Origin: Cytophagales bacterium
GTDB taxonomy: Bacteria > Bacteroidota > Bacteroidia > Cytophagales > Cytophagaceae
Direction: 5' to 3'
Length of the DNA: 46,225 nt
Assembly: GCA_013297765.1 (NCBI GenBank)
Contig: JAAFID010000007.1
Span: 1 to 46,225, forward strand
Position numbers and translations under genes: made by a program. The first letter of the stretch is position 1. Every line of letters begins with the position of its first letter. Of this stretch, positions 1-46,225 are shown in pieces. The notes under the pieces are model-generated. The model was not told the origin of the DNA, ran no database searches, and saw only the letters and a program-made list of their open reading frames with translations.

Positions 1-246
1 ATTTTTAAAATTTATCCAAATCCTGTTAATGAAACAATCTACATAGAAGCCGATATGATGTATATTAATAATAGTACTATCCAAATATATAATACTACTG
101 GCAAAATACTACTGGCAAATACGATTTTGTATCAATACGAAAATAACAAAATATCTTTAGATGCCCACCAACTTTCACAAGGCTTATATGTAATCAAAAT
201 CAACACCGATAAGGGGTATGCTTTGTACCCGTTTAGCAAACAATAA
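1..246 (+). CDS. C-terminal fragment of a T9SS type A sorting domain protein (5' end outside window)
   Basis: Frame 1 is open from base 1: IFKIYPNPVNETIYIEA...LSQGLYVIKINTDKGYALYPFSKQ. YPNPV...GLYVIKI is the typical T9SS C-terminal sorting domain pattern. Confidence 0.8.
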   Translation: MFKIYPNPVNETIYIEADMMYINNSTIQIYNTTGKILLANTILYQYENNKISLDAHQLSQGLYVIKINTDKGYALYPFSKQ

Positions 247-271
247 TCACCAACAATTAAACTAAACTCTA

Positions 272-1885
272 ATGAAATCACACAAACTTGAATTTAAATC
301 ATTACTCGCACTTGCTACCATTGTATTTTGTAGTTTTATACAATCAGCATTTGCACAAACACTTCCTAGTGGATACGTACACGAAAAAGTTACTTCTACA
401 GAATTGCCTACAGCACTTGCTTTTACACCAGATGGCAGAGTAATAGTTTGTTCATCCGTAGGTGGCAAAGGTATCGCCGTAATAGTGAATAAAGATGGTT
501 CTACAACTCCCTTTTTTACTATTCCTAAAACCTACACCAATAAAGAAAAAGGACTAGTCGGATTAGCTTTTGACCCAGATTTTTCATCTAATGGATATGT
601 ATATATATACTATACTGCTGATTTATCTGCAAATGGAGATCAAAATTCTACTTGTCAAAATACCATAGCAAGAATAACTGCTAAAGATTATGTTGCAGAT
701 AATGCAACGCTTACACCATTATTGAAGTTGCACATCAACCCTAAATTTATCATTCAACCAAATCATGATGGAGGTACACTAGCATTTGGTCCTGATGGAA
801 AGTTGTATGCAGCAAGCGGAGATATGGATTTATGGTGCAGTAACAAATGTATTAGTGGACCTAATGCTGGAAGTTGTAATTGCGGACCTACTTGGATTCA
901 ACCAACCTACTCACAAGATACAGCATTGTTTACTGGCAAAATACTCAGGATCAATAAAGACGGTAGTGCACCTACAGACAACCCATTCTATAAGGTAGGA
1001 AGCACCAATGCTAGAAATTATTTATTTGCATTAGGTGTAAGAAATCCTTATACCATGCACTTTAAAAAAGGAACATCACAATTGTGGATTAATGATGTAG
1101 GCTCTAATGGAAATAATAAAAAAGAAGAAATTAATATGATAGATGTTTCAAATCCAAAATCCCTAGTTGGGAAAAATCTTGGATTTAACAATGGCACAAC
1201 TGAAACATCAGATGGCACTGCACCTAGTACAGAAGGTTTCTTTGATGTAAATGATGACCCGACATTTAAAACATTTACTCAACCTGTACAAGTTTATCCT
1301 GCTAGTGAGGGATGTGCTATTTCAGGTGGTACTTTTTATGATTCTAAAACACCTACATTTGAAAGTAAATACATTGGAAAATATTTTTATATGGATTTTT
1401 GCCAAGGATGGATTAAATACATGGATGCAGACGGAAAAAATATCAATACTTTTGCTACAGGTCTAGCAGGTGGCGGTAGTGGATTTGGGTCTATTTGTAT
1501 AGAAGAAGCACCTGACGGAAATATGTATCACCTTGTAAGAAGTAAAACCGCTGGTGTGAGTGGTCTATACAGAATTAAAGGGCCAGTAGTAGCTGCTGGC
1601 ACAGATGGTTCAGTATCTCAAAATAAATATGCCTTTTCTATCCACCCAAATCCTGCAAATAACAACAATAAACTTAACTATCACTTCAATGCCCAATACA
1701 GCGAAACTGGTAAAATACAGTTTGTAGATTTGATGGGTAAAGTACGAAAAACTGTAGAAATTAAATTTGAGCAAGGATTTAATGATCACATGATTGACGA
1801 CATCTCTGATTTACAAAAAGGAGTATATATGGTTAATTTCTCTACCCCAAATGCCAAAGCAACTAAAAAATTAGTAGTAGAATAA
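272..1885 (+). CDS. PQQ-dependent sugar (glucose/sorbosone) dehydrogenase-like secreted protein with T9SS C-terminal domain
   Basis: Signal peptide; LPTALAFTPDGRVIV, GLVGLAFDPDF, HDGGTLAFGPDGKLYAASGD, GKILRINKDGSAP, NYLFALGVRNPY motifs of the sugar dehydrogenase beta-propeller; C-terminal SIHPNPANNNNKLNY...GVYMVNFSTPNAKATKKLVVE. Confidence 0.85.
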   Translation: MKSHKLEFKSLLALATIVFCSFIQSAFAQTLPSGYVHEKVTSTELPTALAFTPDGRVIVCSSVGGKGIAVIVNKDGSTTPFFTIPKTYTNKEKGLVGLAFDPDFSSNGYVYIYYTADLSANGDQNSTCQNTIARITAKDYVADNATLTPLLKLHINPKFIIQPNHDGGTLAFGPDGKLYAASGDMDLWCSNKCISGPNAGSCNCGPTWIQPTYSQDTALFTGKILRINKDGSAPTDNPFYKVGSTNARNYLFALGVRNPYTMHFKKGTSQLWINDVGSNGNNKKEEINMIDVSNPKSLVGKNLGFNNGTTETSDGTAPSTEGFFDVNDDPTFKTFTQPVQVYPASEGCAISGGTFYDSKTPTFESKYIGKYFYMDFCQGWIKYMDADGKNINTFATGLAGGGSGFGSICIEEAPDGNMYHLVRSKTAGVSGLYRIKGPVVAAGTDGSVSQNKYAFSIHPNPANNNNKLNYHFNAQYSETGKIQFVDLMGKVRKTVEIKFEQGFNDHMIDDISDLQKGVYMVNFSTPNAKATKKLVVE

Positions 1886-1950
1886 TTGAGTAGATGTATT
1901 TGAGAGATTTAGTGCTAAAAGAAGTTAGCGGGATTATACAATAACTACAA

Positions 1951-1985
1951 AAAAGCCTCGAAAGATTTTTCTTTCGAGGCTTTTT
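1951..1985 (+). terminator. Rho-independent terminator
   Basis: Perfect 10-bp stem gcctcgaaag (1955-1964)/ctttcgaggc (1971-1980), 6-nt loop, preceded by A-run and followed by ttttt. Confidence 0.85.
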
Positions 1986-2337
1986 ATTGCGAAATGTAAA
2001 ATTTACTCAATCATACTACTTCCTTTGCTACTGCAGTACTTGCCTCAAAAATATATTACCTTCTTTATTATGAATTTCGGTTTGCATTGACAATGTTTAT
2101 TCTCAGGTTTGCTTCCAAATTGTCAAACAATAAAAAATAACAAAGTGAATGATAAGTGGCAATATTGCCGATCTAAAAAAACAATGCTAATCTATGGCGT
2201 ATTGATTTTCAGGTAGATGAAGACGTTTGGCAAGGAACAACTAAGTCTAGAAACCTTTTCCATTGCCTTCGCCATTTCTAACTAGAATTTATTAATTTTG
2301 AATTCTAACATCAGAACTGTAGGGAAGATCTCTAAAC

Positions 2338-2691
2338 ATGAATATGCAAATACAAGTATTAAAATCGAAATTACATAGAGTAAAAGTTACTCAGGCAGAG
2401 TTGAATTATGTGGGCAGTATCACCATCGACGAGGCGTTGATGGAGGCTGCCAATATTATAGAAAATGAAAAGGTACAGATAGTAAACATCAACAATGGTG
2501 AGCGGTTTGAAACTTACGTAATTAAAGGCGAACGCAATACGGGTACTATTTGTCTTAATGGCCCTGCGGCTCGCAAAGTGCAGGTAGGCGACATTATTAT
2601 TGTAATTGCTTATGCCACTATGGATTTTGAATTGGCAAAAACTTGGAAACCATTTTTGGTTTTTCCCGATGCACAAAACAGATTGCAATAG
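2338..2691 (+). CDS. panD: Aspartate 1-decarboxylase
   Basis: 117 aa; [23 protein letters not shown] (Gly-Ser self-cleavage site), [34 protein letters not shown]. Confidence 0.95.
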
Positions 2692-2717
2692 TATTTGGGC
2701 AATTATTTTTTTAAACT

Positions 2718-3737
2718 TTGACGATGAAATTGGTAAAAAATATTTTCAAAATAGGCATTCCATTGCTATTGGCAGGTGCATTGCTATGGTATGTACTGCA
2801 AAAAATAGACTTGCACGAGCTATTGCAAAAACTTGCTAAGGCAAATTATTATTGGGTTTCTTTGGCCATTTTAATTTCTGTTGTTTCACATGTATTGCGT
2901 GCTGCAAGGTGGCAAATCATGATTGAACCATTAGGGTATTTTCCTAAACTGACCACTACTTTTATGGCCGTGATGATTGGGTATTTTGCCAATATATTTT
3001 TGCCTCGTGCAGGCGAGTTGCTTAGATGTGTAGCCCTGCACCGTAGCGAGCGAGTTCCCGTAAATGCAGCCTTTGGGACAGTAGTCGCCGAGCGGGCTAT
3101 AGATTTTATTTGTTTGCTGGTGCTGGTTGCTCTTTCATTTGTGTTAGAATTTGATCGCTTTTCTGATTTTTTTCACCAGTTTGTTTTGGTAGATAAAGGA
3201 GAAAGTGCCTTAGTAAATATTATAAAAGCATATTGGATAATATTATGTGTTTTTGGTTTGGCTATAGCCGTTGCTGTTGCTATACTTTGGAAAAAAATTC
3301 TTGCTTTAGCAATGGTAAAAAAAGCCATTGTTTTTGTTTCAGGTATATTGCAAGGGGTATTTAGCATTAGAAATTTAAAAAATAGAAATCTGTTTGTGTT
3401 GCAAACCATACTTATTTGGGTGTGCTATTATTTGATGACTTACCTCATGTTTTATGCCTTGCCAGCTACCGCAGGATTGTCTATGGTGGCAGGTTTAGTG
3501 ATATTAATTGTAGGCGGACTGGGTATGTCGGCACCAGTTTCTGGTGGAATAGGGCCATTTCACCTGATGGTGGCAGGAGCATTGGAATTATTTTATGGCT
3601 TGTCGCAAAAAGATGGCATTGCCTACGCTTTTGTGATTCATACTTCGCAAATGGTAATGGTGATTGTACTCGGGGGTATATTTACTATTTTCAATATGAT
3701 GTTGCCTAAGCCAGTAGTAGAAGTTCCCACTGTTTAA
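2718..3737 (+). CDS. Lysylphosphatidylglycerol synthase TM region/UPF0104-type flippase family membrane protein
   Basis: Polytopic; LRAARWQIMIEPLG, GYFANIFLPRAGELLRCVALHR, GTVVAERAIDF, GGLGMSAPVSGGIGPFHLMVAGAL motifs. Confidence 0.85.
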   Translation: MTMKLVKNIFKIGIPLLLAGALLWYVLQKIDLHELLQKLAKANYYWVSLAILISVVSHVLRAARWQIMIEPLGYFPKLTTTFMAVMIGYFANIFLPRAGELLRCVALHRSERVPVNAAFGTVVAERAIDFICLLVLVALSFVLEFDRFSDFFHQFVLVDKGESALVNIIKAYWIILCVFGLAIAVAVAILWKKILALAMVKKAIVFVSGILQGVFSIRNLKNRNLFVLQTILIWVCYYLMTYLMFYALPATAGLSMVAGLVILIVGGLGMSAPVSGGIGPFHLMVAGALELFYGLSQKDGIAYAFVIHTSQMVMVIVLGGIFTIFNMMLPKPVVEVPTV

Positions 3738-3747
3738 TGTTTTTACA

Positions 3748-4227
3748 ATGAATACTTCAAAGAAAATTTTTACAAAGGAGACCATTTTGCCGCAGCTAGA
3801 GCAATGGCGCTGCCAGGGCGATGTGGTATTTACGAATGGTTGTTTTGATATAGTACACTTAGGTCATGTCGATTATTTAGAAAAATCTCGCAATCTAGGG
3901 GTGCGAATGATAGTGGGTTTGAATACAGATGCCTCGGTAAGCAGGCTAAAAGGTCCAGAAAGACCATTGGTAAATGAATATGCTAGAGCAAGAGTGATGG
4001 CGGCATTTGAATTTGTGGATGCTGTCATTTTGTTCGACGAGCCCACGCCATTGGAATTAATTACCTTTTTAAAACCTGACATTTTGGTCAAAGGCGACGA
4101 CTACACCGTCGATAATATTGTTGGTGCAGATGTTGTAATAGCCCACGGCGGTGCGGTAAAAACAATCGCTTTGGTTCAAGGCTATTCTACTACCAGCATG
4201 GTGAATAAAATAAAACAAATGTTGTAA
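3748..4227 (+). CDS. rfaE2: D-glycero-beta-D-manno-heptose 1-phosphate adenylyltransferase (stand-alone nucleotidyltransferase)
   Basis: VFTNGCFDIVHLGHVDYLEKSRNLG (HxGH), VGLNTDASVSRLKGPERP, PDILVKGDDY, YSTTSMVNKI. Confidence 0.92.
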   Translation: MNTSKKIFTKETILPQLEQWRCQGDVVFTNGCFDIVHLGHVDYLEKSRNLGVRMIVGLNTDASVSRLKGPERPLVNEYARARVMAAFEFVDAVILFDEPTPLELITFLKPDILVKGDDYTVDNIVGADVVIAHGGAVKTIALVQGYSTTSMVNKIKQML

Positions 4228-4244
4228 TCTAAAATAGAAAAACT

Positions 4245-4937
4245 ATGATTTTCGTAATTGGTATTGTGACTATGCTCGTGAGCCTTTGGGTGAGCTACAC
4301 GTTGAAAAGTAAGTTTAAAAAATATGCCCAAATACCTTTGGCATCAGGTATTAGTGGGTCAGAGGCAGCACAGGCAATGCTCAAAGACCATGGGATATAC
4401 GATGTGCAAGTAATCTCTGTCGAGGGGCAACTGACCGACCACTACAACCCAGCCGATAAAACAGTAAACTTAAGCCATGACGTATATGCAGGTCGCAATG
4501 CTGCTGCTGTAGCCGTTGCTGCACACGAGTGTGGTCATGCGGTGCAACATGCCCAGGCTTATGCCATGCTAAACCTTCGTTCGGCACTGGTACCTATACA
4601 AAACGTAAGTGCCAATATATTGAATGTAGTAATGATGATATTGATTTTTGGGGGAATGTTTTTGGGCGGCGGTGCTGCCTTGCCTTGGGTATTATTGGTC
4701 ATTATTGGGTGCAATTTGGTGCTTACTTTGTTTGCACTGGTTACACTACCAGTAGAGTTTGATGCCAGCCATAGGGCATTGGTATGGATAGACAAGCGAG
4801 GCGTAGTGACCGCCAGAGAGCATGACATGGCCAAAGATGCCTTGAAATGGGCAGCTATGACTTATGTGGTAGTAGCTATAGGAGCATTGGCTCAATTGCT
4901 ATATTATGTGTCTATGTTTTTGGGTAGAAGAGATTAA
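4245..4937 (+). CDS. Neutral zinc metallopeptidase (YugP-like membrane protein)
   Basis: VAAHECGHAVQHA (HExxH), hydrophobic segments, LPVEFDASHRALVWI typical of the family. Confidence 0.88.
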   Translation: MIFVIGIVTMLVSLWVSYTLKSKFKKYAQIPLASGISGSEAAQAMLKDHGIYDVQVISVEGQLTDHYNPADKTVNLSHDVYAGRNAAAVAVAAHECGHAVQHAQAYAMLNLRSALVPIQNVSANILNVVMMILIFGGMFLGGGAALPWVLLVIIGCNLVLTLFALVTLPVEFDASHRALVWIDKRGVVTAREHDMAKDALKWAAMTYVVVAIGALAQLLYYVSMFLGRRD

Positions 4938-4948
4938 TTTGTTGTGTA

Positions 4949-4997
4949 GATAAATGAGCGATACTATGGTATTAATCCGTAGTGTCGCTCACTTATC
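4949..4997. terminator. Strong hairpin after the metallopeptidase gene, possibly a bidirectional terminator
   Basis: 18-bp arms GATAAATGAGCGATACTA (4949-4966)/TAGTGTCGCTCACTTATC (4980-4997) with one wobble and one mismatch, 13-nt loop. No clear T-tract, so terminator function is uncertain. Confidence 0.5.
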
Positions 4998-5411
4998 AAT
5001 ACTCTTAGTGCTGAGTGCTATTTTAACATGAAGGAAGGTGGGCTATTTTTTTGAAGCTATAAAAAACACATTTTAATTTGAAATATGTTAGAATGCAACT
5101 CATTTCTTTCGGTTTTCAATCAATATAGATGTGTTATTGTAAGAAATATTACATGTAGCTGTGTTTTTTCTATCATTTCTAATTTTATACAATGATTTTA
5201 ATTTATTATTATTTAATATTTGATTTTTAATATTTTGCTATTTTTTTAGTGTTTGTCTTTTAAATTATGGAGCTTGACAATTTAAGAGACAGCACTTAAT
5301 AATCAGCAGTATTTATAATGTTATGTAATTATAGTATTAAAAAAATTACACCTATCCCCTAATCACTCTTTTTTTTGAGTTACTATCAGGATATTTGTAA
5401 CGTATAATAGT

Positions 5412-8400
5412 GTGCAAAATACATTAACAATGAATATAGCAATACGCAATTTCTCAAAAGCAAAAAGTTCCATCATTTTTGGGCTTATCTTTTTTATCTC
5501 TATCATTTTTAGTCAGCAAACTTATGGGCAGTCGTTTTCTCGATTGGCTGTAGGAAACTGGGACAATAACCCAACCAACTTGTGGGCAACTACAGGTGGT
5601 GGTGTTGCAACGAAAACGGTGCCATTGACCGCTGATGATGTGACCATACAAGCAGGCAATACCATCACCTTAAATGCTGGGCAAGCCTATACTTGTAATT
5701 CGTTAGTGGTGACAGGGTCATTGGTTATGGGAGCAGGCTCTAGCCTCACGGTAACTGGCGGTACAGGTGTAACAGGTGCTGGCACTATTAACATGACAGC
5801 CGGTGGAATTATTAATATTGGAGGTACAGGGGGTTTCACTTTTACAGGAACGTTTACGCCAGGTGCGGGTACTATCAATATGAATGGGGCAGCCCAAAGT
5901 ATTCGTGCAGCAACTTACAATAACTTAATATTTGCGGGAAGTGGGGTTAAAACTATTAATGTTGGAACGACAACCATTAGTGGTACATTAACTGGTACGG
6001 CAGGGGTAATTACTACGGGAAGTAACTTGAATATTAATGGCGGTGTAGTAGTAACGGCTGCGACTATGAATGCTACAGCCAATACTGTAACCTATACCAA
6101 TGCTGCGGCAACAAATATATTTCCTGGTGCATACTCTTCTTTAACATTAGCTGCTGGTGGCACAAAAACACTTACTGCCGCTACTACGGTAAATGGAGCT
6201 TTTTCGCTAACTTCCAACTTGAATTGTGCTGGTTTCGACCTTACTTTAGTAGGTGGAACATCTGGTGCTGGTACACTAACTACTGGTGCAAATACAGTAA
6301 CCTATTCGGGAGCTGCACAAAGTGTATTTGCAACAACTTATAACAACATTACTTTTGCTGGTAGCAACAACAAATCACTGCTAGGTGCTGTGACAGTAAG
6401 TGGTACTGCCACAGGTACAGCAGGCAATATTTTGTGTGCAACAAATAATTTGACATTTAATGGAACAGTTTCAGTCGCAGCGGCAACAATTACTACTGGC
6501 CTGAATGTGGTTACCTACAATAGTGCATCTACACAAGATATTTTTTCTGGAACTTATAGTGGTAATCTTGACCTTGCAGGTGCAGGAGCAAAAACATTGA
6601 GAGGTGCTACCACCGTAACAGGCACGTATAGCATGGCTTCTGCATTGAGTTGCGGAGCAAATGCTTTGACTTTGAACGGTACTGTTACCTATACCTCTGG
6701 AGCATTGACTACTGGAGCAAATACAGTAACTTATGGAAGTGCATCAGCCCAAACAGTTATACCGGCTACTTATAGTGGTGCATTAACATTGAATGGGGGA
6801 GGAACAAAATCATTGAGTGCTGCGACTACTGTAAATGGAGCATTTACGCTAACTTCCAACTTGAATTGTGCTGGTTTCGACCTTACTTTAGTAGGTGCAA
6901 CATCTGGTGCTGGTACACTAACTACTGGGGCAAATACTGTTACCTATTCTGCACTTGCCGCCCAAAATGTATTTGCAACAACATACAACAATTTGACATT
7001 TGGCGGCAACAATACCAAAACCCTTTCGGGTGCGGTAATAGTTAATGGAACTAGTACAGTAAACACAGTAACTGTAGCGTGCGCAGCCAATAATTTAGAT
7101 TTGAACGGTGCAGTAAACTGGACAGCAGGAACAATTACGACTACCACAGGCAATGTCACCTATAACAGTGCCTCTGGCCAAGATATCATCCCTGGTACTT
7201 ATTCTTCCAATTTGACAATTTCAGGAGCAGGTGCTAAAACCCTGAGAGGTGCTACTACCGTGACAGGAACGTACAGCATGGCGTCGGCATTAAGTTGTGG
7301 TGTAAATGCATTGACGTTGAATGGAACAGTTACTTATACATCAGGAGCTTTAACAACAGGGGCAAATACAGTAACCTACGGAAGTGCAGCCGCCCAAACA
7401 GTGATACCTGCAACTTATAGCGGTGCGGTAACACTTAGTGGGGCAGGAGCTAAAACTCTTTCTGCTGCTACTACGGTCAATGGTACATTCACCCTTACTT
7501 CTAATTTAGATTGTTTGGGAAATAATTTAATCCTTGGCGGTGGAACTGCTGGAGCTGGTACGCTTACTACTGGTGCAAACACAGTAACTTATTCGGCTGG
7601 TGTAGTTCAATCCATCTATGGAACTACCTATAACAACCTTACACTATCAGGGGCAGCAATTAAGACGTTGGGTGCAGCTACGGTAGTAAATGGTGCTTTG
7701 TTAGTGGGTACTGGTGCTACTTTACAACTAAGTACATTTAATTTTACTGCAAATTCTACTATAGATATTACTGGAACATTGACCGATAATAGTGTTACAG
7801 GTACTAATCTATTTGTAGGTAATGTAAAGGTAAATAGTGGCGGTAATTTTAGCAATACAGGCAATCCGGCTTATACCTTTCAAGGGGGTATTCAAAACGA
7901 TGGTACATTTGCATTGACAGGTACTGGAACAGTAACTTTCAATACATCCTCTCAATCTATCAATGGTATTGGTGCTATGAGTTTTGCAAATGCCACGGTA
8001 CTAATAAATGGTATTACCATAACCAACAGCAACACCAATACCGTAACTATTTCTGCGAGCTTGAATGGTACTAATGCAAGTTCGATATGGGTCAATGCCA
8101 ATGGCTCAAATTTGGTGTATGCCAATGCTACAACCATGTTTGTTGGTGGTGGTTCGCTAGATGCGAGTGCAAATACTAATACTGTAAACTATGGCTTGAA
8201 TGGTGCACAAACTGTTTTAGCTACTACCTATCATAATCTTACGGCCTCAGCTGGTGGTACGAAGACCTTGGCTGGAAATACAACAGTAAACAACAATCTA
8301 GTAGTATCAGCAGGTAATTTAGATTTAGGCACAGTAGCTACTACCTTTTCGGTAAGTGGTAATGCAACATTAGCTTTAGCTTGTAATCTAAATTTCGGAA

Positions 8401-11400
8401 CTATCACCACCAAAACAGTTACTATTGTAGGAGATGTGAGTGGTGCAGGTGCTATCAATACCAACACCTCTTTAGCATTGCATGTATTGAACTTAGGTGG
8501 TGCAAGCAATACCATTGGTGCATTTACTACCTCAGCAGTAGCTAGTGTGGTAAATTATAATAGAGTTGGCAATCAAACGATATTTGCTACGGCAAATTAT
8601 CGAACTTTAAATGTAACAGGAAGTGGCACTAAAACCATTCAAGGTGCAACTACTATCAATAATGACATCACTATTCCTTCTGGAATTACGCTCGCATTAA
8701 ATGCAAATACCCTTACAACTGCTGGCAACATTACCATCAATAATGGTGGTATCCTAGATGTAAATGCAAATGCAACACTAGCCGTAGCCAACACGAGAGT
8801 GATTGCCAATAGTGGAACATTAAGAGTAGTAGGTACACTTGGTAATCCAGCAACTGTTACAAGAAATGCAGCAGGCAATTATTCTATTACCCAAAGTGCT
8901 GTTGGTGCAACCATTCAAGCAAATTTCTTTGCTTTCAATTTCCTCGGTGCAGGTGGTATCGCCATAAGTGATGGAACAATTGATGTTACCAACAATTTTA
9001 GTAACGGTACATTTGCTAGTGGGGTAGGGGCACAGTACTTAAACTTGACTGGTTTAAATTTTTCAGACTTTTCTGCTTCCAATACCGTATTTAATGCTGG
9101 ACCTACTTTTAACGTAACTAGAACATCAGGTACAGGAACGGTGACTTTCCTAGATGCAACTGGAACATTGGCAGGTGAAGTATTTGACAACGACAATGCC
9201 AACCCCGGCACATTGATTAATTGGAGCAACCCAGTAGCAACTTATTATTCACAAGGAACAAATAATTTTAGCCTCCTTACCAATTGGAATAAAGTACCAG
9301 GTGGTGGAGGTGCCAATCCATCGGCAGCTGATTTGACCAATGGTTTGTCCACTTTCATTATTCAAAATACCCATACGGTTACCCTAGATCAAAATATAGA
9401 TGTATTAGCACTAACCGTTGGTGGTGGTACTAGCGGTGCTTTGGTAATAGGTGATGGTACAGATAGAACTTTGCTTTCTCGCCAAGATTTGCAGGTAAAA
9501 GCTGGTGCAAGCATGACCGTTGCTAATATAGATGGTACGCACACTCTAGATATTAGAGGCAACTTTACCAATGCTGGTACTTTCAATATGAGAACCAGTT
9601 TGACCCGTTTTGCAAATACCAATTTCAATGGTACCAACACACAAATATTTGGTCCTTCAACGCCTGTATTTTTTAATGTAGCCTTCAAAACAGGTAGCAA
9701 CACTACAGCAAATGTAGCTCTAGACATAGATGGGAATGTTACTCTAGAGGCTGGTTCTATATTTCAAGATGGCGGACTTACCCATACAGTAGCAGGCGAC
9801 TGGAATGATGGAACGACTGGTGCTATGACAGGAACTGGTACTATTCAATTCAATAGCAATTCTCAATCAGTGGCTTCGGCTTCAACATTTAACAACATTA
9901 CCTTCAATGGTGGTGGTGCTGCCATTACCATTCCTGGAGCCATAACTGCCACAGGAAATTTCTTGGTTACGAATAATACTACGGTATTGGCGAGTGCTAA
10001 TGTGACTCATGCTATTGCTCAAAACTTTACTGTAGATGCAGGAAGTAATTTTAATCATAGTAACGGAACAGTCGATTTTAATGGCACTACAGCACAATCG
10101 ATAGATGGCAGCAATGCAACTTTCTTTGTTGTTAGATTTATCAATGGCGGTGTACCTAACCCAAAAACAATATTAAATAATTTAGTTGCTACTAACCAAC
10201 TTAACATTACAGCCACAGCAGTAGTGAATAGTGCAGGACAAATTGCCACTGCAAATATGGTGGTAGATGGTACTTGTGGTTTTACCAATCAAATCTCTTT
10301 TACAGGTGGCGGCACTATTTCTAAAACAGTTGCAGGTGCAATCAATTTAAGTTCGGCTAACATTATATGTACTGCGGGCAACACTTTTATACAGGTAGGT
10401 AGTAGTGTAACCAGTGCAGGTAACTTTACTATCAATGCAGGAGCACAGTTTATAGTGGATAACAATGCTACGCTTACAGGCGGAGCTGGCAATGTATTTA
10501 CCGCTAACGCTGGTGGCAATTTATATTTAAGAGGCATTAATAATTTCCCTTTTGGATACGGTACATTTAATATTGCAGCAACCTCAACTACTATTTATGA
10601 TGCAGCATTTAACCAAACGGTGCGAGGCGGCCTAAGCATAGGCAATTTAAATTTGAGCAATAATACTAAAACGCTAAGTGGGTCACTTGATATCAATGGA
10701 AACCTAAATTTATCTAATAGTGTTGTTGCAAATTTTAGTGCCTTCTCACATACCATTGCGGGAAATATAAACAATCCTGTAGGTTCTTCTATGACTTCTA
10801 CTAGTACCATTACTTTAGACAATCCTGATGGTGATCAAACGATAGGTGCAGGTGGAACTTATAATTTGGGTACATTGAACTTTACCAGTACCGCCCCTAC
10901 AGCAGTCAGAAACAAATATATCAATACCAATATTACCCTTGCTGGAAGTTTCTCAGCTATCAATTCAGGTGGTACATCTGCACTCATTAATAATGTGTTT
11001 TTGTATGGCAATGTAATTACAGGTCCTGGAGCTGCTTTTGGATTTACTTTAGGTTCAAACGTAAGGTTGCTTACCAGTGGCACTAACACCTTTCAAACTA
11101 CAGTAGCCAGCTTTGGAACAAAGACATTAGATGTTGCGAGTATCGTAAGGTTCAACAATACGACCAATGCTACAGATCAAAGTATTCCATTTGGATTTAG
11201 TTATGGAACCATAGAGCTTCAAGGTGCGGGTGCAGCAGGTGAAACTAATACCAAAACTGCCTTAGGAGCATTGGACATTAATGGAAGTTTCATCAATATA
11301 GCCAATGCTTTTACGTTTATAGATGGTGGCTTTGCCCATACTATTGCTGGCGATTGGAGTGTTTTTGCTGGTGCATATCCTGCTCCTACCTCTACCATTA

Positions 11401-14400
11401 CATTTGACGGAACAACAGCCCAATTGATAGGCCCTGCAAATCAAAATTTAAATTTTAATAACATTGTTTTTTCTGGCTTTGGCTCTTCAAAAACTTTTGC
11501 CAATACCAACAATGGAAGTACCGTTACCATATTGGGCAACTTGACTATCAATACTGGTGTTACGGTAGATATCAACTCTAAAAATGTGAATATAGCTGGA
11601 AACTGGACTTCTACAGGGGTATTCTCGCAAGCTGCTACCACCACATTTTCAGGCACTACAGCCGACCAGACCGTAAGTATGGGGGCATCTAGTAATTTTG
11701 GAGGATTCAATATCAATAAAACTAATGCAAGTTTTAATACCGTTACAGCAAGCACAGATTTACAAATTGCAGGTAGTTTGACTTTGACTGCCAACAATGC
11801 CAATTTTGCTGCGGGAGTACGCACCATTTCTATTGGCAACGATTTTAATTTCAATACAGGTACTACATTTACTACCACAGGTACATTTTTATTCAATGGT
11901 AGTAACCTTTCTCAAGTGTTGAATATGAATACTACAGGTGCAACCTTTCAAAATTTATCTTTTAGCGGTACGCAAATAAAAACTTTAGCAACGAATGATA
12001 TTACTGTGAATGGAAATCTAACCATCATTGGCTCGGCTACATTTAATGGTAACAATAGACAAATTACAGTTTTAGGAAACTGGGTGAATGGAGGAACATT
12101 TCAACATAATTCAACCGTCAATTTTACAGGAAGCTTTCAAAACATTAGTGCTTCTAATTTTAGTTCAGTAAACATTGCAGGTACAAATATAAAAACACTT
12201 TCAGGAAATATTAATTTGAATGGTTCGCTAACGATTGCTGCGGCATCGACACTAGATGTTTCAGCATCTAACTATGCGGTATCACTTGATGGTTCATGGA
12301 CTAATAATGGCACATTTACCCCAAGATTAGGTACAGTAACATTTGGTGGTAATGGTAAAAATATTACCACAGGTGGCATTGGGGCAGGAAAAAGATTTTA
12401 CAACGTTACCTTGTCTATGACTGCAGCAACCGATGCTACATTGGTAGGAGCAATAGATATCGACAATGATTTAATCATTACTTCTGGTAGAATGGTAACT
12501 GGTGCCAACAACGTAAACGTGGGTGGAACGATGATGGTCACAGAGGCATTCAATCAAAACAACAATGCAAGCGTACTTACCTTTGATGCTGGTGTAGCAG
12601 GTATCAAAACATTTAACCCAGGAAATAGCGTAAACAGTGCCTATAGAGCAATAACTGTAAATGGGAATTCGGGATTGATAGTGCAATTGACTACTAACAA
12701 TCTAACAATAGGAAATACTCAGAATCTTACTGTTACCTCTGGTGCCTTCAAATTGAATGGAAAAACATTAACCATGAGCAATGGTAACATTGTAGTTACC
12801 ACAAATGGTACTTTTGATGTAGATGCAGGAGCAAACCTTTACCTAGCCGATAACGCCTCTATCACTAACACTGGAACTTTAAAGATACTAGGTACATCTA
12901 CCAACTATGCAAATATATTAAGAAATGGTGGTACTGGAGCACAAGGCTATACCATCACTCAAACAGCAGGAACTTTCTCTGCACAATACTATTCCATTAG
13001 CAATACCAAAGGTGCAGGTGTAACTATTAGCGGCGGAACTATAGATGCAACTAACAATTTCAGTAACGGAACATTTTCTGGTTCGGGTACATCATACTTA
13101 ACCTTAAATGGATTGAATTACACTGGAACAGCGTCGAGTGTGGTGTTCAATGCAGGACCTACTTTCAACGTGAACCGCACTTCTGGACCTGGAATCATAA
13201 CCTTCAACGCTGCAACTGGCGACTTGGCAGGTCCATTGTATGAAAACGATTTACCAGATGGTGGTGCAGCGACAGGCTTTTGCCAATGGACTGCCTTTGG
13301 AAAAAGATGGGGAAATTTCACAGCAGACAACAACTGGAATACGCCAGGAAACTGGTCGCCTAGTGGAGTGCCTACTTCATCAGACACCATCTATTTAGAT
13401 CACAACATTATTGCCCCAGCAACAGCATATACAGTAAACATTACATCGGCAGATGCAGCTGCTTATAGACTTATTGTAGATAAACAAGGAGGTGCAGGCG
13501 TTATTTCACTTGTGCTTTCAGGTGGAAGAAGCCTCACTGTAGGTGAAAATATAAATATTCTTACAGGAAATATATTGACCGCCACCAATAATACAAATAT
13601 TCTTAACATAGGTGGTAACTGGTCTAATTCAGGTACATTTAACAACGGAAGTTCTACGGTTAATTTTAATGGTGGTGCAGGTAGCTATACCCTCAGCCCC
13701 GGAGGTTCTAGTTTCTTTAATCTGAATATCAATAACGGCGGTACTTACACCCTATCCAGTGCTATAACAATGGCTGGAAGCCTAAATGTGAGCAATGGTA
13801 CACTTAATGCTGGTGCAGGTGGCAATACGGTGAATGTAGCTGGAAACTGGAACAATATAGGAGGTACATTTATACCACAGACAGGCTTGGTGAACTTGAA
13901 TGGTGCTTCGGCACAATCGGTAGCCGGTGGGCCATTTTATGACCTTGCTACTGCAAGTGCTGGGGTTAAAAACATTACTTCATCACTTACCATCACTAGA
14001 AATATAACCATCGGTGCTACCTCTTCTATCAATGCTGGTACAAATATTCTTTTTGTAGGTGGCAACTGGGCAAACAATTCAGGCACTGGGGCATTTACCC
14101 AAACTAGTTTTGGAACAGTGTACTTCAATGGAGGAGCAAACCAAACGATAGACAATGGTACATCGGGAACTACATTTAACAATGTTACGCTTTCAGGCGT
14201 TACCAATCATACTAAATTCTTAGGTAGAAATATTGTAGTTAATGGAAATTTGGACATATCATCGAGTGCAGTTATCACACTTGACGCTGCTGCCTTTACC
14301 ATTACAGGGTTGCCTGCAAATACATTTACAATAAATGGTACAAGTGCAATTATTCTAAGAGGAGTAAATAATTTTCCATCTGGCTTCGGTACCAATACCT

Positions 14401-17400
14401 TGGCAGCAGGTAGTACAGTAAACTATATCTTAAATAGCAACCAAACCATCTTTGCAGCTGCGTATGGTAATCTTACGCTTACGTCTGGTGCAGTAGTGAA
14501 CAATACAAAAACTGCCACTGGTGCCATTGTGGTTCAAGGAAACTTGACTTTAAGCGATGTAAGTGTACAGTTGGATATGAATAATGCCGATATGACTTTA
14601 GCAGGCAATTTGGCATTCCCAACAGCAGGCCGTCAAATTTTGTGGGGTACAGGAATGTTTACTCACAATGGAGCAGGCTGGAATATAGATGTAGATTATA
14701 CAGGCTTTAGTCCTGATTTTGGAAATGTAACCCTGACAGGAAGCGGAACAAAAACGATGCTTGCAAACCTAAACATAGGAGGAAATTTTTCAGTACAAAG
14801 TGGTGTTGCCTTTACCATGAATACCTTTTTACTTACTTCAACAGGTGCAAGCAAAACATTTACTCTTGCCAATGGAGCAACCTTAAATTGCAATGTAGTA
14901 GCACCAGAGGTCGCATTTCCTAAAAACTTTACTACCAATGCTACCAACGCCAATAGCACTGTGATATTAAATGGTGCATCGAATCAACTGGTTTTTGCCA
15001 ATACCACCTATGGTAATCTATATTTGTCTAATAATGCTGTAAATAATACACTTACAGGAGTATTGAATGTAGCAGGTGATTTTTATAATCGTGCAGCAAC
15101 ATTGGTAGATGCAAGTTTTAATATGAATCTGTCTGGTGCGATTAATGATATTAGAAATTATACCCCATCTGTTGGTACTGTTATTACTTTAAATGGTTCC
15201 ACACAATCAATTTATGATGGAGTAAATGGTGCGAACCTAGATTTAGGAAATGTGGTATTTTCAAATGCGGGAACAAAAACTTTGGGTAGCACTGGTGGTG
15301 TAGGTAATATTGTGAATATTTCGGGAAATGTAACCATAGCAAGTGGAGTAACAGTAAACACGAATAGAAATGTAAACTTTTCGGGAAGCACTTGGACAAA
15401 CAATGGTTCGTTCAATCATTCTGCAAATACCTTCACGTTCAATGGCACAATCGCTCAGGCCATCAATCCTGGTCTTGTAAATTCCTACCAACAAGTAGTG
15501 TTTGCAAACACTACCGCTCCTGTAACTTTTAATACTAGAGGCGGTAATTTTGCCAATACTGGTGCTTCAGGTTTTATAATCAATGTAGGAGCAATCGTTG
15601 ATATGGGTACAGCCCTTACACATAACATCAGTGGAACTGTAACCAACAACGGTACCTGGACAACCAACAATGCCAACTTTAACTTCAACGGAGGCAACCA
15701 AACCATCACTACCCCTGTATTTGCGGCACAGAATGTATTTACCAGCACTAATGGTACCAAAACAATGGGTTGCAACTGGTCGGTAAATGATTTGACCATA
15801 GGTATCAATACCACACTTTCGGCTACAGCTACCCCTTATGATTTGACGGTGACTGGCAACTGGACTAATAGTGGAGGATTTAACAATGGTGGAAACACGG
15901 TGACTTTTGAAAGTAATAATACTAGTGCCAAAACAATAACAGCAGGTGGATCTAATTTTAATAACGTTAATTTTAACCAATCGCTTACTGCTGCAAGAAC
16001 TTATACATTACTTTCGCCAGCAACTACATTTGCCAATAATTTGTTGATAGGAAGCGGTGCAACACTGAACTTAAATTCAAATACGCTGACATTAGGTAGC
16101 AACAATGCCTCTACTGAAGCACACCTAATAGCAGCAGGAGCAACACTACAAGTAAATGCAAATGCCAATTTGAGATTCAACAATCAGAATGGCAACTCGT
16201 CACTCACTGTAAATGGGACATTGATTACCGTAGGTACAAGCGGAAACATCGCAACAATTACTCGTGCTACCGCCAACGGAAGGACAGATATTGTAATCAA
16301 TGGCACTATAAAGGCAAATTTCTATTTATATGATTTCATTGGCGACGCAGGTATGGTCATTAATTCTTCAGCTACGGTAGATGCTACTGATAATTTGTCC
16401 AATGGAACTTGGTCAAACATGAACACTGCAGGAGGTGCAGCTAAATATTATTTAGTATTAGAAGCACCAGTAAGCACCAATATAGCAAACGTAACCTTTA
16501 ACTTTGGTGGAACGCCTACAACAGGGGTTCATTACAACGTAAGAAGATCATTAACTGCGACAGGAGTGGTGACTTTTGTAGAAGCCATTAGTGGAATTTT
16601 AGGTTCTTTCCTATATGAAGATGACCCCACAGGCCCTACTAGCCCAAGTGCAACTACTGGTAAATGTTTATGGCCTACTACTGTCCTTGCTACTTGGACG
16701 GGTGCAATAAACAGAGACTGGAACGTTGCAGGAAACTGGAGTCCAGCCACAGTGCCTACCAATGCAATAGATGCACTTATCCCAAATGTGGCTAATGACC
16801 CAATCATTACTAGTGCCAATGCAGTATGTAGAAACATAACTTTGTCTGATGGAATTTTGGGTCTAGACAATGGTTTCGACTTGGTGGTAAACAAAGACGT
16901 AGTTTTGGGTACAGCAGCCAATGCAGCACAGATACAAGTGTTGAATAGCGGTTGCGACATTACCGTATTGGGTGCATGGACTAAAAATGCAAATGCCACA
17001 TTCTCTCATGGCAATGGAAGAGTAACCTTTACAGGTGCTGCTGGTGCGTACACCATCAATCCTGGATTGTCTGCATTCTTTAATCTTGATTTCAATGGCA
17101 GCACTTCCAACTTTAATTTGAATGGTGCAACAGTAAATGTAGATGGTAGCATGAATATTATTAATGGTACCGTATTTCCACTTACTGCCGCCTACAACAT
17201 CAATATCAAAGGTAACTTTACAAATTCAGACCGTTTTAGCCCTGCAACCCCTGGTACTATTACCCTGAGTGGCCTAGCCAATCAATCAGTGACAAATGTT
17301 TCCATTAGAAACTTAGTTGTTTCTGGTACAGGCATTAAAACATTCTTTGCTACAGACACCATCAACGGAACTATAGTAGTAAATAGTGGAGCAACACTAG

Positions 17401-20400
17401 CGGCCAACAATCTAAGTACATTATATATGCTAGGCAACGTAACCATCAATACAGGCGGTAGTTTTGATGATGGTAGTGCCATTCACTATTTTAGAGGTGC
17501 TACTTGGACAGGTACTGGAAACTGGGTTACTAATACTGGAACTATTGTGTTTGATGGTACTGGTCAAAATATTGGCAGTAGTAAATTTAACAATTTGATA
17601 TTGACAGGAAGTGGCAATAAAACATTGAATGGAAATGTTACTTTAAATGCCGATTTTACTTTGAAAACAGGTACTGGAACATTTGTTACCAATACTTTCT
17701 TGCTAAGTTCTGCCACTGGTGCTAGTAATTTTAGCATGGAAGCTGGTACTAATATGAACATTTCAGGTGCAAACAATTGCCCTTCTAATTTCTCTACATA
17801 CACTGTAGATCCTGTTAGTAATACAAATTACAATGCAGCTTTTGATCAAACAGTGGGGGGTATTACTTATGGTAATTTGAATTTGTCAAACATTACAACT
17901 AAAACCCTAGCGGGCGATATTGTGGTAGTAGGCAATCTAAATATTAATACCTCTACACTTGACGTGTCTGCTTCAAATTACACCATTACTGTATCTGGAA
18001 ATTTTGATAACAATAGTACAGGTTCTTTTACAGCTCGCAATGGCACTGTAATCATGACTGGAGCTGCTAACAACGTTATATACTTGGGTGCTGGAGGTGG
18101 TGTGAAAGATTTTTATGATTTGGTAATTGATAAAACCAATGCCTCTACCAATACAGCGATTAATAGAAATCTAAATATATTAAATGACCTCACTGTACTT
18201 ACAGGGGCATACAATACAAACGGCTTTACCACTACGGTAAGCAACAACATGATAGCAACTGCTGGAACATTTACAAATAACGGTGGTGGTGGTTACATTT
18301 TTAACAAACCGAGCGGTGCGGCGAATATTCAAACCAATGGTTCTACGCTTAGAAACCTTACCTTTAGTGGTGGTGCTACCTATACAACTTTAGATAACTT
18401 AACTATTAATGGAGCTTTTACCCAAACTGCTGGCACATTTAATGGCAATGGTAAAACAGTTTCCCTTGGTGATTTTTCTGATGTGGTGAGTATTGCAGGA
18501 ACCTATATCGTGGGTACTGGCGGTAAATTGGTACTTGGGAATAATTGTTCTGTGACTGTCACTAGTACAGGTACAATAGAGATTGTAGGAACACCAGTAA
18601 GCATCGCTCAGGTTACTAGAAACCCCACCTTTGGCGGAACATACAATTTTACAGTAGATGGTATTATTAAAGCTCAATATTATCAATTTGAATACATGAG
18701 CAATTCTGGTATCCAAATTAATGCCTCTGCAACAATTGATGTAACCGACAATTTCAGCAACGGTACATTTACCAATGGACCTACAACTGGTACTATGTTT
18801 AGAATTGAAAATACACAAACACTGACCATAGATAATGTTTCATTCCCTATAAATCCTGGTGCAGGGGTAAATAACGTTACAAAAATAACTGCTACATCTG
18901 GCATAGTTACTTTTAACTTGGCCACAGGTGTCTTTGCTGGAGAAGGTTTTGAAAATGATGGATTTATTCCTAATCCTCCTGGCTTAATTCAATGGACAGG
19001 GCCTATAGTACTTACTTGGAACGGTTCAGTAAGTAGTGATTGGTTTACTGCGGCAAACTGGACAGCCAGCACTGGACCAAATATAGTACCCACTGGTGCA
19101 GAAGACGTAGTGATGACGAATTCTGGAAATCTTCCAGTACTTAATGCAGACGGCGCAAGAGCCAGAAAGCTTACTGTAAATGGGGTGTTTACACTTAACA
19201 CACCCGCATCGCCATTGGCAGACCTTACAGTACTTGGCGATATGTACATTAACACTGGTACGTTAATATCTACAAGCGTAAATGATACTATTATTGTTGC
19301 TGGTAACTGGAATAAATTAGTTACAGGAACATTTAACCCCGGTTCAAGTACAGTAATTCTTAATTCTACTACTGGAACTAGAACAGTAAATAATGGTACT
19401 TCTACATTTAATAATTTAGTAATAGATGGGACTTCGTTATTTCAATTGGCAGCCTCTACGACAATCCTTGGCAATCTGTCTATTTTACAGGGAACTCTAG
19501 ATGTTACCTCATCAGGCTTTAGCATGACAGTACGTGGCAATTGGCTTAACCAAGGTACATTTGTTTCAGGCAATGGCTTTGTGAATTTTAATTCGAATGC
19601 AGCAGGTACACGCACCATCAATAGTGGAGGTTCTGCATTTAATTCATTGTTCTTTTCTCCATCAGCAGCCACTACCTATCAATTAATAGGTAATAATGTT
19701 GCTACAAAATCTAATATTACGATAGGCACTCAGGCTACACTAGCACTAAATGGGCTGAGTTGCTTAGTTGGCGATAACGTAGGCTCTGACAATATTACTA
19801 TAAATGGTACTGTCAATGTAAATGCTAATGCAAGTTTAAAAATGAGCAATAATGGCTCAGTAACTGTAAACTCAGGCGGTACTTTGACAGTAGTAGGTAC
19901 CGATGCTATCAATGTCGCCTCCATGAGTAGGCAATCTGCGGGAAATTATTCTGTAATAGTGAACTCTGGTGGTAATATTCAGGCTCAGTATTATGTAATA
20001 GAATACTTAGGTGTTGGTGGTATGGTTATCAATTCTGGTGCTACCATTCATCCAATAAATAATTTTTCTAGAGGCACATTCTCCAACGGAGTCTTGGGCG
20101 GTACCTATTTAGATGTTAGAAATACATTTGCCGACTTTGTTATGGACAGCGTTATTTTCAATACAGGTGCTACTTTTAACTGTACCCGACTTTCTGGTGC
20201 TGGCGTCATCACCTTCCACGATGCTACAGGTGGTTTGGGAGGTTATTATTATGAGAAGGATGAAGAAAGCCCTGCTAACAGCCCTACTACAGGCTTAGTG
20301 CAATGGACTTATACATTCCCTATTACCACTTGGAGCGGTGCAGTAAGCAGCGATTGGAACAATGTAGGAAACTGGGATAACGGCGTACCAAGCAATAGCT

Positions 20401-22745
20401 TTAGTGCCATAGTGCCAGATGTAAGTGGTGGTTCAAATAGATACCCAGTGCTCACCAGTGGTGCCGATGGTTCGGCTAGAGATTTAACTGTTTTTAGTCC
20501 AGCTACTTTCACTCTTGGTTCGGCTAAAAATCTTACAGTACTTGGGGGTTTGATAGTAAACTCAGGAGCAGCATTTACTGTTAGTCCAGCCTCTGCTTCT
20601 ACCATTACAGTAGGTGATCAGTGGACTACGAACGGTACATTTACCAATGGTGGAGCTTCAAGTGTTGTATTAAATGCCCCATTGGGTGTAAAATCAATTA
20701 CTGCAGGTGCCAACTCATTTTATAACCTTACTATAGCAGCAGGTGCTACGGCAACGTTGCAAACCAATAGCAGTATCACAGTATTGAACAACATGAATAT
20801 TACTAGCGGTGCGTTTAAAATTGCCAATTCCGCACATCTGGTGAAAGTAGCTGGTAACTGGACAAAATCGCCATCGGCTATATTTACTGCTACCTTAGGA
20901 ACCGTTCAGTTAAATAAAACTTCTGGTGTACAAACAATATCAGGAACAGGCAATACTTTCTACGATCTAGATATCAGAGGCGGAAGTACACAAATTGTTA
21001 ATCTAGCCAACGACATCAACATAGATAGAAAACTTTACATTGCATCTGGTTGCACTTTCTCGGCAGGCAGTAGCAATGTAAATATTAAGGGAGACTGGAA
21101 TAATGCTGGAAAACAATTTGTGCCAGGTACAGGTACGGTTTCTTTTACAGGTTCTTCAAATCAAAGTATATCAAAATCTGGAGGCGAATTGTTTAATAAT
21201 ATTACCATCAATAGTACTTCTAGCGTAACGTGTGCTTCTGCAGTTACAGTAAATAAAGTAGTAACACTTACCTCTGGTACATTTGCCTCGGCTGGCAATC
21301 TTACTTTAAATTTAACCACTGGCGGTGCAATTGCCCCCACAGGTTCAGGGTCGTTGTCAGGTATAATGAAAACTGCTAGAACTTTTGTAGAGACGGTTGC
21401 GGGTTGGCACTACATAGGCACTCCGCTTCAAGGCACTACTTCTAATGATGTGCACACTGCCATTCCGCTTACCAACAACAATTGGTATTTCTACAAAGAA
21501 CAAAAAGGCGGTATGTACATACAATTAGGCTGGACTAGAATACTGCCTCTAAGCAGTCTCGCCGCTGAAAGAGCCACGAATATGTCTGCTCAAAGAGCAG
21601 TGGGTGGCCCCACAAATATGGTAGGATATGGTTTGAAATTCCCAGTTGGTACCACTAATCTTACCCTTACAGGTACCTACAATCATGCGGTAACTTCTTA
21701 TAGTTCTGGAGCTTTATCATATACTGCTTATGGCCAAACGTGGGGTGATGGATGGCAATTGCTTTCAAATCCTTATCCATCGCATATAGACTGGAATTTG
21801 GTAACTAAAACCAATATTGACCCTACTATTACTTATTACAATAGGGCATTAGGAACGAATGCTACCTATTTGAAAGGTACTTTCCCATTCCCAGATGTAT
21901 CTTCTAACGGAGGTACACAATACATACCACCAATGCAGGCGTATTGGGTACAGACATTAACAGGCGGAGGGTCAGTTACAGTACCTAATTCTTCAAGAGT
22001 TGTAAATCCATTAGGTACACCACCTACTTTTTACCGCAATGGTGTTTCAAATACCAAAACGTTGAAATTAAGTGTTACCAATACCAAATGCAGTGATGAG
22101 GCAATTGTAAGATTTGGTAAAGGAGCTACAGAGAAATATGATGTAACCTACGATGCTTATAAATTTAGCAATGACAATGCTTGCCCTAATATTTATTTTG
22201 TAGTAGATACCGCTCAATTGGTGATTAATTCGCTGCCAGAAATTGTTGCAGACAAGGCAATTCCTATGAGTTTTGAGTCGGTGGTCGCAGGTGAAAACAC
22301 CATTACCATTAAAGATTTAGACAATTTTGGCGACATGAAAGAAATCGTATTGCTAGACAAACAAACCAATCAGTCTCAAAACTTGTTGCAGAACGATACC
22401 TACAAGTTCACCGCCAGCAAAGGCGATGCTACCGACAGGTTTGTGTTGAACTTTGTACCAGCCGAAGAAGTGTTGGCACTGAACGATAGAGATGATTTGT
22501 CGAAATATGTAAACATCAATAGCTACCAAAACAAAGTGATTGTTGATTTCTCTAAACGCATAGGCGATAATGCCGACATTATCATTGCCAACACGCTAGG
22601 TCAAGAGGTTTACAACAGCGAGAACACCAATATTCGCTCTGGTAGAGTAGAGCTAAACGTAGGCAAAGTGCCATCGGCGGTATATGTGGTAAAAGTAGTA
22701 GTGAAAGGAAAATCGTATGCTAAAGAAGTATTGTTAAGCAAATAA
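5412..22745 (+). CDS. Giant (5777 aa) beta-strand-repeat secreted surface protein/adhesin with T9SS C-terminal domain
   Basis: Uninterrupted ORF; signal peptide (NFSKAKSSIIFGLIFFISIIFSQQTYGQS; start could be the ATG at 5430); repeats of the type TVTYNG..Q.I...TYNNLTLSG.GTKTLSG...VNGNLTI; C-terminal ...GWQLLSNPYPSHIDWN... and YVNINSYQNKVIVDFSKRIGDNADIIIANTLGQEVYNS...VPSAVYVVKVVVKGKSYAKEVLLSK. Confidence 0.93.
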   Translation: MQNTLTMNIAIRNFSKAKSSIIFGLIFFISIIFSQQTYGQSFSRLAVGNWDNNPTNLWATTGGGVATKTVPLTADDVTIQAGNTITLNAGQAYTCNSLVVTGSLVMGAGSSLTVTGGTGVTGAGTINMTAGGIINIGGTGGFTFTGTFTPGAGTINMNGAAQSIRAATYNNLIFAGSGVKTINVGTTTISGTLTGTAGVITTGSNLNINGGVVVTAATMNATANTVTYTNAAATNIFPGAYSSLTLAAGGTKTLTAATTVNGAFSLTSNLNCAGFDLTLVGGTSGAGTLTTGANTVTYSGAAQSVFATTYNNITFAGSNNKSLLGAVTVSGTATGTAGNILCATNNLTFNGTVSVAAATITTGLNVVTYNSASTQDIFSGTYSGNLDLAGAGAKTLRGATTVTGTYSMASALSCGANALTLNGTVTYTSGALTTGANTVTYGSASAQTVIPATYSGALTLNGGGTKSLSAATTVNGAFTLTSNLNCAGFDLTLVGATSGAGTLTTGANTVTYSALAAQNVFATTYNNLTFGGNNTKTLSGAVIVNGTSTVNTVTVACAANNLDLNGAVNWTAGTITTTTGNVTYNSASGQDIIPGTYSSNLTISGAGAKTLRGATTVTGTYSMASALSCGVNALTLNGTVTYTSGALTTGANTVTYGSAAAQTVIPATYSGAVTLSGAGAKTLSAATTVNGTFTLTSNLDCLGNNLILGGGTAGAGTLTTGANTVTYSAGVVQSIYGTTYNNLTLSGAAIKTLGAATVVNGALLVGTGATLQLSTFNFTANSTIDITGTLTDNSVTGTNLFVGNVKVNSGGNFSNTGNPAYTFQGGIQNDGTFALTGTGTVTFNTSSQSINGIGAMSFANATVLINGITITNSNTNTVTISASLNGTNASSIWVNANGSNLVYANATTMFVGGGSLDASANTNTVNYGLNGAQTVLATTYHNLTASAGGTKTLAGNTTVNNNLVVSAGNLDLGTVATTFSVSGNATLALACNLNFGTITTKTVTIVGDVSGAGAINTNTSLALHVLNLGGASNTIGAFTTSAVASVVNYNRVGNQTIFATANYRTLNVTGSGTKTIQGATTINNDITIPSGITLALNANTLTTAGNITINNGGILDVNANATLAVANTRVIANSGTLRVVGTLGNPATVTRNAAGNYSITQSAVGATIQANFFAFNFLGAGGIAISDGTIDVTNNFSNGTFASGVGAQYLNLTGLNFSDFSASNTVFNAGPTFNVTRTSGTGTVTFLDATGTLAGEVFDNDNANPGTLINWSNPVATYYSQGTNNFSLLTNWNKVPGGGGANPSAADLTNGLSTFIIQNTHTVTLDQNIDVLALTVGGGTSGALVIGDGTDRTLLSRQDLQVKAGASMTVANIDGTHTLDIRGNFTNAGTFNMRTSLTRFANTNFNGTNTQIFGPSTPVFFNVAFKTGSNTTANVALDIDGNVTLEAGSIFQDGGLTHTVAGDWNDGTTGAMTGTGTIQFNSNSQSVASASTFNNITFNGGGAAITIPGAITATGNFLVTNNTTVLASANVTHAIAQNFTVDAGSNFNHSNGTVDFNGTTAQSIDGSNATFFVVRFINGGVPNPKTILNNLVATNQLNITATAVVNSAGQIATANMVVDGTCGFTNQISFTGGGTISKTVAGAINLSSANIICTAGNTFIQVGSSVTSAGNFTINAGAQFIVDNNATLTGGAGNVFTANAGGNLYLRGINNFPFGYGTFNIAATSTTIYDAAFNQTVRGGLSIGNLNLSNNTKTLSGSLDINGNLNLSNSVVANFSAFSHTIAGNINNPVGSSMTSTSTITLDNPDGDQTIGAGGTYNLGTLNFTSTAPTAVRNKYINTNITLAGSFSAINSGGTSALINNVFLYGNVITGPGAAFGFTLGSNVRLLTSGTNTFQTTVASFGTKTLDVASIVRFNNTTNATDQSIPFGFSYGTIELQGAGAAGETNTKTALGALDINGSFINIANAFTFIDGGFAHTIAGDWSVFAGAYPAPTSTITFDGTTAQLIGPANQNLNFNNIVFSGFGSSKTFANTNNGSTVTILGNLTINTGVTVDINSKNVNIAGNWTSTGVFSQAATTTFSGTTADQTVSMGASSNFGGFNINKTNASFNTVTASTDLQIAGSLTLTANNANFAAGVRTISIGNDFNFNTGTTFTTTGTFLFNGSNLSQVLNMNTTGATFQNLSFSGTQIKTLATNDITVNGNLTIIGSATFNGNNRQITVLGNWVNGGTFQHNSTVNFTGSFQNISASNFSSVNIAGTNIKTLSGNINLNGSLTIAAASTLDVSASNYAVSLDGSWTNNGTFTPRLGTVTFGGNGKNITTGGIGAGKRFYNVTLSMTAATDATLVGAIDIDNDLIITSGRMVTGANNVNVGGTMMVTEAFNQNNNASVLTFDAGVAGIKTFNPGNSVNSAYRAITVNGNSGLIVQLTTNNLTIGNTQNLTVTSGAFKLNGKTLTMSNGNIVVTTNGTFDVDAGANLYLADNASITNTGTLKILGTSTNYANILRNGGTGAQGYTITQTAGTFSAQYYSISNTKGAGVTISGGTIDATNNFSNGTFSGSGTSYLTLNGLNYTGTASSVVFNAGPTFNVNRTSGPGIITFNAATGDLAGPLYENDLPDGGAATGFCQWTAFGKRWGNFTADNNWNTPGNWSPSGVPTSSDTIYLDHNIIAPATAYTVNITSADAAAYRLIVDKQGGAGVISLVLSGGRSLTVGENINILTGNILTATNNTNILNIGGNWSNSGTFNNGSSTVNFNGGAGSYTLSPGGSSFFNLNINNGGTYTLSSAITMAGSLNVSNGTLNAGAGGNTVNVAGNWNNIGGTFIPQTGLVNLNGASAQSVAGGPFYDLATASAGVKNITSSLTITRNITIGATSSINAGTNILFVGGNWANNSGTGAFTQTSFGTVYFNGGANQTIDNGTSGTTFNNVTLSGVTNHTKFLGRNIVVNGNLDISSSAVITLDAAAFTITGLPANTFTINGTSAIILRGVNNFPSGFGTNTLAAGSTVNYILNSNQTIFAAAYGNLTLTSGAVVNNTKTATGAIVVQGNLTLSDVSVQLDMNNADMTLAGNLAFPTAGRQILWGTGMFTHNGAGWNIDVDYTGFSPDFGNVTLTGSGTKTMLANLNIGGNFSVQSGVAFTMNTFLLTSTGASKTFTLANGATLNCNVVAPEVAFPKNFTTNATNANSTVILNGASNQLVFANTTYGNLYLSNNAVNNTLTGVLNVAGDFYNRAATLVDASFNMNLSGAINDIRNYTPSVGTVITLNGSTQSIYDGVNGANLDLGNVVFSNAGTKTLGSTGGVGNIVNISGNVTIASGVTVNTNRNVNFSGSTWTNNGSFNHSANTFTFNGTIAQAINPGLVNSYQQVVFANTTAPVTFNTRGGNFANTGASGFIINVGAIVDMGTALTHNISGTVTNNGTWTTNNANFNFNGGNQTITTPVFAAQNVFTSTNGTKTMGCNWSVNDLTIGINTTLSATATPYDLTVTGNWTNSGGFNNGGNTVTFESNNTSAKTITAGGSNFNNVNFNQSLTAARTYTLLSPATTFANNLLIGSGATLNLNSNTLTLGSNNASTEAHLIAAGATLQVNANANLRFNNQNGNSSLTVNGTLITVGTSGNIATITRATANGRTDIVINGTIKANFYLYDFIGDAGMVINSSATVDATDNLSNGTWSNMNTAGGAAKYYLVLEAPVSTNIANVTFNFGGTPTTGVHYNVRRSLTATGVVTFVEAISGILGSFLYEDDPTGPTSPSATTGKCLWPTTVLATWTGAINRDWNVAGNWSPATVPTNAIDALIPNVANDPIITSANAVCRNITLSDGILGLDNGFDLVVNKDVVLGTAANAAQIQVLNSGCDITVLGAWTKNANATFSHGNGRVTFTGAAGAYTINPGLSAFFNLDFNGSTSNFNLNGATVNVDGSMNIINGTVFPLTAAYNINIKGNFTNSDRFSPATPGTITLSGLANQSVTNVSIRNLVVSGTGIKTFFATDTINGTIVVNSGATLAANNLSTLYMLGNVTINTGGSFDDGSAIHYFRGATWTGTGNWVTNTGTIVFDGTGQNIGSSKFNNLILTGSGNKTLNGNVTLNADFTLKTGTGTFVTNTFLLSSATGASNFSMEAGTNMNISGANNCPSNFSTYTVDPVSNTNYNAAFDQTVGGITYGNLNLSNITTKTLAGDIVVVGNLNINTSTLDVSASNYTITVSGNFDNNSTGSFTARNGTVIMTGAANNVIYLGAGGGVKDFYDLVIDKTNASTNTAINRNLNILNDLTVLTGAYNTNGFTTTVSNNMIATAGTFTNNGGGGYIFNKPSGAANIQTNGSTLRNLTFSGGATYTTLDNLTINGAFTQTAGTFNGNGKTVSLGDFSDVVSIAGTYIVGTGGKLVLGNNCSVTVTSTGTIEIVGTPVSIAQVTRNPTFGGTYNFTVDGIIKAQYYQFEYMSNSGIQINASATIDVTDNFSNGTFTNGPTTGTMFRIENTQTLTIDNVSFPINPGAGVNNVTKITATSGIVTFNLATGVFAGEGFENDGFIPNPPGLIQWTGPIVLTWNGSVSSDWFTAANWTASTGPNIVPTGAEDVVMTNSGNLPVLNADGARARKLTVNGVFTLNTPASPLADLTVLGDMYINTGTLISTSVNDTIIVAGNWNKLVTGTFNPGSSTVILNSTTGTRTVNNGTSTFNNLVIDGTSLFQLAASTTILGNLSILQGTLDVTSSGFSMTVRGNWLNQGTFVSGNGFVNFNSNAAGTRTINSGGSAFNSLFFSPSAATTYQLIGNNVATKSNITIGTQATLALNGLSCLVGDNVGSDNITINGTVNVNANASLKMSNNGSVTVNSGGTLTVVGTDAINVASMSRQSAGNYSVIVNSGGNIQAQYYVIEYLGVGGMVINSGATIHPINNFSRGTFSNGVLGGTYLDVRNTFADFVMDSVIFNTGATFNCTRLSGAGVITFHDATGGLGGYYYEKDEESPANSPTTGLVQWTYTFPITTWSGAVSSDWNNVGNWDNGVPSNSFSAIVPDVSGGSNRYPVLTSGADGSARDLTVFSPATFTLGSAKNLTVLGGLIVNSGAAFTVSPASASTITVGDQWTTNGTFTNGGASSVVLNAPLGVKSITAGANSFYNLTIAAGATATLQTNSSITVLNNMNITSGAFKIANSAHLVKVAGNWTKSPSAIFTATLGTVQLNKTSGVQTISGTGNTFYDLDIRGGSTQIVNLANDINIDRKLYIASGCTFSAGSSNVNIKGDWNNAGKQFVPGTGTVSFTGSSNQSISKSGGELFNNITINSTSSVTCASAVTVNKVVTLTSGTFASAGNLTLNLTTGGAIAPTGSGSLSGIMKTARTFVETVAGWHYIGTPLQGTTSNDVHTAIPLTNNNWYFYKEQKGGMYIQLGWTRILPLSSLAAERATNMSAQRAVGGPTNMVGYGLKFPVGTTNLTLTGTYNHAVTSYSSGALSYTAYGQTWGDGWQLLSNPYPSHIDWNLVTKTNIDPTITYYNRALGTNATYLKGTFPFPDVSSNGGTQYIPPMQAYWVQTLTGGGSVTVPNSSRVVNPLGTPPTFYRNGVSNTKTLKLSVTNTKCSDEAIVRFGKGATEKYDVTYDAYKFSNDNACPNIYFVVDTAQLVINSLPEIVADKAIPMSFESVVAGENTITIKDLDNFGDMKEIVLLDKQTNQSQNLLQNDTYKFTASKGDATDRFVLNFVPAEEVLALNDRDDLSKYVNINSYQNKVIVDFSKRIGDNADIIIANTLGQEVYNSENTNIRSGRVELNVGKVPSAVYVVKVVVKGKSYAKEVLLSK
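6206..7440 (+). repeat. ~643-bp in-frame tandem near-duplicate within the giant gene
   Basis: GCTAACTTCCAACTTGAATTGTGCTGGTTTCGACC... at 6206 recurs at 6848 (offset 642). The TGTYSMASALSCG(A/V)NALTLNGTVTYTSGALTTGANTVTYGSA segment at 6618 recurs at 7263 (offset 645). Confidence 0.9.
8814..9300 (+). repeat. Junction module copy 1 of the giant protein
   Basis: GTLRVVGTLGNPATVTRNAAGNYSI...IQANFFAFNFLGAGGIAISDGTIDVTNNFSNGTF...FNAGPTFNVTRTSGTGTVTFLDATGTLAGEVFDND...INWSNP. Confidence 0.8.
12872..13386 (+). repeat. Junction module copy 2
   Basis: GTLKILGTSTNYANILRNG...FSAQYYSISNTKGAGVTISGGTIDATNNFSNGTF...FNAGPTFNVNRTSGPGIITFNAATGDLAGPLYENDLPDGGAATGFCQWT...NWNTPGNWSPSGVP. Confidence 0.8.
16215..16770 (+). 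repeat. Junction module copy 3
   Basis: GTLITVGTSGNIATITRAT...IKANFYLYDFIGDAGMVINSSATVDATDNLSNGTW...GSFLYEDDPTGPTSPSATTGKCLW...TWTGAINRDWNVAGNWSPATVP. Confidence 0.8.
18570..19110 (+). repeat. Junction module copy 4
   Basis: GTIEIVGTPVSIAQVTRNP...IKAQYYQFEYMSNSGIQINASATIDVTDNFSNGTF...TSGIVTFNLATGVFAGEGFENDG...IQWTGPIVLTWNGSVSSDWFTAANW. Confidence 0.8.
19878..20400 (+). repeat. Junction module copy 5
   Basis: GTLTVVGTDAINVASMSRQSAGNYSV...IQAQYYVIEYLGVGGMVINSGATIHPINNFSRGTF...FNTGATFNCTRLSGAGVITFHDATGGLGGYYYEKDEESPANSPTTGLVQWT...TWSGAVSSDWNNVGNWDNGVP. Confidence 0.8.
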
Positions 22746-22762
22746 ACTTTACTTAAATATCA

Positions 22763-22805
22763 AGCCACTGTCTATAGGATAAAATCTAAAGGCAGTGGCT
22801 TTTTG
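22763..22805 (+). terminator. Rho-independent terminator of the giant gene
   Basis: AGCCACTG (22763-22770)/CAGTGGCT (22793-22800), extendable by wobble pairs, followed by tttttg. Confidence 0.8.
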
Positions 22806-22913
22806 ATATTCGTTTTTTGGGTTCAGAAAGCAATAGAAAAATGGACAGGTGCTTTTCTCCGTAATTTCTTTTTACGGCAAATAGTGAAAGGGTATGATTT
22901 GGAGGAAATGGTA

Positions 22914-23507
22914 TTAAAATTCAATATCGTATTCCATTCTTCGGGCGGTCTCTTTTGCTACTTCTGTACCAAATAATTTTTGGATAATGTGAAACGACAT
23001 ATTGATACCCGCCGAGATGCCTCCTGAAGTGATGATGTTGCCTTCATCTACAAACTTTTGCCCTGAAACTACATTTGCTTTTGGGTAATCTTTTGCTAAT
23101 CTTTCTAAATCCATCCAATGCGTCGTGGCCGATTTACCATCTAACAATCCACATTCGGCCAATAGCAATGCTCCAGTACATACTGAGGCTAAAATTTTTA
23201 CTTTGGTATGTTGGTGTTTTATCCATTCAATTACCTGCGGTTTTTTTATCTCCAATTCTTCTGCACCATACCCACCTGGAATAATGAGAATATCTAAATT
23301 TGGCAAACTTTCAAAAGTAGCCGATGGAAGTATTTTTAAACCATTCCTAGCCGTCACTATATTGCCAGTTTCCCCGATAGTAAGCACTTTGCATACAGCG
23401 ACTCCATCTTTTCTAGCCAAGGAGAAAACTTCAAACGGCCCTGCAAAATCTAAGACCTCGACTTCATCAAAAATATAAATGCCGATGTTAATTGGGGGAA
23501 TCTTCAT
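22914..23507 (-). CDS. DJ-1/PfpI family protein
   Basis: NIGIYIFDEVEVLDFAGPFEVFSLA, LIIPGGYGAEEL, ILASVCTGALLLAECGLLDGKSATTHWMDLERL (nucleophile-elbow Cys). Confidence 0.92.
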   Translation of the reverse strand: MKIPPINIGIYIFDEVEVLDFAGPFEVFSLARKDGVAVCKVLTIGETGNIVTARNGLKILPSATFESLPNLDILIIPGGYGAEELEIKKPQVIEWIKHQHTKVKILASVCTGALLLAECGLLDGKSATTHWMDLERLAKDYPKANVVSGQKFVDEGNIITSGGISAGINMSFHIIQKLFGTEVAKETARRMEYDIEF

Positions 23508-25047
23508 CTAATGGTTTCTTAAGGTTATCAAAACTTAAATTCAATGATTTTTCTATCTCTTTTAGTTTCTTTATAACTTCTTTAGCAGAAATTTTAAATT
23601 CGTCTTTTGCAGTTTCCTCGTTATTTTTAATCCAATCTTTTACTCCATCAAGCAATTCTTTCTTTTTAAGTCTTTTTGTATTAGGGTCAGAGAGTTTCAA
23701 GATTGAATTTGCTTTCTCTTTGAATCGCTCTGGATAATATCTTTCAAAATCATGTTCTGAAAACTGTGAAAACTTATCTTTAGTCCAACCATGTTTTTCA
23801 TAGGTAGTTTGAAGTTTTTCAATTATTTTTTGTTCTTCTTCCCCAGCGTCTATTATTACAAAAACTTTATTTTTATATACTGGTTCTAAATGCAAAAACA
23901 CAAATAGTTTGTTAAAGTCTTCAAACTTTGGGATAATTTGAGATGTGCACGTTGCAGAAAAAGTTTTTAATTTATCCCTTAGTTTGGGAACATACCATTT
24001 AATAAACCAATCCCTTATTAAAACTTCTGCAGAGGATTCTTCTAAAAATAGCCAAGCAGACCATAGTGCAAAATCATGAAAATCGTAACCTAAATTCTCT
24101 AATACAGCTTTTCTATCCTCAAAATTATTATGTATCTCAGTTAAACTTGAAATAAACAAATTTGGTCTGTTTGGGTCACTCAGTTCTGATGTAACATTAA
24201 AAACTTTAGAATTATAACTACCTCCCAAGTATTTCATCACAATATTGGAATGTGTCGAAACAAAAAACTGGTTGGTTTCTGATTTTTCAATAATAAATTT
24301 TAGTAAAGATTTGAGGGCATTTGGGTGAATGTCATTTTCTGGTTCTTCAATTAAAAATATTTTGTTTTCAGTAACACATAAATCCGTAATTAGTCCAATA
24401 ATATTTGTAACACCTTCCCCCATTGCTGTTAAGGGTATATGTTCTAGGTTATGAACAAAATAAACACCTTTTTTACCACCAGTACTTGCTAATGTAGATA
24501 CTTCAAACCCCAATATATTTTTACAAGCATTTATATATTGTTCATTTGCTGGTTTATATTGAGGTGTAGTAATTCTATCTATTTTGGAATATAAATTTGT
24601 AAAATCTCCAGATACTGAATTGGTATTTTGTTCATTTATTGCATCGCTAAAATTTATTGTCTTTCTTTTAGATAAAAATGGATATATCAGATTCTGAGGT
24701 TCTACTTCACTATAAGGATTTACATTAAACATGTGATTTCCTTCACTATTGAGTATTAGTCGTTGCTGATTAGAAGGTTGAAATACTAAGGAAGTACCTT
24801 CAAGGAGTATGTGCCCTCCAGGATATTCACCTTTAAGATATAACTTTACTTCTCCAACAGACTCTGCAATAGTAATGTCATGTGATGTAAGTATATTTTG
24901 TCTTTGTAATGAAAATATAGAATTTATTATTGTCGATTTCCCTGAATTATTAGCACCAATAAAGACATTGATTTTATCGGAAACTTCAGTCTTATGTAAT
25001 TTTTTAAATCCCCGTATGTTTGTTAATTCTATAGCTGTGATTTTCAT
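23488..25047 (-). CDS. OLD-family-like AAA ATPase with C-terminal TOPRIM-like region
   Basis: MKITAIELTNIRGFKKL...VFIGANNSGKSTIINSIFSLQ (Walker A), LTAMGEGVTNIIGLI (signature), KIFLIEEPENDIHPNALKSLL (Walker B/D-loop), ST-H-S switch, then FLEESSAEVLI, KVFVIIDAGEEE and SEHDFERYYPERF as in OLD/ATP-dependent endonucleases. Confidence 0.85.
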   Translation of the reverse strand: MKITAIELTNIRGFKKLHKTEVSDKINVFIGANNSGKSTIINSIFSLQRQNILTSHDITIAESVGEVKLYLKGEYPGGHILLEGTSLVFQPSNQQRLILNSEGNHMFNVNPYSEVEPQNLIYPFLSKRKTINFSDAINEQNTNSVSGDFTNLYSKIDRITTPQYKPANEQYINACKNILGFEVSTLASTGGKKGVYFVHNLEHIPLTAMGEGVTNIIGLITDLCVTENKIFLIEEPENDIHPNALKSLLKFIIEKSETNQFFVSTHSNIVMKYLGGSYNSKVFNVTSELSDPNRPNLFISSLTEIHNNFEDRKAVLENLGYDFHDFALWSAWLFLEESSAEVLIRDWFIKWYVPKLRDKLKTFSATCTSQIIPKFEDFNKLFVFLHLEPVYKNKVFVIIDAGEEEQKIIEKLQTTYEKHGWTKDKFSQFSEHDFERYYPERFKEKANSILKLSDPNTKRLKKKELLDGVKDWIKNNEETAKDEFKISAKEVIKKLKEIEKSLNLSFDNLKKPLDEDSPN

Positions 25048-25089
25048 TTTACCTTTAAGTCTAATACAACATTTTTATTAATTTCCCCT

Positions 25090-27417
25090 CTACCTCCTCC
25101 CTCTCATTTTATTTTCCTTTTTTTCAGGTATTGAAACAGGTGCTTTACTATCTTCAACTTTTCTTACAAATGTCAAATCTATGGTGCGGCGCTCAAGGTC
25201 GGTTTTAAGTATTTTTACAATAATCTTATCGCCTAGGGTGTAGATGCGTTTGTTTTTCTTGCCTACGATTCGGTAGTTTTCCAAATCTGCTTGGTAGTAA
25301 TCATCATCTAGATCAGCTAGTCGCACCATGCCTTCGCACTTGGTTTCTACTATTTCTACAAAAAATCCATGCTCTATCACTCCAGAAATGATGCCTTCAA
25401 ACTCGGTTCCGAAAGGCATCAATTTCATAAATTCTACCTGCTTGTATTTGATAGATGCCCGCTCTGCATCGGCAGCTAGCTTTTCCATTTCTGAAGAATG
25501 CTTGCACTTGTCTTCATAAAAAGTTTTGTTTTCTGATTCCCCACCACTCAAATAATGTTGTAACAAGCGGTGCGACATCATATCGGGGTAGCGGCGTATA
25601 GGCGAGGTAAAGTGGGTATAATGTTTGTAAGCTAGACCAAAATGTATTTCGGGTTCGGTACTGTAAATCGCCTTTGCCATGCAGCGAATGGCTAGGCTTT
25701 GCAACACATTCTGTTCCGGTTTTCCCTCTACATCTTCTATCAATTTATTCAATTCACCAGCAACTTTTTTCTCATCTTCAAGACGAATGTCGTGACCAAA
25801 TTTTTTGGCAAATATGGACAGGGCACTCAACTTGTCCACGTTGGGGTGGTCGTGAATACGGAATACAAAAGTATTTTTTTCTTTTCCTTTTTTCATGAAC
25901 TGTACATGCTCAGCCACCTTTCTGTTCGCCAGTAGCATGAAGTCTTCTATTAGTTTATGGGCATCTTTTCTAATCTTGGGTACTACGGCAAGTGGTTTGC
26001 CATTCTCATCGAGTTTAAAACGCACCTCTACCGTTTCAAAACCGATAGCTCCCATTTTAAATCGGGCTTTACGCATCAGGTGTGCCAAAGAATTCAGTGT
26101 TTCTATCTCCTCCAGATATTCTCCCTTTTTTTCTTCTATTATTTGCTGTACATCTTCATAGGCAAATCGCTTGTCGGAATGAATCACCGTGCGGCCATAC
26201 CATTCGTTATGTATTTTTGCTTTATCGTCTATTTCAAAAACTGCCGAGAACGTAAGTCTATCTTCATTAGGTCTTAGCGAACATACATTGTTTGACAATT
26301 TTTCAGGCAACATAGGTACTACTCTATCTACCAAATAAACGGAAGTAGCCCGCTTGAACGCCTCTTTTTCTAGATTCGTTCCTGGTTTTACATAATGCGT
26401 AACGTCGGCTATGTGAACACCTATCTCCCAATTTCCATTTTTTAATTTTTGAATGGAAAGTGCATCATCAAAATCTTTGGCATCTACAGGGTCAATGGTA
26501 AATGTGGTTATATTTCTAAAATCTCTACGTTTCGCAATTTCCGATTCGGGAATGATGGTAGGTACCGCCTCTGCCTCGTCTAGCACCTCTTGTGGAAATT
26601 TCATTGGTAGGCCATACTCTGCCATAATCGAGTGCATCTCTACTTCATTTTCCCCTGCCATACCCAATACTTCCAGTATTTCGCCCACAGGATTTTTGTT
26701 GGTAGCATTTGGCCATTGGTTAATTTTCACTACAACCTTTTCTCCATCTTTTGCCCCGCCAAGAGCATTCATTGGAACAAATATATCGGTATGCATTTTT
26801 TTATGGTCAGCTATTACAAAAGCAAATCTTGCTGCAATTTCTACACGCCCTACATACTGGTCACGCTTACGCTCTAGCACCTGCACTACCTCACCTTCTG
26901 GCTTACCCGACTTTTCAAATTTACCATTACCCGAAGATTTGGTGTGTTCCAATACTTTTACAATATCGCCATCCATAGCACCATTGAGTTTACTGGCAGC
27001 AACCCATATATCATCGTCTCGCCCATCGCAAACTACAAAGGCAAACCGAGCATTAACATAATCCACACGACCTTGTAAAAATTCTGTGCTGCCGCTGTAT
27101 TGGTAGCTGCCATCTTTTAGCACTGCAATTGAACCATCTTTTGAAAGTCGTTTCAATGCTGCCTCTAGCATCAGCCGCTGTTTGTCGCCATGTAAGCCTA
27201 TTTTTTTTCCTATAATTTTTGCAGTATAGCTTTTAGCTGCATTGGCTTGAAAAAATGATTTTAATGCCTCTTCGCCCAAGCGGTCTTGTGGGTCTTTCTT
27301 CGCAGCATTGGAAGTAGTTTTTTTTGATGTAGATGCAGGTTTTGTTGGCTTTCCAGTCGTCGCCTTCGTTGACTTTGCCGGTTTTTCGCCTTTGCTATTA
27401 TTGGATTTTATACCCAT
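25090..27417 (-). CDS. rnr: Ribonuclease R (RNase II family)
   Basis: FTIDPVDAKDFDDALS catalytic motif, HIADVTHYVKPGTNLEKEAFKRATSVYLVDRVVPMLPEKLSNNVCSLRPNEDRLTFS, HFTSPIRRYPDMMSHRLL, C-terminal S1 domain. Confidence 0.96.
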   Translation of the reverse strand: MGIKSNNSKGEKPAKSTKATTGKPTKPASTSKKTTSNAAKKDPQDRLGEEALKSFFQANAAKSYTAKIIGKKIGLHGDKQRLMLEAALKRLSKDGSIAVLKDGSYQYSGSTEFLQGRVDYVNARFAFVVCDGRDDDIWVAASKLNGAMDGDIVKVLEHTKSSGNGKFEKSGKPEGEVVQVLERKRDQYVGRVEIAARFAFVIADHKKMHTDIFVPMNALGGAKDGEKVVVKINQWPNATNKNPVGEILEVLGMAGENEVEMHSIMAEYGLPMKFPQEVLDEAEAVPTIIPESEIAKRRDFRNITTFTIDPVDAKDFDDALSIQKLKNGNWEIGVHIADVTHYVKPGTNLEKEAFKRATSVYLVDRVVPMLPEKLSNNVCSLRPNEDRLTFSAVFEIDDKAKIHNEWYGRTVIHSDKRFAYEDVQQIIEEKKGEYLEEIETLNSLAHLMRKARFKMGAIGFETVEVRFKLDENGKPLAVVPKIRKDAHKLIEDFMLLANRKVAEHVQFMKKGKEKNTFVFRIHDHPNVDKLSALSIFAKKFGHDIRLEDEKKVAGELNKLIEDVEGKPEQNVLQSLAIRCMAKAIYSTEPEIHFGLAYKHYTHFTSPIRRYPDMMSHRLLQHYLSGGESENKTFYEDKCKHSSEMEKLAADAERASIKYKQVEFMKLMPFGTEFEGIISGVIEHGFFVEIVETKCEGMVRLADLDDDYYQADLENYRIVGKKNKRIYTLGDKIIVKILKTDLERRTIDLTFVRKVEDSKAPVSIPEKKENKMRGRR

Positions 27418-27447
27418 AAAAATTTGTATTAAAGAATGAGGTCTATT

Positions 27448-29286
27448 TTATAAGGAGGTAATGATTTTACCTTTTCGTTTCAACTGTGTTTTTCTAATGT
27501 CTTCTAGGTCGCCACGTGGTATGGCAGAAATCAATTTCTTAGTATATTCTGATTTTGGGTTATTGTAAATATCTTCTGAATAACCCATTTCCTCTATCAC
27601 GCCTTTATTCATTACTATCATTCGGTCTGACATGAATTTGACTACCGACAAATCGTGTGAAATAAAGATACACGTAAAATTGAACTGTTCTTTCAATTTG
27701 TTAAGCAGGTTCAATACCTGTGCCTGCACCGACACATCTAGTGCCGAAACAGATTCATCGCAAATGATGAATTTGGGGTTCAGTGCCAATGCCCTTGCAA
27801 TACATATCCGTTGGCGTTGACCGCCTGAGAACTCGTGAGGATAACGCTCAAAATGCTCGGCTTTTAAACTTACCGTTTCTAACAATTCTATTGCATGTTT
27901 CTTTCTAGAATAATCGCTGTGCAATATCTTATTTACACGCATAGGCTCTATGATTGCCTCGCCAATAGTCATACGTGGGTTGAGCGATGAATAGGGATCT
28001 TGAAATATAATCTGAATGTCTTTTCTCAGTTTGCGAAGGTCTTCTTTTTTCATGCGAACTATGTCCATTCCCTCCAGCAATATTTCCCCAGCAGTAGGCT
28101 CTATCAACCTCAATATAGTTCTTCCCAATGTAGTTTTACCACAACCCGATTCGCCCACCAAACCCACTGTTTCGCCAGGATAAATATTGAAACTCACGTC
28201 GTCAACAGCCTTTACGTATCCTTTTACTTTGCCAAATAACCCAGTGGAAATAGGAAAGTAAGTTTTCAAATTTTTGATTTCTAAATGCGGGGTTTGCTGC
28301 ATTATTTTCGCTCGCTTTTCTTCTATTTCATCGTCGCCTTCAAAGTTGAAAAGTAGTGCCTCGCCTATAGAAGAAAAGTGTTGGGTTTCTTTTTCGGTAA
28401 TTTTGCCTAGTGCATCCACATCCATAAAATCGGAAACAATGGGCAATACTTTAAGTTTAATATCTAATCGTGGCCTACAAGCGAGTAGCCCTTTGGTATA
28501 GGGGTGTTTGGGGTTGCTAAATATATCCCATACAGTTCCTTGCTCCACTATTTTACCATGATACATCACCAACACTCTGTCCGCAATTTCAGCTATTACC
28601 CCTAAATCGTGGGTGATAAAGATGATGGACATATTTTTTTCATCTCGCAATTGCCGCATCAATTCCAGTATTTTTGCCTGAACGGTAACATCTAATGCAG
28701 TTGTAGGTTCGTCGGCAATTAGTAGCGATGGTTCGCAGCTCATGGCCATCGCAATCATCACTCGTTGTTTTTGCCCTCCAGAAATTTGATGAGGATAGCT
28801 GTCAAATATGGCTTCAGGCCTAGGCAATTCTACTTTTTTAAATAATTCTATAGTAAGTACCTTGGCTTCTTTTTTACTCATTTTTTGATGTAGCATAATG
28901 GCTTCCATCACTTGATTTCCACACGTATATACAGGGTTTAGCGAGGTCATAGGCTCCTGAAAAATCATGGCTATTTCATTGCCTCGCTCGTGTTGCATTT
29001 CCTTTTCAGAAAGCCCTACTAAATCTATTTGACCTCTTGTAGGCGAGTTAAAAATAATTTCACCACCCACAATTTCACCAATAGGCCGAGGGAGCAATTT
29101 CATAATGGAAAGTGAAGTGACTGACTTGCCAGAACCCGATTCGCCAACAATACCAATGGTTTCACCCTTGCGAATGTAAAAACTGACATCGTCAACAGCC
29201 TTTACCAAACCATTGTCGGTATTGAAATATGTTTGCAGATTTTTTACTTCTAGCAAATAATCTTCTGGTTTGCTTTCGTCTATCAT
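27448..29286 (-). CDS. Oligo/dipeptide ABC transporter ATP-binding protein, fused two-ATPase (DppD-DppF-like)
   Basis: Two Walker A ([16 protein letters not shown]), two signatures ([28 protein letters not shown]) and two Walker B motifs in one 612-aa chain. Confidence 0.93.
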
Positions 29287-29733
29287 AAAGTAAATGCTAG
29301 AAAAAGAATTTGATTGTAGAGCCTAGTACGAGATAAGAGGTTTTTTTGATATTAAAAAATATTCTACATTTTATTTGGGTCGAGATGTGTGTACGGTTTT
29401 GTATGCATTAACTATATCATTGAGCGGTAGGCTAAATCATCCGTCATGGTCAGTTGCCATCAACTATTGTAAGCCAATTAGACTACAAATTTTCATCATA
29501 TTTTCATAAAGGGATTGATGGAAATATAGAACCTAGGTTAGGAGAGCAATGAAACTTCACTGGCGATTGTAAAGTTCAATTTTAGAATCTCAATAGAAGA
29601 TGATTGTAGTATTAAATTATATAAATTCATTGGTCTGTTTTTATTCAAAAAAGTAATAGCTCTGTTAAATGTCAGCAATTATCAATGGTTTTAAATTTAA
29701 TTGCCCTGATGTAAATCAAGAGCACAATGTAGG

Positions 29734-29764
29734 TTTGTTGTGTATCAAAAAAACGATATATTTG
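29734..29764 (+). promoter_or_regulatory. Bacteroidetes sigma-ABfr-type promoter upstream of the aldolase
   Basis: TTTG (29734-29737)-N19-TATATTTG (29757-29764) matches the TTTG/TAnnTTTG consensus exactly, 46 bp before the ATG. Confidence 0.7.
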
Positions 29765-29810
29765 TTGCTTGTAATTTTTATTATTTGAATTTATTTAAAA
29801 ACGTTTTCTG

Positions 29811-30869
29811 ATGTCGTACAACAAAATTGTTTCCCTTTTAGGCAGTGATGCCGATAGTCTATTAAACCACACTTGTAATACTTTTTCAAAAGAATCCATT
29901 AGAAATCCACACGGAAACTATGTTGATGATTCTTTTGTAAATTCCAATAGAACTCCTCAGGTTTTGAATAGCCTTTCTCGCATGTTTAACCACGGTCGCC
30001 TTGCAGGTACGGGTTACATTGGTATCCTTCCAGTAGATCAAGGCATAGAGCATACGGCAGGTGCATCTTTTTCACCAAACCCTATGTATTTCAATCCAGA
30101 AAACATCATCAAATTGGCGATGGAAAGTGGTTGCAATGCAGTAGCCAGTACTTTTGGTACATTAGCACTTAATTCTAGAAAATACGCTCACAAAATTCCA
30201 TTTATGGTAAAAATCAATCACAATGAATTGATGACTTACCCCAATAAAACCAACCAAATCATGTACGGTACGGTGCGTGAAGCATGGAACCTAGGTGCTT
30301 GTTCAGTTGGTGCAACCATTTATTTTGGTGCAGAAGAGTCAAACAGACAATTGCAAGAAGTTTCTGAAGCTTTCGAATTGGCACATCAATTAGGTATGGC
30401 TACTGTATTGTGGTGCTATACTAGAAACAATGGGTTTAAAAAAGACGGCGTAGATTATCATAATTCTACTGACATGAGTAGTCAAGCAACACATTTGGGT
30501 GTAACTATTCAGGCCGATTTGATCAAGCAAAAATTACCAGAAAACAATGGGGGTTTCAAAGCCATCGGTTTTGGTAAGTTTGATGAGAAAATGTACACAC
30601 AGTTAAGTACAAATCATCCAATAGACCTGACCCGCTACATGGTAGCCAATTGCTACATGGGCAAAATTGGTTTGATTAACTCAGGTGGTGAATCGAAAGG
30701 AGCATCAGATTTGGCAGAATCTGTAAAAACTGCGGTGATCAATAAAAGAGCAGGTGGTGTAGGTCTTATTTTAGGCCGTAAAGCATTCCAACGCCCATTC
30801 AACGAAGGTGTAGAATTGCTTCAAGCTATTCAAGATGTATATTTGGCCAAAGAAATTGATTTGGCTTAA
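29811..30869 (+). CDS. fbaB: Class I fructose-bisphosphate aldolase (DhnA/FbaB type)
   Basis: [94 protein letters not shown]. Confidence 0.93.
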
Positions 30870-30886
30870 TTAATATTAAAAATTTT

Positions 30887-30927
30887 GGGCAAAAAGTGGT
30901 TATTATCAATCATTTTTTGCCCTTATT
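30887..30927 (+). terminator. Probable terminator after the aldolase gene
   Basis: GGGCAAAAA (30887-30895)/TTTTTGCCC (30914-30922), followed by ttattta. Confidence 0.55.
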
Positions 30928-30993
30928 TATTTCATATATATTTTTTTGTGTCAGCAATATTTGTGAAATTCTCGAATCCATAAAATAGATACT

Positions 30994-31902
30994 ATGTCTT
31001 GGTTTAAAAGAACTGCAAAAGGAATACATACTCCCACAGAACAAAAGATGGAAGTGCCCGACGGGCTGTGGTACCAATGCCCAGAGTGTAAAAAAGTAAT
31101 GCAGACCTCAGAGCATACCGCTCACGCCTTTACCTGCTCGGCTTGCAACTATCATGCACGTATAGGTTCGGCCGAATATTTTGAACTACTTTTTGACGAC
31201 AATACTTTTACAGAGCTAGATGAAAACATCACCTCGGGCAACCCACTAGATTTTGTAGATAGCCAACCATATTCCGATAGAATAAAAGCCTCGCAAAAAA
31301 AATCGGGATTGAAAGATGCCGTGCGTTCGGGCTATGGCAATATGAACGAAGCACTGGTCGTGATTGCTTGCATGGATTTTAAGTTTATTGGCGGCTCTAT
31401 GGGTTCGGTGGTAGGAGAGAAAATCGCCAGAGCCATAGACAAAGCCAGAGAATTGCAATGCCCCTTCATCATGATTTCAAAATCTGGAGGAGCCAGAATG
31501 ATGGAAGCAGGATTTTCCTTGATGCAAATGGCCAAGACCTCTGCACGTTTAGCATTGCTAGATCAAGCCAAATTACCATACCTTTCCATTCTTACCGACC
31601 CTACTACAGGCGGCGTTACGGCATCGTATGCCATGCTGGGCGATTTTAATATTTCTGAACCAGGTGCATTGATAGGTTTTGCTGGCCCTAGAGTAATTCG
31701 TGAAACGATAGGCAAAGACTTGCCGAAAGATTTTCAAAGTGCAGAATTTTTACTCGAGCATGGTTTTATAGATTTTATAGTAGATAGAAAAGAGATGAAA
31801 AATACCCTTTCAGACTTGCTATGTATGCTCGCCACCAAAGAAAAATGTGCTGAAGTAAAAGCCCGCAAAGCCGAACCCAAAGTGGCGAAAGTGAAGGAGT
31901 AA
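30994..31902 (+). CDS. accD: Acetyl-CoA carboxylase carboxyltransferase subunit beta
   Basis: Zn finger [107 protein letters not shown]. Confidence 0.96.
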
Positions 31903-31990
31903 GTTTTAAAAAAGGTTATACGTTTTACGTTGTAAAGTTATACGTATAGAAAAAACTTACCAACTAATACCTTTGTCCTTTCGAATTTTT

Positions 31991-32104
31991 TTGTCATTTC
32001 GAACGAAGGCATCTGATATTGATGTGGTGTAGTAATTATATATCGAAAAAGCTAGACGAAGCTCCACAATATTCAGACCCATCGCTTCGCTCTGGGTGAC
32101 AAAA
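31991..32104. repeat. Intergenic palindromic repeat element, upstream copy
   Basis: Left arm TTGTCATTTCGAACGAAG and right arm CTTCGCTCTGGGTGACAA are imperfect inverted repeats. The right 31 bp CAGACCCATCGCTTCGCTCTGGGTGACAAAA (32074-32104) is identical to 34143-34173. Confidence 0.75.
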
Positions 32105-32109
32105 ACAAT

Positions 32110-32140
32110 TTTGTTATGGCCTTTCATTTTCATAACTTTA
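32110..32140 (+). promoter_or_regulatory. Bacteroidetes-type promoter for the DUF285 gene
   Basis: TTTG (32110-32113)-N19-TAACTTTA (32133-32140), one mismatch from TAnnTTTG, 22 bp before the ATG. Confidence 0.5.
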
Positions 32141-32162
32141 GCAAAAATTAAACAATTATTTT

Positions 32163-33968
32163 ATGAATATCTTTACCAGCCTACGCCTTAGTGCTATTGT
32201 ACTACTCAGCTTTTTATTCACCACCAGCTACGCTCAAAAGGAAGAAGACTATTTTATTACAGTTTGGGATTTGTCGTTGGATAAAAATAGTAATACTAGT
32301 ATAGAATTTTCAACTTTAACCACTGGAGACGTTATTTATACTTGGGAAACTATTCCTGCAGGGCAATCGGGTAGAGGGGAAATTATTGTTAGTGGAATTC
32401 AAGTCTCGATTTCTAATTTGCCAATAGGTAAAACCATTAAATTAAAATTAGCTCCGCAAAATTTAAAGGGTTTTTATTCTAATTATCGAGATAATTTTAA
32501 ATTAATTGATGTTAAACAATGGGGTAAAGCAGTGTGGAGTAGCCTAGAAGGAGCATTTGTCAAAAGTAGAAATTTAAATATTTCGGCAACGGATTTGCCA
32601 AATTTAACTTTGGTAAAATCCCTCAACCGTATGTTTTATCAGTGTTTTAAATTAAATGGCCCTTCAAACATTAACCAATGGAATACCCAAAATATACTTG
32701 ATATGGCATATATGTTCGCATATACTGAATCCTTTAATCAACCTATTGGAGACTGGAATACTCAGAATGTAATAAATATGGAGGGCATGTTTAGAGAAGC
32801 TAAATCTTTTAATCAACCTATTGGAAACTGGAATACTCAGAGTGCAATAAATATGGAGAATATGTTCGAAAATGGTAAATTATTTAATCAACCTATTGGA
32901 AACTGGAATACTCAGAATGTAATAAATACGACGGGTATGTTTGCATTAGCTAAATCTTTTAATCAACCTATTGGAAATTGGAATACTGAAAATGTGCTGA
33001 ATATGAACGGTATGTTCATGTATGCTGAATCTTTTAATCAACCTATTGGAAACTGGAATACTCAAAATGTAATAGATATGAATGGTATGTTCTATAATGC
33101 TAGTTCTTTTAATCAACCAATAGGAAATTGGAATACAAGCAAAGTAACTCAAATGAACGGCATGTTTAGAGAAGCTAAATCTTTTAATCAACCTATTGGA
33201 AACTGGAATACTCAAAATGTAACAAATATGGAGGGTATGTTCTATAATGCTAAATCATTTAATCAACCCATTGGCAATTGGGATACCCAAAATGTAACCA
33301 GTATGAGTGAAATGTTCCGTAATGCACTAACCTTTAACCAACCAATTGGTAAATGGAATACCAAAAATGTTGCTTTTATGGATGGTATGTTTTACGGAGT
33401 AAAGTCCTTCAACCAGCGATTAGATTCTCTGACATTAAATCAAGCAGTTCATTTTGGTGGATTTTTAGCAACGATTGATTTTACTACATCAATTTACCTG
33501 CTATTTATGCTTGACTCATGCGGCATGGATTGTGAAAACTATTCTAACACCCTCATAGGATGGGCAAATAACCCAAATACACCAACAAACAAAGAATTTG
33601 GTGCAGCAGGTCTAAAATACACCTGTCTCGCCCAAGCAGCCAGAGATATCCTCACCAAACCTGTAGCCCAAGGTGGAAAAGGCTGGACAATATATGGCGA
33701 CGCACTTTCCACAGAAGATTGTGGTCTTATCACTGCCGAGGAAGAAGGAGTAGACAAACCAGTACTTTCTATCTACCCCAACCCAGCGCAAGACAAATTA
33801 TTCTTAAAAAATGCTATTACAAATACAGCTTACAAAATCATTGATGGCTTGGGCAGAGAAGTAAATGCGGGCACTTGTGAAAATGAGGAAATTTCAATTG
33901 CTACTTTACCTTCTGGTTTGTACACTTTGCGGTGTGGTAATAGGTACTTTACTTTTGTGAAAGAGTAG
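32163..33968 (+). CDS. BspA-like/DUF285 repeat surface protein with T9SS C-terminal domain
   Basis: Signal peptide (LSAIVLLSFLFTTSYAQ); repeats FNQPIGNWNTQNVTNMEGMFYNAKS; C-terminal LSIYPNPAQDKLFLKNAITNTAYKIIDGLGREV...LPSGLYTLRCGNRYFTFVKE. Confidence 0.92.
   Translation: MNIFTSLRLSAIVLLSFLFTTSYAQKEEDYFITVWDLSLDKNSNTSIEFSTLTTGDVIYTWETIPAGQSGRGEIIVSGIQVSISNLPIGKTIKLKLAPQNLKGFYSNYRDNFKLIDVKQWGKAVWSSLEGAFVKSRNLNISATDLPNLTLVKSLNRMFYQCFKLNGPSNINQWNTQNILDMAYMFAYTESFNQPIGDWNTQNVINMEGMFREAKSFNQPIGNWNTQSAINMENMFENGKLFNQPIGNWNTQNVINTTGMFALAKSFNQPIGNWNTENVLNMNGMFMYAESFNQPIGNWNTQNVIDMNGMFYNASSFNQPIGNWNTSKVTQMNGMFREAKSFNQPIGNWNTQNVTNMEGMFYNAKSFNQPIGNWDTQNVTSMSEMFRNALTFNQPIGKWNTKNVAFMDGMFYGVKSFNQRLDSLTLNQAVHFGGFLATIDFTTSIYLLFMLDSCGMDCENYSNTLIGWANNPNTPTNKEFGAAGLKYTCLAQAARDILTKPVAQGGKGWTIYGDALSTEDCGLITAEEEGVDKPVLSIYPNPAQDKLFLKNAITNTAYKIIDGLGREVNAGTCENEEISIATLPSGLYTLRCGNRYFTFVKE
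32733..33480 (+). repeat. Ten 75-bp (25-aa) DUF285 tandem repeats
   Basis: FNQ(P/R)-encoding start at 32733, 32808, 32883, 32958, 33033, 33108, 33183, 33258, 33333 and 33408, all exactly 75 bp apart. Confidence 0.95.
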
Positions 33969-33992
33969 GGATTTTAAGTACAATGCAATTTT

Positions 33993-34198
33993 TGTCATTT
34001 TGAATGAAGTGAAAAATAATTAATCTTTGTCATGTCGAGTGGAACGAGACATCTGTTATAGGTATGGTAAGCAATCATGTTCAGACAGAAACTAAGTAGT
34101 AGAATCTAAAGCTTAATAAAAAAAGCACTTCATAGCTTCTACCAGACCCATCGCTTCGCTCTGGGTGACAAAATTATGCTCTCTACTCAAAGCGACAA
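33993..34198. repeat. Intergenic palindromic repeat element, downstream copy with nested arms
   Basis: Inner element about 34027-34173 (TTGTCATGTCGAG...CAGACCCATCGCTTCGCTCTGGGTGACAAAA). Outer arms TTGTCATTTTGAATGAAG (33993) and CTCAAAGCGACAA (to 34198) are again imperfect inverted repeats. Confidence 0.65.
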
Positions 34199-34323
34199 AA
34201 AACGTAAAACTTAATAACGTATAACGTTCAACTTACCTAAGCCTGCAAAATTATTTACCCCCCAATGCTATTTTTTTCTCTACCAAATATTTACTTTTGA
34301 GGAAATTCTAAATTATAATACCC

Positions 34324-34635
34324 ATGTCAATGGACAAAAACCATCAAGAAATTCTAGACAGTGCTGAGTTTAAAAAATTGATTAGCACACGATGGGCAGT
34401 TTCTCTAGCCCTTGCTACTGTAATGTTGAGCATCTATTTTGGCTATCTTTTATTGATTGCTTTCAACAAACCTGTTTTGGCCAGTATGATTGGCCATAAC
34501 CTTACCTTGGCTATTCCTGTTGGCTTAGGAATCATCATCTCTGCTTGGCTGCTTACTGGCGTGTATGTGCTATGGGCAAACGACAAGTACGACGGGGCGG
34601 TGAACGAAATCAAAGCCAAAATTCGCAAAAATTAA
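34324..34635 (+). CDS. DUF485 (YjcH-like) membrane protein
   Basis: Two TM segments, STRWAVSLALATVMLSIYFGYLLLIAF...WLLTGVYVLWANDKYD; directly upstream of an ActP-type symporter. Confidence 0.88.
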   Translation: MSMDKNHQEILDSAEFKKLISTRWAVSLALATVMLSIYFGYLLLIAFNKPVLASMIGHNLTLAIPVGLGIIISAWLLTGVYVLWANDKYDGAVNEIKAKIRKN

Positions 34636-34656
34636 TTTATCCCTATATTCCATTTT

Positions 34657-36219
34657 ATGATTCTATTAGACGCTTCTACCTCTTCTATAGGGCAGACAAG
34701 TTTTATTTCCATTGGTATGTTTTTACTTTTTGTTGGCATCACCATGATGATTACTTATTGGGCAGCCAAGAAAACCAAAACTACATCTGAGTTTTATGCT
34801 GCAGGCCGTAGCATTACTGGTTTTCAAAATGGTTTGGCATTGGCTGGCGATTATATGAGTGCCGCATCTTTTCTAGGCATCGCAGGAATGGTGGCACTAA
34901 GGGGGTACGATGGCTTGATATATTCCATTGGCTTTTTGGTAGGCTGGCCCATCATTATGTTTTTGATTGCAGAGCCTTTGAGAAATTTGGGCAAATACAC
35001 TTTTGCCGATGTGGTAGCATTTCGCTTGAAACAAAGACCTGTGCGAATAGCAGCGTCTATAGGTTCACTTTCTACCATATCTTTTTACCTCATTGCACAG
35101 ATGGTGGGAGCGGGTGGACTTATCAGTAAAATATTTGCCCTAGATTACAGCATAGCAGTGGTTATAGTAGGTATTGTGATGTCGGCGTATGTGCTGTTCG
35201 GTGGTATGTTGGCAACTACTTGGGTACAAATTATTAAGGCAATATTATTGTTGAGCGGTGCGAGTATTATCGTGTTGCTTACGCTTTCTCATTTTCATTT
35301 CAATCCATTAGAATTGTTCTCTGCCGCCGCCGATCAGTATGGTAGCGAAGTGCTTTCGCCAGGGAGTTATATTTCTAATCCTTGGGATGCACTATCACTG
35401 GGAATGGCGTTGATGTTGGGCACCGCAGGTTTACCACATATCTTGATGCGGTTTTACACCGTACCCGATGCTAAAGCTGCACGTAAATCAGTGTTCGTAG
35501 CTACCGGCTTTATTGGTTATTTCTACATTCTTACTTTTATCATTGGTTTTGGTGCCATGGTGTTGGTGGGCAAAGAGGTGATAAGTGCTGGCGGTACAGA
35601 CACCAGTGGCAACATGGCAGCATTGATGCTTGCTGAGGCTACAGGCGGAAGTGCCTTTCTTGGTTTTATCGCTGCGGTTGCTTTCGCTACTATATTGGCC
35701 GTGGTTGCTGGGCTTACCTTATCTGGGGCTTCTACTATTTCTCACGATTTGTATGTAAATGTGGTAAAGAAAGGAATTGCTAATGAAGCGGGCGAGGTAA
35801 AAGTGGCGAAGACTGCAACCATTGGTCTCGGGATACTTTCCATTATTTTAGGGTTGTTGTTCAAAGGGCAAAACGTAGCATTCATGGTAGGTTTGGCGTT
35901 TGCTATTGCAGCCAGTGCCAATTTTCCTGCATTGATTTTATCTATTCTTTGGAAAAAATTTACGACCAGAGGAGCTCAAATAAGTATTCTCACAGGTACT
36001 ATTACATCTATTTTGCTCATTATTCTCAGCCCTACCGTATGGAAAGATTTGTTGGGAAATGAAGCGGCAATATTTCCTTTGAAGAACCCTGCATTAATAT
36101 CTTTGCCATTGTCTTTCTTAGCTGGTATTGTTACCTCGTTAATGTATCCCGAATTAGAAGCCCAAGAGAAATTTGAAAAGGAAAAATTACGAACTTATCT
36201 AGGAGTAGGGGCAGAGTAA
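34657..36219 (+). CDS. actP: Cation/acetate symporter (sodium:solute symporter family)
   Basis: [95 protein letters not shown]. Confidence 0.93.
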
Positions 36220-36242
36220 ATTTTTAACAAGGTATATTAATG

Positions 36243-37424
36243 TTATTGCTCAAGCATTTGCTTAAAAAGTTGATTAAACTTTTGACCTATGCTTTTCCAA
36301 GTGTATTTCGAGATTACAAATTCTTTGGAAAGTTGCCCTAAGAGTGCCAAATCTTTGTCAAGCATTTCGGTTAGTCCCTTGGCAGTTTCTGCGGGAGTAT
36401 TGGCTACCCATTTGCCTATGCCTAAATCTGCAACTTCTTTCCATGGCGTATTGTTACTGGCTAGTATGGGTGTGCCCGCAGCCATAGCCTCGGCATACAC
36501 CAAGCCAAAATTTTCATTGTGCGATGATAAGGCAAATAAATCGGCATTGGCAAAAAAATCTATCCTTTCTTGACCTTCAATTTGCCCCACCAAAAATACT
36601 TTATTCTGAAGTTGTAACGATACAATTTGCTCTCTCAGTGCATTGGCCTCGCCAAAATCTTCGCCAGCGATGAGCAATAAAGTATTGGGCTGGGTTTGTA
36701 AAGCAATAGCAAAAGCATCTATCAATATATCGAGCCCTTTTTTCTTGTGCAACCTCGCCATGCTGATAATTACCTTGTCGTTGCATCCGTCTATGCCTGT
36801 ATATTGTTTGATAAAATGGCTACGCTCTAATAGCTGAGGCTGTGCAAACTCCTCGGCATAGATGCCATTGGGTATAATAGTTACTTGGGCTTTGGGGTAT
36901 AATGCCAGTACTTCATTCTGCTCTTGCTCGGATGTAACATGCCATACTATTTTGTGGGCATAAGGTTGAATGAAGAAAAACAGATATGGCTTTTTCATCA
37001 AGCTATTGCCATCTGAAAGACACCACTCGCCGAGGCAACCATGTGGCGAGAGGATGGTTTTCTTGCCCAATAGATTGGCAAAAAACAGTCCCAATGGGGT
37101 GGATGCGGAAAATATGCCTTGTACATGCACCATGTCGCAACTCTTGATGTCGCTGTAAAGCCCAAACAACATGTTGATAGAGAAACGCTCCTTCACATTT
37201 TGTTTGTAATATTTTACAAAAATGTTGTTAAATATTTTTTTGAATAATTTCTCTTCAGGTGCTATCGTGTGCTTGCCATTGTCGTTGGTAGTAGATACGT
37301 AGCACGCTGTGCCTAATAGTGCAAGCTCTTTGCAGGTATTTAGCGATGAAAACACCCACCCACCGTACACCACTGCCGGGTAAAAAGAAGGTATAACTAC
37401 TGAAAGCTTGATGTTTGTTTTCAT
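36243..37424 (-). CDS. Glycosyltransferase (GT4-like)
   Basis: YGGWVFSSLNTCKELALLG, MVHVQGIFSASTPLGLFFANLLGKKTILSPHGCLGEWCL, VIISMARLHKKKGLDILIDAFA, SSHNENFGLVYAEAMAAGTPILASNNTPW. Confidence 0.92.
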   Translation of the reverse strand: MKTNIKLSVVIPSFYPAVVYGGWVFSSLNTCKELALLGTACYVSTTNDNGKHTIAPEEKLFKKIFNNIFVKYYKQNVKERFSINMLFGLYSDIKSCDMVHVQGIFSASTPLGLFFANLLGKKTILSPHGCLGEWCLSDGNSLMKKPYLFFFIQPYAHKIVWHVTSEQEQNEVLALYPKAQVTIIPNGIYAEEFAQPQLLERSHFIKQYTGIDGCNDKVIISMARLHKKKGLDILIDAFAIALQTQPNTLLLIAGEDFGEANALREQIVSLQLQNKVFLVGQIEGQERIDFFANADLFALSSHNENFGLVYAEAMAAGTPILASNNTPWKEVADLGIGKWVANTPAETAKGLTEMLDKDLALLGQLSKEFVISKYTWKSIGQKFNQLFKQMLEQ

Positions 37425-37538
37425 TATTGGTTGTATTTGTAAAGCTAGTACATTACGCTTAATAGCACAAAAAAATATTATAGTGCAAATAAGATTACGG
37501 TTAATTTCTGAAGTAATTTTGAAGAGAATTAATTCTGG

Positions 37539-38642
37539 CTACGCAATGCAGTTTAAAAATCTTTTTTTGAAATCAGCATTGGTAAATTTTTCATTGTAAA
37601 TGATTTTACCTCTTTTTCCCATTTCCTCATATTTTGCTGGGTTTGCATCCATATCTAGCAATATCTCGCAGATAGTTTCAGGGCTGTTGTCTTTCATTAA
37701 AATACCAGAGCTATTTTGTGCAATTATTTCTGCTGCTGGCTGGTCTATTACGGCTATACAACATTTACCATAGTACATGGCTTCGAGAAATACAAATCCA
37801 AAACCTTCTCTGATGCTTGGAAATATTAGCCCTTTGCTTTTGCTATAAAAAATGCTCAAATCAATATCAGAGATTTCGGTAAATAAGCTAATGCAATTGT
37901 TCAGCCCAGTATTTTGAATCTTATCTGTCACATTTTTTGCATCATCGCCATTGCCTACTATGGCTAGGCGAAGGGCAAATGCAGGATTTTTTTCTTTTGC
38001 CAATTTCCAACCATCAATCAGTTCCATGTATCCTTTGTAGCGATGCTCCTGCCACAGTCTAGATACAAAAATAAGGAAAGGCGTACCTTCTAGCCAACTA
38101 GAATAAGCATTGTTAGAGATTTGGATAATTGTATTCTCAAAACTTTTAGGCACACCTGCAAGTAAGCATACTTGGGTCTTTGATGCAAAAATAGGATTAT
38201 GGGCAATGAACTTTTGGTAAGTATAATCAGAATTGCAAAGAATATGTGTGGCCTTATTTAATCCTAGCTTGTGTCTTGCACTTACTGGCTTCCAAGCTTC
38301 TTCATCGTGTAGAAATACTACTACTTTTTTCAATAAAAAAACTGGAATCATTGCCAGCAACGAAGCGGGACCTATATGGTCGCAGATTATTAATTTGGGT
38401 CTATGAAATAAGATATACGCTACGAATGCCCACAAAAAAGGCAACTTTTTTTTGGCAAAATATCGGATGTTTTTCGAACTTAAATTTTCATTTCCATACA
38501 ATGAAAAAACCCTATTGGGAATTACAGCCTCGCCCATAAGGTGAGCCACACGAGACACTCCACCTTTGGACGTTTCATAATTCATAGACACCAGCAAAGT
38601 ATTTTCTAGCGGCATGCTTTGACCTACCTTATTTATTGCCAA
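37539..38642 (-). CDS. Glycosyltransferase (GT4-like)
   Basis: FLIFVSRLWQEHRYKGYMELIDGW, IFPSIREGFGFVFLEAMYYGKCCIAVIDQPAAEII. Likely start is the Met at about 38615 (MPLENTLLVSMNYETSKGGVSRV). Confidence 0.9.
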   Translation of the reverse strand: MAINKVGQSMPLENTLLVSMNYETSKGGVSRVAHLMGEAVIPNRVFSLYGNENLSSKNIRYFAKKKLPFLWAFVAYILFHRPKLIICDHIGPASLLAMIPVFLLKKVVVFLHDEEAWKPVSARHKLGLNKATHILCNSDYTYQKFIAHNPIFASKTQVCLLAGVPKSFENTIIQISNNAYSSWLEGTPFLIFVSRLWQEHRYKGYMELIDGWKLAKEKNPAFALRLAIVGNGDDAKNVTDKIQNTGLNNCISLFTEISDIDLSIFYSKSKGLIFPSIREGFGFVFLEAMYYGKCCIAVIDQPAAEIIAQNSSGILMKDNSPETICEILLDMDANPAKYEEMGKRGKIIYNEKFTNADFKKRFLNCIA

Positions 38643-39414
38643 AAACTTTTTTCAACAAATCTGTGACTTGGGCTGCTGGGTCTTTACGTATTTTTTGCTC
38701 TTGCTCGCCTACCACAACGAACAATCCTTGCAAGGCCCTGTTGGTGGTAAAGCGAGGCAAATCGGTATCTACTTTTGTCACAAATGGAATGCGGTTGTAC
38801 AAGGTGGTTATTTCGGCCCACTTGCTGGTCGCAAAAGTACTGTTCAGGGCATTGGTCACGGTAGGGTTAAATGCTGAATATAGTGATGACATGGTATTGT
38901 TTCTAAGGTATCCAGTCGCTGCGGTATCGCTGCCCGTAAGAATGTTTTTGGCATCGGTAATGGTCATGTTTTGTATAGCAGATACAAATATAGGTGCGGC
39001 ATCTTTGGCAGCCTGTTCTGCCGCTCGATTTAGGGTAGTTTCAAACTCATCCACTTTGCTACCCATGCCCATATCTCTAAGCTTTGAGGCCACTATTTGA
39101 CACTGTGGAGGAAAAGGAATTCTTATCTTCATATTTTTGTTAAAACCGTCCAATTGATTCAACATCGAAGAAGAATTTTGAGAAGCCGTAACCAATGCTT
39201 CTTTCAATCCATTGACAATATCAGTTTCTGACAATGAAGATACGCCCCCACCACTAAGCACGCTGGTAGCACTACTGATGCTGGTAGGTAGGCTTATTTT
39301 TGGTTTGGTAGTAGTTTTTTTTGTGGTGGTCGTTTTCTTGGTCGTTTTAGTTTGTGCTGTAGCCGTTGCTAATACTATAAAACTACAAGTAATGAAGAGA
39401 ATTACTTTTTTCAT
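38629..39414 (-). CDS. DUF4197 domain-containing exported protein
   Basis: Signal peptide, Lys/Thr low-complexity linker (KTTKKTTTTKKTTTK), then LSETDIVNGLKEALVTAS...IPFPPQCQIVASKLRDMGMGSKVDEFETTLNRAAEQAAKDAAPIF. Confidence 0.85.
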   Translation of the reverse strand: MKKVILFITCSFIVLATATAQTKTTKKTTTTKKTTTKPKISLPTSISSATSVLSGGGVSSLSETDIVNGLKEALVTASQNSSSMLNQLDGFNKNMKIRIPFPPQCQIVASKLRDMGMGSKVDEFETTLNRAAEQAAKDAAPIFVSAIQNMTITDAKNILTGSDTAATGYLRNNTMSSLYSAFNPTVTNALNSTFATSKWAEITTLYNRIPFVTKVDTDLPRFTTNRALQGLFVVVGEQEQKIRKDPAAQVTDLLKKVFGNK

Positions 39415-39444
39415 TTTTTCTAAATATTTATTTTTTTAATTAAA

Positions 39445-39960
39445 TTATACAATGCGTTGAGGTTCGGCATTTCTAAGTATTGCCGCAAATATAAGTGAAA
39501 ATAACAATCCCAATATAGCGGTTACTAGCAATGCTCCTTTGGCTTTGTTGGCTGGTGTTTCTGCGGCTCTAGTCATGGCAACCATTTCCTCTATTTGTTT
39601 CATGTCTTTGGCTGAGGCATTTTTTTCTTTGGCTACACGAATGGTTTCTCTTATCGAATATTCATCAAATCTGTAACTGGCTTTTTGGTAATAGACAAAT
39701 GAGCTAATGCTGAACACTAGTGCAGCTACTACAGCTATTTGAATGCCTGAAACACTTGCTGCCCCAAAGGTAATTTTATTGCCATATTTCACTTTTTTAA
39801 ATTCCCATATTCCTAAAAATAAACCCAACAGCAAAAGCCCTAGTTGAAATATAAAAGGTGCACGCCCCACTAAAGTATTGTACAAATATTCATTAGTCCA
39901 AATGTCCCATCCCGCCAATGCCAGCCCTATCACTGCACCGTATTTAAAAGCAATTTTCAT
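39445..39960 (-). CDS. DUF4199 domain-containing membrane protein
   Basis: Polytopic 171 aa with GLFLGIWEFKKVKYGNKITFGAASVSGIQIAVVAALVFSISSFVYYQ. Confidence 0.75.
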   Translation of the reverse strand: MKIAFKYGAVIGLALAGWDIWTNEYLYNTLVGRAPFIFQLGLLLLGLFLGIWEFKKVKYGNKITFGAASVSGIQIAVVAALVFSISSFVYYQKASYRFDEYSIRETIRVAKEKNASAKDMKQIEEMVAMTRAAETPANKAKGALLVTAILGLLFSLIFAAILRNAEPQRIV

Positions 39961-40012
39961 TTTTTGTTGTTCCTATTTTTAATGCTACAATTGTTAAATT
40001 TAACCAAATATT

Positions 40013-40528
40013 ATGAACATGAACAAAAAGGTATCATTACCTCAACTTAAAAGTCGATTTATTGCCCTAATTTTTTTAATCTTTCTTTTAAGCCTTAATA
40101 CCGCTTGGTCGCAGATATTACAAGGTAGAATAATCGCCGTAAAAGATGGCGACACCATAGAATTATTGGTGGGGGAAGCAAAGATTAAAATTAGACTTTA
40201 CGGAATAGATTGCCCCGAGAAAGCCCAAGATTTTGGCCTGCAAGCCACCGAATTTACCACCAAATATTGTTTGCAAAAAATAGTGACGGTGCAGCAACAT
40301 GGGAAAGACAAGTATCGTCGAGTACTTGGCGTTGTAATGCTTCAAGGGAAAGTCAATTTCAATAAATTACTGGTAGAAAAAGGATACGCTTGGCGTTACA
40401 AATATTCTAAAGATACCGAACTGCTAAGGCTTCAAGAGAAAGCAATGAAACAAAAAGTTGGTCTGTGGGCAGCTACAAAACCTATTGCTCCGTGGCAGTT
40501 TAGGAAGGATAAAAAGGTGGTTTATTAA
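40013..40528 (+). CDS. Thermonuclease (SNase-like) family exported protein
   Basis: Signal peptide; GRIIAVKDGDTIELLVGEAKIKIRLYGIDCPEKAQDFGLQA, VQQHGKDKYRRVLGVV, LVEKGYAWRYKYSKDTELLRLQEKAMKQKVGLWA. Confidence 0.93.
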   Translation: MNMNKKVSLPQLKSRFIALIFLIFLLSLNTAWSQILQGRIIAVKDGDTIELLVGEAKIKIRLYGIDCPEKAQDFGLQATEFTTKYCLQKIVTVQQHGKDKYRRVLGVVMLQGKVNFNKLLVEKGYAWRYKYSKDTELLRLQEKAMKQKVGLWAATKPIAPWQFRKDKKVVY

Positions 40529-40546
40529 AAGTACAATAACTTCTAC

Positions 40547-41653
40547 CTACCGTACCGTTTTTCTTCTGTTTTTGATATAATCTTCAAAAATATATTCTCC
40601 TAAACCATTCAATGAACTGTAGAATGCTCTACCATTATTGGTTTTGGTAAATTCCTTTACAAATTCTTGCAGGTAGGGGTCTTTGGCAATCATAAATGTG
40701 GTAATTGGAATTTTCAAACGGCGGCATTGGGCTGCCATATTCAGGGTTTTATTGATTACTTTTCTATCCAAGCCAAAGCTATTTTTATAATATTTGGTAC
40801 CCTCTTTTAGACATGTGGGCTTACCATCGGTAATCATGAAAATTTGTTTGTTTTGCATCTTGCGGCGGCGAAGTATATCCATTGCCAGCTCAAGCCCTGC
40901 ACAGGTATTGGTATGGTAAGGGCCTACTTGCAAGTAGGGTAAATCTTTGATGGCAATAGGCCATGCATCGTTGCCAAATACAATAATATCGAGCGTATCT
41001 TTGGGGTAGCGGGTTTTGATCAATTCGGCCAAGGCCATAGCCACTTTCTTTGCAGGGGTGATGCGGTCTTCGCCATACAGAATCATGGAATGAGATATAT
41101 CAATCATCAGCACAGTAGCATTGGCACTGGTATGCTCTCGCTCTTGCACCTCTAGGTCGGCAGTAGTAAGCTTAAAGTCGTCTATGCCATGATTTACTTG
41201 TGCATTGTGCAGTGAGTCGGTATAGTTTATGGCATCGAGCGTGTCACCAAATTCAAATGGTCGAGTATCGGAGCTCATTTCGTCACCAGAGCCAACAATG
41301 GGGGTTTTGTGCCCACCTTTATCAGCCTTTTTTAGTTTGCCAAATATTTCTTCAAGGGCATTTTTCCTAATGGTTTGCTCTGATTTGCCAGTAAGGTCAA
41401 AGCTGCCCGGTTCATTGCTATCGGTCAAGTAACCTTTGGCTTTGAGGTCTTCAATAAAATCGCCTATGCCGTATGCATTGTCGGCAAAGCCATGTTCATT
41501 GTTCAACTGGTTCAGCCAGTCGAGTGCCTCATTGGCATCGCCCGCAGTGTAGTTGAGCAATTGAAAAAAGATTTTTGAAATTTTATCAAAAGAACTTTTT
41601 TCATCATCTTGGGGAATGTATTTGGAAAATCTAGTGCCTATCATGTATTGCAA
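40547..41653 (-). CDS. VWA domain-containing protein
   Basis: MIDAS DxSxS in TVLMIDISHSMILYGEDRITPAKKVAMALAELI; DTLDIIVFGNDAWPI; MITDGKPTCL. Confidence 0.87.
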   Translation of the reverse strand: MQYMIGTRFSKYIPQDDEKSSFDKISKIFFQLLNYTAGDANEALDWLNQLNNEHGFADNAYGIGDFIEDLKAKGYLTDSNEPGSFDLTGKSEQTIRKNALEEIFGKLKKADKGGHKTPIVGSGDEMSSDTRPFEFGDTLDAINYTDSLHNAQVNHGIDDFKLTTADLEVQEREHTSANATVLMIDISHSMILYGEDRITPAKKVAMALAELIKTRYPKDTLDIIVFGNDAWPIAIKDLPYLQVGPYHTNTCAGLELAMDILRRRKMQNKQIFMITDGKPTCLKEGTKYYKNSFGLDRKVINKTLNMAAQCRRLKIPITTFMIAKDPYLQEFVKEFTKTNNGRAFYSSLNGLGEYIFEDYIKNRRKTVR

Positions 41654-41825
41654 TTGCTAGTGTTCTCTATGGCAAGAACAGCTATTAAAGATAGAACATA
41701 AAAGGCAAAAAGATGTTTTTTGAAAGAGATTAATCAAGCAGACAAAGTTGCATTTGCCGATTGAATTCGCCAACTTAATTATTAATAAAAATCCCAAAAT
41801 ATCAAAAAGTACTACAATCTATATT

Positions 41826-42023
41826 ATGAGCACTATTCTTATTAAATCGAACAAAGAGAATAATAAAATCCTTGCTAGTCTTGCTAAAAAATTAGGTGGC
41901 AATGTGATAAATGTAAATGATAGCCAGTTTGAAGATTTAATGTTAGGCAAATTTATGGACTCAGTAAAAACAGGCGAAACCGTGTCTAAGAATATTATTA
42001 TGAATAAACTAAAAGTAAAATGA
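41826..42023 (+). CDS. Putative antitoxin of a type II TA pair
   Basis: 65-aa product MSTILIKSNKENNKILASLAKKLGGNVINVNDSQFEDLMLGKFMDSVKTGETVSKNIIMNKLKVK (ORF track start 41748 is probably too long); stop overlaps the toxin start (ATGA). Confidence 0.75.
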   Translation: MSTILIKSNKENNKILASLAKKLGGNVINVNDSQFEDLMLGKFMDSVKTGETVSKNIIMNKLKVK

Positions 42024-42289
42024 TTGTTGAATTTGACAAGTCATTTGAAAAATCTTTAGATGAAATAAAAGACAAATCAATATATCCCAAGATTGCAAAA
42101 ATTATAGAACTTGTGGAATCGTCTAATGCTCTTGTAGATATTCCCAATGTAAAAAAGCTGTCTGGGTATAAAGCGTATTACCGATTTAGGCTAGGCGATT
42201 ATAGATTGGGTTTTCAAAAAATCAGCGAAAATAGTATAAGATTTATTGTCATTGCACATAGAAAAAACATTTATAAAAAATTCCCATAA
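42020..42289 (+). CDS. RelE/ParE superfamily toxin
   Basis: MIVEFDKSFEKSLDEIKDKSIYPKIAKIIELVE...NVKKLSGYKAYYRFRLGDYRLGFQ...IAHRKNIYKKFP. Confidence 0.9.
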   Translation: MIVEFDKSFEKSLDEIKDKSIYPKIAKIIELVESSNALVDIPNVKKLSGYKAYYRFRLGDYRLGFQKISENSIRFIVIAHRKNIYKKFP

Positions 42290-42495
42290 AAACTTTTCGA
42301 ACAAACAATTATCACAAAATTTTTAAATTTTTTTTAACAAGTTGCTAATTTTTCCGAAAAGCAGTAATTAGTTTCATTGTTTTTTGTCTATTTGATTCAT
42401 ACGCTATCATTGCTACGCTACTCAGTTTATTCATTGTTTTTTGTATCTTTAATTGAAAGTATAGGAATATATAATTTGATGCCTATTTTTAATTT

Positions 42496-43947
42496 ATGCA
42501 AAAGCTTAGTTTAAATCAATCGCTAGGGCAACGCCTTTCGCCACAGCAAATTCAGTTTATAAAACTGCTGCAAATACCTACTACAGAACTAGAATCGAGA
42601 ATAGAAGAAGAGCTAGAAATAAACCCTGCACTAGAAGAAGGTACGGAAGAACCAGCAGAAGAATTTGAAAATGAAAAACAAGAAGAAGCTGAAGAAACCG
42701 ACACCACCGACGACGATATCAATGTGGATGATTACCTACGTGACGATGATGGAGGTGGCTATAAAATGCAAGGCGATGGCCCAAACCCTGATGAAGAAGA
42801 GCGTGAAAGCCCCTATGCCAGCCGTGTATCTATTGTAGATGCATTGCTTACACAATTGGGAATGCTGAAACTTGACGACAAGCAAACCCTCATTGGCAAA
42901 TATTTAATAGGAAGCATAGATTCTGATGGGTATATAAGACGTGAACTAGGTTTGATATGCAACGATTTGGCCTTTTCACAAAATATAGAAACTTCGGAAG
43001 AAGAATTGGAAGAGATTTTATTCAAAATTCAAACCTTTGACCCTGCAGGTATAGGTGCTAGAGATTTGAAAGAATGCTTGCTGCTGCAACTAGAGCGAAA
43101 AGCTGAGGAAGAGCACCACCACGTAGCCATAGCCATTAAAATAATTGAGCATCAGTTTGATGAATTTACCAGAAAACATTATGATAAAATTCAAAAAAAA
43201 CTAGAGGTAAGTGACGAAGATTTGAAAGAAGCAGTGCAAATGATTACTCGCCTAAACCCCAAGCCAGGCGAGTCGGGCGGCGAAGATGCAAGTAGCCATT
43301 ACATCATTCCCGATTTTATGCTTTACAATAACGATGGTAAACTAGAAATAACCCTCAATAGCCGCAATGCACCAGCCTTGAAGGTAAGCCGCTCTTATAT
43401 GGAAATGTTTGACACCTACGACAAGAGCAGCAAAAAAGACAAAAAATTAAAAGAGGCGGTTACTTTTGTAAAGCAAAAACTAGATGGAGCAAAATGGTTT
43501 ATAGATGCTATAAAGCAACGGCAAAATACCCTATTGCGTACCATGAACTGCATTGCCAAATATCAGTACGAGTATTTTTTGGAGGGAGATGAAAGTAAGC
43601 TAAAGCCGATGATATTGAAAGATATTGCACAAGAAATACAAATGGATATTTCTACTGTTTCTAGGGTTGCGAACAGTAAATTTGTACAAACAGAATTTGG
43701 CACTATTCCCCTAAAATATTTTTTCTCTGAAGGCATAGCGACCGATTCGGGAGAGGATGCTAGTAGTAGAGAGGTGAAATTTATATTGAAAGAAATGATA
43801 GAAGCCGAAGAAAAAAAACGACCGCTATCGGACGATAAACTAGAAAAAATGCTGAACGACAAAGGCTACAACATAGCCCGCCGTACCGTAGCCAAATACC
43901 GTGAGCAGCTAAATATACCCGTAGCAAGGCTACGCAAAGAATTGTAA
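42496..43947 (+). CDS. rpoN: RNA polymerase sigma-54 factor
   Basis: LNQSLGQRLSPQQIQFIKLLQIPTTELESRIEEELEINPALEEG; FDPAGIGARDLKECLLLQL; IAQEIQMDISTVSRVANSKFVQTEFGTIPLKYFFSEG; RpoN box IARRTVAKYREQLNIPVARLRKEL. Confidence 0.97.
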   Translation: MQKLSLNQSLGQRLSPQQIQFIKLLQIPTTELESRIEEELEINPALEEGTEEPAEEFENEKQEEAEETDTTDDDINVDDYLRDDDGGGYKMQGDGPNPDEEERESPYASRVSIVDALLTQLGMLKLDDKQTLIGKYLIGSIDSDGYIRRELGLICNDLAFSQNIETSEEELEEILFKIQTFDPAGIGARDLKECLLLQLERKAEEEHHHVAIAIKIIEHQFDEFTRKHYDKIQKKLEVSDEDLKEAVQMITRLNPKPGESGGEDASSHYIIPDFMLYNNDGKLEITLNSRNAPALKVSRSYMEMFDTYDKSSKKDKKLKEAVTFVKQKLDGAKWFIDAIKQRQNTLLRTMNCIAKYQYEYFLEGDESKLKPMILKDIAQEIQMDISTVSRVANSKFVQTEFGTIPLKYFFSEGIATDSGEDASSREVKFILKEMIEAEEKKRPLSDDKLEKMLNDKGYNIARRTVAKYREQLNIPVARLRKEL

Positions 43948-43952
43948 AATAT

Positions 43953-44594
43953 ATGAGTAAATCATTTTTGCATCGTGTTTGTAGCTTGCTAGCAATATGC
44001 TTTCATCCATTGTTGATGCCGACCTTTATCTATGCCGTGATGGTGTATTTTACTACAGGCATTATTGGCAATTTGAGCGATGCACAAAAACTCACTTTTA
44101 TGATGCTCATATTTGTATCCACCTTTATCATGCCTATGATGGTGGTGATATTACTGCTACTGTTCGACGAGAAAGAGTTTTCATGGAAATCGCTTTTCAT
44201 AGAAAATGCATCTGATAGGGTAAGGCCGTTCTTGCTAGTCGCCATTATTTATGGTTTTCTTAGCTATTATATGCTACAAACATGGAGTAATAATATGGCT
44301 ATAGCCGCCATGCTTGCTGCCATAGCAGTTGCGATTTTTCTTACCGCAATCATTAGTAGATATTGGAAAATAAGTGCCCATGCTGTAGGTATTGGTGGCC
44401 TGTGTGGTAGCTGTGCCATGCTAAACCTTTACTATTTGCAACCCCAGCTTTTCATGGTATTGATTGTGGTTATTTTGCTAGCTGGTATTGTGCTTAGCAG
44501 TCGTGTGTATTTGCAGGCACACACCCTTGCACAAGTATATGCAGGCTGGATATTGGGTGCAGGTGTGTGCGTATCGTCTATTATGTTATTATAA
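43953..44594 (+). CDS. PAP2 superfamily-like integral membrane protein
   Basis: Polytopic 213 aa with KISAHAVGIGGLCG and SRVYLQAHTLAQVYAGWILG resembling the C-terminal PAP2 motifs. Confidence 0.7.
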   Translation: MSKSFLHRVCSLLAICFHPLLMPTFIYAVMVYFTTGIIGNLSDAQKLTFMMLIFVSTFIMPMMVVILLLLFDEKEFSWKSLFIENASDRVRPFLLVAIIYGFLSYYMLQTWSNNMAIAAMLAAIAVAIFLTAIISRYWKISAHAVGIGGLCGSCAMLNLYYLQPQLFMVLIVVILLAGIVLSSRVYLQAHTLAQVYAGWILGAGVCVSSIMLL

Positions 44595-44601
44595 AATCTC
44601 T

Positions 44602-45384
44602 ATGTTTCAAACCATCAAATTAGATATATCGCCTAGTGGCATTGCTACCATTACCCTTGCAAGGCCCGAAGTGTACAATGCAATTAACAATCTAATGCTA
44701 GAAGAACTGCGTGCAGCCCTTGCCATGGCAGAAAAGAATGGGTTGATAAAAGTATTTGTATTGACCGGTGAGGGTAAAGGTTTCTGTGCAGGGCAAGATT
44801 TAAAATCGCTGTTAGAAAACCCAGCTTTAGTACCCTCGCAGATGGTAAAAAAATATTATATTCCACTGATTATGGATATGCGAAATTGTGCCAAGCCCAT
44901 TATTTGCAAACTGAATGGCGTAGCAGCAGGTGCAGGGTGCTCATTGGCATTGGCTTGTGATATGGTTATTGCTACGGAAGAGGCTTCCCTATCGGAGGCT
45001 TTTGTAAACATAGGGCTGGTACCCGATTCTGGTTCTACGTATTTTTTACCACGCATGGTAGGTCGAATGAAAGCCTTTGAATTGTTTGCTTTGGGCAGTA
45101 AAATATCTGCTAAAGAAGCCCTGCAGCTAGGGCTAGTAAATCAAGTAGTACCACATGCCCAATTGGATGAAACGGTAGCACAGTTGGTAAGTAAAATTGC
45201 CACTAGCCCCCTCAAGGCCATTTCCATGATTAAAACCATGCTGAACCAATCTTACCACTTGAACCTGCACGAGGTATTGGAAATGGAAGCGGAGATGCAA
45301 GACATGGCTGCCAGCACTGCCGACTTTAAAGAAGGTGTAGCGGCATTTGCCCAAAAAAGACCGCCACAATATACTGGGCAATAA
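44602..45384 (+). CDS. paaG: Enoyl-CoA hydratase/isomerase family protein (PaaG-like)
   Basis: LARPEVYNAINNLMLEELRAAL, LTGEGKGFCAGQDLKSL, LNGVAAGAGCSLALACDMVIA, VNIGLVPDSGSTYFLPRMVGRMKAFEL. True start probably 44602 rather than 44488. Confidence 0.85.
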   Translation: MFQTIKLDISPSGIATITLARPEVYNAINNLMLEELRAALAMAEKNGLIKVFVLTGEGKGFCAGQDLKSLLENPALVPSQMVKKYYIPLIMDMRNCAKPIICKLNGVAAGAGCSLALACDMVIATEEASLSEAFVNIGLVPDSGSTYFLPRMVGRMKAFELFALGSKISAKEALQLGLVNQVVPHAQLDETVAQLVSKIATSPLKAISMIKTMLNQSYHLNLHEVLEMEAEMQDMAASTADFKEGVAAFAQKRPPQYTGQ

Positions 45385-45407
45385 CACTCATAAAATAGCC
45401 AATAGAG

Positions 45408-45929
45408 ATGTCTTATTTATACCTCAAAGCACTTCATATTATATTTGTAGTTACTTGGTTTGCTGGTTTGTTTTATATCGTGCGGCTATTTATCTACTAT
45501 GCCGAAGCCGAGCAATTGCAACAGCCTAATAAATCTATATTACAAGCTCAATATTTGCTTATGCAGCGGCGGTTGTGGTACGGCATTACTTGGCCATCGG
45601 CAATAATTACATCGGTATGGGGTGGTTCACTCGCTTTGCAATACCATACCATTCCCCCGTGGCTGTGGGTAAAGCTGGGTTTGGTGGTGTTGCTTTATGG
45701 CTATCATTTTTTATGTCACCACATATTTTTAAAACAACAAAAAGGAATAGTGGAAAACACCTCTTCGCAGTTGCGAATGTGGAACGAGGTGGCTACTATT
45801 TTTTTAGTAGGCATCGTGTTTGTGGTAGTGCTGAAAGATGTGCTAAGTATGGTTTGGGGCTTGCTAGGTTTGGTTGTATTTACTGGTGTACTGCTGGTTG
45901 CTATTAAAATTTATAAGAGATTAAGGTGA
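45408..45929 (+). CDS. hemJ: Protoporphyrinogen oxidase HemJ-like (UPF0093) membrane protein
   Basis: YLYLKALHIIFVVTWFAGLFYIVRLFIYYAEA, QRRLWYGITWPSAIITSVWG, WLWVKLGLVVLLYGYHFLCHHIFL, LRMWNEVATIFLVGIVFVVVLKD. Confidence 0.92.
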   Translation: MSYLYLKALHIIFVVTWFAGLFYIVRLFIYYAEAEQLQQPNKSILQAQYLLMQRRLWYGITWPSAIITSVWGGSLALQYHTIPPWLWVKLGLVVLLYGYHFLCHHIFLKQQKGIVENTSSQLRMWNEVATIFLVGIVFVVVLKDVLSMVWGLLGLVVFTGVLLVAIKIYKRLR

Positions 45930-46213
45930 GGGCTTGAATTGGGTTGATTAAGTTTTGAATGTGATAGAACATATAGTTTGTGTTTAAAATTTAAACTATT
46001 GTTTAAATAATGATACCTCGTATTGAAAATTGAAAAAATGTTTCAATAAAATTTAATACATGCTGCGGGCAATATTTTACAATCTGCGGGCTCGTTTTTC
46101 AATAATTTTTTTTATCATTCAAACCCATTTGTTAAATTGCGTACTTGCATAAAAGCGTTTCTTATTAATTTCAATAAATAGAAATCATAAATTCAGTTTA
46201 AAAAATATATTCA

Positions 46214-46225
46214 TGAAAAATTTCC
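46214..46225 (+). CDS. Possible start of a truncated CDS at the window edge (MKNF...)
   Basis: ATGAAAAATTTCC after an AT-rich intergenic region; too short to identify. Confidence 0.3.

Follow-up and report, generated by a model that had tools for sequence, protein, structure and literature searches.

The window analysed here, a stretch of 46,225 nucleotides from a Cytophagales bacterium (GenBank assembly GCA_013297765.1, contig JAAFID010000007.1), contains an open reading frame of 5,777 aa at positions 5412-22745 of the forward strand, and all features of the giant protein given below lie on this strand. The frame opens at a GTG, an ATG at 5430 being the likelier start, and its N-terminus, read from the sequence by eye, is hydrophobic and signal-peptide-like, the apparent signal peptide ending near aa 41. 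At the other end, a variable C-terminal region (21342-22511) that shares 17% identity with orthologues, with 40% gaps, is followed by a weak match to the T9SS C-terminal sorting domain PF18962 at 22527-22727 (25 bits against a cut-off of 27; a second score for the tail was 20.3 bits against the same cut-off). The host genome holds 119 matches to this sorting tail in 3.56 Mb. A conserved operon partner was considered and rejected: in the window the giant gene is flanked by housekeeping genes, and its neighbourhood looks different in the relatives inspected (a visual comparison of ORF sizes and ends), so that the giant protein probably acts without one.

The original prediction placed five copies of a conserved module of ~170 aa within this protein, and all five are indeed present where it put them, the GT(L/I) of copy 1 starting at 8814. 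In pairwise blastp, all pairs of copies align with 32-42% identity over 205-296 aa (E 2e-16 to 5e-39). The shared motifs occur overall in the proposed order. The last of them, TWxG..S.DWN..NW..VP, stands out in copies 3-5 and can still be recognised in copy 2, but its form in copy 1 has diverged strongly; it occurs a sixth time at the mature N-terminus (5535-5759). Divided at the short linker after "LIQW", the proposed module proves to consist of two parts with separate distributions, an upstream half A and a downstream half B, and the five copies are accordingly designated junctions J0 to J4.

Half A comprises the GTLxxVGT...LIQW part (139-155 aa) and is located at 8808-9224 in J0, 12867-13289 in J1, 16209-16673 in J2, 18564-18995 in J3 and 19872-20306 in J4. 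All five are supported by HMM and by profile search of the genome, in addition to pairwise blastp and, for J3 and J4, structure prediction. A leave-one-out HMM built from four copies recovers the fifth at 88.6-121.3 bits, compared to a best score of 4.4 bits among 200 shuffled giants; the half A HMM found no sixth half A in the giant protein, and a profile search of the whole 3.56-Mb genome confined half A to the giant gene. The statement that no named domain covers the copies is upheld, given that neither the window pieces nor 70 half As gave a Pfam or NCBIfam match over cut-off. Half A also gave no match in a tblastn search of plasmids. It was detected in 6 of 59 relatives at E<=1e-3, in 7 of 395 genomes of the class and in 8 of 396 of the phylum, each count including the window's own genome; the other genome of the same genus lacks it, which makes the gene patchy. 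The identity of half A to the window is 0.44-0.53, above the 0.34-0.41 (34-41%, with 2-7% gaps only) of the solenoids when compared with orthologues. On sequence grounds, half A is an unannotated family.

Half B comprises the TWxGxxSxDWNxxxNWxxxVP part plus its continuation (76-91 aa) and is located at 9234-9506 in J0 (divergent; 64 bits, being itself part of the profile), 13299-13568 in J1, 16683-16910 in J2, 19005-19259 in J3 and 20319-20567 in J4, the last four by profile search and J3 and J4 also by structure prediction. The N-terminal copy at 5535-5759 directly follows the apparent signal peptide, has no half A before it and starts the first segment; it scores 16.8 bits with a profile of internal half Bs only, where the best of 400 shuffles reached 6.3, and the N-termini of several relatives score 10-62 bits with the same profile. 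Half B is present in 36 of 59 relatives (E<=1e-5), and the proteins that carry it vary widely in size. Apart from a weak tie to the G8 domain (PF10162), it is unannotated as judged by profile comparison: of 70 half Bs, 5 reach E<0.01 against G8, the best of them 1.4e-5, and the N-terminal half B of the window reaches 19.2 bits over aa 68-191, below the cut-off of 22.9. Half B sits at the start of the solenoid in each segment, a position that it shares with G8, which lies at the start of a beta-helix. Most half Bs, however, do not match G8, the domain found in TMEM2, and the window's own stays below its cut-off. One of the T9SS-tail matches of the host genome belongs to C225, a frame of 2,065 aa in which a weak half B is found as well.

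As originally claimed, the copies separate solenoid arrays, and six segments can be delimited in the window. Segment 1 (5760-8807) lies between the N-terminal half B and the half A of J0; segment 2 (9507-12866) spans the J0-J1 spacing of 1,353 aa; segment 3 (13569-16208) spans J1-J2 (1,115 aa), segment 4 (16911-18563) J2-J3 (784 aa) and segment 5 (19260-19871) J3-J4 (436 aa); segment 6, the last solenoid (20568-21341), starts with a half B and has no half A after it. Hydrophobicity autocorrelation, applied in search of a common simple repeat period behind the spacings, gave weak peaks and no shared period.

AlphaFold, supplied with 26 orthologues, predicts the unit from half B to half A around segment 5 (aa 4526-4967) as all-beta, with 50 short strands in 442 aa, almost no helix, a pLDDT of 94.7 and a pTM of 0.90. 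A longer stretch crossing two junctions (A-B-solenoid-A-B) was modelled with a pLDDT of 90.8 and a pTM of 0.67, and its main pLDDT dips (63-80), at model residues ~180-210 and ~610-640, coincide with the two A/B boundaries; pTM and pLDDT are the two measures from which a hinge is read here, and a rod of 793 residues lowers pTM for other reasons too. Given this difference in pTM and the position of the dips, the module is better described as two pieces, one that finishes a segment and one that begins the following segment; from the predictions we interpret half B as capping the start of a segment and half A as forming the end of one. Each B-to-A stretch is thus predicted to fold as one beta-solenoid segment. 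We consider it likely that the copies are the boundaries at which segments meet in a secreted rod built of several beta-solenoids, with half A ending and half B starting the segments.

Two other readings of the same predictions deserve attention. The solenoid could run uninterrupted through the junctions as one continuous rod, with A/B an irregular conserved stretch, perhaps a ligand-binding ridge. Beta-strands on both sides of the boundary and the overall pLDDT of 90.8 agree with such a rod, and the polar and aromatic residues retained in half A are candidate ligand binders, but the pLDDT dips and low pTM at the A/B boundary, together with the behaviour of half B as a start at the N-terminus and in other proteins, make it unlikely. 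We regard as improbable, and somewhat more so, the idea of one independent cap or linker domain of ~170-230 aa inserted between solenoid arrays. It accounts for the occurrence of A and then B within ~20 aa at almost all junctions of the giants, and the module corresponds to no named family; nevertheless, many proteins have a half B but no half A, a half B stands alone at the N-terminus, the last segment has a B without an A, and the B-to-A unit is predicted to be more rigid than the stretch crossing from A to B. The "cap" in the cap/linker/reset domain first suggested fits each half, and a single linker or reset domain is probably not what the junction represents.

Foldseek searches of the PDB returned weak matches only (best 1.6e-3 and 2.8e-2, with low TM-scores, none at E<=0.001), and the leading matches are nearly all parallel beta-helices, such as antigen 43, the S-layer protein RsaA and autotransporter passengers. 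Weak as these matches are, a right-handed beta-helix would be no more than a provisional reading of the precise fold and handedness of the segments. Foldseek against viral models yielded weak phage beta-helix matches that were uninformative and were set aside. Among the weak fold matches are also PL6 alginate lyases and chondroitinase B, as would be expected if the giant were a polysaccharide-acting beta-helix enzyme and not a structural rod; this is very doubtful, however, as no catalytic family was matched in Pfam or NCBIfam and thousands of Thr/Asn/Gly-rich solenoid residues of fixed length are unexpected for a lyase.

The junctions belong to a conserved family of giants. A scan of GTDB genomes yielded 26 loci with half A, whole-genome searches added more, and many of these relatives are giants of ~3,900-5,400 aa; over orthologous stretches the relatives are 28-46% identical to the window. 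Their order is B...A-B...A-B, with the close succession of A and B at nearly all junctions and with a last segment that usually lacks an A; one locus (L035), whose fifth half A has no half B following it, is an exception. The J1-J2 spacing is 1117.5+-16.2 aa (n=22), J2-J3 is 793.2+-17.6 aa (n=25) and J3-J4 is 434.7+-6.3 aa (n=25), that is, an SD/mean of 1.4-2.2% across ~25 loci, the n of 22-25 referring to related sequences and not to independent events, in classes binned after inspection. Six genomes from the phylum search (G451, G455, G459, G450, G513 and G447), which played no part in defining these classes, have spacings of 1120-1166, 762-796 and 425-433 aa by match coordinates. The window's segment 2 is an extra N-terminal segment, found also in Carboxylicivirga linearis (L045; 1,364 aa) and in G304 (L076; 1,363 aa).

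Several further loci touch on this family. Shorter relatives of 1,703-2,989 aa (L080-L086) mostly have two half As, arranged B-A-B-A-B where complete and with other spacings, and may represent a small ancestral form. Within the same family, one genome (L079; G003, C370) has a related gene in short frames (an ORF at 2675 and the next 198-aa frame) that keep their half As; it is a decayed or badly assembled copy. A large ORF of 1,841 to 2,154 aa, cut by the end of the locus, lies upstream of the giant at L102 (G451), L107 (G304) and L108 (G447), and a half-B protein lies directly downstream of the giant in G304 (L106).

Orthology by position is evident from the half A tree, for which 96 half As were labelled by spacing alone and then placed. 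The tree needs 5 label changes overall, the minimum possible, against a mean of 55.4 for shuffled labels; J1, J2 and J3 each need one change, J4 is less clean with 4, and several inner branches are weak. Half As group by position across Cytophagales, Bacteroidales and genomes labelled Chlorobiota, a label taken from MAG titles. Judged from these sequences, the junction arrangement appears to be older than the divergence of the lineages and not to have been homogenised, unless the whole gene passed between them. That the five copies are recent internal duplications whose positions carry no functional meaning is hardly credible: the homology of all copies speaks for it, as does the grouping of J0 with J1, which would fit a single later duplication, but copies group by position across lineages with the fewest possible label changes and the spacings differ between junctions while staying nearly constant within each, so that the tree rejects it for J1-J4 and it survives only for J0.

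Taken as segment boundaries, the junctions suggest how the giant may be built. Half A (~145 aa) would be the conserved terminal part of a solenoid segment and close its C-terminal end, half B (~80 aa) would be a Trp-rich start covering the N-terminal end of the next segment, and the short linker between them would likely act as a hinge. The protein would be exported by Sec and T9SS and would consist of fixed-length rigid rods linked in a chain, in this genome six of them with five joints, and would have an extended length of ~100 nm if each coil comprises ~26 aa in three strands and rises 0.48 nm. Its role could be that of a surface stalk, an adhesive fibre or an envelope coat.

Repetitive surface giants usually change length fast through gain and loss of repeats. 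Solenoid proteins of 4,300-5,800 aa with near-constant segment lengths at ~40% identity suggest selection on geometry. We tentatively propose, at a little short of even chances, that these proteins are an ancient, undescribed family of T9SS-exported molecular rulers, whose solenoid rods, constant in length to 1.4-2.2% across Bacteroidota classes and Chlorobiota-labelled genomes, are joined by an end-cap/start-cap hinge. If so, selection would act on exact length or on the positions of bends, as it might if the rods serve to span or tile the cell envelope. The A/B boundary also offers a way to divide such giants into foldable, expressible segments, and the half A and half B families would help to parse many hypothetical proteins of Bacteroidota. 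No described family of this kind was found in the literature searched, which covered few subscription papers.

Secreted beta-solenoid giants are already known in kind; the boundary element and the conserved segment lengths are new. The nearest solved folds by Foldseek, although weak, are those of antigen 43 and the autotransporter and two-partner-secretion adhesins, which possess a long secreted parallel beta-helix, a feature that is predicted for the giant. Unlike these adhesins, the giant has no Pfam match to an autotransporter beta-barrel or TPS domain along the whole protein, and its secretion signal is T9SS-like; SprB repeats and adhesin or lectin families were also without a Pfam or NCBIfam match. 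Giant1-4 of the Gram-positive Apilactobacillus are likewise secreted and very large, and beta-solenoid parts are predicted in them too, but there the beta-solenoid is an N-terminal domain and the rod consists of alpha-helical repeats (PMC12863079); unlike in the giant, no A/B junctions are described in the accessible part of that report.

A closer parallel is provided by RemA/RemZ, T9SS cargo of Flavobacterium johnsoniae, since half B matches the chain named RemA in PDB 8gl6 (8gl6_D residues 890-967, E 3.8e-8). Both carry a half B, and RemA/RemZ is a T9SS substrate, as the giant may be to judge from its weak tail; they differ in that RemA/RemZ in the PDB has no half A, which matched no PDB sequence at all. 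The substrate trapped in 8gl6 is RemZ, a RemA homologue, in which good resolution is confined to the C-terminal domain (PMC10994853), leaving half B without a solved structure there. Two other proteins of the window also carry T9SS tails, namely a glucose/sorbosone dehydrogenase (PF07995) at 272-1885 and a 601-aa DUF285 (PF03382) protein at 32163-33968, the gene of the latter containing a 75-bp tandem repeat at 32728-33370 (8.6 copies, 78% match).
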